From an uncultured Pseudohongiella sp. (GTDB lineage Bacteria; Pseudomonadota; Gammaproteobacteria; Pseudomonadales; Pseudohongiellaceae), in assembly GCA_902597095.1 (NCBI GenBank), contig CACJWK010000003.1, positions 62,001-126,000 on the forward strand: a stretch of DNA of 64,000 nt, given 5' to 3'. Shown in pieces: positions 1 to 64,000 of this stretch; the first letter of the stretch is position 1, and each line of letters begins with the position of its first letter. Both the position numbers and the translations under genes were made by a program. The notes under the pieces were generated by a model. It ran no database searches. It saw only the letters and a list, made by a program, of their open reading frames with translations, and was not told the origin of the DNA.

Positions 1-240
1 ACCGCGCATCCGTGTTATTGGGAGCAACTGGATTACGAGTTCTCGCGCCCTACTTTGAGGAATCCAGCAACCATCCCAGCATGGGTGTATTCAGCCAGCG
101 AAGATAGATTTTTAATCCTCGAGCAACCTGGTGTTGGGACAAGTACGGAAGATGACGTTCTTCAAGGTCAAACAAACTTAGTAGTAATCGACAACTGGTA
201 TCCTGAAGTTCAAAGCTTGGCGCCGGCAGCTATCCAATGA
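1..240 (+). CDS. C-terminal fragment of a TolB/WD40-like beta-propeller protein (5' end outside window)
   Basis: The frame is open from the first base of the window to the TGA at 238-240, so this is the last 79 residues of a gene that starts to the left; the TTG at 55 is not a convincing start. The tail (an S-x-DRFL stretch, then a hydrophobic strand followed by NWYPEVQSLAP) resembles the terminal blade of TolB-like or winged-helix/WD40 proteins, which often end in an 'LVxNWFxEL' motif. That resemblance is from memory of the family, not an alignment. It may be the sensor or kinase-associated propeller found beside Sel1-repeat proteins, but only the tail is visible. Confidence 0.45.
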   Translation, partial: TAHPCYWEQLDYEFSRPTLRNPATIPAWVYSASEDRFLILEQPGVGTSTEDDVLQGQTNLVVIDNWYPEVQSLAPAAIQ

Positions 241-446
241 GCCCGCATGATCAAAATTGAGCTTTGCACCTCTGCCGAGTCCGTTTCGATAGTGCATTAC
301 ACTGGGTGCATGTCACGCGCCCACCGAGGGTTTTGTAGTTAGTCATCGGTTTTGTCCTTCTAAAGGATCCCACCAGTCGGTCCTCAACATTACAATAAAA
401 AGATGGTCCTATACTCGCCTTGAGTTTTCACAACTCCCTTAAACCA

Positions 447-1184
447 TCATTGATTCTCTTTTTGCAATCGTTCAAGTGCTGCTGCAGCATTTTTATCACC
501 GCGCTGCGCAGCTTTGCGATACCAACAAAGAGCGGTTGATATATCCTTTGAAACTCCTCTACCTTGTTCATACATCCCTGCTAGCCTGAATTGTGGTATC
601 GCATCACCGCTTTTCGCAGCCAAGGTCCACCACTTAACAGCTAGTTGATCACTCTGCTGAACTCCAATACCTTCAAAATAAACGTTACCCAAATTGTGTT
701 GCGCGAGTGTATGCCCTTTTTCAGCCGCCGCACGGTACCACTGCATCCCTGCAGATTCGTCTTGAGTTCGCCCAAGTCCTTCAGCGTAAGCTGTACCTAA
801 CAGGAACATCGCCTCAGCGTTTCCCTCATGAGCAAATGCTTCAATTTCATCTGCAACAGAATTTGCAAGTTTTTGTGCTTTATCTTGGTCCTCAGGGAAA
901 GTCATACGACCTGATATATAGACCCGTGCTAGCCACATAACAGACAAACTATCGCCCTCGGTAACAGACTGTTCCAACAAATCTCTTGCCAAGACGTGAT
1001 CAACCTGTCCGTTCTCGCCTGTGTACCAGCGAATCGATTCCGCCAATAAAACGTCATAAGCGGTCGGCGGAACTGAGCATGACAATAGGAGGCATAAATT
1101 AAAAGCAATGGCTTCGCGGAGCATTGGGAGGGATTTGGTTTTCTTAACAGAAGCCCTGGGATTTTGAGTGATGATAGTTGACAT
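447..1184 (-). CDS. Sel1-repeat (SLR) lipoprotein
   Basis: The protein has about 245 residues from the ATG at 1184, chosen over the upstream GTG at 1202 because AAGG sits seven bases before it. A hydrophobic stretch ending in LLLSC (Cys about 36) looks like a lipoprotein signal, so the mature protein is probably periplasmic and membrane-anchored. The C-terminal half carries Sel1-type repeats, recognisable by A-x-x-x-LG-x-x-Y-x-x-G-x-G-V and W-x-x-x-AA-x-x-G-D/H patterns: the AMFLLGTAY, AQHNLGNVY and PQFRLAGMY units. Sel1 repeats form alpha-solenoid scaffolds for protein binding. No enzymatic domain is seen. It lies in the AT-rich segment left of the tRNA-Sec gene, and its partner cannot be inferred. 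Confidence 0.75.
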   Translation of the reverse strand: MSTIITQNPRASVKKTKSLPMLREAIAFNLCLLLSCSVPPTAYDVLLAESIRWYTGENGQVDHVLARDLLEQSVTEGDSLSVMWLARVYISGRMTFPEDQDKAQKLANSVADEIEAFAHEGNAEAMFLLGTAYAEGLGRTQDESAGMQWYRAAAEKGHTLAQHNLGNVYFEGIGVQQSDQLAVKWWTLAAKSGDAIPQFRLAGMYEQGRGVSKDISTALCWYRKAAQRGDKNAAAALERLQKENQ

Positions 1185-1262
1185 GGCAGAACCTTCCGTC
1201 ACTTTTTTGCTGCCGTATTCTCTGGCTTACAGCGGTGATCGGACCATCTAAAACAACTAGAC

Positions 1263-1283
1263 TGTAGCACAGAATGTAGCACA
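1263..1283. repeat. Tandem direct repeat TGTAGCACA, 12-base period
   Basis: TGTAGCACA occurs at 1263-1271 and again at 1275-1283, separated by three bases. Short closely spaced direct repeats of this kind can be arm-type recombinase sites or regulator sites. No integrase gene is visible nearby, so the role is open. Confidence 0.4.
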
Positions 1284-1419
1284 ATCAGGTTAGCGAACAA
1301 ACACTCTCAACACTTCTTCCCAGACTTGCTTGAGCCGATTTTGAAAAAAAGTGAATTTAATGGCGGAACGAACACGACATGACTGACGACACTAAATCAG
1401 ACAAGGAAATTCAAAAGTG

Positions 1420-1484
1420 GGTTTTAAAAAAAGAAAAAGCCGCCTCACCCAATACCGATACAAGGTAACTACAAGATGAGGCGG
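1420..1484 (-). terminator. Rho-independent-terminator-like hairpin, minus strand
   Basis: On the minus strand, CCGCCTCA (1484-1477) pairs perfectly with TGAGGCGG (1447-1440) and is followed by CTTTTTCTTTTTTT. The loop is long (29 bases), which weakens the call. It could end transcription from the minus-strand gene at 1839-2723 or from an unannotated transcript in this interval. Confidence 0.45.
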
Positions 1485-1573
1485 GACCTTGATTACAAAG
1501 TCGCTAGTGTAACGGTGTGGGCTAGCATTTAGATTTACTAGAGTGAATTTTTAAGAAAAAAGGAAAAATAGAA

Positions 1574-1654
1574 ATGTTGCTTGGTGAGACAAAAACAGCT
1601 GTTCAGCAATGGAAGTATTTTGGCTGGAAATTGATCATTTTAAGCTCCCTTTAG
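1574..1654 (+). CDS. Possible 26-residue small protein or leader peptide
   Basis: The ATG at 1574 is preceded by AAGGAAAAATAGAA, an acceptable ribosome-binding site. It opens a 26-codon frame ending at TAG 1652-1654 with a hydrophobic, tryptophan-containing tail (WKYFGWKLIILSSL). A terminator-like hairpin lies 30 bases downstream, so the unit could be a small membrane-active peptide or the reading frame of a short RNA. There is no homology I recognise, and a chance frame is a real alternative. Confidence 0.22.
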   Translation: MLLGETKTAVQQWKYFGWKLIILSSL

Positions 1655-1683
1655 CGTTGACGCAGCAAGTAGGAATAAATCAC

Positions 1684-1714
1684 GCGGGAGCACTATAGTG
1701 CCCGCCTTTAGTTT
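1684..1714 (+). terminator. Rho-independent-terminator-like hairpin, plus strand
   Basis: GCGG (1684-1687) and GCAC (1690-1693) pair with GTGC (1698-1701) and CCGC (1702-1705) around a TATA loop, with a two-base bulge, followed by CTTTAGTTTTT. It would end a plus-strand transcript that includes the small frame at 1574-1654. No larger plus-strand gene precedes it. Confidence 0.55.
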
Positions 1715-1838
1715 TTAACAATTATCAATCTCTCGCAGTTAATCGGAATCGCATAATTCGCGTTAACACAATTCTCAAGAAGCAGAGCTTTTTAATTGAT
1801 ATTTGGCAGTTAATTTAGAAAGAGGAGACTACTAAATT

Positions 1839-2723
1839 CTAATCAGGCAAGAAGTCTCGATAGCTGGCGTTTTCATAATCTGACTTTAGACCTGCTTCGT
1901 CCCAGGGACATTCCTCACCAGGGCAAATCACACGGCCCTCTACCATATATTCGAGGGTGTTTTCATCGAATGTACCCCATCTGATAGGCCCCAAAAGGAT
2001 CTCAGTTAAGTTATTAGCGCCTTCAAAGGTGTACTCGGCGGCGAGGTTTGGGTAGTAGTATTTTCTTTTCCTCAAATCAACGTGCACGGATGAAATTCCT
2101 TCTTCTCCAAGCTGTTCTCTCATCTCATCGACTGTGCTAAAAGTTGTGCGTGCTGGGTCTACAATATATACATAATCTCCGTCCGTTTGCTGACGGTAGT
2201 CAACCCATGTTGCAAAGCCTTTGATTTTGTCTGCTGATGCATATGGTTCGTCAATATCATTGCCCACCCAGCGACAAATACCCGCTTCATCAAAACTGAA
2301 TGACCGTGTGGCTCCAAAACTGACTCCGGGAGCTACCTTGGTAAGACCATCATAAAAACAGAGGGTAGGTGCACCCAGCTCGAATACAAAGTCAGATAGA
2401 TCGCTTCTCGGAGTCAGATTGATCTCCGACAGAGTTGAGAAGTCGATTTCTGTTGGGGCACCTAATGTGAAAGAGAGCTGCTCTTGGATCGAATCCCCTT
2501 CCCTTTTCTCTTCGCCTTTGGCTGAGGAAGCAATTGCCACGTCCGATGAAATGCCTCGGGAAAGTAACAACACTGCAGTAGCTGTGGCAGATAACCCAAT
2601 AACGACAGTGCTCAGAAAAAGAGCCAACCTTAACTTACGAATTGTTTCTGCTGATGCATCAATGGATTTGTTGATCTTGGTTTCTGACATAGTTGAATCG
2701 ATATTCGTTAAGTTGATTTGCAT
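1839..2723 (-). CDS. Unrecognised membrane-anchored protein with extracytoplasmic domain
   Basis: I do not recognise the family. The 294-residue protein has a basic N-terminus followed by one hydrophobic segment (about residues 31-53) and then a soluble region of about 230 residues, so it is probably a single-pass protein facing the periplasm. The soluble part has four scattered cysteines, including a C-P-G-E-E-C motif near the end, and an acidic tail. An internal ATG (residue 12, position 2690) is an alternative start; neither start has a strong ribosome-binding site. The gene is upstream-adjacent to the decaying small-membrane-protein array on the same strand. Confidence 0.55.
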   Translation of the reverse strand: MQINLTNIDSTMSETKINKSIDASAETIRKLRLALFLSTVVIGLSATATAVLLLSRGISSDVAIASSAKGEEKREGDSIQEQLSFTLGAPTEIDFSTLSEINLTPRSDLSDFVFELGAPTLCFYDGLTKVAPGVSFGATRSFSFDEAGICRWVGNDIDEPYASADKIKGFATWVDYRQQTDGDYVYIVDPARTTFSTVDEMREQLGEEGISSVHVDLRKRKYYYPNLAAEYTFEGANNLTEILLGPIRWGTFDENTLEYMVEGRVICPGEECPWDEAGLKSDYENASYRDFLPD

Positions 2724-2946
2724 TCCTGAAATAAGGTCTGTGTGATCGATCTACGGACGAAGCTCGCTAACGATACTTCCACTGATTTCTTCGGCAAGAT
2801 ATTTACATAGAAAAAATTGCGCCTATTGTTCCAGCCGTCTTCATAGGCCAGGACCTCAAGTGCTTGCCAGTATTCACGCTCCAAAGCTAAACAACTTCTG
2901 CCACTGTCTAAGTCAATGTGACTCTGTTCTAGGTATCAATTGAGCA

Positions 2947-3399
2947 TTATTCAGCGCATTCATCTGGAAGCGATTCTAAAAATGCTCCGAATGCTGGGTC
3001 AGCATTAACAGGCATGAAATCATGAAGATGACATTCAGATTTTCTAGTCTTAGCAAAAATCAGGCTCTGCTCCCAGGTGACAGCGGACAATAAACCAAGA
3101 TTGTTTTGGAAAAAATTGTTTTCTAAAGAGTTCCATCGATACAGCTGCAACATACCTCTAGCTAGCTTTTGATCATCAGTCATTTCCTCCCAATCCAGAA
3201 AGCGGACTTTTGCCACATCGATGTTTCCCTCGAAAGGCGTCAGTAGAACCTGTGCTCTTAGTTCGGCTCTGGCTTGTTGTTGAGCACCTATCGCAATTCG
3301 TTGGGATTGCCGCATCTCTAATCCCACAAAAACTAGTCCACCAAGAACCCCCAGCATCCCAATAAGCTGAATCCATGTATCTAAGCTAACTTTCTTCAT
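2947..3399 (-). CDS. Small membrane protein of the tandem family, copy A (intact)
   Basis: The protein starts at the ATG at 3399 and has 150 residues. The longer frame from 3471 is rejected because that extra stretch is the decayed tail of copy B read in another frame. An N-terminal transmembrane segment (about residues 8-28, LIGMLGVLGGLVFVGLEM) is followed by R-Q-S-Q-R-I-A-I and a QQQAR segment, then an acidic soluble domain ending in FLESLPDECAE. Copy C shares the same plan: TM, E-L/M-RQSQRIAI, QQQAR, W-N-x-x-ENN-(Y/F), E-C/C-H-L-(R/H) and SLPD-x-C. The function is unknown; similar small 'VALELRQ' proteins are common in marine proteobacteria. Confidence 0.65.
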   Translation of the reverse strand: MKKVSLDTWIQLIGMLGVLGGLVFVGLEMRQSQRIAIGAQQQARAELRAQVLLTPFEGNIDVAKVRFLDWEEMTDDQKLARGMLQLYRWNSLENNFFQNNLGLLSAVTWEQSLIFAKTRKSECHLHDFMPVNADPAFGAFLESLPDECAE

Positions 3400-3451
3400 G
3401 AAACTCGAATTCTCCGTAACAAGCAAAACAGGATTTGTGTTATCCGCATTT

Positions 3452-3894
3452 TCATCGCTCAACGCATTCATCTGGCAGAGATTGCAAATATTCCAGAAAG
3501 CTTTTAATGAAAGACGTTTCTGTCAAAGTAGGTCTCAAGTCGCAGGTGTTATACCATCTTTCAAGCCTGCCACGTGTTTGTTCCCAGTATTCTCCAACAT
3601 CGCTCCTTTCCATTGATGTTGGATTTTTGCTAACTGATTTTCCTCTTCGCTCAGTTCTGTAAACGAAACATCCTGCATTTGGAAGAGACGAAATGCTTCT
3701 GCGTTTCCCTAAACATACCCGATTAGCCTGTCCGTTTGCATTTTTGCCCGTTCTTGAATCTGGCCAGCCAGTGCAATCCTCTGAGTCTGCCTCAACTCTA
3801 ATTCAACAAAAGTCAAAGAGCTGATAATTCCAGCCACGCCAAGAAAATTGGCCACTCCTGTGAATGATATCGGGACGGATATTTTTGAAGACAT
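3452..3894 (-). pseudogene. Decayed copy B of the small membrane-protein family
   Basis: The first 61 codons (from the ATG at 3894) match copy C closely: MSSK, ISFTGVANFLGV, ELRQ-x-QRIA. A TAG at 3709-3711 interrupts the frame, but the same frame continues with recognisable coding sequence (GNAEAFRLFQ, ELSEEENQLA). A further frameshift is needed to reach the family tail, LEYLQSLPDECVE, which ends at TGA 3452-3454. One premature stop plus at least one frameshift makes this a pseudogene. It sits between intact copies A and C on the same strand. Confidence 0.7.
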
Positions 3895-3962
3895 GGCTGT
3901 ACACCTGTAAATTGTAATTTGTTAGCGCCTGCTGCAACTCTAATGTTCGAGCCTGCTGTATG

Positions 3963-4469
3963 TCACTCAAATCTAGGTATGATTCCATCGTAGTCGTCTA
4001 AATTTTGGCAGTTATCTGGCAGGCTACGGACGTAGGTTTCATAAGAAGACATAAAAACTTGACCCTCGAATACATGCCGTAAGTGGCAGTGGTCCCATTG
4101 CATCTGACTGTATTGGGACTCTTTAGCCCAAATTTCATCATCGAGAAGACCTATTTGATATTGGTAGTAATTATTCTCGTTGATTGTCCAGTAATAAACT
4201 TGACGCTGCTCTCTGATATAGCGTTGTAAGTCTGATTGCTCATCCCATGGGATATTTTCCAAACCGATTTCATCTTCACTAAATTCATAAGTAGATAGTA
4301 TTTGATTTGCCCTCAATATAGTTCTAGCTTGTTGTTGTGCCGCTATAGCTATCCGCTGGGATTGCCGTAATTCTAAAGCGACAAAAATCAGTGAACCGAT
4401 AATCCCGATTACACCCAGAAAATTGGCTACTCCAGTGAATGATATTGCTCTGGGTGTTTTTGAAGACAT
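3963..4469 (-). CDS. Small membrane protein of the tandem family, copy C (intact)
   Basis: The 168-residue protein starts at the ATG at 4469, preceded by GAGGAG six to seven bases upstream. One transmembrane segment spans about residues 12-32 (VANFLGVIGIIGSLIFVAL), followed by ELRQSQRIAIAAQQQAR, then a soluble domain with W-x-x-NENNYYQYQ, a C-H-L-R motif and SLPDNCQN near the end. It is the best preserved member of the array and has a longer tail than copy A. The function is unknown. Because the stop codon of remnant D overlaps its ribosome-binding site, the array probably arose by tandem duplication of an operon-like unit. Confidence 0.65.
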   Translation of the reverse strand: MSSKTPRAISFTGVANFLGVIGIIGSLIFVALELRQSQRIAIAAQQQARTILRANQILSTYEFSEDEIGLENIPWDEQSDLQRYIREQRQVYYWTINENNYYQYQIGLLDDEIWAKESQYSQMQWDHCHLRHVFEGQVFMSSYETYVRSLPDNCQNLDDYDGIIPRFE

Positions 4470-4481
4470 AAGAAATCTCCT

Positions 4482-4709
4482 CTATTCCACGCACTTATCG
4501 GGAAGCGTCATCAGAAAGCGGGAAAAAATAGGCATTACATGCGTGATCAATGAATTTTTGGTATCACGAGCATATCGAGCCGTGATGTCGGTTTGCGTTT
4601 CTAGCCAAAGCTCAGTGACTTTCAGAAGCGTATTTGCAGAGACGCTAGCCTGCTCGTTTTTCTTCTTAGCGAGATACTCAGCAGGGTCATGCCCTTCGGC
4701 AACTAACTC
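4482..4709 (-). pseudogene. Remnant D: 3' part of a fourth member of the small membrane-protein family
   Basis: Between an in-frame TAA (4710-4712) and TAG (4482-4484) the minus strand is open for 75 codons with no plausible start. It ends in FLMTLPDKCVE, matching the tails of copies A (FLESLPDECAE) and B (SLPDECVE). The N-terminal transmembrane half is missing, so this is a truncated copy. The preceding sequence (AEYLAKKKNEQASVSANTLL) does not match the other copies, so only the last third is supported as homologous. Confidence 0.5.
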
Positions 4710-4712
4710 TTA

Positions 4713-5107
4713 ATAGATTTGAGTTTTTCTCTCGCAACTTTGAGGGATACATTTGGATAAATACCAAACCCCTTATTTGTTCTTTCTCCACTAATCGGCT
4801 TATATTAGTTGAAGACCCACTCTTTCGACCCGCTCGGCTTAACCCGAAGATATAGGCCTTGCCCGTCGGCAAGGTTGTATTCCGTCGATTTGGGTTTAGC
4901 GTTTCGTATTTGAGTGTCAGTTAATGGCGCCGCTATTCGGGGCATAAGCGACATTTAGCCTTGGAAAAACGCCAATGTTCTTGCCGATGTTACTAAAGCT
5001 ATTGGATTCTAGGAAGCTTAGTTGAACCGCTTTGAATAGTAATATGCTATAAATATGAGAATATTATAGTTTTACTGATTGTAGCTGAATACCACTGAAC
5101 GAATGTG
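4713..5107. other. Intergenic AT-rich region between gene remnants and tRNA-Sec
   Basis: I see no gene here. A short perfect inverted repeat (CCTTGCC 4857-4863 and GGCAAGG 4868-4874, four-base loop) is present without a T-tract on either strand. The region directly abuts the 3' end of tRNA-Sec, where an integrase gene would normally lie in an intact island; none is present. Confidence 0.6.
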
Positions 5108-5203
5108 TGGCGGAAGAGGCAGGAGTCGAACCCACCAAGCCTGCTATAAACAGACCTCACCGGGTTTGAAGTCCGGGCACCCCACCGGGGATGATACTCT
5201 TCC
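5108..5203 (-). tRNA. selC: tRNA-Sec (anticodon UCA)
   Basis: Read on the minus strand, the 96-base gene begins GGAAGAGT, carries TCA in the anticodon loop (5169-5167, flanked by CCGGAC and AACCCGG), has the long variable arm typical of tRNA-Sec, a GGTTCGACTCC T-loop segment and ends in GCCTCTTCCGCCA, with an encoded CCA. The extended acceptor stem and large variable arm distinguish it from opal suppressors. It delivers selenocysteine at UGA codons with SelA, SelB and SelD. Its 3' end faces the AT-rich accessory stretch. selC is a known integration site for islands in other gammaproteobacteria. Confidence 0.95.
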
Positions 5204-5253
5204 GACACGAAGTGTATCACAGGCCTGACCACGCTGTGGAGTGACCCGGCCAG

Positions 5254-6069
5254 TCAGCGGTCCAGCGAATTCAGACGCCAGTCATAGCGGCTGAACCGGA
5301 TGCGCATCTGACCCGACATCAGTGCTGCCTTTTGCGCCTCCGAAAGCCCGAGGGCCTCGCCATATTCGGCCAGAAATATCGTGAGGGACGCATATCCACC
5401 CCAGCCATCCTGAAAGTCTTCCCGGTACCAGCGGAAAATGGGGGACACATAAAGATCATCCTGAATCGCATAATTTCTTGACCGGTCTGTTAAAAACAGA
5501 CGGGTGTTTCTGTCCAGCTGCTCATTCAGTGTTGCTCCGCCATAGGCGCGGTCTAAAAGCGCCGGGCAACCGACCGCCGCACAGTTCACAGCGAAGTGTA
5601 TGCGGGGATCACGAAAGCGGTCCCAACCGCGAATCATGTCGTGCTCCAGGGTATCAAGGGACATTTTCCGCCCGAACAGCTCCACCCTCCTGATACGCCA
5701 CGCCGCACCCGGCAGAAATCCAATGTCCCGAATCGATTCAATGCCGGGAGAGTGTTCAAGAATCAGGTCAATCGTCCAGGCATTGTAGGCATTAATCAGA
5801 AAGGCCAGCTGCTCGGCCACGGACCAGCGATCAAAATCGACTCTGGTCACTGAAGCCAATTGACCAAGATAGGCTGCCAGCTCCTGCCGGGATTCCGCGA
5901 AACCCTCATAGTCCACCCGGCTTGCAGTGCCGTCAGCCGACAAGTGCGCAAACCGGGTCAATAGCCCGTCCCAGATTTCATGAGAAAAATCGGCCTCAGC
6001 CTCTGCTGCCCCGGTGGTCACACCGGACAAAAGCATGCTTACCAACAATACACGTTGAATATTTTTCAT
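5254..6069 (-). CDS. DUF547 domain protein, exported
   Basis: The start at 6069 (MKNIQRVLLVSM) is preferred over the upstream start at 6132, because it places a clean signal peptide (about residues 1-22, ending TGAAEA) at the N-terminus. The mature protein matches DUF547: Q-L-A-F-L-I-N-A-Y-N-A-W-T, H-D-x-I-R, and the I-H-F-A-V-N-C-A-A-x-G-C-P motif with two conserved cysteines, then V-S-P-I-F-x-W-Y-x-x-D-F. The family is widespread in marine bacteria and its biochemical role is unknown; it is probably periplasmic. The gene ends 50 bases from tRNA-Sec on the same strand. Confidence 0.85.
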   Translation of the reverse strand: MKNIQRVLLVSMLLSGVTTGAAEAEADFSHEIWDGLLTRFAHLSADGTASRVDYEGFAESRQELAAYLGQLASVTRVDFDRWSVAEQLAFLINAYNAWTIDLILEHSPGIESIRDIGFLPGAAWRIRRVELFGRKMSLDTLEHDMIRGWDRFRDPRIHFAVNCAAVGCPALLDRAYGGATLNEQLDRNTRLFLTDRSRNYAIQDDLYVSPIFRWYREDFQDGWGGYASLTIFLAEYGEALGLSEAQKAALMSGQMRIRFSRYDWRLNSLDR

Positions 6070-6304
6070 AGCGCTGGATAGGGGAAAACGCCCGTCAACC
6101 GGATCAACGTCCGTCTCAGCTCCCTGGTTCAAAACCTATCCAGTGATACTAAAATGAAGTATTCTCTGCCGCTGTTAACTTACTCGGCCCGAAGCCCGCC
6201 CGGATAACAAAACAAGCAGTGCCACCGCGCCCTGAGTCTCCGGTGAAAACGCCATTCCCCGGACCCGTAATCGCAACACAGAGCACTGCAAACAAGGAGA
6301 ACGG

Positions 6305-7390
6305 ATGCAACACGCTGAAATTACAGGTTGGGGTAAATGTGTTCCGCCTGCAGTCCTGAGCAACGATGATCTGGCTACATTTCTGGAGACATCGGACGAG
6401 TGGATCACGTCGAGGACCGGCATCAAAGAACGGCGCATTTGTCACTGCAATTTTTCAGACATGGCTCTGGTCGCCGCCCGTCGTGCACTGGCAGCGGCCG
6501 ACCTCGATGCCAGCGAACTTGATCTGATCCTGCTGGGCAGCCTGACCAACGATTCCATGTGTCCCAACACTGCCTCTCTGGTTGCAGATGCGCTCGGTGC
6601 AAGAAACGCCGCAGCGCTGGATATTAACTCCGCCTGCACCGGCTTCCTGTATGGTCTGCATATCGGCACGAATCTGATCCGCACAGGCGCCCATCAAAAA
6701 GTGCTGGTCATTGGGGGCGAGTTTATTTCGCACTACATGAACTGGGTACGACGAGACGTAGCGGTGCTGTTCGGCGATGCGTGCGGCGCGGTGATACTGG
6801 AAGCGTCCGATCAGCCCGTGGGCCTCATCTCCGCCAAAATCGGCTGTGAGGCAGATGCAAAATATGCCATTCAGATCACCAATCTGGGCTCTGCCTACTC
6901 GCGACTGTCGACCGATTTCCTCTACACAGGCTGGAACTTTGAAGGTCAGGAGGTGTTCAAACGGGCCGTGAAAAGCATGGCACAGGCGTGCGCTGATGTC
7001 CTCGAAAAGTCCGGGGTGAGCGTTGAGGATGTCAGTCTGGTGGTTCCTCATCAGGCGAACAAACGGATTCTGGACGCACTGGCGAAACGAGTCGGGGTTG
7101 ATGAGAGCAAAGTTTTCGTGAACGTGCATAAGTACGGCAATACTTCTGCCGGCACCATCCCGGTGGGGCTGACTGAGGCGCTTGAAGAGGGGCGTGTGGC
7201 GCCGGGTAATTATATCTTGTCCGCGACTTTCGGCGCAGGACTGACCTGGGGCGCTGGGCTGATTCGCTGGGGAGAGCGGGTTCAGCCGCTTGCCAACTCT
7301 TATGCCGAACTGCCTCCCTGTGACAAAACCGCGCTGGAAATACTGGAGCCGCACATCAAGCGCTATATTGAGCACGCGCAAGCCAGCTGA
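6305..7390 (+). CDS. 3-oxoacyl-ACP synthase III-family protein (FabH-like)
   Basis: The 361-residue protein is preceded by AAGGAG seven bases before the ATG. It has the thiolase fold of beta-ketoacyl-ACP synthase III: the active-site cysteine lies in NSACTGF (Cys111), the histidine in VVPHQANKRI and the asparagine in YGNTSAGTIP, the complete Cys-His-Asn triad. KAS III condenses an acyl-CoA starter with malonyl-ACP. The protein is longer than typical FabH (about 320 residues), with an extra C-terminal tail. It stands alone without fab genes nearby, so it may serve a specialised acyl starter or a secondary pathway rather than bulk fatty acid synthesis. Confidence in the family is high; confidence in the exact substrate is low. 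Confidence 0.85.
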   Translation: MQHAEITGWGKCVPPAVLSNDDLATFLETSDEWITSRTGIKERRICHCNFSDMALVAARRALAAADLDASELDLILLGSLTNDSMCPNTASLVADALGARNAAALDINSACTGFLYGLHIGTNLIRTGAHQKVLVIGGEFISHYMNWVRRDVAVLFGDACGAVILEASDQPVGLISAKIGCEADAKYAIQITNLGSAYSRLSTDFLYTGWNFEGQEVFKRAVKSMAQACADVLEKSGVSVEDVSLVVPHQANKRILDALAKRVGVDESKVFVNVHKYGNTSAGTIPVGLTEALEEGRVAPGNYILSATFGAGLTWGAGLIRWGERVQPLANSYAELPPCDKTALEILEPHIKRYIEHAQAS

Positions 7391-7487
7391 TGGTTTTTAT
7401 CCCGCTACGGACAAGCTGCAGGGGACACTCACCTTGCTTTACACCTGTTAGCCCCTGCTGCATCTGCCCTGCGCTGTCGACAAGCTG

Positions 7488-7823
7488 ATGTCTCTAGGCG
7501 CAATTTTTATCCTGACTCTTCTGGCCGCGGTGGCCAGCTTCTGGTGGCAGAGCGACAAAATCAAGCGCCTTGCGATCGATTTTGTCCAGCATCGCTGCGC
7601 AGTGGAACAGCTGCAGTTACTGGATCAGACTCTGGTGCTCAGAGGTCTGGCTCCGGTGCGTAACGAGGTGGGTAATCTGGTCCTGAAACGGCATTATCAA
7701 TTCGAATTCACCAGCACCGGTGAAGCCAGGCATCAAGGCGTCATCACCATGCATGGATTCCGGGCCGTCAACCTGCATCTTGACCCTTATCTGCTGCCGG
7801 ACGAGCCGGGTGAATTCCACTGA
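7488..7823 (+). CDS. DUF3301 domain protein
   Basis: The 111-residue protein has an N-terminal transmembrane segment (FILTLLAAVASFWWQSD) followed by a conserved region with the pattern A-x-x-x-x-x-x-R-C-A-x-x-x-x-Q-L-L-D-Q-T-(V/L)-x-L, characteristic of DUF3301, a gammaproteobacterial family of unknown function. The C-terminal part ends in a beta-rich, hydrophilic segment. It is probably an inner-membrane protein with a small soluble domain. It follows the FabH-like gene by 97 bases and is convergent with the MATE gene. Confidence 0.7.
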   Translation: MSLGAIFILTLLAAVASFWWQSDKIKRLAIDFVQHRCAVEQLQLLDQTLVLRGLAPVRNEVGNLVLKRHYQFEFTSTGEARHQGVITMHGFRAVNLHLDPYLLPDEPGEFH

Positions 7824-7853
7824 CAGTCAGATTCACCACTAACAGCCGTTCAG

Positions 7854-9179
7854 TCACCCCAGCTTGCTTAGCATTTGCGGGAAATAACGGAACAGCACTA
7901 CCGCCCTGACAACGACATAGAGAATCATGGCCCACCAGAGCCCCGGAATTCCAAAGCACGGCACAAGCATCCAGCAGACAAGCAGAAAGAACAGCACAGA
8001 TTGGATGGCGCCATAGCACATCTGCCGTGTACAGGACGCGCCGATGAAGATACCATCCAGCTGAAATGCTGCAACCGACAGCAAGATATAAATCGCTGCC
8101 AGATGGGTCAGATTGGAAGCAGCCAGCCGTACGGCTGGTAAATCTGTCAGAGCAGCAATCAGATCCGCGCCGGATAGCAGAACGATTGAAGCCAGAACAA
8201 CCGCCGAGATTGCAGCCAGCACACTGGTGCGCCTGATCGCAGTCATAAACTGCAGTGAATTGCCAGCGCCGAAAGCCCGACCCACGAGACCCTCGGCAGC
8301 GAAGGCAAACCCGTCCAGAAAGAATGCGCTGAATGAGATGATCTGCAGTAGAATATGATTGGCCGCCAGAGCGATATCTCCGAACCGGGCCCCCTGATTG
8401 GTAAAGAACGCGAATGAGAAAACCAGCAACAGCGTTCTGATCATGATATCCAGATTCGCGGCCAGCGACTGCGCGAGTTTCTTCTGGTCCAGTATTTTCT
8501 CCAAGGGCCAGAAAGATTCGCCTGCCGGACTCATTTCGAGCAGCACCCTGTGCAGAAGAACCGCACCTAGAAGCACAGCACACCACTCCGAAATAACTGT
8601 TCCAAGGGCTATACCGGCCGCGCCCAGACCAAAGACACCGGCAAGCAGAATATCAAGCAAAATGTTCAATCCGTTAAGAAAGAGCTGCAGCCCCAGCAGG
8701 GTTTTACTGCGCCCAATCCCAACGAGAAATCCCGTGCCAACAAACCCCATCAGAGTTGCAGGCGCGCCCCAGATACGAATCGAGAAATACAGCGCTGCCA
8801 TCTGCTCCACGTCGTAACTGCCGCTCAAAAAGCTGAATGCCAGCCACTGAACCGGCAGCTGTAGGACTATCAGGAGACACCCCAGACCAACGGCGAGAAG
8901 AAAAGAGCGGCCCAGCACGGCACGCACCTCAAGAAAATCTGAGGCGCCGGCAGCCTGCGCCACAAATCCGGTCGTGCCCATCCGGAGAAAGCCGAAACCC
9001 CAGTACACAAACGAAAAGATCAGCGCGCCAAAGGCGATCGCGCCGAGGTCCTGGGCTGACCCCAAATTGCCGATCACCGCCGTATCCACCAAACCCAGCA
9101 GCGGCACAGCCGCGTTGGCGAGTATGAAAGGCCAGGCGAGCCCTATAACTCGACGATACGCAAGAGCGGAAGTATTCAT
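7854..9179 (-). CDS. dinF: MATE-family efflux transporter, DinF type
   Basis: The 441-residue protein has about twelve hydrophobic segments. The N-terminus matches the DinF branch of the MATE family: LAWPFILANAAVPLLGLVDTAVIG, then GFLRMGTTGFVAQAAGA. MATE proteins export cationic compounds in exchange for Na+ or H+. The length agrees with DinF (about 440-460 residues). No SOS (LexA) box or lexA gene is seen beside it, unlike E. coli dinF. It is convergent with the DUF3301 gene, about 30 bases apart. Confidence 0.85.
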   Translation of the reverse strand: MNTSALAYRRVIGLAWPFILANAAVPLLGLVDTAVIGNLGSAQDLGAIAFGALIFSFVYWGFGFLRMGTTGFVAQAAGASDFLEVRAVLGRSFLLAVGLGCLLIVLQLPVQWLAFSFLSGSYDVEQMAALYFSIRIWGAPATLMGFVGTGFLVGIGRSKTLLGLQLFLNGLNILLDILLAGVFGLGAAGIALGTVISEWCAVLLGAVLLHRVLLEMSPAGESFWPLEKILDQKKLAQSLAANLDIMIRTLLLVFSFAFFTNQGARFGDIALAANHILLQIISFSAFFLDGFAFAAEGLVGRAFGAGNSLQFMTAIRRTSVLAAISAVVLASIVLLSGADLIAALTDLPAVRLAASNLTHLAAIYILLSVAAFQLDGIFIGASCTRQMCYGAIQSVLFFLLVCWMLVPCFGIPGLWWAMILYVVVRAVVLFRYFPQMLSKLG

Positions 9180-9201
9180 GTAAGAATCCGGAGTATCGGC
9201 T

Positions 9202-9393
9202 TCAGTCTTCGCGTTTTTCCGCTAGCGCCGACGTGCTGTCGTGCGACCGGTTCAGTCGATCCGCACTGGCCAGCGACTCTCTCAGGACAAATTCGATCTG
9301 GGCATTGATACTGCGCAGGTCATCGTTTGCCCACTTTTGCATCGCCTCGAGAATATCCGGATGAACTCGCAAGGGAAAAGATTTTCTCTTCAT
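9202..9393 (-). CDS. Arc-type ribbon-helix-helix DNA-binding protein
   Basis: The 63-residue protein starts KRKSFPLRVHPDILEAMQKWAN and continues D-L-R-S-I-N-A-Q-I-E-F-V-L-R-E-S, the beta-strand/helix/helix layout of Arc/MetJ-type repressors (basic strand residues 2-9, helices about 13-24 and 28-44). It lies 62 bases downstream of the SPFH gene on the same strand; SPFH-Arc pairs recur in gammaproteobacteria. The palindromic promoter upstream of the SPFH gene (10385-10422) is a natural candidate operator for autoregulation. Confidence 0.8.
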   Translation of the reverse strand: MKRKSFPLRVHPDILEAMQKWANDDLRSINAQIEFVLRESLASADRLNRSHDSTSALAEKRED

Positions 9394-9455
9394 CAGAACC
9401 AGACCTACAGGTCATCGACCAGGCTAGAGCTTGCTCACTCGCCTCACAAGTCAGC

Positions 9456-10319
9456 CTAGGTATACAGGCTGCCGGCATTGACCACCGGAGAGGCCGCGTG
9501 CTCTCCACAAAGAACGACCAACAGATTGCTGACCATGGCTGCTTTCCGCTCCTCATCCAGATCAACGACATTCTGATCAGCAAGTTTATTCAGGGCCAGG
9601 TCTACCATTCCGACTGCCCCTTCGACAATTTTCTCCCGGGCAGCAACTATTGCAGACGCCTGCTGCCGCTGCAGCATGGCGTTCGCAATTTCAGGTGCAT
9701 AAGCCAGATGACTGAGACGCGCCTCAATGACCTCGACCCCAGCCTTGCTGAGGCGGTTCTGAACTTCAGTCTTAAGAAGCGCAGCCACCTCCTCCGGGCT
9801 ACCGCGCAGGCAAAAATCCTGCCCTTCCTCGCCGAAGCTGTCATAAGGATGTGTTGTTGCCAGGTTACGCAGCGCGGCTTCGCTCTGAATCTGAACGTAG
9901 TTCTCGTAGTCATCGACTTCAAACAGCGCCTCGGCGGTATCAACAACTTTCCAGACAACAACGGCCGCGATATCAATCGGGTTGCCCTTGCTGTCATTGA
10001 CCTTGAGCGTACCGGACTCAAAGTTTCGAACCCTCAACGACACCTTAGCCTTCATGTAGAGCGGATTCGCCCAACGTAAACCTTCACTGCGCTCACTGCC
10101 TACGTACCTGCCGAACAGCTGGAGTACCCGGCCCTGATTCGGTGCCACCATAAAAAAGCCGAGCCAGCAGGCAAGCACCAGCAATCCGAACAGAGCCATC
10201 GGGATCTTCAGCATCATAGGCAGAATCCCAATGGCAACCGGTGTTGCCAGCGTGAGCAACAGCAGAACAATAATTGCTGTGTAACCGTTATAGGTTGAGG
10301 CCTGTCGTTCTTCTATCAT
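9456..10319 (-). CDS. SPFH/Band 7 domain protein
   Basis: The 287-residue protein has two closely spaced N-terminal transmembrane segments (about residues 14-34 and 39-57) followed by an SPFH domain: P-N-Q-x-R-V-L-Q-L-F-G, [13 protein letters not shown][19 protein letters not shown]. A coiled-coil-like region rich in A, E and Q follows ([12 protein letters not shown]). SPFH proteins oligomerise in membrane microdomains. Its length and two-TM layout fit the short bacterial SPFH group found next to Arc-like proteins. It is probably the first gene of a two-gene operon with the Arc-like gene. Confidence 0.85.
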
Positions 10320-10384
10320 GAATTATCTCCCGAATCCTGCAAAAGCCGCGGATCTGGACCCAACCGAAGCCTGCTGATTACTTA

Positions 10385-10422
10385 ATATCATATTGATATC
10401 ATTTTGATTTACTTCTTGTCAA
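10385..10422 (-). promoter_or_regulatory. Promoter with overlapping palindromic operators upstream of the SPFH-Arc operon
   Basis: On the minus strand TTGACA (10422-10417) is followed after 18 bases by TATCAA (10398-10393), a plausible sigma-70 promoter about 75 bases before the SPFH start. Overlapping the -10 region are two joined palindromes, ATATCA-TAT-TGATAT (10385-10399) and ATCA-TTT-TGAT (10398-10408), sharing a central TGATATCA. That layout suits cooperative binding of a small repressor such as the Arc-like protein of the same operon. The binding itself is inference. Confidence 0.5.
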
Positions 10423-10562
10423 CCACACACAATAGACCGGATCAGAGCGAAAGATAGGCGAACCAGACAAATCAAGCCGTCATCTCGGTATTTCAGTTCA
10501 CAGGAACATTGGCGCGGGATCTGCCGGACGGCCAGGGCACGCAGAAGACTTGACCAGCCGAA

Positions 10563-11417
10563 TCAGGCGTTTTGGCTGTGATTCGCTAACCAGGAAGACA
10601 CCCGCTGGTAGATGTCATGAGGCCGCTCAAGCGGCACCAGATGACCGGTCCCGGCAATTTCCTCATAACGATGCTGTGGCGACCTGTCACGCCACCGCTG
10701 CCACGAGCGCCGGGTAAGGACATTGGATCGCTCACCCCTGATGGCCAGGACCGGCATCTTCAGTTTATCCAGTAAAGGCCAGATGTTCTGCACATTCAGA
10801 TAACACGCGGCTTCCCACTCCCGGGAAAACGCCAGCCCGACGCGGCCATTTTGACGCTCCATGAGACCGTAATTCACATAATCCCAGAGCGCATCGTCGC
10901 CTATGCGTTTGAACACGGCTTTCGGCCGAAAATGATCGAAGGCCTGCTGCCGACCGGACCACTCCTGCTGTCGGACGAGTGTGCGTCGCACGAGCGGCAA
11001 CGTCCTGCGGACAAGCGGCTTGAACATTCGCAGCGACCAACAGTAGGACGCCGGCACCAGAACCGGCTCAATCAGTATCAGGCCCTTGAACAACTCAGGC
11101 CGACGTGCCGCAGCGGAAATCAGCGCAGCCGTGCCCATCGAGTGCCCCATACCAAAGACCGCCTGCTCCCGCGAAGCCAGCAGTGACTCCACGTCTGTAC
11201 CGAATACCCGCCAGGATCGCAACGAATCAGGAGAATCAGGCTCCGGCCAGAGTGGACGGTGCAGCCCGGCGATCACCTGATGCGACTGTGTCAGAGGCTC
11301 CAGCAATGAACGGTAGGACAGCGGCGGATACCCATTGGCATGCGCGAAAAACAGACACTCGCCCTCTCCTCCAAGCTCAAGACAGGGGACGGAACCGGGA
11401 TCACTGATCAGCCTCAC
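10563..11417 (-). CDS. Alpha/beta-fold hydrolase
   Basis: The 284-residue protein has a GTG start. It has the alpha/beta hydrolase core: the oxyanion-region motif F-F-A-H-A-N-G-Y, the nucleophile elbow G-H-S-M-G (Ser93), a late aspartate near the RGE segment and the catalytic histidine in GTGHLVPLERP. There is no signal peptide, so it is cytoplasmic. The HANGYP-type motif resembles a group of proteobacterial esterases or lipases of unknown substrate. The gene starts five bases after the ABA4-like gene and is probably co-transcribed. Confidence 0.8.
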   Translation of the reverse strand: MRLISDPGSVPCLELGGEGECLFFAHANGYPPLSYRSLLEPLTQSHQVIAGLHRPLWPEPDSPDSLRSWRVFGTDVESLLASREQAVFGMGHSMGTAALISAAARRPELFKGLILIEPVLVPASYCWSLRMFKPLVRRTLPLVRRTLVRQQEWSGRQQAFDHFRPKAVFKRIGDDALWDYVNYGLMERQNGRVGLAFSREWEAACYLNVQNIWPLLDKLKMPVLAIRGERSNVLTRRSWQRWRDRSPQHRYEEIAGTGHLVPLERPHDIYQRVSSWLANHSQNA

Positions 11418-11422
11418 TACAG

Positions 11423-11866
11423 TCAGGACCCTTCAAACACGATCCACTGCCCAGCAGTAAACCACCGGACCAGCAGATAACCTACAAGACCCACCGGTCC
11501 CAGTAAGAAGGTAAATAACAGGCAGGGTACGACCACTGCGTGAGGAATCTGATGCTTGCGTGAATCCTGCATTTCCCAGCATCCGACAAACAGGTCAAAG
11601 GCCAGGTAATGCACCCACCCCGCTGTCAGCATGTAGGCATTTTCGAACAGCACGGCCACTTCCTGAACCGAACCGAAGCCCCCGCCCTCTGGCCAGACCG
11701 AAGCCTGGGACACCACCAGGCTCAGGTAAACCAGTCCCAGACAGAAGGGAATGAGACCCGCGCTGATCACCGCGAGAGTCCACCGCCACCGCGGCAGAAA
11801 GAGCAGGAGAAGCCAGCCGGGCAACACCAGGGTGCTGCAAACAGAAAAAACAGTCGCCGCGCTCAT
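11423..11866 (-). CDS. ABA4-like (DUF4281) integral membrane protein
   Basis: The start at ATG 11866 is chosen because CAAGGAG lies five bases upstream; an upstream GTG (11917) is also in frame. The resulting protein of about 147 residues has four hydrophobic helices. It contains LALPGWLL-like (VLPGWLLLLFLPRW) and A-G-W-V-H-Y-L-A-F-D-L-F-V-G motifs of the ABA4-like family, named for a plant protein needed for neoxanthin formation. In bacteria the role is unknown; association with carotenoid metabolism is only by analogy. Confidence 0.8.
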   Translation of the reverse strand: MSAATVFSVCSTLVLPGWLLLLFLPRWRWTLAVISAGLIPFCLGLVYLSLVVSQASVWPEGGGFGSVQEVAVLFENAYMLTAGWVHYLAFDLFVGCWEMQDSRKHQIPHAVVVPCLLFTFLLGPVGLVGYLLVRWFTAGQWIVFEGS

Positions 11867-12101
11867 AAAACTCCTTGCTAGCCAGCCGGGTAAGTGCCCC
11901 CAGGGCAGAAACAGCACTTTGCATCGGCAGTATACCGTGCGCGGAGCTGATGGGAACTTCCGGTCGGCCGACTTGATCCCGTTGGCAAGTCTGGCTGACT
12001 CTTCACACTACTGCCATCGGCTGTCCGGGGCGGCCTTAACTGCCGGATTAAGCATCATGGCGGCGATTCACCCGACCCTGTCAGTAGGGTACACTTAACC
12101 C

Positions 12102-12458
12102 ATGATCACAGAGTCAGAGATACGACCCACTGAACCGCCCGCTTCTGAGTCCGGGGGACGCTCATTCATGAGCAAACTCCTTGGCGGCGAATTCGGTCTG
12201 GCTGTCACCTACTGGCTCCTGTTCTTTCTGGGCGCCGGCAGCTTCTTCATCTTTGGCAGTCAGGCTGTAGACCGGGAGCGGTGGATGCTGTATCTGGGCA
12301 TCGTCGTCACAGCACTGGCTTACACCTTTCTGCTGATTCTGGGAGTCAAGGCGGCCTATAAAGGGCCAAAGCTCTGGAAAGTGATGTCGCGCACCTCTTC
12401 GATCTTCATGATTATCAACGTGCTGGTCGGCATCTCTACACTGGGTTTCATCTACTGA
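12102..12458 (+). CDS. Unrecognised three-helix membrane protein upstream of the selenoprotein operon
   Basis: The 118-residue protein has a polar, acidic/proline-rich N-terminal 25 residues, then three hydrophobic segments (about residues 32-54, 61-84 and 97-118), the last running to the C-terminus. No motif I recognise. It is 25 bases upstream of the thioredoxin-domain gene on the same strand and is probably the first gene of that operon, which would make it a candidate membrane partner of the UGSC system. The link is by position only. Confidence 0.6.
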   Translation: MITESEIRPTEPPASESGGRSFMSKLLGGEFGLAVTYWLLFFLGAGSFFIFGSQAVDRERWMLYLGIVVTALAYTFLLILGVKAAYKGPKLWKVMSRTSSIFMIINVLVGISTLGFIY

Positions 12459-12483
12459 ACGCTATCGACCTGCTACTGACATC

Positions 12484-13917
12484 ATGCCTTCATCAACTGC
12501 CGCCAGCTACTCGCTTTTCTTGAAAAAATCCTGCCCGACCTGCGAACTGATCGGGCCTGTCGCCAAACTGCTGTCCGAACACCTCGGCAGCCGACTGTCT
12601 GTTTATATTCAGGATGACATGTCTTTCCTCGAAGGAATTGCCCAGCGGATTGACGACGGCGAGTTAGAACAATCCTACCGGCAGAACATAGAGATCGTGC
12701 CAACCCTGATCCGTCATGATGAAGACGAACAGCGCATCGTCGGTTGGGACAAGCAGCAGTGGCAGGAGTTTACCGGCATTCCCGAGCTGGGAGCCGAGCT
12801 AATCGATTTCAAACCGGGCTGCGGCTCTCTGACCGAAGACCCTGGAATGGCCGAAAAGCTGGCCGCCAAATTTGACAGTCAAAAACTCAAAGCACGACGT
12901 ATCCAGATTGCCGACGCTGAAGACGACATGGAGGCCTGCTTCGACCGCGGTTGGTCAGACGGCCTGCCTGTCGTTCCGCCGACGCCTGTGCGGGTCATGC
13001 GAATGCTGGCCGGAACCGAACTGGGAGCCGATGAGCTGATCGGCATCGTGCCACCGGACAACATCCCCTGCAGCGTCGAGAAAGTGGCGATCAATGCCGT
13101 CATGGCCGGTTGTAAGCCCGAATATTTCCCGACCGTCATTGCCGTTGTAAGAGCTGCACTGCAGGATCGCTTCTGCATGCATGGCCTGCTGTGTACCACC
13201 TATTTCTCATCACCTGTTGTGATCGTTAACGGTCCTGAAAGCAGACATATCGGCATGAATTCAGGGGGCAATGCACTGGGTCAGGGCAACCGCGCCAATG
13301 CAACCATCGGCAGAGCTCTGCAGCTGCTGATAAGAAATGTCGGAGGCGGCAAACCCGGCGGCATCGACCGGGCGACCCTCGGAAATCCCGGCAAATACAC
13401 CTTTTGCTTTGCGGAAGATGAGTCAGAAGACGCGTGGTCTACACTTGCCATGGATCAGGGATACTCGCGCGAGGAATCCGTAGTCAGCCTGTTCGCGGGT
13501 GACGGCGTGCAGCCCATTCTGGATCAGCTGTCGCGGACTCCTGAATCGCTGGCGAAAAGCATGGCTTCCAGCCTGCGATCCGTCGTACATGTTAAAAAGT
13601 TCGGTCTGGCCGATGCCGTGCTCGTGGTATGCCCTGAACACAGACGGGTGCTGCGAATGAACGGATGGCACAAGCAGGATTTACTGCAGGCCATTCACGA
13701 CGAACTGGTTACCCCAGGCGCTGAGCTCGTCAGCGGGACCGGCGGCATCGCGGAGGGCATGCCGGACAGACTCAAAGGCAAATTACTGAGTAAATTCAGG
13801 GAAGATGGCCTGCATATTGTTACTGCTGGCGGCACGGCCGGCATGTTTTCGGCCATCATCAGCGGCTGGGTGGCTTCCGGAGAAAGAGGCAGTCAACTTG
13901 TCTCTCAACGCATTTAA
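12484..13917 (+). CDS. Thioredoxin-fold domain fused to a conserved domain; partner of the UGSC selenoprotein
   Basis: The 477-residue cytoplasmic protein has two parts. Residues about 8-100 look like a thioredoxin/glutaredoxin fold with a C-P-T-C active site (Cys17, Cys20), a cis-proline-like segment (IVPTLI) and W-D-x-x-Q-W. Residues about 145-470 form a large domain with strongly conserved-looking motifs: GWSDGLPVVPPT, NAVMAGCKPEYFP, NSGGNALGQGNRANATIGRA, and late glycine-rich GTGGIAEGMP and TAGGTAGMFS. I recall similar 'DGLPVVPPT' proteins encoded next to UGSC-family proteins in actinobacteria and other phyla, without a known reaction. It precedes the selenoprotein gene by 14 bases. A role in reducing the Sec/Cys protein is a reasonable inference, not shown. 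Confidence 0.7.
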   Translation: MPSSTAASYSLFLKKSCPTCELIGPVAKLLSEHLGSRLSVYIQDDMSFLEGIAQRIDDGELEQSYRQNIEIVPTLIRHDEDEQRIVGWDKQQWQEFTGIPELGAELIDFKPGCGSLTEDPGMAEKLAAKFDSQKLKARRIQIADAEDDMEACFDRGWSDGLPVVPPTPVRVMRMLAGTELGADELIGIVPPDNIPCSVEKVAINAVMAGCKPEYFPTVIAVVRAALQDRFCMHGLLCTTYFSSPVVIVNGPESRHIGMNSGGNALGQGNRANATIGRALQLLIRNVGGGKPGGIDRATLGNPGKYTFCFAEDESEDAWSTLAMDQGYSREESVVSLFAGDGVQPILDQLSRTPESLAKSMASSLRSVVHVKKFGLADAVLVVCPEHRRVLRMNGWHKQDLLQAIHDELVTPGAELVSGTGGIAEGMPDRLKGKLLSKFREDGLHIVTAGGTAGMFSAIISGWVASGERGSQLVSQRI

Positions 13918-13931
13918 AAATGGAGACTCAA

Positions 13932-14453
13932 ATGAGCACTATGATGATGCTGGACCCGACCAGCGAACACCGCCCGGCGGAACGACAACTTCTGCCTCGC
14001 CTGAAAACACTGAGTGAAACAACCGTTGGTCTGTTGGATATTTCCAAACCACGCGGCAAGGAATTTCTCGATGAGGTCCAGGTCGAACTTGAAGCGTTGG
14101 GGGCGACAGTACTCAGGTACGCCAAGCCGACATTCGCTCGTGTGGCACCCAAAGAGCTTTACCAGCGGATCAGCAGTGAATGCGATGCCGTCATTGAAGG
14201 GCTGGCCGACTGAGGCTCATGTACCTCGTGCAGTTTGCATGACATCATGGATCTTGAAAGTCGCGGCATTCCCGCCGGATTCGTTGCCTCTTCTGAATTT
14301 ATACAGGCAGCAGAAGCGCAGGGAAATTCCCTGGGCATCCACCCTAAAAGCGTATTCGTTCCGCATCCTATTCAGGACAGGACGGATGACGAGATGAAAG
14401 AATTGGCCAGAAATGCGATTGAGCAGGTCTTGCAACTCGTGGTCGAAAATTAG
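13932..14453 (+). CDS. UGSC-type selenoprotein with in-frame UGA (selenocysteine)
   Basis: The start at ATG 13932 follows GGAG by six bases; the in-frame ATG at 13920 has no such site. Translating the TGA at 14211-14213 as Sec gives a 173-residue protein with Sec94 in the motif U-G-S-C-T-S-C, so Sec94, Cys97 and Cys100 are available for redox chemistry. Upstream are the family-like segments TVGLLDISKPRGKEFLDEV, and 'CDAVIEGLAD' just before the Sec. Downstream the frame continues without stop (HDIMDLESRGIPAGFV) to TAG. Both halves would be orphan fragments if TGA were a stop. This matches my knowledge of the UGSC family, which has Sec or Cys at this site and no established function. A SECIS-like hairpin lies at 14226-14242. 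Confidence 0.9.
14226..14242 (+). promoter_or_regulatory. Bacterial SECIS-like hairpin for UGA at 14211-14213
   Basis: TCGTGCA (14226-14232) pairs with TGCATGA (14236-14242) as a seven-base stem (one G-U pair) around the loop GTT (14233-14235). The loop begins with G, and that G lies 20 bases after the UGA. Bacterial SECIS elements are short hairpins located just inside the coding sequence, with a guanosine among the first loop bases at roughly this distance, where SelB binds. The predicted fit is good; folding has not been computed. Confidence 0.7.
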
Positions 14454-14468
14454 TAACCGGAGCAAAAC

Positions 14469-15653
14469 ATGACAAAAGAAGCAGTAATCGTAGCAACCGC
14501 AAGAACACCTATCGGCAGAGCCTACAGAGGGGCTTTCAATGATACCGACGCCCCCACACTTGGCGGCCACGTGATTGCTGAAGCAGTCCGCCGGGCAGGG
14601 ATCGAGCCGGGTGAGGTCGATGACGTCATCATGGGCTGCGCCATGCAGCAAGGCACATCAGGCTACAACATCGGCAGAACGGCGGCTGTTGCAGCTGGGC
14701 TGCCGAGCTCAGTCTCGGGCATGAGCATAGATCGACAGTGCGCATCGGGCATGATGGCAATCTGTACTGCCGCCAAGCAGGTCGTCAATGACAACATGCC
14801 CATTGTGATCGGAGCAGGCCTGGACTCCATCAGTCTAGTGCAGAACGAACATCGCAACGGCTTCCGCGCACAAAGCCCCAGCGTCACTGACAAGTCCGAG
14901 CACGCTTATATGTCTATGCTGGAGACTGCCGAGGTTGTCGCCAAGCGCTACAACATCAGCCGCGAGCAGCAGGACGAATACGCGCTGCAAAGCCAGCAGC
15001 GGACCGCCGCCGCTCAGCAGGCAGGTGCCTTCGATGCAGAACTCGCACCTCTGCCTTCGAAAATGGTCTTCGTCGACAAAGAAACCAAAGAGCAGAGCGT
15101 CCACGATGTGCATCTCGAAAAAGACGAAGGCAACCGACCCACAACGACCCTTGAAGGGCTGAACGGATTGAAGCCCGTATTCGAGGGCGGAGTTATTACC
15201 GCGGGAAATGCCAGTCAGTTGTCTGATGGTGCCTCTGCTTCCGTAGTGATGGACAGCAAACTGGCCGAGCAGAAAGGCCTGAATCCGCTCGGTGCCTATC
15301 GGGGCATGGCAGTTGCCGGAGTCGAACCTGATGAAATGGGCATTGGCCCGGTTAAAGCCGTCCCGAAACTGCTGGAGCGCTTCAATCTGTCGATGGATGA
15401 CATTGGCCTGTGGGAGCTTAATGAAGCGTTTGCCGTACAGGTAATCCACTGCCGGGACGAACTGGGGATACCCAACGAACTGCTGAATGTTAATGGTGGC
15501 GCGATTTCAATTGGCCACCCGTACGGTATGAGTGGCGCTAGAATGGTCGGTCACGCACTGATCGAGGGTAAGCGCCGGGGCGCGAAATACGTCGTCTGCA
15601 CCATGTGCGTTGGCGGGGGCATGGGTGCTGCCGGACTTTTCCAAGTTTACTAA
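14469..15653 (+). CDS. Thiolase-family acetyl-CoA acyltransferase
   Basis: The 394-residue protein has the complete thiolase signature: nucleophilic Cys in DRQCASGMM (Cys91), N[13 protein letters not shown] and the late C-x-x-G-G-G-M-G motif. Length and motifs fit biosynthetic or degradative acetyl-CoA C-acyltransferases. It starts 15 bases after the selenoprotein stop, with CCGGAGC upstream of its ATG, so it appears to be the last gene of the UGSC operon; a strong hairpin follows 12 bases after the stop. It catalyses either condensation or thiolytic cleavage of 3-ketoacyl-CoA; which one cannot be read from sequence. Confidence 0.9.
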
Positions 15654-15664
15654 AGCGGCGTGAC

Positions 15665-15684
15665 GTGGGTGCTTTTGCACCCAC
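15665..15684 (+). terminator. Strong hairpin after the UGSC operon
   Basis: GTGGGTGC (15665-15672), a TTTT loop and GCACCCAC (15677-15684) form a perfect eight-base stem between the thiolase and the nuclease gene. No T-tract follows, so it is either a weak or Rho-assisted terminator or an mRNA-stabilising hairpin. It separates the operon from the secreted nuclease. Confidence 0.5.
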
Positions 15685-15702
15685 AGCTTCCGCGAACCCA
15701 CA

Positions 15703-16719
15703 ATGACTCAGGAACTGACCCGTTCAATTCGTATCCGACTGCTTCCACCGCTACTTCTGATATTTCTCAGTTGGGGCGTTCCTGCGCTTGCCTGGGATTC
15801 AGTGGGCCACCGGCTCAGCGCTGCAGTGGCGCTGGAATTCATGGAACCGGACACTACTGCTGAATTAATGCGCATCTTGCGGGCGCACCCTCGCTATCAG
15901 CAGGACTTCATTGATCAGATGCCGGGCTACATTGATCGCGATAACGAAGAACGGATGACGCAGTGGCTACTGGGTCAGGCCGCATTCTGGCCAGACATTG
16001 CCCGTGGCCTGCCTGATGAAGAACGCGCACGATACAACCGCTCTTCATGGCACTACACCGACGGCGCCTGGGTCAGAGACTCAGCACCCTATCAGGGTAA
16101 TGTCTATCTGGGCATCGACGCGTTTGCCGACATTGATGGCATCGACCGAGGCGAGGTAGACAGCGAAGAGAAGGTATCCAATGTGGTCACCGGCGTTGAC
16201 TACAACGCGTCGGTGCTGAACGACGCTTCCGCACCGGCGCCGGCGCGCGCAATCGCCTTGTGCTGGGTGCTGCATCTTATCGGTGACATTCACCAGCCCT
16301 TGCATACCGGTTCGCTTTATACCGCTTCTCTGTTCGAGACCGGAGACAGAGGGGGAAACGCAATCCGGATCGGCGACAGCAACCTGCATGCCCGCTGGGA
16401 CAGGGCGCTGACTGCGAGCGGGGTCAGCCAGGAGCTGCCAATTCTTGTTTCATGGGTCACCGGATTTTTAAGGCCGACGATTCAGGGCGTTGAAAGCGAC
16501 TGGACGGCCTGGATTAACGAAAGCCGGAGCATTCTGCAGACATCTGTTTATGACGCAGATCTGCGCGAAGCGATTCTTGACGCTGAAAGTAGTAACACCG
16601 GTTTTTCCGGCCAAACACTGGACGACGTCTATGTCGCCCTGATGCAGAATATTTCCCGCCAGAGGCTCGGGCTGGCCGGCCTCCGTCTTGCCATTTTTTT
16701 CGAGAATGAGCTGCCCTGA
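15703..16719 (+). CDS. Secreted S1/P1-type nuclease
   Basis: The 338-residue protein has a signal peptide ending PALA, so the mature N-terminus is Trp31 (WDSVGH), exactly as needed in S1/P1 nucleases, where the N-terminal Trp and the following His (His36) bind zinc. Further metal ligands are visible: SSWHYTD, HLIGDIHQPLHTG and N-L-H-A-x-W-D. The trinuclear zinc enzymes cut single-stranded nucleic acids and release 3'-phosphates, giving the cell extracellular phosphate or nucleosides. The gene stands apart from the UGSC operon. Confidence 0.92.
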   Translation: MTQELTRSIRIRLLPPLLLIFLSWGVPALAWDSVGHRLSAAVALEFMEPDTTAELMRILRAHPRYQQDFIDQMPGYIDRDNEERMTQWLLGQAAFWPDIARGLPDEERARYNRSSWHYTDGAWVRDSAPYQGNVYLGIDAFADIDGIDRGEVDSEEKVSNVVTGVDYNASVLNDASAPAPARAIALCWVLHLIGDIHQPLHTGSLYTASLFETGDRGGNAIRIGDSNLHARWDRALTASGVSQELPILVSWVTGFLRPTIQGVESDWTAWINESRSILQTSVYDADLREAILDAESSNTGFSGQTLDDVYVALMQNISRQRLGLAGLRLAIFFENELP

Positions 16720-16890
16720 ATGTGCTACGAGAGCGGAATTGCTAGCCCGCTTTCTGTCTCAGCGCGATCCTGCGGCCTCAATTCAACATTGTTTTTTTTG
16801 CTCCATTCAGAGATAGTCAGAAGATCAGAATAAGAATCCCTCAAATCATCCGGGCATGGATGAATCATCATTGCAGAGGACACTGAGGCT

Positions 16891-18180
16891 ATGAGAGCAC
16901 TTCTCCCCTTTTTACGCCTATTTACCACTATCACAATTGTACTGCTCGCCACCGTGCAACTCGGTTTTGCCGCCGACTTTCCCCGCGTCAGGCCGGAGCG
17001 GGCCGGCATGTCATCAGAACGGCTCGACCGTCTGGATACGGTCTTGAAATCATATGTAGAGAATGAACAGCTTGCCGGTCAGGTTGCCATGGTACTGCGT
17101 AAGGGTCGGGTAGTTTTTTCGGCTGCTAACGGCTGGCAGGATAAGGCGGCAGGGATCCCCATGAGTGAAGATTCCATTTTCCGGATCGCCTCTCAGACAA
17201 AAGCACTGGTGAGCACCGGCATCATGATACTCCATGAGCGCGGCCAGCTTGACATCAGCCACCCTCTGAGTCGCTATATCCCAGAATGGGAACACATGAA
17301 AGTTGCCGTCAGCGAAGCGGACGGCAGCTACAGCCTGGAAGACGCTAGACGACCCATCACCATTCGCCACCTGCTTACCCACACTGGCGGAGTCAGCTAT
17401 GGCAGCGGTCCGGCGCGGGATCAGTGGCAGCAGGCGGGTTTTCAGGGATGGTACTTTGCTGACAGAACTGAACCGGTTCTGGAGTCCATCAAGCGGATGG
17501 CCGCCCTGCCCCTGGACCAGCATCCGGGAGAGGAATACATTTACGGGTACAACACAGACATCCTGGGTGCTGTGATAGAGGTCGCCAGCGGCAAAGATCT
17601 GAGCACCTTTATGACCGAAGAGTTGTTTGAGCGCCTGGCAATGACCGACACCCATTTTTTTCTGCCAGAAGAAAAAGCAGCGCGACTCGCTGTTGTTTAT
17701 GAGCCCGCACCTGGAGGCGGAATACGTGCGATCGACAGCAGCGACGGCATGCAGAGTCAGGGTCTCTATGTGCAGGGCAGCGGTCCTAATACCTCATTCT
17801 CCGGCGGCGCCGGCCTGGTTTCCACCGCAAAGGACTACGCCCGATTTCTGCAAATGACTCTGAACGGTGGCGAGCTGGACGGGCAGCGCATCCTGTCGCG
17901 CAAGACGATCGAACTGATGACAACCGATCATCTTGGAGGCATACCGTTCCGCGATGGCCAGGGGTTTGGTCTGGGTTTTTTTGTTGTCACTGATCTGGGT
18001 GAGAGAGGCATACTCGGCTCTGAGGGAGAGTATGGCTGGGGAGGCGCCTACCATACAACCTACTGGGTAGACCCGACTGAAGAATTGGTTGTGGTTTATC
18101 TGACTCAACTGATCCCGGCACAGGGCATAGACGATTACAGCAAACTCCGAAGTGGAATTTATCAGGCAATCATCGATTAA
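16891..18180 (+). CDS. Secreted serine beta-lactamase-family hydrolase
   Basis: The 429-residue protein has a signal peptide (about residues 1-27) and the class C beta-lactamase/esterase fold: SxxK at S-Q-T-K (Ser101-Lys104), the tyrosine motif Y-G-Y-N (in YIYGYNTD) and a late H-T-T/G-x-x-(S/G)-like segment near YHTTYWV. It has the ESTB/PBP4*-like plan rather than a resistance beta-lactamase; such proteins are usually esterases or D-aminopeptidases of unknown substrate. It is upstream of the secreted VOC protein with a 33-base gap, and the two may be co-transcribed. Confidence 0.88.
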   Translation: MRALLPFLRLFTTITIVLLATVQLGFAADFPRVRPERAGMSSERLDRLDTVLKSYVENEQLAGQVAMVLRKGRVVFSAANGWQDKAAGIPMSEDSIFRIASQTKALVSTGIMILHERGQLDISHPLSRYIPEWEHMKVAVSEADGSYSLEDARRPITIRHLLTHTGGVSYGSGPARDQWQQAGFQGWYFADRTEPVLESIKRMAALPLDQHPGEEYIYGYNTDILGAVIEVASGKDLSTFMTEELFERLAMTDTHFFLPEEKAARLAVVYEPAPGGGIRAIDSSDGMQSQGLYVQGSGPNTSFSGGAGLVSTAKDYARFLQMTLNGGELDGQRILSRKTIELMTTDHLGGIPFRDGQGFGLGFFVVTDLGERGILGSEGEYGWGGAYHTTYWVDPTEELVVVYLTQLIPAQGIDDYSKLRSGIYQAIID

Positions 18181-18213
18181 AACTCTCGTCGACCCGTCAA
18201 GGAGAACAGAACC

Positions 18214-19014
18214 TTGAGAACACTGCTTTCAGCTTTACTGTTTACTCTGTGCAGCCAGATCGCTCATGCGCAACTGGCAACTCCCAATGGCTCCGGCATT
18301 ACCTATGGCCACATGCATCTCAATGTGTCGGATATTGCACAGCATATTGAGATTTGGACAGAGCATTTTGGCGGAGAAGAAATCAGTATCGGACCCCTGC
18401 GCGCCGTAAAATTTCCAAATCTTATTGTGATGTTTGCCGAGCAGACGCCCACCATGGGCTCGCGTGAAACGGTGATGGACCATTTTGGTTTCAAAGTACG
18501 CAATATCCAGCAGTTCATCGATAAATGGGAATCGGCAGGGCTGGAAATGGGCCGTGTATTCACCGGTGCCGAAGGTCAGACCAACGCCTACGTCACACTC
18601 CCGGACGGTGTCTATGTCGAACTTCAGGAGGACCAGGGCCTGCATGAAGAATTCACCGGCTATCACATCCACTACTTTACGCAGGACTATGAAAGTCTGC
18701 TGAACTGGTATGTGGAAATTTTCGATCTGGAAATCCGTCCGCGGGGCACAATCGCCACGACAACAAACGTGCCGGGTACCAACTTGAGTTTTGGTAATGC
18801 CAGTGCGCCAAGACAACCCACTCTCGGAAGCGCTATCGATCACATCGGCTTCGAAATTGAGAACCTCCGGGAATTTTGCCGCCAACTTGAAGCCAAGGGC
18901 ATCCAGTTCGAGGTGCCTTATCGTGAAATTGAAGCACAAGGAGTGGCGATCGCTTCTTTTACCGATCCCAGTGGCGTTCGAATCGAACTGACTGAAGGGC
19001 TGGACGCACACTGA
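18214..19014 (+). CDS. Exported VOC-family (glyoxalase/dioxygenase-like) protein
   Basis: The start is TTG at 18214, preceded by AAGGAG at good spacing; no suitable ATG lies upstream. A signal peptide (residues 1-19, ending AHA) leads to two VOC modules: the first begins ITYGHMHLNVSDI, with G-F-K-V-R-N and Y-V-x-L-x-E-D, and the second TGYHIHYFTQDYES with IDHIGFEIENL and RIELTEG. His and Glu residues at canonical VOC metal positions are present in both modules. VOC proteins include lyases, dioxygenases and resistance proteins, so the reaction is unknown. Export is unusual for the superfamily. Confidence 0.85.
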   Translation: MRTLLSALLFTLCSQIAHAQLATPNGSGITYGHMHLNVSDIAQHIEIWTEHFGGEEISIGPLRAVKFPNLIVMFAEQTPTMGSRETVMDHFGFKVRNIQQFIDKWESAGLEMGRVFTGAEGQTNAYVTLPDGVYVELQEDQGLHEEFTGYHIHYFTQDYESLLNWYVEIFDLEIRPRGTIATTTNVPGTNLSFGNASAPRQPTLGSAIDHIGFEIENLREFCRQLEAKGIQFEVPYREIEAQGVAIASFTDPSGVRIELTEGLDAH

Positions 19015-19034
19015 CCCGCAGTCAGGCTGTTCGG

Positions 19035-19586
19035 TTATTCGCTCTTTGAGGTGTTTTTATCCCGGATACGGGTCAGAACTTCGCTGACCGATTGTGCCTT
19101 CGAGCGCCTGGCCAACTCAACACCTGACCAGAAGCTGACATAAGCCACCGACACCCAGACCAACAAAGAATCTGCAGACCAGTTACTCCACCAGATCATT
19201 GCCTGAATGACATTCGTCAGCGGGTTAACGACAATCCCCAGAATGAAGGCCGCTATCCCGGCCTCATCCATACTCGCGAACCGATCCGGGTCGGTCAGAA
19301 AATCCAGCAATTCACCGGCCTCAATGACGACTCATATCCAGAGACCAGCCAGACCATAAAAGCCGGTGCCTGATTTAACCCATTTATCAAAAACCAGTTT
19401 GCATCCTGTTTTTCCCCGCAGACCATCCAGAGATCTGAGCTTTTTTGCCTGCTTCTTTATTGCTGCCCTTTTCTCGCCACGGCCAATTTCGCCGCTGCTA
19501 CAAATCCAGGAGAAAAGCACCCAGCTCAGTGTGGTCACAGGCAGACCAAGGCTAAGAAACGCTCTGCTTAAATCAGCAACATCCAT
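19035..19586 (-). pseudogene. Membrane-protein gene interrupted by an in-frame TGA at 19332-19334
   Basis: Two same-frame parts (start 19586, ATG; end 19035) are separated only by a TGA at codon 85 of 184. The N-terminal part has one hydrophobic segment and a basic loop; the C-terminal part has two or three hydrophobic segments. The sequence flows across the stop (GLAGLWI then VVIEAGELLDF) like one transmembrane helix. Relatives that I recall have an ordinary aromatic residue there, so nonsense mutation (TGG to TGA) or a sequence error is the likely explanation. Because this organism apparently decodes UGA as Sec, that alternative is considered and ranked low: there is no nearby Cys or redox motif. 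Confidence 0.5.
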
Positions 19587-19675
19587 TAGTCAGTTTGTCC
19601 TCTTATCAGACTGAGCTTGCCCCGGCCGGATACCCACAGCGGACCGCGCCGCGTTGAGGAAATCCTGCACCTGAC

Positions 19676-20047
19676 TCAATTGATATCGGCAGCATGCTGC
19701 TTTAGTTTTTCCAAAGGGACGATCTCGAGTGCCCGTTTGTGCGTCCTCATCAGATACACTTTTGGCGCCTTGCCGTTGTGACAGGCCTCGAGCCAGCGCG
19801 CGGCACACAGGCACCAGTTGTCACCGGGAGACAAACCGGGAAAACCGAATTGCGGGGCCGGCGTCATGAGGTCATTGCCCCGCGAGCGGGAAAATTCAAG
19901 GAATTCCTGTGTCACTTCGACACAGACCGTATGGGAGCCGTGATCTCCGGCGCCCGTATTGCAGCACCCATCGCGGTAGTAGCCCGTGATCGGATCTGTC
20001 CCACAGGGAATCAGCGGCTCGTCATATACATTCAAAGAGTCATCCAT
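19676..20047 (-). CDS. DUF2237 family protein
   Basis: The 123-residue protein starts with a region matching DUF2237: N-V-Y-x-E-P-L-x-P-C-(G/C)-x-x-P-x-T-G-(Y/F)-x-R-D-G-C-C-x-T-G, continuing V-C-V-E-V-T-x-E-F-L-E-F-S-x-S-x-G-N-D-L-M-T-P and G-D-x-W-C-L-C-A-x-R-W. The cysteines and these motifs are conserved in the family, whose function is unknown. It is cytoplasmic. Neighbours on the same strand are the interrupted membrane-protein gene and the LOG gene. Confidence 0.9.
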   Translation of the reverse strand: MDDSLNVYDEPLIPCGTDPITGYYRDGCCNTGAGDHGSHTVCVEVTQEFLEFSRSRGNDLMTPAPQFGFPGLSPGDNWCLCAARWLEACHNGKAPKVYLMRTHKRALEIVPLEKLKQHAADIN

Positions 20048-20110
20048 GTGTCCTCCAGCAAATCATGTCCATTTTGCAGACTCAAAGGCCCGCGCCTTCT
20101 GTGACTTTGA

Positions 20111-20701
20111 CTATCCACGGTCCAGATTCAACCACTTGGTTTCCGTCGGGGGACTGTAGTGCGCAAATTTATCCAGTAATCCGGCCGGCGAGTCAGACCA
20201 GACTATCATCGATTCGTGCTGCGTCCGGATGAATTGCTGATCAACCGCATGGGTCAGAAATTCCAACAATTTATCGTAATATCCGGCAATGTTGAGAATG
20301 CCACAGGGCTTGCTGTGAATTTTCAGCTGTGACCAGGTCAGTATTTCGAATAATTCTTCAGCGGTTCCGAGACCACCGGGCAGCGCAATAAAAGCATCGG
20401 CCAGATCTGCCATAATGGCTTTGCGCTCATGCATGGTGCTCACCTCAATCATCTCCGTTAAATCATGATGTGGCACCTCACGGCGAAACAGACCGACTGG
20501 CATGACCCCCGTCACCTTTCCGCCGCCGTGTAAAACCGTATTCGCCAACTCTCCCATCAGCCCGATACTGGCACCACCATACACGAGTTCAATTTCCCGT
20601 CTCAACAGCTCCTCGCCCAGCTCTCGCGCACCCTTCAGATACGCCTCCCCTGCCCCGGACCCGGAGCCGCAATACACACAGACTTTATTTATCACTTCCA
20701 T
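20111..20701 (-). CDS. LOG-family (TIGR00730) nucleoside 5'-monophosphate phosphoribohydrolase-like protein
   Basis: The 196-residue protein has the LOG-family motifs: V-C-V-Y-C-G-S-G near the N-terminus, Y-G-G-A-S-I-G-L-M-G and the P-G-G-L-G-T-x-x-E active-site segment. LOG proteins hydrolyse cytokinin riboside or other nucleoside 5'-monophosphates to base and ribose 5-phosphate; many bacterial ones act as nucleotide phosphorylases or hydrolases in nucleotide salvage. Length fits (about 190-200). It follows the zinc peptidase gene by 31 bases and is probably co-transcribed. Confidence 0.9.
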   Translation of the reverse strand: MEVINKVCVYCGSGSGAGEAYLKGARELGEELLRREIELVYGGASIGLMGELANTVLHGGGKVTGVMPVGLFRREVPHHDLTEMIEVSTMHERKAIMADLADAFIALPGGLGTAEELFEILTWSQLKIHSKPCGILNIAGYYDKLLEFLTHAVDQQFIRTQHESMIVWSDSPAGLLDKFAHYSPPTETKWLNLDRG

Positions 20702-20732
20702 AAACCTTTCCCGCGGCGCTGACGCCGGCAGA

Positions 20733-21419
20733 CTATCTGCGAAACAGAAGCAACCAACGACTGATATTCAGAATATTGGCCAGAGCGGCTGAAAAGTAGG
20801 TCAACGCCGCCGCTTTCAGTATCCGTCTGACCGCCGGGATATCCGTTTGTTCGATGTAATCCCCTTTTATCAGAATCGGCAGAGCTTTATTGAAACTGGC
20901 GTCCCATTCTTCTGGCAAGATGATCAGGTAGGCCATGGCACCCCCTAACTGCAGGCTTAGCGACAGGCCAACCATGATTGCCAGAGCCCCGGGGGCGCGC
21001 AGCAGTATCCCGGCAAAAGGGATGAGCCACATGATCAGAATTCCGCAGCGATTCAGAGCCGAAGCCACTGGCAGATATTTCCTACGCAGCTGAAAGATCT
21101 GCTCCTGTCGATAAAACTGAATCGCATGGCCCACTTCATGTGCCGCTACTGCCACAGCTGTCAGAGATTTTCCCTGATAATTTTGCGGGCTCAGTCTGAC
21201 CACCGGCCCTTCGGGATCAAAGTGATCTTTAAACGGAGGGCACTCCTCCACAGCGATACCGTTGAGCTGAAATCGATCAATCAAGTGCCGCGCCAGCTCT
21301 GCGCCCGTACCCCGGATAGCGACACTTTCGCCCCCGTATGCGCCCATGACGCGGCGAACCCAGAAAGAAGGCAGATAAATGAGTACCGCAATAACGGCGG
21401 CAAAACCGGCAAGTAACAT
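20733..21419 (-). CDS. Membrane zinc metallopeptidase (YugP/Zn_peptidase_2 type)
   Basis: The 228-residue protein has an N-terminal transmembrane segment, a HExxH zinc motif (A-A-H-E-V-G-H-A-I-Q) at about residues 94-98, and two or three further hydrophobic segments. The preceding segment V-R-L-S-P-x-N-Y-x-G-K-S-L-x-A-V-A-V-A-A-H-E is characteristic of the neutral zinc metallopeptidase family represented by Bacillus YugP. It is an inner-membrane protein with the active site close to the bilayer. The substrate is unknown. Length fits the family. Confidence 0.88.
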   Translation of the reverse strand: MLLAGFAAVIAVLIYLPSFWVRRVMGAYGGESVAIRGTGAELARHLIDRFQLNGIAVEECPPFKDHFDPEGPVVRLSPQNYQGKSLTAVAVAAHEVGHAIQFYRQEQIFQLRRKYLPVASALNRCGILIMWLIPFAGILLRAPGALAIMVGLSLSLQLGGAMAYLIILPEEWDASFNKALPILIKGDYIEQTDIPAVRRILKAAALTYFSAALANILNISRWLLLFRR

Positions 21420-21739
21420 TGAGAACCTTTTAGGGTCTGAAATCAGTCAGACCTGCCAAAGAGAAGTATTCACGACAGCCACAAGGCATATCGGGCAGAC
21501 CCCGGGCGCGACATGAGACAAGTCATCTGAATATCGCGCAGCTTACCTGAATCTCCGGACTGAGCGGGCTTTATTGCACGGTCTTAAACGGAATCCACAG
21601 AAGCGTTAGTACGGCACCAGTCTGCTGCTCCCACACCACTTTAGCATCGGCGCCGTGCGTCTGCAGACCATTGCGCGGCGAGAACTGCAGTGCGGCACAA
21701 GACTCAGGCATTGACGCAGACCGTCTCCGAATTCTGCAA
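21420..21739. other. Intergenic region with a possible kinase-like gene remnant
   Basis: There is no intact gene between the peptidase and the acyl-CoA dehydrogenase. On the minus strand, 21571-21700, a short reading segment ends in G-L-Q-T-H-G-A-D-A-K-V-V-W-E-Q-Q-T-G-A-V-L-T-L-L-W, loosely resembling the end of a histidine-kinase ATPase domain. It lacks any start and is much too short, so it is at best a remnant. No terminator hairpin is evident. Confidence 0.3.
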
Positions 21740-22888
21740 TCAGAAATTATGCAGCGTTGCGTAACGGTCGCGATGGAAGGAGGCGTCACCCAGAAACTGC
21801 TGCGCCACTCTTGCCCGCTTCAGGAAAAAACCGATATCAAATTCGTCGGTCATTCCGATGCCGCCATGCATCTGAATCCCTTCGTTGCTGACTCTTTCTG
21901 AGACTTCACTCAGTTTGGCTTTCGCGACACTGGCCATGCGGGCACGGTCTTTGGCGGTTGCTGAAGGATCGTCCAGACACCGCAAAGCGCCGAGAACTGC
22001 CGATTTACAGAGTTCAATCTCACTGTACATCTCAGCCGCCCGATGCTGCAACGCCTGAAATGCACCGATCTGCACGCCAAACTGCTCCCGCTGTTTCAGA
22101 TACTCAACAATGCGCTGGAAAACCTCCTGCACACTGCCAAGCATCTCTGAGGCAACCCCGATACGCGCAATATCCAGCGCAGCATCCAAAGCCGTAAATC
22201 CCGCTCCTTCCGAACCGAGCAGAGAATCTTCAGAGATCCGGACCTGATCCAGCACCAGATTGGCCGCATTGCGACTGTCTACCATTTGGGTTCTCTGAAT
22301 CTGCAGGCCCTGACAGCCTGCTTCCAGCAAAAACAGGCTGATTCCGTTCTCTGAGCCCGGTTCGCCAGATGTACGCGCAGCAACAACCAGCTTGTCTGCA
22401 ATGTGGCCGTCAAGGACAAAGCTTTTCTCTCCGGTGAGCACATATTCAGCGCCTTGCTTTATTGCTGTGCATGCGACTCGCGACGGATTGTGATGCGGTC
22501 CCTCATCAACGCCGACAGCCAGACGCAGTTCACCATTAACAATTTGAGGGAGTAGCTGGGACTTTTGCTCTTCATTACCCGCTTCAGTCAACAGACTGGC
22601 ACCCAAAAGAACCGAAGCTATGAGAGGTGAACTGGCAAGGGTACGGCCGGTTTCTTCCAGAACCAGACCGAGCCCGGTGTATCCAAATTCAAAGCCTCCA
22701 TACTTTTCAGCAATTGCCATTCCCGGCCATCCAAGCTCGATCATTTGCTGCCAGATGGCTTCGTCGTAGCCAAGCTCTGATTTCTCGTCTCTGAGGTGAC
22801 GCATCACCGATATCGGTGCGTTGTCCTGACAGAAACTCCTGGCTGAATCTCTGAGCAGCTGTTGGTCTTCGCTTAATACCATCGCCAT
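21740..22888 (-). CDS. Acyl-CoA dehydrogenase, smaller member of a pair
   Basis: The 382-residue protein is an acyl-CoA dehydrogenase by length and motif: N-terminal V-L-S-E-D-Q-Q-L-L-R-D-S-A-R-S-F, mid-section E-K-x-F-V-L-D-G-H and C-terminal I-Q-M-H-G-G-I-G-M-T-D-E-F-D-I. It lacks the common Y-E-G-T-S motif that carries the catalytic glutamate in medium-chain dehydrogenases. It starts 13 bases after the larger dehydrogenase and ends the beta-oxidation operon. Adjacent small/large pairs of this kind form mixed tetramers in steroid-degrading bacteria; here that is inference. Confidence 0.9.
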   Translation of the reverse strand: MAMVLSEDQQLLRDSARSFCQDNAPISVMRHLRDEKSELGYDEAIWQQMIELGWPGMAIAEKYGGFEFGYTGLGLVLEETGRTLASSPLIASVLLGASLLTEAGNEEQKSQLLPQIVNGELRLAVGVDEGPHHNPSRVACTAIKQGAEYVLTGEKSFVLDGHIADKLVVAARTSGEPGSENGISLFLLEAGCQGLQIQRTQMVDSRNAANLVLDQVRISEDSLLGSEGAGFTALDAALDIARIGVASEMLGSVQEVFQRIVEYLKQREQFGVQIGAFQALQHRAAEMYSEIELCKSAVLGALRCLDDPSATAKDRARMASVAKAKLSEVSERVSNEGIQMHGGIGMTDEFDIGFFLKRARVAQQFLGDASFHRDRYATLHNF

Positions 22889-22901
22889 AACCGCTTTATT
22901 C

Positions 22902-24131
22902 CTATTTCTTACTGGCGAGACTCAACATGTCCGGCAGACCGAGAACACGTTTAGCCACAATGTTCAGCTGGACTTCAGCCGTACCGCCCTCGATAGAATT
23001 GGCTTTGGAGCGTAACCACTCACGGGTAACCTGCAGCTCTTCTGCCTCAAACTCGTCTCCCCCCCAGCCAAGCCCCTTGCTCCCCATTGCCTTAAGGAAA
23101 AGCTCGTACCGTCGCTTATTGAGCTCACAGCCGTAATATTTGAGCATAGAGGAAGTCGCATTCGGCCCACCCTGCTTACTCTCTTCGCTGGAACGCTGCG
23201 AAGTCAGCGCAAAGGCTTCACTGTCAATCTTAAATTGAGCAATCTGATCACGCAGAGCAGGATCAGTGAGGCGATCCTTATCCCCTCTGTAGTGCATGGC
23301 AGCCCCCTCCAGACTCGCAGTCGTGGAAGTGGTTCCGCCGCGATCGCCCTGCCCGCTGGCCAGCCCGAATCCGGAAATCATGGTTCTCTCGTGCTGTAGC
23401 AGACGCTTGGCAATGGACCAGCCTTCATTCAACCTGCCCATCAGATTCGCGGCCGGCACCCGCACGTCATCAAAGAACGTTTCACAGAATGGAGAGGAAC
23501 CACTGATGAGCTGAATCGGTTTCGTGCTGACCCCTTCACTTTTCATGTCGAACAGCAGAAAACTGATGCCGGAGTGCTTGGGGACCTCGAAATCCGTTCG
23601 AACCAGACAAAATATCCAGTCGGCTTTATCCGCATAGGAAGTCCAGACTTTTGAGCCGTTAACGACGTACTCATCGCCCTCAAGAATCGCTTTCGTACCC
23701 AGACTAGCGAGATCTGAACCGGAACCTGGTTCCGAGTATCCCTGGCACCAGCGGATTTCACCGCGGATTATTTTGGGAATATGCTCCATTTTCTGCTCGT
23801 GAGTCCCGTATTCCAGCAGTACTGGTCCGAGCATACTGATGCCAAAACTGGTCAAGGCGATGCGCGCATTGAAGCGCGCCAGCTCTTCAGCGAGTATTTT
23901 CGCCTCTTCGCTACTCAAACCTCCGCCACCGTACTCGGCAGGCCAGGTTGGGCAGGTCCAGCCTTTCTCGGCCATCCTGTCAAGCCAGAGCTTGCTTTCG
24001 GGATTGATAAAGACCGCATCGCGACCGCCCCACACAATTTCTTCCGGCACCATGGGGGTACGCATACTGGGAGGACAGTTCTCCTCCAGCCAGGCACGGG
24101 TTGAATCCCGGAATTGCTCTAATGCTAGCAA
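22902..24131 (-). CDS. Acyl-CoA dehydrogenase, larger member of a pair
   Basis: The 409-residue protein begins at TTG 24131, with AAAAGGAG eight bases before it; no ATG fits. It contains dehydrogenase motifs Y-S-E-P-G-S-G-S-D-L-A-S-L, W-T-S-Y-A-D-K-A-D-W-I and, at the C-terminus, N-S-I-E-G-G-T-A-E-V-Q. The start and the extra length compared with typical 380-residue dehydrogenases fit the larger subfamily that forms mixed complexes with a smaller neighbour. It transfers electrons from acyl-CoA to the electron-transfer flavoprotein. It is the fourth gene of a five-gene minus-strand operon. Confidence 0.9.
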   Translation of the reverse strand: MLALEQFRDSTRAWLEENCPPSMRTPMVPEEIVWGGRDAVFINPESKLWLDRMAEKGWTCPTWPAEYGGGGLSSEEAKILAEELARFNARIALTSFGISMLGPVLLEYGTHEQKMEHIPKIIRGEIRWCQGYSEPGSGSDLASLGTKAILEGDEYVVNGSKVWTSYADKADWIFCLVRTDFEVPKHSGISFLLFDMKSEGVSTKPIQLISGSSPFCETFFDDVRVPAANLMGRLNEGWSIAKRLLQHERTMISGFGLASGQGDRGGTTSTTASLEGAAMHYRGDKDRLTDPALRDQIAQFKIDSEAFALTSQRSSEESKQGGPNATSSMLKYYGCELNKRRYELFLKAMGSKGLGWGGDEFEAEELQVTREWLRSKANSIEGGTAEVQLNIVAKRVLGLPDMLSLASKK

Positions 24132-24154
24132 CGCTTTTCTCCTTTTTGGAACAT

Positions 24155-25192
24155 TCAGTCGACTATCAGAACCTGCCGACCCTTCACTTTACCCTGTTTT
24201 AAGTCTGCCAGGGCAACACTGGCCTCGGAGAGTGGACGCTCCTGGATGTCGATGGGCGCTATCTTGCCCTCACGCACCATCATCATCAGCTCCGCCATGT
24301 CCTCAGGACTGCCCACATAGCTGCCCTGAATCACCCGGGCGTTCATTGGCAGAAAAGGGATAGGCAAGCTCAGTGCACCGCCAAACAGACCGACAACAAG
24401 CAGCATACCTCCTTTGCGCAGCGTAGCGAGCCCGTAATTGACACTGGATTCTGCACCGACAAAATCCAGCGCGGCATAAACCCCGCCGTTCGCCTTTCGA
24501 ATTGTTTTCGCAGAATCAATATCTGATGAGTCGTAGGTGCGCGTCACACCCAGCCGTTGGGCTGCTTCAAGTTTCGCTGGTTCAATATCAACGACAATCG
24601 GATCAATTCCCAACGCCCTAGCTATCTGAATCGCCATCATCCCGACGCCCCCGGCACCGATGATGACCACCTCGTCTGCCGGGTTCAGCTTGCCCAGTTT
24701 TTTGATCGCGCCATAGGCTGTCAGCCCCGAACAGGCATAGGTGGCTGCCAGCGCGTCCGGCACCGCTCCTTTGTCGAACAAGTAGCGACTGTGGGGTATC
24801 AGCACATGTGTGGCGAAACCACCTGCAGCCACAATGCCCAGAGCCCGACCCGGGGTACATAGGTGCTCCTCACCACGCTGACACACCGCGCATCCACCGC
24901 AGCCTATCCATGGATAGACGACTCGGCGGTCTCCCACAGCAACCTCCTGCGCATCCGGTCCGACTGCGACCACTTCCCCGAAAATTTCATGGCCAAGCAC
25001 ATGTCCTTCACGGCCAACATTCAGCACCTTGCCTCCGCCAAGTTCGAATCCGCCGTCATGGAGGTGAATATCTGAATGGCAGACTCCACAAGCAACAGTC
25101 TTTATCAGCACCTCTGTCCCGGTGGGCACAGGGGTTTCTGATTCAACCTCAAGTAACGGGGTACCCGGCGCTCCGGTTTGATACGACAGCAT
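24155..25192 (-). CDS. Zinc-dependent medium-chain alcohol dehydrogenase
   Basis: The start at ATG 25192 overlaps the stop of the upstream hydratase/dehydrogenase gene (TAATG), which indicates translational coupling and excludes the longer frame from 25219. The 345-residue protein has catalytic zinc ligands at C-G-V-C-H-S-D (Cys38, His39 region) and G-H-E, the structural zinc cluster C-G-G-C-A-V-C-x(6)-C and the NAD-binding G-A-G-G-V-G. It is a member of the MDR superfamily that oxidises alcohols to aldehydes. Here it likely acts on a beta-oxidation intermediate or a substrate alcohol entering the pathway. Confidence 0.9.
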   Translation of the reverse strand: MLSYQTGAPGTPLLEVESETPVPTGTEVLIKTVACGVCHSDIHLHDGGFELGGGKVLNVGREGHVLGHEIFGEVVAVGPDAQEVAVGDRRVVYPWIGCGGCAVCQRGEEHLCTPGRALGIVAAGGFATHVLIPHSRYLFDKGAVPDALAATYACSGLTAYGAIKKLGKLNPADEVVIIGAGGVGMMAIQIARALGIDPIVVDIEPAKLEAAQRLGVTRTYDSSDIDSAKTIRKANGGVYAALDFVGAESSVNYGLATLRKGGMLLVVGLFGGALSLPIPFLPMNARVIQGSYVGSPEDMAELMMMVREGKIAPIDIQERPLSEASVALADLKQGKVKGRQVLIVD

Positions 25193-27303
25193 TACACCAG
25201 ACTCCTTTCTCTGTCCCATTCAGCAAAAGTCTTCCCTTCTTTTGCCAGCTGTTCAAGCAGCGGTGCGGGTTGCCAGTACTGCTCACCGTAGCGGTCACGA
25301 AACTCGCAAATTTTGTCATACACATTTTTCAGACCAACCTGGTCTGCGTAAAACATCGGCCCACCTTTGGCGACCGGAAAGGCATAGCCGAATACATACA
25401 CCACATCGATGTCGCTGGGCCGTTGCGCAATGCCTTCTTGAAGAATTTTCGCTCCTTCATTGATGAGGGGATAGAAACAGCGGGCCAGAATTTCATCCTC
25501 TGTCACGTCGCGTTGCTCAACGTCCAGCTTGCCGGCTTCCGTCTTGATCAGTGTTTCTATTTCAGGATCCGACTGACGGCGGCGGGTCTCGGGATCATAG
25601 GTATAGAATCCTGAACCGGTTTTCTGGCCAAAGCGCCCCATTTCGACCAGTAAAGTGCCCATGCGATAAAGCTTCGGGTCATCAGGCAGATCCGTCCGCG
25701 CCTGTCTTGCTTTGTACCCCACATCGAGACCGGCAAGATCGCCCATAGCCAGTGGACCCATCGCCATACCAAATTGCTCCAGAGCGGAATCGACCTGCGC
25801 CGGCGTGCAGCCGTCAAGCAACAGCATCTGCGCCTCCCTGCCATAGCCGCCAAGCATCCGATTACCGATAAACCCGTAGCATACGCCTGACAGCGCACAC
25901 ACTTTGCCGATTTTCTTGCCAGTCACCATGGCCGTTGCAAGAGCATCGTCTGCGGTTCGGTCTCCCCGAACCACTTCCAGCAGCTTCATGACATTGGCAG
26001 GGGAAAAGAAATGCATCCCAACAACATCCTCAGGCCGACTAGTCGCTGCAGCAATCGCATCGACATCCTGATAGGACGTGTTAGTTGCAAGAATGGCTCC
26101 GGCCTTGCATACCGAATCGAGTTTCGCGAATATTTCCTTTTTGAGGTCCAGGTTTTCAAACACTGCCTCAATGACCAGATCCACATCAGCAATGTCGTCA
26201 TAGTTGGTCGTACCACTGATCGTGCTGATCAGCTGCTCCATCTTGTCTTCGCTAAGTTTGCCCTTCTGTACGGTTATGGAGTAATTCTTGCGGATAATGC
26301 CTAGACCACGCTCCAGCGCCTCGTCATCAACCTCAACCAGCACCACCGGTATACCAACTCGGGCAAAGCACATGGCGATGCCTCCACCCATTGTGCCACC
26401 ACCGATGATGGCCACTTTCCTGATGTCTCTGGTGGCCGTATCTTTCGGAAGGTCCTTGATCTTGGCAGCCAGACGCTCCGCGAAGAATATGTGGCGCATT
26501 GCCGCTGACTCAGGAGATGTCACCAGTTCGCCGAATAGTTCACGCTCTCTTGCCAGGCCTTCATCCATTGGCAGACTCACCGCGGCCTCCAGACAGGAAA
26601 CGATGCGGTCTTGCGCGATCTGCCCGCGTGTCCGTTTTGCCAACCGGGCTCTGGCTTCATCGAAGAATCCAGCCTCCACTGTGGCCGGCTCGATCGTAAT
26701 GTCGCGTACACGTTTCAGAGGCGCACCTGATCGCTGCAATCCCTGCGCGTAGGCGATCGCACTGCTCTCTACATCCTCGCCGATCAGCACTTCGTCAATC
26801 AGCCCCATGTCTTTGGCCTTGGCGGCAGAAATTGGATTACCTCCGGTTATCATGTCCAGGGCTGCCTTGACACCCGCAAGCCGGGGTACTCGCTGCGTTC
26901 CGCCAGCACCCGGAAGAAGACCCAATTTGACCTCTGGCAAACCCACTTTCGCTGAAGCAATCGCGCAGCGATAGTGACAGGCCAGAGAAACTTCAAATCC
27001 ACCTCCGAGGGCAGTGCCATGAATTGCCGCGATCACCGGCTTACTTGAGTTTTCTATCGCCGAAAGGACCTCGGGCAGCCCGGGCGCCTTTGGCGGCTTG
27101 CCAAATTCAGTGATGTCGGCGCCAGCAATGAAGGTACGACCATCACAGCGCAGCACGATTGCCTCTGAGCTGTCCTCCTGCGCCTGATTGACAGCGTCAA
27201 GAATTCCTTCACGCACAGATTGCGACAGCGCATTTACCGGTGGGCTGCTTACCACAATGACACCAATGTTTTCCTTCAGCTGATAACTCACAACTTCCGA
27301 CAT
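25192..27303 (-). CDS. Fused enoyl-CoA hydratase / 3-hydroxyacyl-CoA dehydrogenase (FadB/FadJ-like)
   Basis: The 703-residue protein has an N-terminal hydratase/isomerase module (V-V-V-S-S-P-P-V-N-A-L-S, F-I-A-G-A-D-I-T-E-F, G-T-A-L-G-G-G-F-E, and L-P-E-V-K-L-G-L-L-P-G-A-G-G-T-Q-R, about residues 1-190), and a C-terminal Rossmann dehydrogenase (V-A-I-I-G-G-G-T-M-G-G-G-I-A at about residue 297) followed by the two-part C-terminal domain. It catalyses the second and third beta-oxidation steps. It resembles the shorter FadJ-type and peroxisomal multifunctional proteins rather than FadB of E. coli. It follows the thiolase by 31 bases and its TAA overlaps the next gene's ATG. Confidence 0.92.
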   Translation of the reverse strand: MSEVVSYQLKENIGVIVVSSPPVNALSQSVREGILDAVNQAQEDSSEAIVLRCDGRTFIAGADITEFGKPPKAPGLPEVLSAIENSSKPVIAAIHGTALGGGFEVSLACHYRCAIASAKVGLPEVKLGLLPGAGGTQRVPRLAGVKAALDMITGGNPISAAKAKDMGLIDEVLIGEDVESSAIAYAQGLQRSGAPLKRVRDITIEPATVEAGFFDEARARLAKRTRGQIAQDRIVSCLEAAVSLPMDEGLARERELFGELVTSPESAAMRHIFFAERLAAKIKDLPKDTATRDIRKVAIIGGGTMGGGIAMCFARVGIPVVLVEVDDEALERGLGIIRKNYSITVQKGKLSEDKMEQLISTISGTTNYDDIADVDLVIEAVFENLDLKKEIFAKLDSVCKAGAILATNTSYQDVDAIAAATSRPEDVVGMHFFSPANVMKLLEVVRGDRTADDALATAMVTGKKIGKVCALSGVCYGFIGNRMLGGYGREAQMLLLDGCTPAQVDSALEQFGMAMGPLAMGDLAGLDVGYKARQARTDLPDDPKLYRMGTLLVEMGRFGQKTGSGFYTYDPETRRRQSDPEIETLIKTEAGKLDVEQRDVTEDEILARCFYPLINEGAKILQEGIAQRPSDIDVVYVFGYAFPVAKGGPMFYADQVGLKNVYDKICEFRDRYGEQYWQPAPLLEQLAKEGKTFAEWDRERSLV

Positions 27304-27334
27304 ATTTATTCCTTACTTTTTTAATGAAAGTATT

Positions 27335-28555
27335 TCAGTCAACTCGTTCCAGAATTGCCGCCAACCCCTGACCGATACCGATACACAGACTGATGGCCGC
27401 ATAGCGCCCACCGCTCCGTTCCAGCTGCCGCATGGCCGTCAGGGCAATCCGCGCACCAGAAGCACCAAGAGGATGTCCCACGGCAATGGCACCCCCATTG
27501 GGATTAACGCGTGAATCCGAAAAATCAACATCAAGCAACTTGAGACAGCCAAGCACCTGAGAGGCGAAGGCTTCGTTGATTTCAATAATGTCCATATCCG
27601 ACAGCTGCAGGCCCGCTCGCCCGAGGGCTTTCTGAATCGCAAAGACCGGACCAAAACCCATCACCCGGGGCTCGACACCGGCGACCGCGCCCACCACGAT
27701 GCGAGCCCTGGGTCTGACTCCGTAGCGCTCACCTACTTCACGACTTCCCACTATCAGTGCGGCAGCTCCGTCATTGATCCCCGAGGCATTCCCAGCGGTA
27801 ACGACACCTTTATCGAACAGCGTTCGCAGTTCGGACAATGATTCAAGCGTGGTTTGGGGCCGGGGGTGCTCGTCCGCGGCGACGGAAACCGGCGGTCTTC
27901 TTCTTCCCTGGGGCACATCGATGGCAACTATTTCATTCGCAAAAAAACCGTCTGCGCGCGCGGCTTCATATTTCGCCTGAGAAGCCGCAGCAAAGCGGTC
28001 GCTGTCTTCCCGGGAAATCTCTACGTCCGACGCGATGTTGTCCGCTGTTTCTGGCATCGTGTCATTACCAAACCCGGCAGCGAAGGCGGGGTTGGTAAAT
28101 CGGGCGCCCAGAGTACTGTCTGCCAGTGATTGACCACGGTCATAAGGCCCATGCGCCTTGGACAACACCAGGGGAGCGCGGCTCATAGATTCCACGCCGC
28201 CTGCCACGAACAGTTCTCCTTCGCGTATTTTCACCGAATTCGCAGCGTGCAGGGCCGCCGCCAGGCCGGAGGCACACAGTCGGTTGACCGTCAGTCCGCC
28301 AACCTCAACGGGCATCCCTGCAAGTAGCGACGCAAAGCGTCCAACGTTCCGGCAATCTTCACCGGCCTGGTTTGTGTTACCGGCAATGACATCCTCAAAG
28401 GCTTCCTTCGGGAAATCATTTTTTTCGACTGCCGTTCTGATGACATGAGCCAAAAGATCGTCTGGTCGGACCGGCGCAAGGGCACCCGCATGGCGCCCGA
28501 AGGGCGTTCGGATGCCGTCGTAGATAAACGCATCGGTTAAGGCAGTTTCAGACAT
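27335..28555 (-). CDS. Acetyl-CoA C-acyltransferase (thiolase)
   Basis: The 406-residue protein has the thiolase signature: R-L-C-A-S-G-L-A with the nucleophilic Cys about residue 93, N-x-N-G-G-A-I-A-V-G-H-P-L-G-A-S-G and C-I-G-I-G-Q-G near the C-terminus. The N-terminus (IYDGIRTPFGRHAGAL) matches the PcaF-like/acetyl-CoA acyltransferase branch. It cleaves 3-ketoacyl-CoA to acetyl-CoA. It is the first gene of a five-gene minus-strand operon (thiolase, hydratase/dehydrogenase, alcohol dehydrogenase, two acyl-CoA dehydrogenases) with gaps of 31 bases or less. Confidence 0.92.
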   Translation of the reverse strand: MSETALTDAFIYDGIRTPFGRHAGALAPVRPDDLLAHVIRTAVEKNDFPKEAFEDVIAGNTNQAGEDCRNVGRFASLLAGMPVEVGGLTVNRLCASGLAAALHAANSVKIREGELFVAGGVESMSRAPLVLSKAHGPYDRGQSLADSTLGARFTNPAFAAGFGNDTMPETADNIASDVEISREDSDRFAAASQAKYEAARADGFFANEIVAIDVPQGRRRPPVSVAADEHPRPQTTLESLSELRTLFDKGVVTAGNASGINDGAAALIVGSREVGERYGVRPRARIVVGAVAGVEPRVMGFGPVFAIQKALGRAGLQLSDMDIIEINEAFASQVLGCLKLLDVDFSDSRVNPNGGAIAVGHPLGASGARIALTAMRQLERSGGRYAAISLCIGIGQGLAAILERVD

Positions 28556-28798
28556 CTCATACTCTTTTTATTTATCGATGGAGCGTGGCGGGATTGATAA
28601 CCCAGAACGAAGTAACTGAGAACAGTTTGTGTACAGCGGACCTCACAGGTTTGGGCGCCCATGCGGTAACCTGAATTTGCGCCGCAGCGCAGTTATCTCG
28701 GCATTCTAGCATAGGCGCGCGGGCCCGCAAATCGGGGCCAAAGTCGCATAAAACCTGCGGCTGTGGTAGCTTAGCCGCACCGAAAAGAGGGGGTTTAC

Positions 28799-29947
28799 AT
28801 GATCAGGGATCAGGAAACAATTAAGCAGCTTGTCGATCTGATTGAACGCTTTGTTAGGGAGAGACTTGTACCTAATGAAGAGCGTCTGGCTACCGAAGGC
28901 AGGCTACCTGACGACATTCTCGAAGAGATGAAAGCTCTGGGACTCTTCGGGCTCACCATTCCGGAAGAGTTCGGCGGTCTCGGCCTGACCATGGAAGAGG
29001 AAATCCTGGTTTCCATCGCCCTGGGAAGAACCTCCCCCGCTTTTCGCTCCATCATGGGAACGAACAACGGCATCGGCTCTGCGGCGGTGGTGTTTAATGG
29101 CACAGAGGAACAAAAGCAGAAGTACCTGCCGAAATACGCCTCCGGCGAATGGATCTCCTGCTTTTGTCTCACGGAACCAGAAGCCGGTTCTGATGCCGCC
29201 TCACTGAAAACCACCGCGGTCAGGGATGGCGATCATTATGTTCTCAACGGAACCAAGCGCTACATCACCAATGCTAAGGTTGCACACACGTTCAACGTGA
29301 TGGCGCGGACCGACCCGGACAATAAGGGAGCGAGGGGCATCTCCTCTTTCATCGTTGAGCGGGACACTGCGGGAATTACCCTTGGCTCAGTAGACAAAAA
29401 AATGGGGCAAGCCGGCTCCATGACCTGTGATGTAATTTTCGAGGACTGCAGGGTACCCGCCGAAAATCTGATCGGAGAAGAAGGTGAAGGCTTTGTGACA
29501 GCGATGAAAGTTCTGGACCGGGGCCGCCTGCACATTTCCGGCGTGAGCGTAGGCGTCGCTGAGCGACTGATTCACGACTCGCTTGAATACGCCCTGCAAC
29601 GCAAACAATTTGGCAAGCCAATTGCTGAACAACAGCTGATACAGGGCATGCTGGCAGACTCACAGACTGAGACCTACGCCGCGAAATGCATGACCCTTGA
29701 AACCGCCAGAAAACGCGACAGCGGAGAGAACGTGAGCACAGAGTCTTCTGCCTGCAAGTTGTTTGCCACTGAAATGGTCGGCCGCGTCGCGGATCGCGCG
29801 GTTCAGATCCATGGTGGAGCTGGCTATATGTCTGAATATGCGGTGGAGCGCTTCTACCGGGACGTGCGTCTGTTCAGGCTTTACGAGGGAACCAGCCAGA
29901 TTCAGCAGGTCATTATCGCTCGGAACATGATGCGGGATTTTTCTTAG
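28799..29947 (+). CDS. Acyl-CoA dehydrogenase
   Basis: The 382-residue protein follows GAGGGGGTTTAC at its ATG. It has the usual dehydrogenase motifs: C-L-T-E-P-x-A-G-S-D-A-A-S-L, F-G-x-P-I-A-E-Q-Q and the catalytic region L-Y-E-G-T-S-Q-I-Q-Q with glutamate in the standard place. It is divergently transcribed from the adjacent operon, so it probably has its own promoter in the 240-base region between. It is a typical single-chain acyl-CoA dehydrogenase, unlike the paired ones in the neighbouring operons. Confidence 0.93.
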   Translation: MIRDQETIKQLVDLIERFVRERLVPNEERLATEGRLPDDILEEMKALGLFGLTIPEEFGGLGLTMEEEILVSIALGRTSPAFRSIMGTNNGIGSAAVVFNGTEEQKQKYLPKYASGEWISCFCLTEPEAGSDAASLKTTAVRDGDHYVLNGTKRYITNAKVAHTFNVMARTDPDNKGARGISSFIVERDTAGITLGSVDKKMGQAGSMTCDVIFEDCRVPAENLIGEEGEGFVTAMKVLDRGRLHISGVSVGVAERLIHDSLEYALQRKQFGKPIAEQQLIQGMLADSQTETYAAKCMTLETARKRDSGENVSTESSACKLFATEMVGRVADRAVQIHGGAGYMSEYAVERFYRDVRLFRLYEGTSQIQQVIIARNMMRDFS

Positions 29948-30072
29948 CGTCACGATGACCGGGCCGCCAGTTGCTGTTTGGCTAGGGTGCCGGGCACCAT
30001 CGCTGACTAGCGTAATCCCGACTCATAAAGCGGTCCCGCACCCCAAAAGCCATCAGAGGCAGGGGCAGTCCT

Positions 30073-30972
30073 TTAATTGTCTCGCAGCAGGTTAGCCGGA
30101 GCGTATTGATCGGTGAGTTGCCTGCGGCTCATGTCCCAATCGACCCGGGTGGACAGCCTCGAGGGGTACTGGAGGATAGGGATTCCGTATTTTTCCAAAC
30201 GACCTGCGAACGACTGGGCCTTTTCCACCAACTGGCCTCTGGGAGGCAAGGGCTCCAGCTGGGTAATGATTATCCGATTTCCTGTAGTGGGTAACTTGAA
30301 ATTAAAAAACTCACCGAATGCTCGCTGATAGGTCACCGACTCATGATCGTACAGCCTGCTGGTCGAGAAGGTATTGGCAACCAGCACCGACTCCGGCCGC
30401 ATGATGTTTCTCACTTCATCCAGAAATTCGCGGGTCAGCATGTGCTCGGGAATATAATCGCCGCTGAACGCATCCAGCACGATGTAGTCATATTTCTCTC
30501 GCCTGATTCCTGCTCGCTTGATAAATGGTCGGCCGTCATCGACGTAAACCGTCATATTCGCGGTTTCTTCGAAGAAGAAAAATTCCTCCGCAACACTGAC
30601 TACGGCCTCATCGATTTCAACGACATCAATCCGGGCGTCGGGAAACAGATCAGCGAAGGTCAGAGGAATAGAGCCGCCTCCCAGGCCGATCACCAGAATG
30701 CTCTCAGGGCAATCATTGAGCAACAGACCCGCAAAACTCATGCGGGTGTAGTCAAACACAAGCCGCTGCTTGTCATTAACCAGAACACAGGTCTGATTGC
30801 GATCACCCCGATGCACGTTAAACAGCAGGCAGCGCCTGTTCCCAATCTCAGTGACAGTGATGTCCCGATATTTGGAGCGCTCTTCATGGATGGTTTCTGC
30901 GGCGACCACGCCTGCCAGCACACTGCATAACAGAGCGCTTATCGCAAACACAAACAGCATTGATTTACGCAT
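30073..30972 (-). CDS. Spermidine synthase-like (class I methyltransferase-fold) protein
   Basis: The start at ATG 30972 overlaps the end of the preceding gene by eight bases and is preferred to the GTG-like longer frame from 31029. The protein of about 299 residues begins with a signal or membrane segment (about residues 3-25) followed by a spermidine-synthase-like domain: V-I-G-L-G-G-G-S-I-P, V-V-E-I-D, Y-D-Y-I-V-L-D-A-F-S-G-D-Y-I-P. Aminopropyltransferase activity is not certain because exported/membrane versions are uncharacterised. It and the upstream MFS-like gene usually form one fused protein; here they are two. Confidence 0.85.
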   Translation of the reverse strand: MRKSMLFVFAISALLCSVLAGVVAAETIHEERSKYRDITVTEIGNRRCLLFNVHRGDRNQTCVLVNDKQRLVFDYTRMSFAGLLLNDCPESILVIGLGGGSIPLTFADLFPDARIDVVEIDEAVVSVAEEFFFFEETANMTVYVDDGRPFIKRAGIRREKYDYIVLDAFSGDYIPEHMLTREFLDEVRNIMRPESVLVANTFSTSRLYDHESVTYQRAFGEFFNFKLPTTGNRIIITQLEPLPPRGQLVEKAQSFAGRLEKYGIPILQYPSRLSTRVDWDMSRRQLTDQYAPANLLRDN

Positions 30973-31621
30973 GATTGACTGCCTCGGCATGCGCTGCCCG
31001 CTTATCCTTCCCGAAATAATGCGCCACAAGTATCACCAGACCGGCAAGCAGGAGAGTAAAAATAGCACCCCATAAAATTTGATTGACCTCGAACCAGAGC
31101 ACGAAATAAAAACTGGTCCCGAGGGTTCCGGCTGCGCTTCCCAGCGTAGATATGAAGTAGAGCAAACCCGCCATCTGCCCACTGTGGGCTTCGTTCTGCA
31201 CCATGAGCCGAACTGCGTAAGGCGAAATCATGCCGAGGATACTCGTCGGAATAAAGAACAAGAATATGGCAGCAAACAAAGAACCATAACGAGGATCCTC
31301 CAGCGCCATAAAAATTGGTTCCATAATCGCATCTGAGAAAACAATAATAGGAATGGAGAAGACCGCCGCCCCGATGAAAAATCCGGCAAAGGTTATTGCG
31401 CTGGGTTTACGCGCGGACAGTTTGCCACCCCACAAATACCCCAGCGCCAGCGCTAACATAAAGATTGTGATGATGCTGCCCCATACAGAGAGGCTCCCGC
31501 CAAAATATGGCGAGAGGATACGCGCACCCAGCATTTCCACTGTCATGATGCAGAAGCCGCTGGCGAACGCCATAGCAGCAACAATGGCACGGGGAACGGT
31601 AGGTAAAGAATTGTCGCTCAC
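30965..31621 (-). CDS. MFS-like membrane protein paired with a spermidine synthase-like gene
   Basis: The 218-residue protein has six hydrophobic segments: G-F-C-I-M-T-V-E-M-L-G-A-R-I-L-S-P-Y-F-G-G-S-L-S-V-W-G at the start is the typical N-terminus of 'fused MFS/spermidine synthase' proteins. In many genomes this domain and the following synthase domain are one polypeptide. Here the frame ends at TAA (30967-30965) after the last transmembrane helix, while the synthase begins at ATG 30972 in another frame, an eight-base overlap suggesting coupled translation. The function of the family is not established. Confidence 0.85.
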   Translation of the reverse strand: MSDNSLPTVPRAIVAAMAFASGFCIMTVEMLGARILSPYFGGSLSVWGSIITIFMLALALGYLWGGKLSARKPSAITFAGFFIGAAVFSIPIIVFSDAIMEPIFMALEDPRYGSLFAAIFLFFIPTSILGMISPYAVRLMVQNEAHSGQMAGLLYFISTLGSAAGTLGTSFYFVLWFEVNQILWGAIFTLLLAGLVILVAHYFGKDKRAAHAEAVNHA

Positions 31622-31712
31622 GATAGTCTGCCAACCAACAGTGGGAGGTTTGCGCTAAGTCCAGAGACTACAGTAGCACCAAGCCGAGACCATTTGGAAG
31701 GTTTCAGCGGAA

Positions 31713-32504
31713 TTAGTCTTGTCTGGCACCCAGATGCCGTCCACCGTCCAGCGCGATCACCTGACCTGTCATGTAACTGGTCGCCGGCGAGGCCAAATAG
31801 ACGGCCAAGCCCCCCATATCTGTCGGGTTGCCAATCCGTCCCATAGGATTTTCCGCTTCGATTTTATCTCTGAACTGTGAAAGCATATGGTCCATCATTT
31901 TGCTCTCAAACGGGCCGGGCGCAATGGCATTCACGGTCAGCCCTTTACCCGCCAGGCGCACTGCCAGATTCTTTGTCAGAAAGTGCACCGCCGCCTTACT
32001 GGCCCCGTAAGCGAAGTTGTCCGTAGTGGAAACGCGCAGACCATCTATGGAACCGATATTGATCACTCTACTGGGGTTCTCCGGACTGGCGCCCTCTTCC
32101 AGCAAAGGCAGCAGATCACGGGTCAACATAAAAATGGCTTTTACGTTGATATCCATGACTTTGTCATAGCCCTCGTCTGGGTATTCCCCAAATGGAGCAC
32201 CCCAGGCAGCGCCGGCGTTGTTCACCAGAATATCCAGTTTCTTTTCCCGGGCTTTCATATCGGAGACAAACTGTTCTCTGCCCGCCGACGTTGAGAGATC
32301 CACAGGCAGCGCAACACACTCTCCTTTTTGGTTTAGTTCATCCGCCGTTTGCTGACAGGGCGCCTCTTTTCGGGCAGTGATGTAGGTCTTCACGCCGTTT
32401 TCAACATACGCCTCGGCGATCATCCGACCGATGCCCCGCGACCCTCCGGTAACGACCGCCACCTTACCGGCAACGTTGAATAACTCGTTAATTGAGACAC
32501 CCAT
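31713..32504 (-). CDS. Short-chain dehydrogenase/reductase
   Basis: The 263-residue protein has the SDR fold: T-G-G-S-R-G-I-G (residues 19-26), N-N-A-G-A-A-W-G, the catalytic Ser, Y-G-A-S-K-A-A (Tyr and Lys) and the C-terminal D-G-G-R motif. Length and pattern are of the classical SDR type with NAD(P) preference undecided. It is the last gene of a five-gene operon with kinase-like, phosphatase-like and two dehydrogenase genes; its ATG overlaps the stop of the preceding gene by one base (TAATG). Confidence 0.9.
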   Translation of the reverse strand: MGVSINELFNVAGKVAVVTGGSRGIGRMIAEAYVENGVKTYITARKEAPCQQTADELNQKGECVALPVDLSTSAGREQFVSDMKAREKKLDILVNNAGAAWGAPFGEYPDEGYDKVMDINVKAIFMLTRDLLPLLEEGASPENPSRVINIGSIDGLRVSTTDNFAYGASKAAVHFLTKNLAVRLAGKGLTVNAIAPGPFESKMMDHMLSQFRDKIEAENPMGRIGNPTDMGGLAVYLASPATSYMTGQVIALDGGRHLGARQD

Positions 32505-33583
32505 TAGTCTGTCACCTCACCTTTGATAATCAGTTCACACATCTGCTGGAGCACGAATGCTTTCTTAAGAAACCCCGCGAAACGCTCATCTTTGGTGTGC
32601 CCGTGATAGTAGCGATAGTAAATCTGCTGGCCGATCACACACAAACGGAACAGGCCGAAGCAAAAGTAGAACGTAAAATTGTCGACAGAGAGGCCGGTTT
32701 TTTCCTGAAATCTCTGGATAATTTCCCGCCGCGTAGGCGCGCCTTCGATGTCTGATGGCATGGTACGCGACTCCCGGAAGAAATCCGGATCAGAAACCTG
32801 CACCCAGTAGCCCAGGGTACAGCCAAGGTCCATCAGAGGATCTCCGACAGTAGCCATTTCCCAATCCAGCACGCCTATAACCTCAAGCGGGTTGTCGGCG
32901 CTGAAGATCACATTATCCAGCTTGTAATCATTGTGAATCACGCTGGCCTTGCCACTTTCGGCAGGCATATTGTCGTGCAGCCACTGCATGGTGGCATCAA
33001 CGTCAACCGTATCCGGCGTTGCAGAGTCGGCCCAGCGGCGACACCAGCCTTCAACCTGACGACGCACATAACCCTCTGGCCGCCCGAAGCTGTCCAGGCC
33101 GGCGGCTACCAGATCCACCGAATGGAGATCCGCAAGCACGTCAAAAAAATTCAACAACTGCTGTCGTATCTGAGTCGGACTTAAATGAAGGCAGGCAGGA
33201 TACTCGCGACGAATCACCAGGCCCTCAATGCAGTTCATTAGATAAAAATCACAGCCAATAATCTCGTGATCGTCGCAGAAATGTTCCGGCACAGGCCCGA
33301 AGGCAAACACATCTTTCAGAGCCGAAAGAATCCGATACTCTCTGGACATGTCATGGGCTGATTTAACCTTGCTGCCAAACGGCGGGCGCCGCAGTACCCA
33401 CCGCTGACTGCCGGCAGACAACAGATACGTCAGATTTGAGTGTCCGCCAGGGAACTGAGTGACTTCCAGAGTCTTTGCTACGGGTCCGAGTATCGGTTCC
33501 AGATAATCGCGCAGCCGGTCAGTATCAAGTTCTTCGCCGGCGCGAATATCACCGGCTCGGTCAATCAGGTCCACGCTAGACAA
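32504..33583 (-). CDS. Aminoglycoside phosphotransferase/ACAD10-type kinase-like protein
   Basis: The 359-residue protein has a TTG start. It has the APH fold: T-Q-F-P-G-G-H-S-N-L-T-Y near the N-terminus (nucleotide binding), V-I-H-N-D-Y-K-L-D-N-V-I (catalytic HxDxxxxN-like loop) and V-L-D-W-E-M-A-T-V-G-D-P-L-M-D-L-G. This subgroup is common next to acyl-CoA dehydrogenases; in animals the equivalent is fused in ACAD10/11, where phosphorylation of 4-hydroxyacyl-CoA has been proposed. The neighbouring paired dehydrogenases support a similar role. The substrate is inference. Confidence 0.88.
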   Translation of the reverse strand: MSSVDLIDRAGDIRAGEELDTDRLRDYLEPILGPVAKTLEVTQFPGGHSNLTYLLSAGSQRWVLRRPPFGSKVKSAHDMSREYRILSALKDVFAFGPVPEHFCDDHEIIGCDFYLMNCIEGLVIRREYPACLHLSPTQIRQQLLNFFDVLADLHSVDLVAAGLDSFGRPEGYVRRQVEGWCRRWADSATPDTVDVDATMQWLHDNMPAESGKASVIHNDYKLDNVIFSADNPLEVIGVLDWEMATVGDPLMDLGCTLGYWVQVSDPDFFRESRTMPSDIEGAPTRREIIQRFQEKTGLSVDNFTFYFCFGLFRLCVIGQQIYYRYYHGHTKDERFAGFLKKAFVLQQMCELIIKGEVTD

Positions 33584-33612
33584 TTTTTATTTTCCTTATT
33601 GTTGGCGGATGT

Positions 33613-34320
33613 TTAGCGGTAGGTTATCAGATGTTGCTTATCCTGGCGCTCTAAATGAGGCAGGCTGTTGAATTGGCTCAGAGAGATTCTGCTACCCCCG
33701 TAGCGCACCTTGGTAACGGAACTGTTGTGGACCATCCAGTTCGTTGCAATCACCTGCTGATCGGAAAATCCGAGCACCCGCTGCATCGCTGTAGCGATCA
33801 CGCCACCGGAGGTTGACACAAGAACCCTGCTGCCGCGGCTGTGTGCTGTCATAATCTGATCTACTGCCCCGTAGACCCTCTGCTTGAAGTCTCGCCAGTA
33901 TTCGAATCCCTGATCGCAGTCTTGAGGTTCAAGCTCATCCCGGATCCAGCAGGCGGAGGCGGCTTCCAGGACCGATTGAAAGGTTCTGTTGTCCTTGATC
34001 GGTAACCCGTCAGGTGGCGCGACACCCTCCCGCGCGGCGTGATCGCGCAGATAGATATGAATCAGCGGGTCGCCATGGTACTCATTCAGAGATTCCAGGC
34101 GCTGCGGCGCGGCCTGATCCTTGACCACTGGAGCCAATTCGGCGGCCGTTTCTCTTTGTCGTTGCAGAGTCCCTGAGTATATCGCCTGAAAAGACTCTCC
34201 CGTTTCCAGCCAGTGCCTGGCAAGCTCACGTACCTGCTCGAAGCCGCGCTCGCTCAGCGCATCGTAGGAAGCTGCGCCGAACGACGCTTGTCCGTGGCGG
34301 ACAAAGACGAGCTCACTCAT
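33613..34320 (-). CDS. Histidine phosphatase-family (phosphoglycerate mutase-like) protein
   Basis: The 235-residue protein has the F-V-R-H-G-Q-A-S motif with catalytic His9 and a second histidine region in S-T-S-G-G-V-I-A (usual S-H-G-G pattern is replaced by S-T-S-G-G, so the second catalytic histidine is not obvious). Between them it has the expected R-Q-R-E-T-A phosphate pocket. It may be a broad phosphatase or have lost part of its activity. It lies between the acyl-CoA dehydrogenases and the kinase-like gene in the operon. Confidence 0.85.
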   Translation of the reverse strand: MSELVFVRHGQASFGAASYDALSERGFEQVRELARHWLETGESFQAIYSGTLQRQRETAAELAPVVKDQAAPQRLESLNEYHGDPLIHIYLRDHAAREGVAPPDGLPIKDNRTFQSVLEAASACWIRDELEPQDCDQGFEYWRDFKQRVYGAVDQIMTAHSRGSRVLVSTSGGVIATAMQRVLGFSDQQVIATNWMVHNSSVTKVRYGGSRISLSQFNSLPHLERQDKQHLITYR

Positions 34321-34334
34321 CGGACGCGGGGTTT

Positions 34335-35468
34335 CTAGAGCGCGGCAAAGCGCTGAGTATGATAATCGCCATCACCGTAGGCGAGATCCAGGGCGGTAAC
34401 GCGCTTGAACAGATGACCCACATCAAGTTCTTCAGTCATGGCAATACCGCCGTGAATCTGTATCGCTTCCTGACCAACGCTTTTTATGGCTTTCCCGACC
34501 CGGCTTTTGGCAGCAGCCACGGCCTTGGCCTTCTCGGCGGGAGAATCGTCACTGTCCAGAGACATCGCCGCCATGATCACGATTGAACGGGCCAGCTGGC
34601 ACTGAATAAACATGTCAGCCATCCGATGCTGCAGGGCCTGAAAAGTACCGATAGCGGTACCGAATTGCTTACGGGTTTTGCTGTATTCAACCGTTTTCTG
34701 CAGCAGCACTTCAAGGGCCCCTACCGCTTCAGCACTGACAGCAACGATTGAGCGGTTCAGCGCGGACTCGATACCTGGCAGTGCGGCACCTGCGTCGCCC
34801 AACCGATTGCTCGCTGCGACGGAAACGTGATCAAGGGTTACTTCAGCCGCCTGCTTACCGTCTACCGTGCGATATTTTCTGATCTTCACGCCGGGCGATC
34901 TTGCTTCAACTGCGAACACAGAGATGCCTTCGACGTCCCGAATTTCCCCCGACTCGCGGGCGCTCACCAGCAGAGTGTCCGCATTCGGGCCGTTTTCAAC
35001 AGCGATTTTCGTGCCGTTGAGTATGATCTGATCCCCGTCAGCAGTGGCCGTGGTCGCCACACTGGCTGGATTGTAACGACCATTTGGCTCGGCCATTGCC
35101 GGAGCGATCTGCAGCTCGCCGCCAATAATGCCTCCGAGCAGTGTTTCTTTCTGCTCACCGGTGGCCAGGTTCGCAACAAGCGATCCACCCAGTACTGCGG
35201 TGGCCGTATAGGGTTCGACAAGATTGGCTTTACCAAACTCCTCCATGATCACCATCAGGTCAACAGCAGACCCTCCGAGCCCGCCATGTTCCTCGGAGAA
35301 TGGCACCGCCAGCCACCCCAGCTCCGCGAACAACTGCCAGTTGTCCGCGCTATAGCCTGTTTCAGAACCGATTATTTCATTGCGCGTGTCGAAGTCATAG
35401 CTCTTCTGAACAAATTTCTGCACTGAGTCCTGCAGCATCTGTTGTACTTCTGTATAAGAAAAATCCAC
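34335..35468 (-). CDS. Acyl-CoA dehydrogenase, smaller member of a pair
   Basis: The 377-residue protein belongs to the acyl-CoA dehydrogenase family: N-terminal V-Q-Q-M-L-Q-D-S-V-Q-K-F-V-Q-K, L-N-G-T-K-I-A-V-E-N and I-Q-I-H-G-G-I-A-M-T-E-E-L-D-V-G. As with the gene at 21740, the family's Y-E-G-T-S catalytic motif is absent. It is immediately downstream of a larger dehydrogenase (57 bases) and upstream of the phosphatase gene (14 bases). A mixed-complex role with its neighbour is inferred. Confidence 0.9.
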   Translation of the reverse strand: MDFSYTEVQQMLQDSVQKFVQKSYDFDTRNEIIGSETGYSADNWQLFAELGWLAVPFSEEHGGLGGSAVDLMVIMEEFGKANLVEPYTATAVLGGSLVANLATGEQKETLLGGIIGGELQIAPAMAEPNGRYNPASVATTATADGDQIILNGTKIAVENGPNADTLLVSARESGEIRDVEGISVFAVEARSPGVKIRKYRTVDGKQAAEVTLDHVSVAASNRLGDAGAALPGIESALNRSIVAVSAEAVGALEVLLQKTVEYSKTRKQFGTAIGTFQALQHRMADMFIQCQLARSIVIMAAMSLDSDDSPAEKAKAVAAAKSRVGKAIKSVGQEAIQIHGGIAMTEELDVGHLFKRVTALDLAYGDGDYHTQRFAAL

Positions 35469-35525
35469 GTTTAAAACCTCTGCGATTGGCGACCATGTGA
35501 CCGCCCCTTCCGCTTAATCAGTTAT

Positions 35526-36725
35526 TTACAGGCCCAGTACCGCTTTGGTGATGATATTGCGCTGAATTTCATTGGAACCACCAAAAATCGAGAGCTTGCG
35601 ATTATTGAAATAGGTCAGTGCTGCTGACGCGGAATCGCCCGGACCAATCGCATCGCCATCAAACCCGGGTTCGAACTGCTCGGGCACGAACGGGAGACAG
35701 TTATAACCGGCCAGCTCGACGAACATTTCATCCATCTTCTGTGCCAGTTCAGTACCGACTATCTTCAGGATCGAAGATTCAGGTCCCGGGGCTTTGCCCA
35801 CACTCAACGCGGCCAGCGTTCGAAGTTCAGAGTACTCAAGAGCCTGCAACTCAATTTCAATTTCGGCAAGCCGCTGCTTGAAAGAGGCATTTTCCAGCAT
35901 GCTCGCGCCAAAGCCATCTTCAGTCTCTTCTGCAATGCGCTTGAGCGCTTTCAGCCGGCGCTTGCCTCGGGGAACCCCTGCAATATTGGTGCGCTCGTGG
36001 GTAAGCAGCACCTTTGCGTAGGTCCATCCTTTATTTTCCTCGCCGATCAGATTTTCTGCCGGAACCCGTACGTTATCGAAGAAAACTCCATTGACCTCCG
36101 GAAAACCGTCAAGAAGCACAATTGGCTTGATCGTGATGCCGGGCGTTTTCATGTCAATAAGCAGAAAACTGATCCCTTCCTGTTTTTTGACGGTGTTGTC
36201 CGTCCGGACGAGACAAAAGATCCAGTCCGCGTACTGGCCGAGCGTATTCCAGGTTTTGCTGCCGTTGACGACATATTCATCTCCCTCGCGGACCGCTGCA
36301 GTCTTCAGTGACGCAAGATCGGATCCGGCGTTAGGCTCGGAGTATCCCTGGCACCACCAGACGTTACTCTCCAGAATTTCTGGCAGGAATCGCTGCTTCT
36401 GCTCTTCACTGCCGTAGGCCATGATGACGGGCGCTACCATTTTCATCCCGAATGGAATCGGTTCCGGTGCCCCGTAAAGCCCCATCTCGGTCGCAAAGAT
36501 GTGGGTTTTGGTGTGGCTCCAGCCCGTGCCACCATATTCAACCGGCCAGGTAGGTGCTGCCCAGCCTTTTTTGAACAGAATCTTTTGCCAGCGGACCATG
36601 TCATCCTTGTCCAAGCGGACACTGGCATCTACCTTCGCCTTGAGATCAGTAGGGAATTCGTTTTGCAGGAACTCTCGAACTTCTTCCTGAAAAGCCAGTT
36701 CTTCAGCTGTAAAATCAGCATTCAC
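35526..36725 (-). CDS. Acyl-CoA dehydrogenase, larger member of a pair
   Basis: The start is GTG 36725, preceded by TTAAGGAGAAACGAC, not the longer frame from 36836. The 399-residue protein contains Y-S-E-P-N-A-G-S-D-L-A-S-L, W-N-T-L-G-Q-Y-A-D-W-I-F-C and the C-terminal S-I-F-G-G-S-N-E-I-Q-R-N-I-I-T-K. It differs from typical dehydrogenases by having G where the catalytic glutamate of Y-E-G-T normally is, so the base must come from elsewhere or from the partner. It is the first gene of the second beta-oxidation operon. Confidence 0.9.
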   Translation of the reverse strand: MNADFTAEELAFQEEVREFLQNEFPTDLKAKVDASVRLDKDDMVRWQKILFKKGWAAPTWPVEYGGTGWSHTKTHIFATEMGLYGAPEPIPFGMKMVAPVIMAYGSEEQKQRFLPEILESNVWWCQGYSEPNAGSDLASLKTAAVREGDEYVVNGSKTWNTLGQYADWIFCLVRTDNTVKKQEGISFLLIDMKTPGITIKPIVLLDGFPEVNGVFFDNVRVPAENLIGEENKGWTYAKVLLTHERTNIAGVPRGKRRLKALKRIAEETEDGFGASMLENASFKQRLAEIEIELQALEYSELRTLAALSVGKAPGPESSILKIVGTELAQKMDEMFVELAGYNCLPFVPEQFEPGFDGDAIGPGDSASAALTYFNNRKLSIFGGSNEIQRNIITKAVLGL

Positions 36726-36872
36726 GTCGTTTCTCCTTAAACCAGGAATTTTTGAGTCATTAGCAGCGCGGGGGAATTGCAGTGCTTGTTGCGGTGTAAA
36801 TTGGCAACACTGAAACCACGCCAACACAGGGTCCAAAGGTTACCACCACCGACCGCGGAGTGAAACAAAAAC

Positions 36873-36886
36873 CGAACGATCGTTCG
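36873..36886. promoter_or_regulatory. Perfect 14-base palindrome, TetR-type operator candidate
   Basis: CGAACGATCGTTCG is a perfect palindrome in the divergent interval between the dehydrogenase operon (minus, start 36725) and pal (plus, start 37063), about 150 bases upstream of the operon start. TetR-type regulators of fatty-acid and related catabolic genes commonly bind sites of the GAAC-N-GTTC kind. The regulator is not in the window unless it is the TetR-family gene at 59453-60040; that link is untested. Confidence 0.5.
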
Positions 36887-37062
36887 ACGAATGCCTGTGT
36901 AGAATTAACGATAGACCGTCAGCACAAAGAATCCTGCTGGGATGATGAAAAATGCTTGCGGTCAATAGATTTGCGCGATTAAATGCAGTATGATGATCCG
37001 ATTTTTTAACGCACTGTATTGGCTCAGTTTTTTAAAATTTGCCATTTGATCCTGGAGTCGCC

Positions 37063-37590
37063 ATGAAAATAACTCAACTGACAAAATTGGCCTTGGTTAT
37101 CTTTGCGCTCGGCGGGCTTGCAGCCTGTAGCTCGACCAGCGAAGACGCTGCTGAAGACAGCAGCCAGACTGAGCAGACCACCAACAGCTCGAGCGAAAGC
37201 GGTCAGAGCGCCGCTGAGGCCGCTGCCGCCGCGGCAGAAGAGAGAGCTCGCCGGTCTGCGCTGGCAACCCGGATCTTCTACTTCGACTTTGACGTTTCCG
37301 AATTCCGGGGAGCAGATCGCGATGTACTCACCTATCATGCCCGCGACCTTGCCGCCAATCCGAGCAAGCGAGTCCGCTTGGAGGGTCATGCTGACGAGCG
37401 GGGAACCCGTGAATACAACCTGGCACTTGGCGAGCGACGGGCCAACGGTATTCTAAATTATCTGATTGTAAACGGCGCTGCACGCAATCAGATTGAGGTC
37501 GTCAGTTACGGCGAAGAGCGTCCGGCAGATCGCTCTACCGGCGATGCCGCCTATCAGCGCAACCGTCGGGTTGAAATCGTCGACCTCTGA
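37063..37590 (+). CDS. pal: Peptidoglycan-associated lipoprotein Pal
   Basis: The start is ATG 37063 with GGAG seven bases before it; the frame from 37039 is an upstream extension. The 175-residue protein has a lipoprotein signal ending LAAC (Cys22), a Ser/Glu/Ala-rich linker (about residues 24-62) and an OmpA domain with peptidoglycan-binding motif D-F-D-V-S-E, G-H-A-D-E-R-G-T-R-E-Y-N-L-A-L-G-E-R-R-A. It anchors the outer membrane to peptidoglycan. It is alone: no tolB or cpoB follows, unlike the usual tol-pal operon. A terminator follows 60 bases downstream. Confidence 0.92.
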   Translation: MKITQLTKLALVIFALGGLAACSSTSEDAAEDSSQTEQTTNSSSESGQSAAEAAAAAAEERARRSALATRIFYFDFDVSEFRGADRDVLTYHARDLAANPSKRVRLEGHADERGTREYNLALGERRANGILNYLIVNGAARNQIEVVSYGEERPADRSTGDAAYQRNRRVEIVDL

Positions 37591-37648
37591 TTGTCAAAAA
37601 CATAGACTGATAGCACAAAAGCTTCAGTCCAACCGTTACGGAAGATCG

Positions 37649-37676
37649 GTCGAGTCGAAAGGCTCGGCCTTTTTTT
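37649..37676 (+). terminator. Rho-independent terminator after pal
   Basis: CGAGTC (37651-37656), a GAAA tetraloop and GGCTCG (37661-37666), extending with neighbouring T and G, are followed by CCTTTTTTT. It is a standard terminator on the plus strand for the monocistronic pal transcript. Confidence 0.85.
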
Positions 37677-37686
37677 CGGCTCCGAA

Positions 37687-38664
37687 TTAGGCCAATTCTG
37701 TCTGCAAGGTAGCTCCGATTCGACGCAGGGCATCATCCCCTGCCCGGATACCTCCAGCGAATGACAGAAATGCATGAATCTGATCGGTGTAACAAATGTG
37801 CTCTACCCGCACATGACTCTCTTTGAGTTTGTCCGCGTAGGCCTGCCCTTCGTCTCTGAGAGGATCGAAGCCGGCAGTGATTACCATCGCGGGTGCCAGA
37901 CCAATCAGATCCTGGCTCAGAAACCTCAATTCAGGATCCAGAGCCTGATCCGGCGATTCCAGATAATGCTCCCGGAACCAGCTCATTCCCGCTTTAGTCA
38001 AAAAATATCCTTCAGCAAATTCTTCCACTGACTGGAACTTCATTGCTGGATCGACGGACGGATAAATCAGCACCTGGAACCGGGGTTGCGGGACACCCTC
38101 CCTTTTACACGCCAGCGTCACGGCCGCGGTAAGATTGCCACCGGCGCTGTCTCCGGCCAGCGCAATCCGGTCCGGGTCAATTCCGAAATCAGTCCCGTGT
38201 TCGCGAACCCAGCGATAGACCTCAAGACCGTCCTTATGGATTTGTTTTACCTTGCTGGCGGGAGCCAGCTCGTAGTCCACCGACAGGACATGACAACCGC
38301 TGTTAGCAGCCAGATGCTGGGTGAGCGTGTCGTATTCATCGACATCGCCGAGCACAAAGCCCCCACCGTGGAAATAAATACAGCACGCAGCACTGGCCAG
38401 CGCTGCATTTTCGGGAATGTAATGCCTAACCTTCACTTGTCCTCGGCTCAAGGGAATCATGAGATCTTGAGTCTTGCGCATCACCCTCGGCGAAGGCGCA
38501 AAGGGATTGCCCCGCTCTTTGCGCCAGGCACGAATCTGCTCAGGGGTTCCATCTTCGATCTGGGGCAAACGTGCCGCCGAGTCAGCAATTTTCTGAGCGA
38601 ACTCTTCAAGACTCGCGGCATTCTCCGCCCTTGGACTAAGACATAACCTGTCTGCTTCATCCAT
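37687..38664 (-). CDS. Esterase of the hormone-sensitive lipase family
   Basis: The 325-residue protein has the HSL-family H-G-G-G-F oxyanion motif (His98) and the nucleophile G-D-S-A-G-G (Ser172), with late Asp (ITAGFDPLRDEG) and His (QIHAFLSF) completing the triad. There is no signal peptide, so it is cytoplasmic. Bacterial members hydrolyse short-chain esters. It is convergent with pal; its stop lies just after the pal terminator. Confidence 0.9.
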   Translation of the reverse strand: MDEADRLCLSPRAENAASLEEFAQKIADSAARLPQIEDGTPEQIRAWRKERGNPFAPSPRVMRKTQDLMIPLSRGQVKVRHYIPENAALASAACCIYFHGGGFVLGDVDEYDTLTQHLAANSGCHVLSVDYELAPASKVKQIHKDGLEVYRWVREHGTDFGIDPDRIALAGDSAGGNLTAAVTLACKREGVPQPRFQVLIYPSVDPAMKFQSVEEFAEGYFLTKAGMSWFREHYLESPDQALDPELRFLSQDLIGLAPAMVITAGFDPLRDEGQAYADKLKESHVRVEHICYTDQIHAFLSFAGGIRAGDDALRRIGATLQTELA

Positions 38665-38682
38665 CGCGACCGGCCTCCGTAA

Positions 38683-40050
38683 TTACAAAAACATGTTCTT
38701 GGATCTGGCAGGTTCGAAACCCACCAGCCAGATCAGTAGGGTAAACAGCAACAACCCGGGAACTACATTTACCGCAAGGTCGACAATGACCTGGTCAGTC
38801 AATTCGAAAAAGGCGGCAGCGCCGTAGGCAAGCATGCCAACTACATGAGCCAGCAGGTAATTGTTAATAAAAGGCGCACTGTTATGACTCATTGGCCAGG
38901 GACGACAGAAAAGCAGCCATCGAAGTGCGATTACTACGCCCAGCAAATCGGTAGGCCAGAACAGGAGCAGATTGAAGTTGTGGTGCGTATCAATGTGGTC
39001 CGAGGCAAACCAGCTGCTCAACATCAGCAAACCCAGGACACCGCTGAATAGAGCCGTCACCACACCCACTACCCCCAGCAAGCGGAAGCTCAGTCCGGCG
39101 GCTCTAAGACTGATGCGCGCATGCGTCGCAAAGTAGGACATGGGTATCCGCTTCAGCATTACCAGCAGAACCAACACAGGCACCAGCAATCCCACCGACG
39201 CGATCTGATATCCACTCTGCTGAACGGTAGGTGGTGAAAATTCCATGATCTGCTGATGGTCTGATAGTAGCGGCAGGATTTGCTCAACGCCGCCCACATC
39301 AGAACTCATCGCCTGCAGACGTTGGCGTAAACTCAGGGGTAAAAACATGTCCTCCCATTCGCTCACCTGCCGGTCGATATTGCTGTTCATCAGCACGTCC
39401 AGCAAAAAGCCGATCAATGAAAGTGAAGCGTAGTGCTCGCGGATATAATGGCGGAACGTCTTTCCCGTGACGCCGCTGTATTGAGCAGAGATAGCCCCGC
39501 CAAGAGCTTCATCCAGATAGTCACGGACGCGAGTTGTGCAGTTATCAAAGAAATAATGGTATTCATAGGTGAGATTTTCCGCCTGCAGATTCCACATCAA
39601 CCGGCGGTATAGTTTTTCTTTCTGCGGATTGGTCAGATTGATGCGATCCTGCCAAACCGTTCTGCCCTGGGCGCGATAGACATCGAATTCACGGCTCGGC
39701 AAGCTGGTCGCAAGACGATAGTTCATCACGCCTTTGAAAAAATTGTAGGAGAAGCCGACCACGCCGCCACTGATGTCAAACACCCCCCAGTTGAATACCA
39801 TATCGGTGTTTGTATTTTCGTCATAAAGACGAAGCGCAGTGTGCCCGAAATTGTCCCAGACGTTGTTACCCACATCCACCGTGATCAGGTAGAAGTGCAG
39901 GCCATTCAGATCAGCGGGTATTGCCGTTTCAGCCTGATCAGGAAGCGGCAGCTGGGCGAGAACAGTACCGTTGAATGTGAGCAACAGGAACGTGGTCAGG
40001 GTGAGCCATCGGCGGATGCTGATTAGAGTCAGAAAGCCCACTGGTTTCAT
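38683..40050 (-). CDS. DUF4105 membrane protein
   Basis: The 455-residue protein starts at ATG 40050; a GTG six codons earlier is the alternative. It has a signal peptide, then a periplasmic domain with F-G-H-T-A-L-R and D-N-C-T-T-R-V-R-D motifs (His and Cys typical of NlpC/P60-like papain folds) as found in DUF4105. The C-terminal half (residues about 270-455) has about five hydrophobic segments. It is likely an inner-membrane-anchored cysteine hydrolase-like protein with a periplasmic active site; the reaction is unknown. It starts 18 bases before the esterase stop region on the same strand. Confidence 0.85.
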   Translation of the reverse strand: MKPVGFLTLISIRRWLTLTTFLLLTFNGTVLAQLPLPDQAETAIPADLNGLHFYLITVDVGNNVWDNFGHTALRLYDENTNTDMVFNWGVFDISGGVVGFSYNFFKGVMNYRLATSLPSREFDVYRAQGRTVWQDRINLTNPQKEKLYRRLMWNLQAENLTYEYHYFFDNCTTRVRDYLDEALGGAISAQYSGVTGKTFRHYIREHYASLSLIGFLLDVLMNSNIDRQVSEWEDMFLPLSLRQRLQAMSSDVGGVEQILPLLSDHQQIMEFSPPTVQQSGYQIASVGLLVPVLVLLVMLKRIPMSYFATHARISLRAAGLSFRLLGVVGVVTALFSGVLGLLMLSSWFASDHIDTHHNFNLLLFWPTDLLGVVIALRWLLFCRPWPMSHNSAPFINNYLLAHVVGMLAYGAAAFFELTDQVIVDLAVNVVPGLLLFTLLIWLVGFEPARSKNMFL

Positions 40051-40245
40051 TGCTTCTGAAGTACCCACTAGATGCGTCGGAGAACTGGGAAGTCACCATC
40101 GTATCAGAGGAGGCAATTAGATCAAGACAGCACCCGGTAGCGCTCCAGTCAGCCCGGACAGGCGCATAAAAAAGCCGACTGTCGCCGGACTTTTTGTGGC
40201 TGGATGATGACGCTGGCCCGGGTTATCGAGGCCACTCCGGCCTGC

Positions 40246-41211
40246 TTAACTTCCCCGCGCTTCCGCCATGCGCTCGCCACGAAGAATGTTGACCATACCG
40301 TAATTGCCTTCATGACAGGCATATTCATACAGCTGCCCATCCACTTTCGACATCACAGTCATCACCTGAATTTTATCGGTAAAGGTCGAAGGGTCTTCAA
40401 GCGTGTACCCGTACTCCATGGTAAACGGCCCTGTTCGCGTGAATCGCTCGGTCAGCACTTTGTTTTCGGCAGATCCGTAGACGCTGAAACTCTGGGTCAG
40501 GCTATTGAAATTTTTGGTTTCAATTACCAGCGTATCCCCTTCCCAGTAGCCGCGCGAATCGCCTGTCCAGAGCCTGATATCGTCATCAAGACCGGGGCGG
40601 TTATCCAGCGGAACAATCCGCGCGTCGTGAATCATTTCCGTCATGATCACGGCAGTGTCCTTACTCTGGATAACCTGAACATTGTTGTTGTAGAGGTTTG
40701 GCTCAAATGGAGGCCCCGAATTGAAGCCGACGATGCATCGCTCGGAGAGACCTCTGTCCTCCGGCCCATTTTTGGCGATACCGCCGACCACCATGCGTAC
40801 CGGGCGCTCGCCGGGTTCATCAGGCCCCAAACCGCCAACTTGCACAGGCACACCTTCAACAGTGGCCGGAAGCTTACCGTTCGCAGGATAGAGCAGCCTG
40901 GCGGTCCGGTTATCATCCCCGTTGCCCATCTCAGTCCAGAAGGTGTTATATCCCCCGACACCCTGATTATTCAGCGCCTCGAGACCCAATTCAGTCTGCG
41001 CTTTGAAGGCCTCAATTTCCTGCGGCGTTAACTCAGTCTTGTCACCAAAAAATGCCGGGCGCTCAAGAGGAATCACTGAGCTAAAATTCCAGACTCCCTG
41101 AAGATCAGGTTGGCCCCATTGAGTACGCTCCGGTGAATACGTGCCCTGTGCTAGCACCTGGCCTGTGGAAAGCAGCCCAGTGATAACAGCAGCGAGTGCA
41201 TGAGCCTTCAT
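40246..41211 (-). CDS. Exported protein of unknown function, 'PDLQGVWNF' family
   Basis: The start at ATG 41211 has GGAG six bases upstream (41223 is an in-frame upstream ATG). The 321-residue protein has a signal peptide ending VLA, then T-Q-W-G-Q-P-D-L-Q-G-V-W-N-F-S-S and later W-T-G-D-S-R-G-Y-W-E-G-D-T-L-V-I-E-T-K-N-F-N. I recall similar secreted proteins in acidobacteria and marine gammaproteobacteria, all uncharacterised; no catalytic signature is visible. It is divergent from the TPP-enzyme gene (234 bases apart). Confidence 0.7.
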   Translation of the reverse strand: MKAHALAAVITGLLSTGQVLAQGTYSPERTQWGQPDLQGVWNFSSVIPLERPAFFGDKTELTPQEIEAFKAQTELGLEALNNQGVGGYNTFWTEMGNGDDNRTARLLYPANGKLPATVEGVPVQVGGLGPDEPGERPVRMVVGGIAKNGPEDRGLSERCIVGFNSGPPFEPNLYNNNVQVIQSKDTAVIMTEMIHDARIVPLDNRPGLDDDIRLWTGDSRGYWEGDTLVIETKNFNSLTQSFSVYGSAENKVLTERFTRTGPFTMEYGYTLEDPSTFTDKIQVMTVMSKVDGQLYEYACHEGNYGMVNILRGERMAEARGS

Positions 41212-41444
41212 ATGAATCTCCAATTTTTTCAGTGTGACGGTCGGAAGAAGTGTACCTGTTTTTCTCTACGGAGGCAGTGTCAAACCGGATCAAGCGGGAA
41301 ATCCGGAGCGGTTTTACTGACCACCCACCACACCAACAGATTTGTCCATAGTGTCATGTCCGTGCCGGTGGCCCTACGCTAAGGCGAACTTGATGCTATG
41401 ATTGAGGTCCACATCGCAACAACAATAGCAATCAGGATGTCAGA

Positions 41445-42998
41445 ATGAAAGGCGCCACCGCACTGATCAATACGCTCGCCGACTGCGGCGTAGAATTTTG
41501 TATAGCTAACCCCGGCACCTCGGAAATGCATCTGGTTCAGGCCCTGGATGCGGTACCGAGAATGAAATCGGTACTGGCCTTATTCGAGGGCGTCTGTACC
41601 GGTGCCGCCGACGGCGTCGGCCGAATGACCGGGAAACCGGCGGCAACATTGCTCCATCTCGGACCCGGCATGGCCAATGGTATTGCCAATTTGCACAATG
41701 CGCGCCGGGGCAATGCACCAATGATCAACATTATTGGCAATCATCCTAATTATCATGTGGGCTTTGATGCGCCGCTCACCTCTGACATTGACACTCTGGC
41801 GAGGAATTTCTCCTGCTGGATAAAGTCTTGCTCAACGTCGGAAACCCTTGCCCAGGATGGCGCAGATGCTTACACCGCCTCGCTTCGACAAAGCGCGGGC
41901 ACCACCGGACAGATCGCAACGTTGATTATGGGAGCAGACGCCGCCTGGGGAGACAGTCACGGCCCCGTCAGTCCCAACCCAGAACCCGTCCGCGCCACGG
42001 TGAATGAAAGCGCCGTCATAGAGGTTTCCAATATCCTGTCCAAGGGAGGAAAAACGGCGCTGCTTCTGGAAAATCAGGGCGCCGAGCAGGCGGCCATGGA
42101 GGTTGCCAGCCGCATCGCGAGCAAGACCGGATGCCGCTTGCTGAATGGTACCTTCCCCGCTCGCGTTGATGGCGGGCCGGGCCGGGTTTCCGTTGAAAGA
42201 CTGCCTTATTTTCCGGAACAAATACTGGCCGCTCTGAAAGGCACCGAGCACCTCATTCTGGTGGGCGGCGAAATTCCGGCTTCATTTTTTGCCTACCGTG
42301 GAATTCCCGGACAGATGGTGCCGGAGGGTTGCAAAGTGTCCCGGTTGTCCTTCATTGAAGAAGATTCCTTTGAGGCACTTCAGCGGGTGGCCGAACGTCT
42401 CGGCGCGATGCAATCAGAAGTTACGCGTTTTCAGAAAGCAGACATCGGCAAACCCACGGGAGAACTGGACAACAAATCGACGGTTCAGGCTATTGCCGCC
42501 ACTATGCCGGAAGACGTCATCGTCTGCACTGATTCCGGCGGCGGAAACGCTGCCTATCCTTTTTGTCAGAACACGGCCCCCAACAGCTGGCTCAGTCTTA
42601 CGGGGGGCGCCATTGGTCAGGGAGGGCCCTGTGCGACGGGTGCAGCGCTGGCCTGCCCCGACCGACCGGTGCTGGCCTTGCTGGGAGACGGCGGTGCCGC
42701 TTACACCATTCAGTGCCTCTGGACTCAGGCCAGAGAACAGCAGAATGTCACCACCGTAATATTCGCCAACAATTCCTACAACATTCTTAACGTAGAGTAC
42801 GCCAGACTGGGCGTAGAGAATCCGGGCGACATTGCCAACAGTCTGTTTGACATCGGCAATCCGGAAATCGACTGGGTAGATCTTGCCAAGGGGTTCGGCG
42901 TACCCGGGGCTAAAGCGCAGTCGGCTGATGACTTCTGCACACTGCTGGAGAAAAGCTATGCGACCCCGGGACCGTTTCTGATTCAGGCTGGCAGCTGA
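41445..42998 (+). CDS. Thiamine diphosphate-dependent enzyme, acetolactate synthase large-subunit-like
   Basis: The 517-residue protein has the catalytic glutamate of ThDP enzymes (Glu48 in L-A-L-F-E-G-V-C-T-G-A-A-D-G) and the ThDP/Mg motif G-D-G-G-A-A-Y-T-x(16)-F-A-N-N-S-Y-N in the C-terminal domain, with the middle domain between. No regulatory small-subunit gene is next to it, so it is more likely a benzoylformate decarboxylase or glyoxylate carboligase-type enzyme than the biosynthetic IlvB. It converges with the sodium:solute symporter gene. Confidence 0.85.
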   Translation: MKGATALINTLADCGVEFCIANPGTSEMHLVQALDAVPRMKSVLALFEGVCTGAADGVGRMTGKPAATLLHLGPGMANGIANLHNARRGNAPMINIIGNHPNYHVGFDAPLTSDIDTLARNFSCWIKSCSTSETLAQDGADAYTASLRQSAGTTGQIATLIMGADAAWGDSHGPVSPNPEPVRATVNESAVIEVSNILSKGGKTALLLENQGAEQAAMEVASRIASKTGCRLLNGTFPARVDGGPGRVSVERLPYFPEQILAALKGTEHLILVGGEIPASFFAYRGIPGQMVPEGCKVSRLSFIEEDSFEALQRVAERLGAMQSEVTRFQKADIGKPTGELDNKSTVQAIAATMPEDVIVCTDSGGGNAAYPFCQNTAPNSWLSLTGGAIGQGGPCATGAALACPDRPVLALLGDGGAAYTIQCLWTQAREQQNVTTVIFANNSYNILNVEYARLGVENPGDIANSLFDIGNPEIDWVDLAKGFGVPGAKAQSADDFCTLLEKSYATPGPFLIQAGS

Positions 42999-43009
42999 CG
43001 GTAAAAAAC

Positions 43010-44551
43010 TCAGGCCCAGTCGAAGTTTCGCTTGATGCTACCCAGCCTGACATAGAAAGACTCAGCTCTCTCTTCATCACCGTCTGGTCTGGATCCCATC
43101 AGGCTTACGGCTGGGATCACTATCAAAGGCAGAATGAGGGTCAGAAATGAGGGATCCCGCCATTCACCAAGAAAGGTGATCAGTTCATACCATGCCTGCG
43201 CAAACCCGCCGGCTGTGGCATTTTCCGCCCCGCCGAACAACGTGTTGAACAGCCACATCACCAATCCACCTGCAAACCCGGTCGCCATACCCCAGAACAC
43301 GCCCTGCTCAGTTGTCCGCCGCCAGTAAAACACATATCCGACCGCGATAGCCGGGGGCACAACCATCGCAAAGCCCAACAGCAGCAGTTGCAGAACCGAG
43401 CTGATATTTCCCAGCCAGGCGATCACTGCCGCTGCAGTACCGTAAAGCATCGTCACTATTTTGTAGGCGCGCAGCTTGCGGTCGGAGTCATATTCTTTGG
43501 CTGCGGGAATCCAGTCATTCACAAACATGGTAGCGCTGGCCAGCAGAATCGGCGCACCGGACGAAATGACTGCCGCCAACACCGCGGCCAGAGCAATGCC
43601 ACCGAGAATCGGCCCGGTGTCCATGGCCAGCTGCGCGATATTCAGATAGCTGGTCAGGCCGCTTTCAGACCCGTATGTCGCCGTAGTCAGAATACCGATA
43701 AAACCAGCCACCAGGGGCATCAAGGCAGCAATGATTCCGGCCAGAAAGAACCCGGGAATCAGGTAGTCCTGCTTTGCGGCCGAACTCGCGTAATTGGCGT
43801 ACACCGACGCAGCCGGAGTGTGAATCGTCGCAGATATAAAGAGGGCAATAATGGTCGCCCAACCAATGCCGGTGAAGCTCCACCAACTCGACTGCTCTTT
43901 ACCCGCATCAGCCAGCATGCCGTCAGCCAGTGTCGTCACGGCTTCCCAGCCTCCAAGGTTATTCATGGCTATTGTGCCAACCAGCAGTAAGCCGAGAATA
44001 ATCACAGAACAATGGACGACGTTGGCAATAGCGGTGCCTTTAAGCCCCCCTGTCACTGTGAACGTCACAATCAGGAAGCCTCCGATGGCAACCCCTACAA
44101 CGAACGGCAGGCCGGTCACACCGCTGACAATTGAGCCAATGACATAGGGCTCGATAATGTTCACGACCAGATACTCAGCCTGCACGCAAAGGCTGGTAAG
44201 CCATTGGCACCGATAGGAACCAAACCGGTAGTCGAAGACCTGACCCACACTGACAACCTGAAGACGGCGATAGGGAATCGCAAAAAACAGGCCCACCAAA
44301 AAAAGTGCTGCGAACGAGTTTACTCCGTACCAGAGATGACCCAGGCCCTCGCTTATCACATCGCCTGCGACCCCATAGGTCCCGGCACCGCCAATGCGAG
44401 TGCCTGCCACACCCGCGGCCAGCATGAAAATACCGAGGCTGCCACCCCCGATCGCCCAGTCACTTGCAGTACTGTTATTGCGATTTAGATAGATGCCGAA
44501 TGCAGCAAAGAACCCCAGATAGAGAATGATAACGGTGGCGGTGATACTCAT
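43010..44551 (-). CDS. Sodium:solute symporter (SSS family)
   Basis: The 513-residue protein has about 13-14 hydrophobic segments and SSS-family features: G-V-A-G-T-R-I-G-G-A-G-T-Y-G-V-A in the early helices and A-S-G-A-P-I-L-L-A-S-A-T in the middle, resembling the PutP/pantothenate-like branch. It takes up an organic solute with Na+. It ends 11 bases after the convergent TPP-enzyme gene, and its start region is divergent from an amidohydrolase gene with inverted repeats between. Confidence 0.85.
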   Translation of the reverse strand: MSITATVIILYLGFFAAFGIYLNRNNSTASDWAIGGGSLGIFMLAAGVAGTRIGGAGTYGVAGDVISEGLGHLWYGVNSFAALFLVGLFFAIPYRRLQVVSVGQVFDYRFGSYRCQWLTSLCVQAEYLVVNIIEPYVIGSIVSGVTGLPFVVGVAIGGFLIVTFTVTGGLKGTAIANVVHCSVIILGLLLVGTIAMNNLGGWEAVTTLADGMLADAGKEQSSWWSFTGIGWATIIALFISATIHTPAASVYANYASSAAKQDYLIPGFFLAGIIAALMPLVAGFIGILTTATYGSESGLTSYLNIAQLAMDTGPILGGIALAAVLAAVISSGAPILLASATMFVNDWIPAAKEYDSDRKLRAYKIVTMLYGTAAAVIAWLGNISSVLQLLLLGFAMVVPPAIAVGYVFYWRRTTEQGVFWGMATGFAGGLVMWLFNTLFGGAENATAGGFAQAWYELITFLGEWRDPSFLTLILPLIVIPAVSLMGSRPDGDEERAESFYVRLGSIKRNFDWA

Positions 44552-44634
44552 GCGCGGCTCCTGCTGCAGAAATGAGACTTGTTGTTATTGTGTTGTCGGC
44601 GTCGCACCCGTCCTTGGGGTGCATGCGGCCCGCC

Positions 44635-44671
44635 TGCCAGCGGTCTGGCCCCGCGCTGCCCGCGCCGCTGG
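44635..44671. promoter_or_regulatory. Large inverted repeat between symporter and amidohydrolase genes
   Basis: GCCAGCGG (44635-44642) and CCGCTGGC (44664-44671) are perfect complements around a 21-base GC-rich spacer, in the divergent interval between the symporter (start 44551) and the amidohydrolase (start 44833). It could be a regulator site or a hairpin in the symporter leader (on the minus strand). A second, shorter repeat CACCC/GGGTG flanks it at 44605-44621. Confidence 0.35.
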
Positions 44672-44832
44672 CATGACGATTGATCGCTCTTGATGCTCTG
44701 TCAGCAGGGTTGACAAGTTGAAACGCTATCGAAGTCAATGCAGACTGCATACTACACTAGCAAAGCATCCGGTATCCACAGCGCAGACAGTGGGTCAAAG
44801 ACGCGTGCGACACATTCGTGAGGAGCCTTGAT

Positions 44833-45852
44833 ATGGCGCATCCGACACCGGGGAGCAATGACTGGTTAAATCAGGTTAAGGAGGAAATCATCGACCCTGA
44901 TCGACCTATCATTGACCCCCATCATCATCTGTGGAAGAGGCGTTTCGGCAGTGATTATTTGCTGGGCGAACTCTGGTCTGACACCGGCAGCGGGCACAAT
45001 GTGGTCCAGACAGTATTCATGGAATGCGGAGCATTTTATCTGCGCGAGGGACCGGAGTATCTCAGACCTCTGGGCGAAACCCGCTTCATCTCCGAATTGG
45101 CCTCTACAAGCGCCTCCACTGCCGACCGCGCCACTGTTGCCGGCATCATCGGGCATGCTGACCTAAGGCTCGAAGAGCCGAAACTTTCTGAACTGCTCGG
45201 GCTGCACCAAGCGGCTTGTAAAGGGAAATTTCGCGGAATAAGGCATGCCGGAGCTTGCGATGACAGGCCTGAGGATTTGTTTATCCCGGGCCCGGCGCCC
45301 AAAGAGCTCTATCGCGATCCAGCCTTCAGAGAGGGACTCAGGCTTCTGGGAAGCCTCGGTTACACCTATGACACCTGGCACTACCATCATCAAAACTCAG
45401 ACTTTATTGAGCTCGCACAGGCAGTTCCTGAGTGTGTAGTCGTACTGGACCACTTCGGAACACCTCTTGGAGAGGGTATCTACCGCAACCACAGAGAAGA
45501 CATCTATCAAAGCTGGAAGGAGGATATGCAGAGACTAGCCAGACTCCCCAATGTCTATGTAAAACTTGGCGGGCTGGCGATGCCGGATAACGGCTTCCGG
45601 TGGCATCAGGCTCAGATACCACCCAGCTCAGATGAAATTATTGCGGAGCAGGAGCAGTACTACCTGCATATGATTGACAGTTTCGGCCCTGAACGCTGCA
45701 TGTTTGAAAGCAACTTCCCGGTCGACCGGCTTTCCGTCAGCTATCACGTGCTTTATAACGCCTTCAAAAAGATGACTTTACGTTTTTCTGAAGACGAAAA
45801 GCATGACTTGTTCTTCGGCACAGCTGAAAAAGTCTATTCGCTGGCAGATTAA
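44833..45852 (+). CDS. Amidohydrolase-family TIM-barrel protein
   Basis: The start at ATG 44833 has AGGAG eight bases upstream; an in-frame GTG at 44818 is rejected. The 339-residue protein begins with I-I-D-P-H-H-H-L-W-K-R, the metal-binding motif of the amidohydrolase_2/2-pyrone-4,6-dicarboxylate lactonase and fuconolactonase group, and continues with a G-I-R-H-A-G region, D-H-F-G-T-P and a late N-F-P-V-D-R. It hydrolyses lactones or decarboxylates aromatic acids in this family. It leads a short operon with the HAD gene nine bases downstream. Confidence 0.85.
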   Translation: MAHPTPGSNDWLNQVKEEIIDPDRPIIDPHHHLWKRRFGSDYLLGELWSDTGSGHNVVQTVFMECGAFYLREGPEYLRPLGETRFISELASTSASTADRATVAGIIGHADLRLEEPKLSELLGLHQAACKGKFRGIRHAGACDDRPEDLFIPGPAPKELYRDPAFREGLRLLGSLGYTYDTWHYHHQNSDFIELAQAVPECVVVLDHFGTPLGEGIYRNHREDIYQSWKEDMQRLARLPNVYVKLGGLAMPDNGFRWHQAQIPPSSDEIIAEQEQYYLHMIDSFGPERCMFESNFPVDRLSVSYHVLYNAFKKMTLRFSEDEKHDLFFGTAEKVYSLAD

Positions 45853-45860
45853 CAAAAGAC

Positions 45861-46502
45861 ATGCGCTACACCACATTGATCTTTGATCTTGACGGCACAC
45901 TGAGCGATCCGGCACTGGGGGTAGTTCGCTGCATGAACTTTGCGCTTACGTCCTTTAATCAGCCACCCCGGGCAGATCATGAGATAAAACGACACATCGG
46001 ACCTCCCCTTGAACAAATCCTCGCCCTGCTGAGTGACAATGATGATCCGGCATATGTTTCTGCGCTTGCAGCGCGTTATCGCGAGCGCTATGCAGAGCTG
46101 GGGTACCGGGAGAACACCCTCTATCCTGAGGCAAAGGCAACGCTTGCTGCCCTGAAAAATTTCGGATTTCGGCTTGGGGTATGCACCTCCAAGCTCAGAC
46201 CTAGCGCCCTTAAAATTCTGGAGCTATTTGAATTAGTCCGTTTCTTTGACTTCATCAGCGGCCCCCTTGCAACTGAGACAAAATCGGAACAACTCAGGGA
46301 TCTGCTGCAAAGCGGCACCATTGATTCGGACGCGCTGATGATAGGGGATCGCGCAATTGACATGCAGGCCGCTCATGAAAATCGACTACAGAGCGCCGGC
46401 GTACTCTGGGGCTACGGTGGCCGCGAAGAACTGGAATCTGAGCGACCGGCCTTCCTATTTGACTCTTTTTCAGAGCTGTTTCACGCACTGACTCAACGCT
46501 GA
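45861..46502 (+). CDS. HAD-family hydrolase, phosphoglycolate phosphatase-like
   Basis: The 213-residue protein has F-D-L-D-G-T-L (nucleophile Asp9, Asp11), a cap region (residues about 17-85), C-T-S-K (conserved Thr/Ser and Lys) and I-G-D-R-A-I-D-M (late Asp). Length and layout are of the Gph/PGP subgroup that removes phosphate from small phosphomonoesters. It is co-directional with the amidohydrolase (nine-base gap) and convergent with the thioesterase gene. Confidence 0.9.
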   Translation: MRYTTLIFDLDGTLSDPALGVVRCMNFALTSFNQPPRADHEIKRHIGPPLEQILALLSDNDDPAYVSALAARYRERYAELGYRENTLYPEAKATLAALKNFGFRLGVCTSKLRPSALKILELFELVRFFDFISGPLATETKSEQLRDLLQSGTIDSDALMIGDRAIDMQAAHENRLQSAGVLWGYGGREELESERPAFLFDSFSELFHALTQR

Positions 46503-46515
46503 ACGCGCAGAATAG

Positions 46516-46938
46516 CTACTTCTGTCCCAGGCGTTTTATGACCGCGCTGCTGGTCAGCACGATTTGGTCACCGGCCCGGAGCAGACAGCGCATGAATACC
46601 ATATTGCCACCGCGCCGAATGGTCTCCGCCTCTCCCGTGATCAGTGCTCCCTCACTGGCAGGCGCGATGAACTCATTGTTGCAGCTCACGGTCACAACAC
46701 TCTCCGCCTCAGAGCCTCCGTTCGCACCAAGACACAGCGTGTAGTCCGCGAAAGACATCAGCACGCCACCGTGCACCGTCTGATGCGCATTGCAATGGCG
46801 GGCCTGAACTCTGAACGCCGTTCGCGGGTGCACTCCGTCCATGTAGAAAAAGAACGGCCCGATAGAGTCCTCTGCCGCGTCTCCCTCCCAATGACGGTAG
46901 CTGTTGGGAATGTCGTAATCTTCAGGGTTAAAACTCAT
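46516..46938 (-). CDS. PaaI-type hot-dog thioesterase
   Basis: The start at ATG 46938 gives a 140-residue protein; the longer frame from 47049 overlaps the next gene and is rejected. It has the hot-dog motif N-A-H-Q-T-V-H-G-G-V-L-M-S-F-A-D-Y with a basic/acidic active site, and I-A-P-A-S-E-G-A-L-I-T-G-E-A. Members hydrolyse acyl-CoA thioesters, often aromatic or branched. It fits the CoA-ester-degrading theme of the window. Convergent with the HAD gene. Confidence 0.9.
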   Translation of the reverse strand: MSFNPEDYDIPNSYRHWEGDAAEDSIGPFFFYMDGVHPRTAFRVQARHCNAHQTVHGGVLMSFADYTLCLGANGGSEAESVVTVSCNNEFIAPASEGALITGEAETIRRGGNMVFMRCLLRAGDQIVLTSSAVIKRLGQK

Positions 46939-46972
46939 GATGTCTGAACCTTTTGCCTGTTCGCTCTGCCCG

Positions 46973-47140
46973 TTAGGGGATGAGGGCGTCCACCGCAAGC
47001 CCAAGAATCTTGAGAGGCAGGGTCGCCACTTCCGCCACGACCGAGACAACAGCGCCAGCAGCAGTGATGACGCATGCCGTAAGCAGAACAGAAAGCAGCA
47101 GAATACAACAAACTGTCCGCAATTTTTTCACTTTGGCCAT
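46973..47140 (-). CDS. Small lipoprotein
   Basis: The start at ATG 47140 gives a 55-residue protein with a basic N-terminus, hydrophobic segment and lipobox L-T-A-C (Cys23). The mature part, V-I-T-A-A-G-A-V-V-S-V-V-A-E-V-A-T-L-P-L, is a short hydrophobic/amphipathic tail. I do not recognise a named family. It is 34 bases upstream of the thioesterase on the same strand and may be co-transcribed. Confidence 0.6.
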   Translation of the reverse strand: MAKVKKLRTVCCILLLSVLLTACVITAAGAVVSVVAEVATLPLKILGLAVDALIP

Positions 47141-47278
47141 AGCGATCCAATGATTACGAGGTTTACAGCATGTTATCGATCTATTGACCGACTTCTTCAA
47201 GGCCGGACACGGTTAACCGAAACCTCTGCCATACAGATGGCTAAGCCATCGCCTGCCGCGTTGGGTCGCTCTGCCTGA

Positions 47279-48355
47279 CTAGACAGGCCGGTCGGAAAAA
47301 TCCCTGATGATCAAACGATCCGAATCTTCAACCCCCTGAGCAAACTCTTGTGCCAGTTCGTGGCTGTAATCCAGCACCCGGCGCCAGTTTGCCAGCCTTT
47401 CGCTTTCACTGTATCGCTGGAAGTCATTCCGGTCGGGGATTTTGCCACCCGGCAGACGGGCAGTGAATTCAGCGCTGGGAGTCAGTAACACGACATTGTC
47501 GAAATGTTGTGACGAAGGCTGTCGCCAGAAGAGCTTTTTGTCAAACCACCCGGGCGTGATGACAGGGCTGAAATGTGGATAGAGAACGAGGCCGTCAATT
47601 GCGTGAAATGGCAGATCAAAATGGTAGTCAGTGATGCCGCCGTCCCAGTAGAGACCCTCGGGGGCTCCCTTGACATTCCTTACCCCCTCCAGCAAAAAAG
47701 GGATAGACCCACTGGCTAACATGGCTTCAGGGACGTTGTCCTCGGTTAAAGGGACTATGGCGGTATCCAGATCCGTCAAGGATGCAAACGGACTCTGCCC
47801 GCTTAGCCGCATGGTGGTAAAGATCGTTCGCTGGAAGAACCACGAGAGCGAGCGCCTGCTGAACACGTTCGCAATCGCACTTCCCGCCAGAGACAGTTTC
47901 TGCAGGCTGGCGGATTCGGAACCTGCCAAACCTTTGCAGCGGTCTGCCACGATATGCGTCTGAATCAGTTGATTCGCTGCAATCTCAGCCGCACCGGAAG
48001 ATCCCAGCGCCGCCGCTAACACCGAATGCATTTTTTCCGTAATTTCCTCAACGGTCGGCTGGGCAGAGTAAGTCTCCCGGCTGTAACGGGCAGCCAGTTC
48101 GTCTATTGCCCGCAGAGGGGTCGCGGTGCCAAGACAGCTTAAACGCCAAGCCCCTGCGGATGAGCCAAGCGTCATCAGAGGCTTTTCCCTGTTGGCGAAA
48201 TATTCACCGAACAGGAAGCGGTCCAGGCCGTACAGCACGAACCATTTTGGCCCTCCCGAAGCTCCCACCAACAGGGAAAACTGAGAAGGATCGAGCCCGT
48301 TCTTTTTGATTCGGCTTTTGGCTTTCGGGCCAGCATAGATCTCAAGCGCAGACAT
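47279..48355 (-). CDS. Patatin-like phospholipase
   Basis: The start at ATG 48355 is preferred to the GTG at 48385. The 358-residue protein has a patatin-like oxyanion region V-G-A-S-G-G-P-K-W, the catalytic elbow L-G-S-S-A-G (Ser66) and the second catalytic Asp in Y-W-D-G-G-I-T-D-Y. Patatin-like enzymes hydrolyse phospholipid or lysophospholipid acyl chains. It has no signal peptide. It is convergent with nothing nearby; an MFS gene starts 103 bases away on the opposite strand. Confidence 0.88.
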   Translation of the reverse strand: MSALEIYAGPKAKSRIKKNGLDPSQFSLLVGASGGPKWFVLYGLDRFLFGEYFANREKPLMTLGSSAGAWRLSCLGTATPLRAIDELAARYSRETYSAQPTVEEITEKMHSVLAAALGSSGAAEIAANQLIQTHIVADRCKGLAGSESASLQKLSLAGSAIANVFSRRSLSWFFQRTIFTTMRLSGQSPFASLTDLDTAIVPLTEDNVPEAMLASGSIPFLLEGVRNVKGAPEGLYWDGGITDYHFDLPFHAIDGLVLYPHFSPVITPGWFDKKLFWRQPSSQHFDNVVLLTPSAEFTARLPGGKIPDRNDFQRYSESERLANWRRVLDYSHELAQEFAQGVEDSDRLIIRDFSDRPV

Positions 48356-48457
48356 AGCGCGATATGATATAATCCGGTCGGCCACGGCGCTAGCGCGCCT
48401 TGCGTCTAAGTCGGGTTATCCGGCCGGGCACCCACGTTCCAATTCGGTAGAGCAACG

Positions 48458-49675
48458 ATGAAAACAACAGCCCTGAGCGCAGCACTTCACGAGCGGAAGA
48501 CTTTTCTCTACCTGTTGGCCATAGGCAACACCATCGCATTCGCAACCTGGCAAGTCATGCTGAACAATTTTGTTGTCGAGCGGGCATCTTTCGGCGGCGA
48601 GGAAATCGGCATATTGCAGAGCCTGCGGGAAGTTCCCGGCTTTCTGGCGTTCACTGCCATATGGGTAATGCTGATAATACATCAGCAGAGCTTTGCCGTT
48701 CTGTCCTTGCTGCTGCTCGGTTTTGGAACTGCGATCACCGCGTTCTATCCGACCGCCATGTGGGTATATTTCAGCACGGTCATTATGTCGATTGGCTTTC
48801 ACTACCTAGAAACGCTCCACAATTCTCTGAGCCTGCAATGGCTCTCGACAGATGAAGCCCCTGAAGTTCTGGGCAAACTTCTGAGTGTAAGGGCCATATG
48901 CAACTTTTTAGTGCTGGGGAGTCTGTATCTTTACCTGTTGATTTACAGTGTCGATTACCTGCTGGTGTATCTGATCGCGGGAAGTATAGCCATAGCAATC
49001 GCTCTGTTTTGCTGGGCTGGTATCCCGAAATTTGACGACCCGGTTACACAGCGAAAGCAACTGTTCCTAAGGAAAAACTACTGGCTTTACTATGCTCTGA
49101 CATTTCTGGCTGGTGCCCGTCGTCAGATTTTTGTGGTATTTGCCGGGTTTCTGCTGGTAGAGAAATTCGATTTCCCCGTGGAAAATGTCGTGCTGCTGAC
49201 TTTGGTCAACGCAGCACTCACTTTCTGGCTCGCGCCCAAAATTGGCAGGTTAATCAGCATGATCGGCGAAAGGCGCGCGCTGACATTGGAATATATTGGC
49301 CTTATTGTCGTTTTTGTCAGTTACGCATTCGTTGACAGTCTCGCAGTCGCGGTGGCGCTTTATTTGTTGGATCACCTGTTTTTTGCCATGGCGATCGCGA
49401 TCAAGACCTACTTCCAGAAAATTGCCAAACCTGAGGACATTGCGGCAACTTCCTCAATCAGCTTTACCATCAATCACATTGCTGCTGTAGTCTTACCGGC
49501 CTTGCTGGGTCTGGTCTGGGTCATCAATCACAGTGCCGTTTTTCTGATTGGAGCCGGCATTGCGCTGGGTTCTCTTCTGCTGTCGCAACTGATCCCAGAT
49601 TTGCCGGAATTTGGACAGGAAACCCGGATCGCTGATCGACTCGATGCCGCCGCGAACCAGTCGAGCCTGTCCTGA
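48458..49675 (+). CDS. MFS transporter
   Basis: The 405-residue protein has about twelve hydrophobic segments with the MFS layout: R-E-V-P-G-F-L-A-F and a cytoplasmic G-R-L-I-S-M-I-G-E-R-R-A (the usual loop 8-9 pattern). A group of related permeases occurs in marine gammaproteobacteria; the substrate is unknown. It precedes selD by 150 bases with a hairpin between, so co-transcription is uncertain. Confidence 0.85.
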   Translation: MKTTALSAALHERKTFLYLLAIGNTIAFATWQVMLNNFVVERASFGGEEIGILQSLREVPGFLAFTAIWVMLIIHQQSFAVLSLLLLGFGTAITAFYPTAMWVYFSTVIMSIGFHYLETLHNSLSLQWLSTDEAPEVLGKLLSVRAICNFLVLGSLYLYLLIYSVDYLLVYLIAGSIAIAIALFCWAGIPKFDDPVTQRKQLFLRKNYWLYYALTFLAGARRQIFVVFAGFLLVEKFDFPVENVVLLTLVNAALTFWLAPKIGRLISMIGERRALTLEYIGLIVVFVSYAFVDSLAVAVALYLLDHLFFAMAIAIKTYFQKIAKPEDIAATSSISFTINHIAAVVLPALLGLVWVINHSAVFLIGAGIALGSLLLSQLIPDLPEFGQETRIADRLDAAANQSSLS

Positions 49676-49678
49676 GGT

Positions 49679-49697
49679 AACCGGCTCTGGCCGGTTT
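49679..49697 (+). terminator. Hairpin after the MFS gene
   Basis: AACCGGC (49679-49685), a TCTG loop and GCCGGTT (49690-49696) form a perfect seven-base stem just after the MFS stop, followed by only a short T run. It is a weak intrinsic or Rho-aided terminator separating the MFS gene from the SelD fusion. Confidence 0.45.
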
Positions 49698-49826
49698 GCG
49701 CTCCGGCCCTTATGTCGGGATGCCTGGTGAGTCTGCTACAGGTACAATGGCAGCGATTCTCGTTAAACTCGAGCCGCGCAGAGACAACATTCAGGTCAAC
49801 CACACTGTGTACCCGTTCCCTCAAAA

Positions 49827-52085
49827 ATGAATATCAGCCCGATCGTCAAACACTTGGTACTGATCGGTGGCGGCCACAGTCATCTGGCGGTACTTCGCCA
49901 GCTCGGCATGCACCCCGTGCCCGGCCTGGCGGTGACACTGATCACCCGAGAGGTCGTGACCCCGTACTCCGGATCATTGCCTGCGCATCTTGTCGGTCAC
50001 TACAACCGAGACCTGATGCACATTGATTTGCGCCCACTGGCACAATTCGCTGGCGCGCGCTTGATTCAGTCAGAAGTCGCAGAGATCAATCTAAACGACC
50101 GAAGCATCAAGCTCGGTAATCGGCCAGATATTCCCTTCGATTGTCTGTCACTGAACATCGGCTCACGCCCTGACAGCGCATTGATTACCGGAGCTACTGA
50201 TCACGCGCTGGCAGTGAAACCTATCGACAGGTTTCTTGGGAAGTGGGAATCCATCAAACAGCAGGCCAGCACCGCGATGGCAGCAGGCCGTGACTACAGG
50301 CTGGCTATCGTTGGCGGTGGTCCCGCCAGTGTGGAGCTGGCTTTCGCCTCGCAAATTGCGATTGATCCGGTCGAAGGTGGAAACAAACAAGCCCACGGGC
50401 GACTGCAGATCTGTCTCGTCAGCGCAGGCCATCAATTGCTGTCAGGACATAACGCCAGAAGCCGGGAGTTTGCCCGGCAGGAACTCGTGCGCCGGGGCAT
50501 TGAAATCCGCTTTGGCAGTCGCGTCGACCGCTTTGACAAAAACAGGCTCGTGCTGACGGATGGCACGGAACTAAAGTGCGATTCGGCAATTTATGCAACC
50601 GGAGCAAGCCTGCCGGAATGGCCGTTTCAGTGCGGACTCGCAAAGAGTGAAGATGGGTTCATTGAGGTCGGCCCGACGCTGCAGACCACAAGCCACGACT
50701 TTGTCTTTGCGGCCGGTGATGCCGCCACCATGTGCAACGAACCAAGACCGAAATCCGGTGTCTATGCGGTGCGTCAGGGGAAAATCCTGGCAGAAAACTT
50801 GCGCCGTTTTGTCACCGGTCGATCACTCAAGCGCTACTTCCCGCAAAAAAAGACGCTGGCCCTCATCAGCATGGGCAACAAGTCGGCTATCGCCACCCGT
50901 GGCGAATGGTTTTACCAGGGTGCCAGCATGTGGCGACTTAAAGACACTATCGACCGGCGCTTCCTGAAAAAATACTCAGAACTGCCTCAAATGGCCGTAG
51001 AGCTAAACATCGCGCCCGGGCTACTGGACCAACAGGCCCAGACCAAGCTGCGCAATCATGCTATGCGCTGCGCCGGGTGCGGGGCAAAAGTCGCCAGCAG
51101 CGTGCTGGAAGACGTGCTCAGCGAGCTACCCGAATTCAAAAGGGACGATGTACTGAACGAATCGGGTGGCGCTGAAGATGCGTCACGTATTCAACTGTCA
51201 GACGGACGAATACTCCTGCAGAGCCTCGACTTTATCAAAGCATTTACCCGCGATCCGTTCCTGTTCGGCAAAATCGCAACCAATCACAGTTTGAGCGATA
51301 TCTATGCCATGGGAGTGCAGGCCCACTCTGCTCTGGCTCTGGTCGGGCTGCCGTTCGCGGAGAGGAAGTACAGCAGGCAGCAGTTGCGGGAACTCATGCT
51401 TGGCTGCGCTGAGGCACTGGAAGAAAATGACTGTAGCCTGATCGGCGGGCATTCGGCGGAAGCCGAACAATTGCAATTCGGACTGGCCGTCAATGGCTTT
51501 GCAGCTCCGGAAACTATCCTCACAAAAAGCAACCTCAAAATTGGGGATGCACTGATACTCACCAGACCACTGGGTTCCGGAACCCTGCTTGCTGCTGATA
51601 TGCGCTATCAGGCGCGCCATGAATGGATGGACGCTCTCATGCAGAGCATGCTCAGCTCGAATCGGAAAGCATCCGAAATTTCTGTGACACATGCTGCCCA
51701 TGCCTGCACAGATATCACCGGCTTTGGGCTGCTGGGTCATCTGCTGGAAATGCTGGCAGAAAATGATATAGGCGCGACTCTGTTTCTTGAACAGATTCCG
51801 ACTTTTTCAGGGACACTGGCGACCCTCGGCAGAGGCATAGTCAGTTCACTTCACGCCGACAACCAATTGAACGCGGCCCGAATCAGCAACCAGACAGAAT
51901 TTCAGAATCACGAGCTTTTTCCCGTACTGTTTGACCCGCAAACCGCTGGCGGACTGTTGATCAGCCTTCCCCGTTCCCGGGCCGAGGACTGCCTGAAAAT
52001 GCTGCTTGCAACCGGTCACGAGCGGGCTGCAATGGTCGGCGAAATCACCGAAACAGAAGAAGCCGGCACGGTAACCCTGTCCTGA
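49827..52085 (+). CDS. selD: Selenide, water dikinase (SelD) fused to an FAD/NAD(P) oxidoreductase
   Basis: The 752-residue protein has two domains. Residues about 1-380 are a pyridine-nucleotide-disulfide-type oxidoreductase with FAD motif V-L-I-G-G-G-H-S-H-L and NAD motif L-A-I-V-G-G-G-P-A-S-V-E, plus a C-terminal F-A-A-G-D-A-A signature. Residues about 405-752 are SelD: A-G-C-G-A-K-V with catalytic Cys418 and Lys421 (Cys, not Sec), N-H-S-L-S-D-I-Y-A-M-G, G-G-H-S-A-E and L-F-D-P-Q-T-A-G-G-L-L. SelD makes selenophosphate for tRNA-Sec; the oxidoreductase half, known in some marine bacteria and algae, may supply reduced selenium. It supports an active Sec pathway with selC in this window. Confidence 0.95.
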   Translation: MNISPIVKHLVLIGGGHSHLAVLRQLGMHPVPGLAVTLITREVVTPYSGSLPAHLVGHYNRDLMHIDLRPLAQFAGARLIQSEVAEINLNDRSIKLGNRPDIPFDCLSLNIGSRPDSALITGATDHALAVKPIDRFLGKWESIKQQASTAMAAGRDYRLAIVGGGPASVELAFASQIAIDPVEGGNKQAHGRLQICLVSAGHQLLSGHNARSREFARQELVRRGIEIRFGSRVDRFDKNRLVLTDGTELKCDSAIYATGASLPEWPFQCGLAKSEDGFIEVGPTLQTTSHDFVFAAGDAATMCNEPRPKSGVYAVRQGKILAENLRRFVTGRSLKRYFPQKKTLALISMGNKSAIATRGEWFYQGASMWRLKDTIDRRFLKKYSELPQMAVELNIAPGLLDQQAQTKLRNHAMRCAGCGAKVASSVLEDVLSELPEFKRDDVLNESGGAEDASRIQLSDGRILLQSLDFIKAFTRDPFLFGKIATNHSLSDIYAMGVQAHSALALVGLPFAERKYSRQQLRELMLGCAEALEENDCSLIGGHSAEAEQLQFGLAVNGFAAPETILTKSNLKIGDALILTRPLGSGTLLAADMRYQARHEWMDALMQSMLSSNRKASEISVTHAAHACTDITGFGLLGHLLEMLAENDIGATLFLEQIPTFSGTLATLGRGIVSSLHADNQLNAARISNQTEFQNHELFPVLFDPQTAGGLLISLPRSRAEDCLKMLLATGHERAAMVGEITETEEAGTVTLS

Positions 52086-52095
52086 AAACCATCGT

Positions 52096-52121
52096 CAGGC
52101 GCTGCTGGCAGCAGGCCTGAA
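52096..52121 (+). terminator. Hairpin after selD
   Basis: TCAGGC (52096-52101) and GCCTGA (52116-52121) enclose a further CTGCT/AGCAG stem, giving a long hairpin right after the SelD stop. There is no T-tract, so the role may be Rho-assisted termination or mRNA stability. Confidence 0.4.
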
Positions 52122-52171
52122 GCTCAGGTATATTTTCGGCTGCATAACTGACGTAAATAAAAGGATTGTCC

Positions 52172-52900
52172 ATGACTGCGCACCAAATTGTCTGCTTCGC
52201 CGCACTGGGCATACTTCTGCTGTCGCAGCCAGGCAATGCGCAAGACAGTGGCGGAAGCGCCGTGCTGGACCGCTACAACGGACTGCCGCTGCCTCGACAG
52301 GGGCCGACAATCGATGCCAGCCTGGCACAGAGGTTGTTCCGTCGCGGCAACACGTTCAGCAGTCTCGGTCGTCATGTAGAAGCCATCGAGGAATACAGGA
52401 AAGCCATCAGTGCAGATCCCAGTTTTTCTGACGCAATTCGTAACCTTGCCAACACCTATTACTTTCTCGAAAACTATGAAGAAGCCAAGCCGCTTCTGGC
52501 GCGCTTCATTGAGCTCGAAACACAAACTACCGCGTCTCTGATTGCTGCCGTACAAACCCTGGGCGAGCTGGAGCGGAACAGCAGGAACTATGAAAGCGCC
52601 GTTGAATACGACGAACGCGCAATCGAGCTGAACCCAGATGACGATTCACAGGTACATATAATGGCGAATACCTATAACAACAACGGCTATCCGGAACTTG
52701 CTATACGCGTCTATCAGGCCGGCATAAGGGCGATGCCTGAGAATGCGTTTTTTGACCGGAGCCTCGGTCGTCTGCTGGAACAGTCGGGTCGGTTGGAAGA
52801 GGCATTGGCAGCCTATCGATCGGCCTCGACCAAGGATGCTGACTCCTATTTCTATGCAGATCTGGTCGAAAGCTTAGAGCGTCGCCTCACCAGACAGTGA
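52172..52900 (+). CDS. Tetratricopeptide-repeat protein, exported
   Basis: The start at ATG 52172 has AAGGA seven bases upstream. The 242-residue protein has a signal peptide (about residues 1-22, ending GNAQ) and about five TPR units with the W/L-G-Y-A-F-A-P-like pattern, for example A-I-E-E-Y-R-K-A-I-S-A-D-P and A-L-A-A-Y-R-S-A-S. TPR proteins mediate protein interactions; it is probably periplasmic. Its last 27 bases overlap the convergent aminopeptidase gene. Confidence 0.8.
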   Translation: MTAHQIVCFAALGILLLSQPGNAQDSGGSAVLDRYNGLPLPRQGPTIDASLAQRLFRRGNTFSSLGRHVEAIEEYRKAISADPSFSDAIRNLANTYYFLENYEEAKPLLARFIELETQTTASLIAAVQTLGELERNSRNYESAVEYDERAIELNPDDDSQVHIMANTYNNNGYPELAIRVYQAGIRAMPENAFFDRSLGRLLEQSGRLEEALAAYRSASTKDADSYFYADLVESLERRLTRQ

Positions 52901-53995
52901 ATTGAGCCGTCTCAACGCCTCTTCCCTCACCGGCGCTTCCTGGTCGGCCAGTTCGGCGACACGTCGGTAGAAAGCACTGAGCTTACCTTCTTCCTGATCC
53001 AGCAGCATCTCGAATGCCGGTACCCAGTCATTGTATGAAGCCACCGTAGATAGCTGGGCATTGTTCAGATCTCTGGCAAACCAGGCATCATAGCCCCCGT
53101 ACCCCTGCCAGCTTTCCTTAAGCAACTGGTAGGCTGCACGCAATTCCGACTGCAGCGTCTGCTTGCGACTTCTCTTTTCTGCATCTGGCAGCTCACTTTC
53201 GTAGAGCTCGTGCAATTGACTGCGCCAGAGCGTCACAAGCGCAACAAAGTCGGACTGGCGCGAAAGACTGTGCTCAGCGCCGTCAATCAGACGCTTATCA
53301 TTGAGAGATTCAGACCACCTTCTGATGCCTTCTCTTTCCACTGCAGTGGCAAAACTCTCGTTGAAGCTGGTGTCTCCTGCGGCAAAGGCGACCTGATGCG
53401 CCAACTCGTGAAAAACCAAGCCTGCCAGCTGATAGTCCGAGCGATCCACCACGGTACTCAGCAGCGAATCATCAAACCAACCCAGAGTTGAATAGGCGTC
53501 AACACCACCGGTATAAACATCCAGCCCCTCTGATTTAAGCTGCTGAGCGTACGCCAGCGCCTCAGATTCCGAAAAATAGCCCCGGTAGGCGAGACATCCG
53601 GCAACGGGGTAGCACCAGCTGACAGCCTCAGTGGACAATTCGGGCGCAGCGAATACATTCCAGACCACATGCTCGCGCCCGATATCCACGTAGGTTGAGT
53701 AGTTGTCACCGACGGGAAGCTCGAGTTCAGCAAAGGCGAATTCTCTGATCTGGAGTATCAGTTCAAATTTATCCCGCAAATTCTGTGGCAGATCGCCCCT
53801 GTCAAGTAGGGTCTGAATATTCTGGCGCCCTGTCAGAATCTTCAGCTGTCCTCGTGCCGCCTGAGAATAATAGGAGATCGCTTCGCAAGAGATGAGCAAG
53901 ACAGAGAGCAGCACAAGTCCCAGAAATCTGGCACCGATGCGCAAGCTATGCGCCAATACAGGGAGCGGAGTCGGCCTGCTCTGAGCCGCAGCCAC
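52874..53995 (-). CDS. Putative aminopeptidase lipoprotein (PF10023 type)
   Basis: The 373-residue protein has a GTG start adjacent to the YjbQ stop. A lipoprotein signal ends L-I-S-C (Cys37). The main domain has the zinc-metallopeptidase motif H-E-L-A-H (about residue 220) with the downstream glutamate in N-E-S-F-A-T, matching the 'predicted aminopeptidase' family. It is anchored in the periplasm. It overlaps the TPR gene at its 3' end and is transcribed with YjbQ and glutamine cyclotransferase. Confidence 0.88.
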   Translation of the reverse strand: MAAAQSRPTPLPVLAHSLRIGARFLGLVLLSVLLISCEAISYYSQAARGQLKILTGRQNIQTLLDRGDLPQNLRDKFELILQIREFAFAELELPVGDNYSTYVDIGREHVVWNVFAAPELSTEAVSWCYPVAGCLAYRGYFSESEALAYAQQLKSEGLDVYTGGVDAYSTLGWFDDSLLSTVVDRSDYQLAGLVFHELAHQVAFAAGDTSFNESFATAVEREGIRRWSESLNDKRLIDGAEHSLSRQSDFVALVTLWRSQLHELYESELPDAEKRSRKQTLQSELRAAYQLLKESWQGYGGYDAWFARDLNNAQLSTVASYNDWVPAFEMLLDQEEGKLSAFYRRVAELADQEAPVREEALRRLNSLSGEATL

Positions 53996-54424
53996 TTACG
54001 CCGTTTCCCCGTGCAGGGTGACAATGACGGTCCGCTCCGCAGCCCGGTTTCTGTGTTCACCCAGATAAATTCCCTGCCATACTCCCAACTGCAGTCGCCC
54101 CTCCCGCACGGGAACGGTGAACTCGCTACCCAGAAGCGCAGATTTCAGATGAGCGGGCATATCGTCCGGACCTTCTTCAACATGCTCAAAATACGGCGCG
54201 TTTTCCGGTGCCAGCCGATTGAAATAGGATTCCATATCGCGGCGGACGGCAGGGTCAGCACTTTCATTCAAACTCAAGGAAGCTGACGTATGCTGCAGAA
54301 AAAAATGCGCCAAGCCAACGGACAAACGAGCCAATTCCGGCAGCTGCCGGCAAATCTCTTCAGTAACCAGATGGAAACCTCGCGATCTGGCTTTCAGCCC
54401 GACACGCCGTTGAATCCACATCAA
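53996..54424 (-). CDS. yjbQ: YjbQ family (secondary thiamine-phosphate synthase-like) protein
   Basis: The 142-residue protein has UPF0047/YjbQ motifs: H-T-S-A-S-L-S-L-N-E-S-A-D-P-A-V-R-x-D, E-G-P-D-D-M-P-A-H-L-K-S-A-L-L-G and a late L-G-x-W-Q-G-I-Y-L-G-E-H. YjbQ of E. coli has weak thiamine-phosphate synthase activity and is otherwise of unclear function. It overlaps the upstream cyclotransferase gene by four bases, a coupled pair. Confidence 0.9.
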   Translation of the reverse strand: MMWIQRRVGLKARSRGFHLVTEEICRQLPELARLSVGLAHFFLQHTSASLSLNESADPAVRRDMESYFNRLAPENAPYFEHVEEGPDDMPAHLKSALLGSEFTVPVREGRLQLGVWQGIYLGEHRNRAAERTVIVTLHGETA

Positions 54425-55182
54425 AGAGCTACCAGCTCGATTTCAAACAGGTGTGCCCAGTGTTTACCGGTAACGAACAGCCTTTCGGACTCGGCGTCCC
54501 AGGCAATACCGTTCAGAACGGCTTCGTTGCTTCCCAGCTCGGTCCGGTCGGATAAACCCGTAAGATCTACTAGAGAATTGATGGCGCCCGTCGCCGGATC
54601 AATCCTTACGATGAAGTCCGTTTGCCACACATTAGCCCAAACTTCACCATTGATATATTCCAGTTCGTTCAGGTTATTTACCGGCGATCCCTGCAGCGTG
54701 ACTTCAACCGAGCGAACGGGAGAAAAATCTTCAGGGTTAAGAAACTGAAGTCGGGCGGAACCGTCGCTCAGAATTAAGTGCTCCCCATCAAAAGCAAGCC
54801 CCCAGCCTTCGGTCGGATTGTAGTGCGTGCCCAACTGAGCAAAGTCATTTTTGTCGTAGACGAAGACCATGTGCGATTGCCAGGTGAGCTGGTAGATTTT
54901 CTCTCCGACAATCTGGATCCCCTCACCGAAGTAGCGGCGTCCGAGCGGTTTACTCATGATTTCACGAGCATCTTCGAGAGAAACCTTACTGAGCTTGGAA
55001 ACCCCCCGTTTTCCGGTTCCTTCGTAAAGAAAACCCTCATGAAAAACCAGCCCCTGCGTGAAGGAGGACATATTATGAGGATAGACATTCACCACGCGGA
55101 ACCCATAACGGGAGGGTTCGATCTGCGCATTCGCGACACAGAGCGAGAAGGCAAAGCAAAAGACCAGCAAAAATGGGCGCAT
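54421..55182 (-). CDS. Glutaminyl-peptide cyclotransferase (glutamine cyclotransferase family)
   Basis: The start at ATG 55182 is used; the TTG at 55191 is also in frame. The 253-residue protein has a signal peptide (ending VANA) and five-bladed-propeller motifs of the plant-type glutamine cyclotransferase family: F-T-Q-G-L-V-F-H-E-G-F-L-Y-E-G-T-G and W-G-L-A-F-D-G-E-H-L-I-L-S-D-G, then L-N-E-L-E-Y-I-N-G-E-V-W-A-N-V-W. It forms N-terminal pyroglutamate on exported proteins. It is periplasmic. Confidence 0.92.
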   Translation of the reverse strand: MRPFLLVFCFAFSLCVANAQIEPSRYGFRVVNVYPHNMSSFTQGLVFHEGFLYEGTGKRGVSKLSKVSLEDAREIMSKPLGRRYFGEGIQIVGEKIYQLTWQSHMVFVYDKNDFAQLGTHYNPTEGWGLAFDGEHLILSDGSARLQFLNPEDFSPVRSVEVTLQGSPVNNLNELEYINGEVWANVWQTDFIVRIDPATGAINSLVDLTGLSDRTELGSNEAVLNGIAWDAESERLFVTGKHWAHLFEIELVAL

Positions 55183-55299
55183 GAAATTCAACTTCGAATT
55201 GCAGAGCTTTAGTTATAGCATATCGACAATCAGGAAGAGCTGTCGATGCGGCCTCTGCATCGATCTACCGACCAAAATTTCGACCAGCGGGAGTGACTG

Positions 55300-55647
55300 A
55301 TGTCTAACGATTGTTTGTTCTGCAAAATTATCTCAGGCGATATACCCTCGAACAAGGTCTACTCGGACGATCATGTCTACGCTTTTCACGATATAAATCC
55401 GGCCGCACCGACACACGTGCTCGTCATACCCAGAAAGCATCTCTCAGCAGTCAATGATCGCTCAGAAGAACATGAACCGCTGCTGGGTGCGCTCATGTCC
55501 GCGGCCAACAGAATTGTGGCCCATTTAGGCCTGGAAGAATCAGGCTTCCGCTATGTCATCAACACCGGAAGCCATGGCGGCCAAACCGTTTTCCACCTTC
55601 ATCTTCACATTCTTGGAGGCCGCCCCTTGACTTGGCCTCCAGGCTGA
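55300..55647 (+). CDS. hinT: HIT-family purine-nucleoside phosphoramidase (HinT-like)
   Basis: The 115-residue protein is a compact HIT protein: C-L-F-C-K-I-I-S-G-D-I-P, P-A-A-P-T-H-V-L-V-I-P-R-K-H and the histidine triad H-L-H-L-H-I-L (His98, His100, His102). It hydrolyses AMP-linked phosphoramidates and acyl-adenylates. It is convergent with mtnA with a two-base gap. Confidence 0.95.
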   Translation: MSNDCLFCKIISGDIPSNKVYSDDHVYAFHDINPAAPTHVLVIPRKHLSAVNDRSEEHEPLLGALMSAANRIVAHLGLEESGFRYVINTGSHGGQTVFHLHLHILGGRPLTWPPG

Positions 55648-55648
55648 A

Positions 55649-56743
55649 TCAGCGGTCAGCCGGGCCCTGCAAAGCAGAGATTGCCTCTGTCTCAGCCTCA
55701 ACCGCTCCGAGTTCTGTAATCAGCGCAGTAACCAGGCGGGCAGGAGTCACATCGAAGCCCGGATTGTTAGTCCTGACTCCCGGCGGCGCGGTGCGAACCC
55801 GTCCGGGTAGCCCGTCAGGCATGATTCCGGCCACTTCAGTGACTTCATCACTGTCACGCTCTTCGATAGGGATTCGATTCAGCCCCGATTCAAGGGAGAA
55901 ATCAATTGAGGAAAGCGGAAGCGCCACGTAAAAAGGAATGCCGTTGTCATAAGCAGCCAGCGCTTTCTGGTAGGTGCCAATCTTGTTGCAGACATCCCCG
56001 TTACGGGCGGTCCGGTCGCTGCCCACCACACACACGTCAACCTGCCCTTCCTGCATAAGATGACCGCCTGCATTGTCAACGATAAGAGTATGTGGGACGG
56101 CAGCCTGCCCGAGTTCCCAACAGGTCAGCGCAGCGCCCTGATTACGGGGCCGGGTCTCATCAACCCAGACATGGACAGGCACGCCTCTCTGCACCGTTTT
56201 GTAGACCACAGACAGTGCGGTGCCCCAGTCGACGGTGGCCAGCGAACCGGCATTACAGTGCGTGAGTATGTTCAGGTGATCCTGATCCTGAGATTTTCTT
56301 TGCCAGAGCTGCTCCATCAGGTCGGCTCCATGCTCTCCCATTGCTTCACATATGGCGACATGTTCCCGCTCGATGTTCTGGGCGAGTGCCAGAGCCTGCT
56401 CAACTCTCCGGTCGAGAGGCAACATGGACAACCGGTCTCGGCATCTTTGGAGTGCCCACTGCAGATTCACCGCCGTCGGCCGGGTGGCGGCAAGAGCGCT
56501 GCAGACCCGATCCAACGAATCAGGATCTTCCCGCAAGCCCAGGTAGACCCCGTACGCTGCGGTCACCCCGATCAGAGGCGCTCCTCGCACCTGCATTGAC
56601 TGGATGGCGACACAGGTTGACTCAAGATTCACCAGTGACAATACCTTGAACTCATGTGGCAAGCGGGTCTGATCAATGATGAGCACCTCATCGCCCGACG
56701 CGTCATACCAGATACTCTGCCGATTTTTGCCGTTTACAATCAC
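55649..56743 (-). CDS. mtnA: S-methyl-5-thioribose-1-phosphate isomerase
   Basis: The 364-residue protein has a GTG start. It has the eIF2B-like isomerase motifs: N-L-E-S-T-C-V-A-I-Q-S-M-Q-V-R-G-A-P-L-I-G near the N-terminus, the active-site N-I-L-T-H-C-N-A-G-S-L-A (cysteine) and V-G-S-D-R-T-A-R-N-G-D-V (aspartate). It converts methylthioribose-1-phosphate to methylthioribulose-1-phosphate in methionine salvage or the MTA shunt. It follows the aldolase/dehydrogenase gene by 24 bases on the same strand and is convergent with hinT. Confidence 0.95.
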   Translation of the reverse strand: MIVNGKNRQSIWYDASGDEVLIIDQTRLPHEFKVLSLVNLESTCVAIQSMQVRGAPLIGVTAAYGVYLGLREDPDSLDRVCSALAATRPTAVNLQWALQRCRDRLSMLPLDRRVEQALALAQNIEREHVAICEAMGEHGADLMEQLWQRKSQDQDHLNILTHCNAGSLATVDWGTALSVVYKTVQRGVPVHVWVDETRPRNQGAALTCWELGQAAVPHTLIVDNAGGHLMQEGQVDVCVVGSDRTARNGDVCNKIGTYQKALAAYDNGIPFYVALPLSSIDFSLESGLNRIPIEERDSDEVTEVAGIMPDGLPGRVRTAPPGVRTNNPGFDVTPARLVTALITELGAVEAETEAISALQGPADR

Positions 56744-56767
56744 GTCTTCTGTTCCCTGAGACTTGAG

Positions 56768-58747
56768 TCAGATTACCCGATCATTTCCTCCGTCAATCGG
56801 CACCTGGGCTCCGGTAGTTTTCGCGAACCGCGTACTGAGGAGCGCGCAAATCACCTCAGCAACGTCTTGGGAGTCTAATTCCGTCCCGAGTACATTAGCG
56901 GATTTATAGTCTTCCACTGAAACGCCATAGTGAGCCGCGCGACTGGCAAGTACTTTTTCTGTCCAGATGGCCGTGTCGTAGACCGCATTAGGGTGAACCG
57001 CGTTACATCGGATACCCTTTTTGCCCAATTCCAGAGCCGCAATTCGCATCAATTGTGTCATCCCCGACTTGGCAACTGAATAGGCCCCTGCTCCGGGTCC
57101 CGGAGCGGGTACATTCTTGGAACCGACGAACACCACTGCCGGCTCATGGCCCTCGGACAGATACGGTTCACAGCAGCGCAGCAGGCGCAGGTGAGCGCTG
57201 AGATTCAGATCAAGCGATTGTTGCCACACGGCTTCGTCGATATCTGCCAGCAAACTGCCGGACGGGAAGCTTCCCGCGTTACTGACCAGCAGATCGATTC
57301 CTCCAAACTGTCGAACCGCTGCATGAATCGCCTCCTGCAGCGCAGCCTCATCGGTCACGTCGACCTGCAGGCACATCGCAGCCTGGGGCAAGTCCGAATT
57401 GTCTGCTGAGCGGTTAAACGCCACATCAAGCGCAACCACTGCAGCCCCTCTCACGGCGAGAGCTTCAACTGTGGCCAGACCAATACCAGAGGCTGCGCCT
57501 GTGACCAGCGCCACCATCCCCTCCATCTCAGGCTTGAGGTGATGGGTTTTTAATTTCGCCTGTTCCAGTTCCCAGTATTCAACGGCAAACAAATCCTCCC
57601 TGGACAACGCCTCCCAACCACCGAAAGCCTCAGCCTGCTGGATTGCGCTGAGAGTGTGAGTCGAGATATCCCTGACGATCTGTAAACGCTTGGCATTCGC
57701 AGCAAGATAAATCATGCCTTTGCCGAGCCAGACTCCAAAACGCGGCATCAGGTCGAGAATCTGGTGCTCGGGAAGACGATACGAGTCGAAATAAGCGCGG
57801 TACAGCGCTGCAAATTGAGCAAGGTCAGCGGGCAAATTGTCCTCAAACACTGCGCCAAACGGTTTGGTGTGGATACTGTGATCAGGCGTCAGAGGACCGC
57901 GCTGGACGAGCTCAGCAGCATTCTCAAGCGCAGCAAAACCGCAGGCCAGTTCGGACCCGTCCCACTGAATCAGCACGGCTGCGCCAAAAAGCTGTGAAGC
58001 CGCTTTTCTGAGTTTTGCCAGTGCTAGCTCTTCTTGCCCCGAGGTGACCAGATGCTTTGTCGGGCTGTACGGTACAGAGCGGATGGCCAGTCGTTTCTCT
58101 GCCATGCTGACCAGTTCAATCATACTGCTGTAGCTCTGTTCAGCCTCTTCATGGAAAGTAAAAATACCGTGATGTAGCAGCACGATGCCCTTGAGACGCT
58201 CCCAGTCGACGTGCAGGGTGGCTTCTGCCACCTGTCGTGCCAGAACGAACCCGGGCATGGTATACGGCAAGATCAAGACCTCATCGCCGAGGAGGTCCTG
58301 CAAAAGCTGAGTGCCGCCGGGGGTATTACTCAGAGTGACCACGGCATCAGCGTGTGTGTGATCAACATATTTGCAAGGAATAATCGCGTGCAGGATTGCC
58401 TCAACGGACGGCGCGGGCCCGGCGGGGTCCAGCAGAGCCAATCGCAGCTGTCGCATCATGTCAGTGTCAGACAGCTCGGTTAACGCGCCCAGCCGCTGCA
58501 GGTAGGCCAGATCCACGGGCGGAAATCCGGCAGCCTCAATGGTCCGCAAATCCCAACCTGAGCCCTTAACATATAGCGCCGGCACGGACTCGCTGAAAAC
58601 ATTGGTGAATTCGGCTTTGACGGATGTGTTACCCCCGCCGTGCAGCACCAGAGACGGCGCTGCACCCAGAAGCCTCGAACTGTATACGCGCAGATCCAGC
58701 TCGCTGTTGCAGGCTGCGGCGTCTGACTGATTCCAAAGGTTTTTCAT
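56768..58747 (-). CDS. Bifunctional class II aldolase / short-chain dehydrogenase
   Basis: The start at ATG 58747 (MKNLWNQSD) gives 659 residues. The N-terminal half is a class II aldolase (L-V-L-H-G-G-G-N-T-S-V-K and the zinc-binding D-H-T-H-A-D-A-V-V). The C-terminal half, from about residue 420, is an SDR: T-G-A-A-S-G-I-G, S-N-A-G and a catalytic Y-S-V-A-K. The architecture matches the rhamnulose-1-phosphate aldolase/dehydrogenase group. Because mtnA is directly downstream and no rhamnose genes are near, it may instead cleave 5-methylthioribulose-1-phosphate or 5-deoxyribulose-1-phosphate. The aldehyde product would suit the fused dehydrogenase. This assignment is inference. Confidence 0.85.
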   Translation of the reverse strand: MKNLWNQSDAAACNSELDLRVYSSRLLGAAPSLVLHGGGNTSVKAEFTNVFSESVPALYVKGSGWDLRTIEAAGFPPVDLAYLQRLGALTELSDTDMMRQLRLALLDPAGPAPSVEAILHAIIPCKYVDHTHADAVVTLSNTPGGTQLLQDLLGDEVLILPYTMPGFVLARQVAEATLHVDWERLKGIVLLHHGIFTFHEEAEQSYSSMIELVSMAEKRLAIRSVPYSPTKHLVTSGQEELALAKLRKAASQLFGAAVLIQWDGSELACGFAALENAAELVQRGPLTPDHSIHTKPFGAVFEDNLPADLAQFAALYRAYFDSYRLPEHQILDLMPRFGVWLGKGMIYLAANAKRLQIVRDISTHTLSAIQQAEAFGGWEALSREDLFAVEYWELEQAKLKTHHLKPEMEGMVALVTGAASGIGLATVEALAVRGAAVVALDVAFNRSADNSDLPQAAMCLQVDVTDEAALQEAIHAAVRQFGGIDLLVSNAGSFPSGSLLADIDEAVWQQSLDLNLSAHLRLLRCCEPYLSEGHEPAVVFVGSKNVPAPGPGAGAYSVAKSGMTQLMRIAALELGKKGIRCNAVHPNAVYDTAIWTEKVLASRAAHYGVSVEDYKSANVLGTELDSQDVAEVICALLSTRFAKTTGAQVPIDGGNDRVI

Positions 58748-58834
58748 TTCATCCAAGCGCTTGCTTATTCTGATCACAGCCCTGAGCATGAGCCGGCTAT
58801 CCCTGCGGCTCGCACCACCAGACTGACGCCCAAT

Positions 58835-58868
58835 AAAAAACGCACCATCTTGCGAGGGTGCGTTTTTT
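58835..58868 (-). terminator. Bidirectional terminator between exbD and the aldolase gene
   Basis: CGCACC (58841-58846) and GGTGCG (58857-58862), with an A tract on one side and a T tract on the other (AAAAAA...TTTTTT), form a symmetrical stem-loop that works on either strand. It ends the minus-strand exbD transcript just downstream of its stop. Confidence 0.85.
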
Positions 58869-58890
58869 GTTAAGTCCGTCTGTAGACGAA

Positions 58891-59310
58891 TCAGTTCGGC
58901 TCAACAATAGAGATATTGGCCATGCCTGCCTGACGGGCTGCATCCATGATCATCACCAGAGTCGACACTTCAGAGGAATTGTCAGGCTGAATGATCACTG
59001 AGGCTGCCGGGTTTTCCGCTTTCAGCTGGTCAATATTAGAGCGAACCTGCGTCTCAATAATCGGCCGCGGATTGCCGTTCAGAATGATCTCGTTATTCGG
59101 ACCAATCTCAAACAGGATATTCTTCTTGTCAGAGTCTTCCGGAGGAGTTTCATTGTTGTTGTTGTCACTACTAGCCGCATTGATGGAGGTCTCAGACAGG
59201 AAAGTTGCTGTCACCACAAAAAAGATCAGAAGAATAAAGACCACGTCCAGCATGGGCGTAAGATCGATTTTGGCATCGTCTTCGGAACGCTTACCGGATA
59301 TTTTTTTCAT
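58891..59310 (-). CDS. ExbD/TolR-family biopolymer transporter
   Basis: The 139-residue protein has one N-terminal transmembrane segment (about residues 17-40) with the conserved D-L-T-P-M-L-D-V-V-F-I-L-L-I-F-F-V-V pattern containing the proton-pathway aspartate, followed by a periplasmic domain ending in S-I-V-E-P-N. It couples proton flow to TonB or Tol-type motors with ExbB/TolQ, which are not adjacent in the window, so its partner is encoded elsewhere or upstream on the same strand outside this gene. A terminator follows. Confidence 0.92.
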   Translation of the reverse strand: MKKISGKRSEDDAKIDLTPMLDVVFILLIFFVVTATFLSETSINAASSDNNNNETPPEDSDKKNILFEIGPNNEIILNGNPRPIIETQVRSNIDQLKAENPAASVIIQPDNSSEVSTLVMIMDAARQAGMANISIVEPN

Positions 59311-59452
59311 TGTAACTTCCTAGCACTGTTCAATGGATTGCCCGAGTATATCAGTGCTGAATCCAGATATAAAAGCTCTGCGTTCCCGACGACTACGGAA
59401 ACGGCCGAGTGTTACCGATGGCCTCACCTGCCCGTACCCGGTTGAGTTCGGG

Positions 59453-60040
59453 CTACTTCTTCAGTGAATTGATGGTAAACCTGGCCAAATCCTGCAGCTG
59501 GGGGGCATTCTTGCCGTCGCGCGAATTCACACGCAACCCGTGCATCATATTCATCAGGACATCAGCCGCAGTTTCGGCTGACACCCCTTTCTTAAGTTTG
59601 CCTTTTTTCTGCGCCTCTCTTAGGCGAACCAGCATTGCCTTACGAATACCCGCCAACACACTGCGCACCGTGCGCTTCATGTCCCGGTCGTAATTGATGC
59701 TTTCACAGAGCGAGTTCACCAGCAGACACCCCATGGCCCGGTGCCTGTTGCTGACGCCGGCCACTGATTCGGAGAAATAGGCGCTTATCGATTCCCACGG
59801 ACCAAGCTTTTCATTTTTCAGCGAGGCATCAAGGTGTTGCTCGATAATGTTGCTGTACTGATCGACACAGGACTTGAAAAAAGTGTGCTTGTCGCCGAAC
59901 GAATTGTAAAGGGTGCCTCGATTAATGCCGGTGCAGTCGAGAAGCTTTTGAACCGAACTGGCTTCGTATCCTTCTTTCCAAAATTGCTCCATTGCGCTGG
60001 TGAGGACCTTCGCCTCATCAAATTCAACTGGTCTAGCCAT
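59453..60040 (-). CDS. TetR/AcrR-family transcriptional regulator
   Basis: The 195-residue protein starts M-A-R-P-V-E-F-D with the TetR helix-turn-helix (L-D-C-T-G-I-N-R-G-T-L-Y-N-S-F-G-D-K at residues about 32-49). The ligand domain contains A-M-G-C-L-L-V-N-S, typical of the YxaF/LmrA-like C-terminal region. It is single-gene and could regulate itself or a distant catabolic operon. A TATCGATA palindrome sits near its start (60078-60085). Confidence 0.9.
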   Translation of the reverse strand: MARPVEFDEAKVLTSAMEQFWKEGYEASSVQKLLDCTGINRGTLYNSFGDKHTFFKSCVDQYSNIIEQHLDASLKNEKLGPWESISAYFSESVAGVSNRHRAMGCLLVNSLCESINYDRDMKRTVRSVLAGIRKAMLVRLREAQKKGKLKKGVSAETAADVLMNMMHGLRVNSRDGKNAPQLQDLARFTINSLKK

Positions 60041-60460
60041 ACTACTTGCTCACCTTACTACTGAATTAGGTATGAAAAATGTATCGATAATACCGCGAAG
60101 TCCGGCAATCCGAGTTGCCTGAAAGGGAACTCCAGGTTCGATGCGAGAAACTGCGCAAGCGTTGCACGATTTTCAAGCGTCACCCTAAGCGAAACGCGAT
60201 TGTATAACAGCACCGACATCTTTTCACCAACCAAAGCCAAAAACTTGTCACAAAAACGGTCTCTAATCTAAGGTTTTTGAATGTTCGATGCGTTAAATGG
60301 CCGGAAATGGCCTGTTCTTCAAAGAAAGACTGTGATAAATCTTATGATCGGCGATGCCGTTCCAAAACTACCCTCAACGCCAGCCCATCGCTAGGTGTTG
60401 AAGCGTCAGTCACCGATCGTTTCTTTACGATTTTCCGCGAATCAGAGGCGACCAACCGTA
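60041..60460. other. Intergenic region without supported gene
   Basis: Short reading frames occur on both strands but none shows a motif or good ribosome-binding site. The region upstream of the TetR gene has an AT-rich block with the TATCGATA palindrome (60078-60085), a possible operator. Nothing else is evident. Confidence 0.5.
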
Positions 60461-61192
60461 CTACCTCTGACCATTGACAAGAGTCAACACCAGCCCAATC
60501 ATCCCGCCGAAAGCACAGCCCCATACCACCAGCCAACCCAGGTGTTTGTCGATCATCTGCCGAACAATGTCCTTTACCATTTTCGGTGTCATTTCATCCA
60601 GGCGACGATCAATCAAGTCGGCCACTGTCTGACGGATTGATTCTTCATCCAGCGCGCCTCGCAGTGCATTTTCAATCCTGGACTGAAATGTCTGGTTGGC
60701 GAACTGAGCCCTGAAATAGTCCCGCATGCGCTCAACAAAGGGAGTCTTCAGGGGACTGAGCGCATCCTTCCCGCCGAGCATGCCCAACATGCCCGAAAAT
60801 GAGGAATTCATGATGACGTCAAGCAGAGAATCAAAGGCCGAATCAAGATCCAGATCTTCGATCGCGCCCTTAAGCTGCTCACCCAGCCGATCAGCTGTGT
60901 TGCCGGTTTGCTGAAAAAACGCCGAGAGATCCCCATGATTGAAGAACTGCTCCATGATCAAGGCGCGGATGCCGTGTTTGAATTCTTCGAAACGCAACTG
61001 CACGACCCCAGAACCATAGAGACCCGGCACTCGCTCGAATAGCATGTGTACCGCAAGCCAGTTGGTGATCCCACCGGAGAGCGCGAATAAGCCTGTGTTC
61101 AGAATGTAACGTTGATACGGGCTTTCCATCAGATACCCAACCATCACTAATATCAGAGCAACCGCGTTACTCAGCAAGCTCTTGTTGATCAT
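60461..61192 (-). CDS. DUF445 family membrane protein
   Basis: The 243-residue protein has N-terminal hydrophobic segments, L-S-G-G-I-T-N-W-L-A-V-H-M-L-F-E-R-V-P-G-L-Y-G-S-G, then a helical soluble part, and a C-terminal membrane segment (W-G-C-A-F-G-G-M-I-G-L-V-L-T-L). The G-x-x-T-N-x-x-A-V-x-M-L-F pattern is the DUF445 hallmark; the family is of unknown function and shorter here than the E. coli YjiN type. It starts 60 bases after the YhdP-like gene stop on the same strand. Confidence 0.85.
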   Translation of the reverse strand: MINKSLLSNAVALILVMVGYLMESPYQRYILNTGLFALSGGITNWLAVHMLFERVPGLYGSGVVQLRFEEFKHGIRALIMEQFFNHGDLSAFFQQTGNTADRLGEQLKGAIEDLDLDSAFDSLLDVIMNSSFSGMLGMLGGKDALSPLKTPFVERMRDYFRAQFANQTFQSRIENALRGALDEESIRQTVADLIDRRLDEMTPKMVKDIVRQMIDKHLGWLVVWGCAFGGMIGLVLTLVNGQR

Positions 61193-61295
61193 CTGATCCT
61201 CTTGTGTAGCTGCGTTGAAGGGGCTGAAATGATAATAGAATCAAACTGACACAGGCAATATTTGCCCCGGAGGCGGCAGCAGAAACAGATGAGGT

Positions 61296-64000
61296 CTAAG
61301 GTTGTGTCTGGCGCGCTGACGGAGCACCGAAGGCTTGCTTGAACTGAGGCTCCAGACCCTCAAGCGGGCCTGACAGGGTATAGATCGCGCTGGACAGACT
61401 GTCGACCTGGCTGCCGAAGATCTGGTCGAATAAGTAAGCCCCAACAGCCAAAGGGATATTGGCACTTAACAGCCCTAACCACGGAAGATTATTGCTGACC
61501 GGCAAAGTCACGGTCATTTCCCCTTGCACAGTCTCTTCAGCCAGATCCACTTCTCCGACAATTTGGTAAAGGCTGCTTGGTCCCGAGATGATCAGCCGGT
61601 CCGTAATTTGCAGCAGGCCATCATTGAGATCGAACTGCCCGGTAATTTCGTCAAATGCCAGGCCGCTGCGTAGCAAGTCATCACTGAAACGCAGACGCTG
61701 AAAAATCGCAGACAGATTGATGAAGCTGACCAACCGCAGCGCACCTCCACTATCTGAGTCCCGCAGGAAGCGACCATCAGTCACCCGCATATCGATACGA
61801 CCATTCAGATGATCGTTAGAGAAAAAGGCGGGAGATCCAGGCCATCTCACTTCGGTAACGAACACAGCCTTATTGCTTTGAACGCTGGGGGCATAGCCAT
61901 TGGCTTCCAGCACGCCACTGATGTCATCAGCGATCAAAACGCCAGTGAGTTCACTGCTGTGCTGGACCCCGTCGTAGAACCAGCTGAAGTGCGGCTCCAG
62001 AAACTCAATGCTGTCATCCAGGCTGTCTCTGCCCAAGCGTAATCCTCTGAAATCAAAATTAACGTCATGAAACTCTGCGCCTATCCCGGTCGGCGTGAGA
62101 GTAAAAGCCCAGCTGCCGTACTCGCTCTCACCGATCCTGAACTGATCAGTCTCAAAGCGCATCAGCGGAAGTTCCCTTGGATCGAGATTCTCAAGCGGAT
62201 CGATTTCAGACTCATCGGACAAGGGATTCTCGCTCATCGGCATCGACACCCCTGTCCCGGACAGCGCCGGATTAGCCAGAGTTGACGCCTCTTCCCCTGG
62301 CAGGTAAAGATAATCAAGGTCGACCTGCAGGTAGTAGTCACGGTCAAAAGGGATGATCACCTTACCCTGTACTGATTCACTGTTCAGTCGAGCCATCCAT
62401 CCTGAGTCAGGCTGAGAAGGTTCTACGCGAAAAGCCACTTCGGGAAGTTCCTCTCCATAGAGAGAGAAAACATCCGCCCGGATATCAGCAAAGGCTATTG
62501 TCTGATCCAGCTCGGAATCAGACTGAGCCCCATCCGACATGCTGGAGATAAACTCGACCCAGGGTTCAAGCTCAAACCTGTCGAAATCACCCAGTATCGA
62601 CAGTCCCGGCGGCAAACTTTCTGCCAGCGGGTCGAGACTGCCGCTTTGCTGACCGAGCATAACCAGACCCCGGGTCGGCTCATCGACGGGCTGATTCAAG
62701 GTAAAACTCAATGAGTCGCCCAAACTGCCGGCAGACTGCTGACTGCCTTCCCCAAACTGAATGTGCAGATCCAGCGGAGCGACCGATTCAGCCTGCTTGC
62801 CGTAGGGCGGGGGCAAATCCATGGTCACGCCAAGCAAATCGGAGCGAATCTCAAGCTCACTGCCCGATTCACGCGCGACGGTCTGATGCATCCTGATCAC
62901 CGCTTCGTAGGCAAATTCACCTGCCATATTGGCTAGCAAGCTTCTGACAAATTCATTTTGTTGGGGCCACTCAATCATCGCTTGAGGGGACGTCACACCC
63001 GCCCCTTCAACAACAATACTGGCAAGCGCTCCCTGCTCCTGAACCGAGGACAAGGTCGCCTCCATTAACCCGCCAAACAACTGGCCGGTCAGTTCCGTCG
63101 GCTCAAAGCCTGCCTCCGAATCATAAATGACCGAACCGGATAACTGGCTGATGTCAAGATCGTAATCCGAGATGATCAGATCGTTTTCTTCCAGCAACAG
63201 TTCAAGGTGAACCATAGTGTCAGCTTCCGGCTGATCAAGCGGAATCGACAGCGACAGATCCCCGGCAACGGCGCCTTGCGACTGCCAGCTTGCGAGCGCA
63301 TTCTTGAGACCGTCGCCAACAGGCGCGGCTCGCAGGTATTCCAGAGCGCTGGATGTCTCGCCGGTTGCTGAACCCAGAACGGTCAGCCAGTTTCGAGAGG
63401 CTGCGTCACGTCGGACTAAGCCGGTAGCGGTTTCGAACTGCAGACCGAGGCTGCTGCCTGAGTCCACGGTAATATCAATATTGTCATCATCGGTTTGCAC
63501 CGTGGCAGTCAGCGATTCCAGATTCGGCCAGTCATCGCTGAAATTTATCTGCCCGTTACTGAGCTGCCAGAAACTCTGAAAGGTTTTACTCATCGCATCG
63601 GACCCGCTGACAGTTGATCCCCGGTAGAGAATCCCGCTGTTGTATACCTGGCCATCAATCAGGGCTCGTTCCAGGAATTCCATGGTGTTGCGGAGATTGT
63701 CGCTGATGTTCGGACCATCAGGCAGGTAGAGCGATTTTTGGGAGCCCTCAATGCGATCTGCCCCCACCATCAGATCAAGCCTCGCATCACGACTGCCATC
63801 GGCGAAGCGTTCAGTGATCGAGGTGAATCTGACACTGCCGTCGAGAGCATCTGACTCAGCAACGATTCTGTCGCTGGCAAGCTTCACGACCTGACCATTC
63901 GCCATTGACACGTCAATGTGCAGGCGACCGTTCACCCGGGAGTAGTCCCAGACTCTGGTGAATGTGGACGGAATATTCATACTGAAGTCAGATGAGTTCA
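61296..64000 (-). CDS. C-terminal part of a YhdP-family AsmA-like protein (5' end beyond window)
   Basis: The frame is open to the right edge (64000), so at least 900 residues are present and the N-terminus is missing; the ATG at 63980 is internal. The sequence has AsmA/YhdP features: many short beta-strand repeats and, near the end, L-P-W-L-G-L-L-S-A-N-I-P-L-A-V-G-A-Y-L-F-D-Q-I-F-G. E. coli YhdP (about 1266 residues) bridges the envelope and transports phospholipids to the outer membrane. Its length and tail fit that group. It follows DUF445 in reading direction by 103 bases. Confidence 0.85.
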   Translation of the reverse strand, partial: NSSDFSMNIPSTFTRVWDYSRVNGRLHIDVSMANGQVVKLASDRIVAESDALDGSVRFTSITERFADGSRDARLDLMVGADRIEGSQKSLYLPDGPNISDNLRNTMEFLERALIDGQVYNSGILYRGSTVSGSDAMSKTFQSFWQLSNGQINFSDDWPNLESLTATVQTDDDNIDITVDSGSSLGLQFETATGLVRRDAASRNWLTVLGSATGETSSALEYLRAAPVGDGLKNALASWQSQGAVAGDLSLSIPLDQPEADTMVHLELLLEENDLIISDYDLDISQLSGSVIYDSEAGFEPTELTGQLFGGLMEATLSSVQEQGALASIVVEGAGVTSPQAMIEWPQQNEFVRSLLANMAGEFAYEAVIRMHQTVARESGSELEIRSDLLGVTMDLPPPYGKQAESVAPLDLHIQFGEGSQQSAGSLGDSLSFTLNQPVDEPTRGLVMLGQQSGSLDPLAESLPPGLSILGDFDRFELEPWVEFISSMSDGAQSDSELDQTIAFADIRADVFSLYGEELPEVAFRVEPSQPDSGWMARLNSESVQGKVIIPFDRDYYLQVDLDYLYLPGEEASTLANPALSGTGVSMPMSENPLSDESEIDPLENLDPRELPLMRFETDQFRIGESEYGSWAFTLTPTGIGAEFHDVNFDFRGLRLGRDSLDDSIEFLEPHFSWFYDGVQHSSELTGVLIADDISGVLEANGYAPSVQSNKAVFVTEVRWPGSPAFFSNDHLNGRIDMRVTDGRFLRDSDSGGALRLVSFINLSAIFQRLRFSDDLLRSGLAFDEITGQFDLNDGLLQITDRLIISGPSSLYQIVGEVDLAEETVQGEMTVTLPVSNNLPWLGLLSANIPLAVGAYLFDQIFGSQVDSLSSAIYTLSGPLEGLEPQFKQAFGAPSARQTQP

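What the first reader, a model, noticed from the sequence alone, without database searches (positions are those of the whole stretch)
13932..14453. Split UGSC-type selenoprotein gene with in-frame UGA and SECIS-like hairpin
Two same-frame pieces join across TGA 14211-14213 into a 173-residue protein with U-G-S-C-T-S-C. The loop of a seven-base hairpin starts with G 20 bases after the UGA. A standard gene caller would report two unrelated short genes. UGSC proteins are known mainly from metagenomes and have no assigned function, so this is a clear target.
Basis: partly seen in the sequence, partly recalled or inferred. Interest (0 to 1): 0.85.

Follow-up and report, generated by a model that had tools for sequence, protein, structure and literature searches.

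The report
UGSC selenoprotein with a thioredoxin-bearing partner
A bacterial gene that looks cut in two by a stop codon is really one gene using the rare amino acid selenocysteine, and it sits beside a thioredoxin-carrying partner gene that in other bacteria also appears to use selenocysteine, which gives this long-unexplained protein family a testable job.

Summary
Window 13932-14453 reads through TGA 14211-14213 into a 173-residue protein over NCBIfam's UGSC cut-off. Among 78 readable relatives in named genomes the codon is TGA in 76, TAG in one (its tRNA-Sec has the matching CUA anticodon) and TGC in one (no tRNA-Sec found). selA, selB, selD and tRNA-Sec lie on the window's contig. It is a member of the known UGSC selenoprotein family.
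New here: UGSC sits beside, or fused to, one partner domain in almost every locus examined. In the window the partner (12484-13917) has an N-terminal thioredoxin domain. In one betaproteobacterial family the partner is itself a predicted selenoprotein: TGA replaces a conserved Cys in 38 of 43 near-full-length copies, followed by its own conserved hairpin. UGSC occurs in all 74 genomes searched there, 1 to at least 40 copies each, tracking the partner's copy number (r = 0.98, 55 genomes).
The UGSC model alternates strands and helices and shows weak profile similarity to the Sec domain of glycine reductase GrdB. I infer a thioredoxin-fed two-component seleno-reductase, probably acting on small carboxylates. 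The substrate is unknown; nothing was tested at the bench.

The parts
13932..14453 (+). UGSC-family selenoprotein gene, 173 residues with Sec at 94 (UGSCTSC)
   Evidence: start supported by GGAG at 13922-13925
14211..14213 (+). UGA codon read as selenocysteine (Sec94)
   Evidence: TGA 76, TAG 1, TGC 1 of 78 readable relatives; the TAG relative's genome has a tRNA-Sec with CUA anticodon
14217..14250 (+). bacterial SECIS-type stem-loop; upper stem 14226-14242, loop GUU 14233-14235
   Evidence: criteria seen in passages of PMC13188914
12484..13917 (+). partner gene, 477 aa: thioredoxin-like domain plus the domain fused to UGSC in other genomes
   Evidence: ends 14 bases before the UGSC start
12484..12780 (+). 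thioredoxin-like domain of the partner (residues 1-99) with CPTC at residues 17-20
   Evidence: Foldseek and VIA-align matches; TIGR01068 in 45 of 63 members of A3 at E<=1, best 2.9e-5, though not in the window's own protein
12820..12822 (+). codon of conserved Cys113 (PGCGS) of the partner; TGA at this codon in many betaproteobacteria
   Evidence: 61 Cys and 2 TGA in the 63 rows of A3; 38 of 43 TGA in the family of L093's genome
12102..12458 (+). small protein, 118 aa, just upstream, perhaps same operon
   Evidence: homologue upstream in 10 loci, window counted; no Pfam or NCBIfam match at E<=0.001
14469..15653 (+). thiolase, 15 bases downstream, probably same operon
   Evidence: same gene family directly downstream of UGSC in 10 of the 68 other loci with a downstream ORF
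5109..5204 (-). tRNA-Sec, anticodon UCA
   Evidence: ARAGORN; Rfam RF01852 65.3 bits over 5112-5203
49827..52085 (+). selD: 752-aa frame whose C-terminal part matches selD; the N-terminal part looks like an NADH-dehydrogenase-type fusion (recalled resemblance, not tested)
   Evidence: TIGR00476 289.7 bits over 51060-51977; frame

Best explanation
Shown by sequence: the locus encodes a UGSC selenoprotein with all parts needed for UGA decoding, next to a thioredoxin-bearing partner that accompanies UGSC almost everywhere examined. Inferred: the two proteins form a thioredoxin-fed, substrate-specific reductase. NADPH and thioredoxin reductase reduce thioredoxin (here the partner's own CPTC domain). 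Electrons pass through Cys113 (Sec113 in some betaproteobacteria) to Sec94 of UGSC, which forms a selenenylsulfide with Cys97 or Cys100 during turnover. Sec94 attacks a substrate held between UGSC and the partner's large domain and breaks a bond next to a carboxyl group, in the manner of GrdB/PrdB of glycine and proline reductase. In the window the product may feed the thiolase that is probably co-transcribed. Weakest steps: the substrate class and the electron path through residue 113.
For: Sec: codon and anticodon change together; tRNA-Sec in 67 of 80 genomes; selA, selB, selD, tRNA-Sec on the same contig. Pairing: UGSC in the same locus in 79 of 80 partner-chosen loci, adjacent in 71 of 74 measured; partner beside or fused in 21 of 21 UGSC-chosen loci (nine from one genome) and in 19 of 20 paralogue regions; copy numbers track, r = 0.979 over 55 genomes. 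Thioredoxin link: N-terminal Trx fold; separate trxB-trxA-partner-UGSC order in an Arthrobacter plasmid; trxB-like gene within about 6 kb in 6 of 21 UGSC-chosen loci. Residue 113 is only Cys or TGA wherever read: 63 rows and 42 loci. GrdB-like: 39 of 66 members match TIGR01917 and 36 of 66 GrdF at E<=0.01; both have UxxCxxC (GrdB motif as stated). Carboxylate link: TctC transporter receptors are 19 of 103 neighbours scanned.
Against: No biochemistry. GrdB similarity is weak: 0 of 66 members match Pfam GRDB at E<=0.01, scores are far below the Grd cut-offs, and hhalign against two PrdB-like proteins gave probability 13.7, E 0.002. TctC receptors are generally numerous in betaproteobacteria (recalled), so 19 of 103 has no proper baseline. 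Neighbours in the window's subfamily vary; of 47 scanned, 6 are selA, and thiolase and CoA-transferase appear once each. The partner's large domain had no clear fold match and was hardly tested by the search. trxB is near only 2 of 81 loci of the Trx-fused type, the window's among the 79 without. In a few loci UGSC is kilobases away from the partner (L085, L087) or was not found (L101).
Confidence: 0.58

Rival explanations
1. [quoted passage not shown]
For: Stated in PMC2398784 (passages); UxxC motif; the partner carries a Trx domain.
Against: The UGSC model (pLDDT 93.2) runs strand-helix five times with no two strands adjacent, and its listed structure matches are flavodoxin/Rossmann-like, though an unlisted fold is not excluded. 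Up to 40 paralogues per genome, tracking the partner, fit substrate diversity better than housekeeping.
Confidence: 0.15
2. The pair is a reductive detoxification or repair system (for example for halogenated, oxidised or sulfur compounds) rather than a catabolic carboxylate reductase.
For: A strong nucleophile with a Trx supply would suit reductive cleavage of xenobiotics (inference); 12 plasmid records hold UGSC, one of them beside IS elements.
Against: Neighbours of paralogues include carboxylate transporter receptors, amidohydrolases, CoA-transferases and amidases, and a thiolase in the window.
Confidence: 0.22
3. The TGA is an ordinary stop: a decayed gene or assembly error.
For: The standard code gives two separate ORFs.
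Against: TGA in 76 of 78 readable relatives, selection persists after it, conserved hairpin, full Sec machinery.
Confidence: 0.01

Closest known systems
UGSC family (seleno)protein, NF041046 / PF24696
   Same: Over both cut-offs; UGSC motif; Sec with a SECIS-type hairpin; in the literature since metagenome surveys.
   Different: The 2008 paper records a fusion with 'Unknown_1' (passages); in the passages seen no paper describes a two-gene unit, a Trx-bearing partner, or a Sec-containing partner.
Glycine reductase selenoprotein B (GrdB) and D-proline reductase PrdB (PF07355, TIGR01917/01918)
   Same: UxxCxxC motif (GrdB), weak repeated profile similarity around the Sec, thioredoxin or thioredoxin reductase genes alongside in some loci.
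   Different: Far below family cut-offs; a small domain with a different partner; no GRDB match at E<=0.001 in the window's genome.
Thioredoxin (TIGR01068)
   Same: Partner residues 4-99 have the fold and a CPTC motif.
   Different: Only the N-terminal fifth of the partner; no TIGR01068 match for the window's protein at E<=1.
UAG-decoded Sec in Geodermatophilaceae
   Same: The TAG relative L071 (Ca. Blastococcus massiliensis) with a CUA tRNA-Sec is a further case of what PMC5330540 reports, UGSC proteins included (passages).
   Different: Nothing; used here only as a test of the Sec position.

Membership tests
UGSC family (NF041046/PF24696) | Profile score over the curated cut-off | tested here: met
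   146.2 vs 125 bits; 146.5 vs 25 bits
UGSC family (NF041046/PF24696) | Sec or Cys at the motif position in relatives | tested here: met
   TGA 76, TAG 1, TGC 1 of 78 readable; 2 of 80 loci not readable
Selenoprotein | Sec machinery in the same genome | tested here: met
   selB, tRNA-Sec, selA, selD over their cut-offs
Bacterial SECIS model | 3-9 nt loop, G in first two loop bases, 4-16 bp stem, loop 16-37 nt after UGA, MFE <= -7.5 | tested here: met
   Loop GUU, 7 bp, 19 nt spacing; 40-base fold -11.4 kcal/mol, but the upper 19 bases alone only -7.1; criteria
Selenoprotein | Selenium present in the protein | not testable with these tools
   Needs 75Se labelling or mass spectrometry
GrdB/PrdB (PF07355, TIGR01917) | Family profile cut-off | tested here: not met
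   21.9 vs 602.2 bits for TIGR01917; 0 of 66 members match PF07355 at E<=0.01
GrdB/PrdB (PF07355, TIGR01917) | UxxCxxC motif | tested here: met
   Positions 94, 97 and 100 invariant in A2, Sec passed on as Cys; GrdB motif as given in PMC13188914
Thioredoxin-like fold (for UGSC) | Thioredoxin fold | tested here: inconclusive
   Strictly alternating strand-helix order in the model; no thioredoxin among listed matches, which is not an exclusion
Thioredoxin-like domain (for the partner) | Fold and CxxC | tested here: met
Thioredoxin TIGR01068 (for the partner) | Curated cut-off 96.8 bits | tested here: not met
   Window protein had no TIGR01068 hit at E<=1; L093's copy scored 12.9 bits

The most novel reading that the evidence does not exclude
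UGSC and the Trx-bearing partner belong to a large, unrecognised family of two-component, thioredoxin-fed seleno-reductases. Both subunits can carry Sec (Sec94 in UGSC, Sec113 in the partner, each with its own SECIS), and one betaproteobacterial family has multiplied the system to 40 or more copies in some genomes, each tuned to a different carboxylate.
Probability: 0.45. Interest if true: 0.82.

Novelty: new variant of a known kind. Interest (0 to 1): 0.62.

Why it matters
The UGSC gene itself is a plain new member of a known family; the variant is the two-gene unit. UGSC is one of the commoner selenoprotein families in aquatic metagenomes (255 Sec forms in GOS; 8.2% of selenoprotein genes in a larger set), yet the 2026 review says such proteins remain largely uncharacterised. 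Naming a partner, a likely electron source and a second Sec site turns an unknown redox protein into a defined two-protein assay. The Sec-type partner is absent from that review's table of 119 families, so gene callers may split it in these genomes. The copy-number expansion would give some betaproteobacteria unusually many selenoproteins.

Tried and rejected

Parts given of what was held: A2 took the window and 65 of the 77 UGSC references printed; A3 took the window and 62 of 80 partner genes (the other 18 were checked for stops, all open); A4 took 47 of 82 same-strand neighbours (of 140 in all); A6 took 103 of 128 neighbour ORFs. L124 was translated in a wrong frame, so its Sec/Cys state is not counted. 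In one search a strict motif missed 53 of 80 loci; A3 replaced it. In one search several loci were read in wrong or overlong frames; redid all 43. Rows dropped: the second UGSC copy of L059 (TGA) is left out of the 78; L101 (no UGSC found) and L049 (contig ends before the codon) are the two unreadable of 80. tRNA-Sec: I counted genomes with at least 60 bits. By Rfam's own cut-off would give 46 of 50 instead of 43. I read the best hit of each of the 7 others with ARAGORN: four tRNA-Ser, one Lys, one Trp, one no call, none Sec. The 13 of 80 without one are all titled MAG; their completeness was not measured, so absence, that of L089 included, may be missing sequence. Lists are cut; I read only the rows shown. 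The 54 UGSC readings are 52 distinct copies.

Full report
CHECK. Translation of 13932-14453 with TGA as Sec gives 173 residues and one UGA, at 14211-14213. The whole protein scores 146.2 bits against NCBIfam UGSC_fam (cut-off 125), the two halves alone 48.8 and 60.9; Pfam UGSC gives 146.5. The 7-bp hairpin with loop GUU starts its loop at base 20 after the UGA and meets the bacterial SECIS constraints seen in passages of PMC13188914.

SEC OR STOP. I searched named genomes with an alignment of the upstream partner (A1) and kept the best 80 loci. A UGSC domain was found in 79 of 80. Of these, 78 show the codon: TGA 76, TAG 1, TGC 1. The TAG locus (L071, Ca. Blastococcus massiliensis) lies in a genome whose tRNA-Sec has anticodon CTA, whereas the window's and the four other genomes examined have TCA. 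UAG-decoded UGSC in that bacterial family is already reported (PMC5330540, passages). The TGC locus (L089) keeps 5 of 8 stem pairs, no more than its codon null of 5.4, and its genome's best tRNA-Sec hit (49.2 bits, over Rfam's cut-off of 47) is a tRNA-Ser by ARAGORN; it is a MAG, so absence is not proof. tRNA-Sec at 60 bits or more was found in 43 of 50 and 24 of 30 genomes, 67 of 80 in all. In the window's own genome selA, selB and selD pass their cut-offs and, with tRNA-Sec, lie on the same contig as UGSC; tRNA-Sec and selD are inside the window. In wider samples, own genome included, UGSC is rare: 6 of 369 genomes of the class (14 of 15 matches with one TGA) and 5 of 398 of the phylum (5 of 6 over-cut-off matches with one TGA).

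PARTNER. The 477-aa gene ending 14 bases upstream has no Pfam or NCBIfam match at E<=0.001 (a weak TraF hit at 0.09). Its C-terminal domain is the one fused behind UGSC in other genomes, very probably the 'Unknown_1' domain of PMC2398784 (passages; identity with that alignment not tested). In 71 of the 74 loci measured the gap from partner to UGSC is -40 to 200 bases, median 30. Because those loci were chosen by the partner, I also checked loci chosen by UGSC: the partner is beside or fused in 21 of 21 (nine from one genome). Its first 99 residues have a thioredoxin fold with CPTC; 45 of 63 members match thioredoxin TIGR01068 at E<=1, best 2.9e-5, the window's not among them. In an Arthrobacter plasmid the same parts are separate genes in the order trxB, trxA, partner, UGSC. 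trxB-like genes are within about 6 kb in 6 of 21 UGSC-chosen loci, and in 2 of 81 of the Trx-fused type.

SECOND SELENOCYSTEINE. Two of the 80 partner genes (L087, L093) have a TGA where the other 61 rows of the 63-row alignment have Cys, PG-C-GS, residue 113. Searching 74 genomes of L093's family gave 43 with a full-length or near-full-length partner. All 43 were read: TGA at this codon in 37, Cys in 5; in one truncated copy (L190) the only TGA lies at the matching place but the motif was outside my search range, so I count 38 of 43. One of the 37 (L157) also has a TAA further down. A readable UGSC motif lay within the fetched flank in 32 of 43 and was Sec in all 32. Downstream of the partner's TGA is a hairpin, CTCG-A-GCC, loop CGGGGT, GGC-CGAG, with 20 bases between UGA and loop. 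All 7 pairs form in 35 of 36 distinct Sec sequences, against 4.4 of 7 for redrawn synonymous codons; the five Cys forms make 0 to 5. Two sequences keep a pair by a G-C to A-T change. Third codon positions are 0.83-1.0 fixed inside the hairpin and 0.47-0.78 before it; but two codons after it are also 0.94-0.97 fixed, and relatedness inflates all such counts. The table of 119 families in PMC13188914 (section 7, parts 1 and 2 of 3 read) has UGSC but nothing matching this protein, and NCBIfam gave only thioredoxin-type and stray matches. Paper searches behind the statement of novelty: all in open-licence PMC only.

EXPANSION. In those 74 genomes UGSC occurs in 74, with 1 to 40 matches, median 11; two genomes stand at 40, the number of candidates scored, so 40 is a lower bound. 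Of 52 distinct copies read in fetched loci (54 readings) all have Sec, one with motif UGSS; these loci came from the better-scoring matches. Of 20 paralogue regions 19 have the partner alongside; in the other the contig ends 481 bases past UGSC. Among 103 neighbour proteins of these regions 19 are TctC transporter receptors; others include amidohydrolases, CoA-transferases and amidases. An earlier survey lists 26 and 33 beside UGSC (PMC5029168, passage of a table; I take these as organisms and sequences).

FOLD AND KINSHIP. The UGSC model (pLDDT 93.2) alternates strand and helix five times, with Sec94 at the start of a helix; listed structural matches are flavodoxin/Rossmann-like. The published guess was a thioredoxin-like fold. 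Profile matches to the Sec-bearing end of GrdB are weak but repeated: 39 of 66 members for TIGR01917 (best 3.8e-5), 36 of 66 for GrdF (best 8e-6), 12 of 66 for TIGR01918; Pfam GRDB none of 66; hhalign with two PrdB-like proteins probability 13.7, E 0.002, Sec aligned with Sec. So it may work like GrdB; it is not filed as a GrdB.

MECHANISM. Shown: Sec gene, Sec machinery, near-constant partner, Trx domain, Cys/TGA interchange at residue 113. Inferred: electron flow from thioredoxin through residue 113 to Sec94, and reductive bond cleavage next to a carboxyl group. Unknown: substrate. In the window a thiolase follows 15 bases after UGSC, and a thiolase of the same cluster directly follows UGSC in 10 of 68 other loci with a downstream ORF, while in six selA does, so the operon context is not uniform.

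Noticed in passing
L087:6307-6309, L093:5338-5340, and L131-L160, L178-L190: The partner protein looks itself like a selenoprotein in one betaproteobacterial family: TGA at the Cys113 codon in 38 of 43, with a conserved hairpin 20 bases downstream.
   Followed up: yes
74 genomes of the family of L093's genome (G424, G429, G449-G520): UGSC in 74 of 74 genomes at 1 to at least 40 copies each, tracking the partner's copy number.
   Followed up: partly
window 5109-5204 (-) and 49827-52085 (+): tRNA-Sec and a selD fusion lie in the same window, selA and selB upstream on the same contig: a selenium gene neighbourhood.
   Followed up: partly
L071:7638-7640 and G369:C1:654657-654748: Ca. Blastococcus massiliensis uses UAG for Sec in UGSC with a CUA tRNA-Sec; ARAGORN calls it tRNA-Pyl.
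   Followed up: yes
L057, L058, L067, L073, L077, L084: selA directly follows UGSC, so UGSC may be a main reason these genomes keep Sec.
   Followed up: no
L021, L025-L032 (G332): One genome of the same class has nine UGSC genes in frame with the partner domain, seven of them with U-S-x-C instead of U-G-S-C.
   Followed up: partly
L120 (Acidovorax sp. T1 plasmid): A Sec-type UGSC fused to the partner domain sits on a plasmid typed as conjugative, near IS elements and a carboxylate-transporter gene.
   Followed up: no
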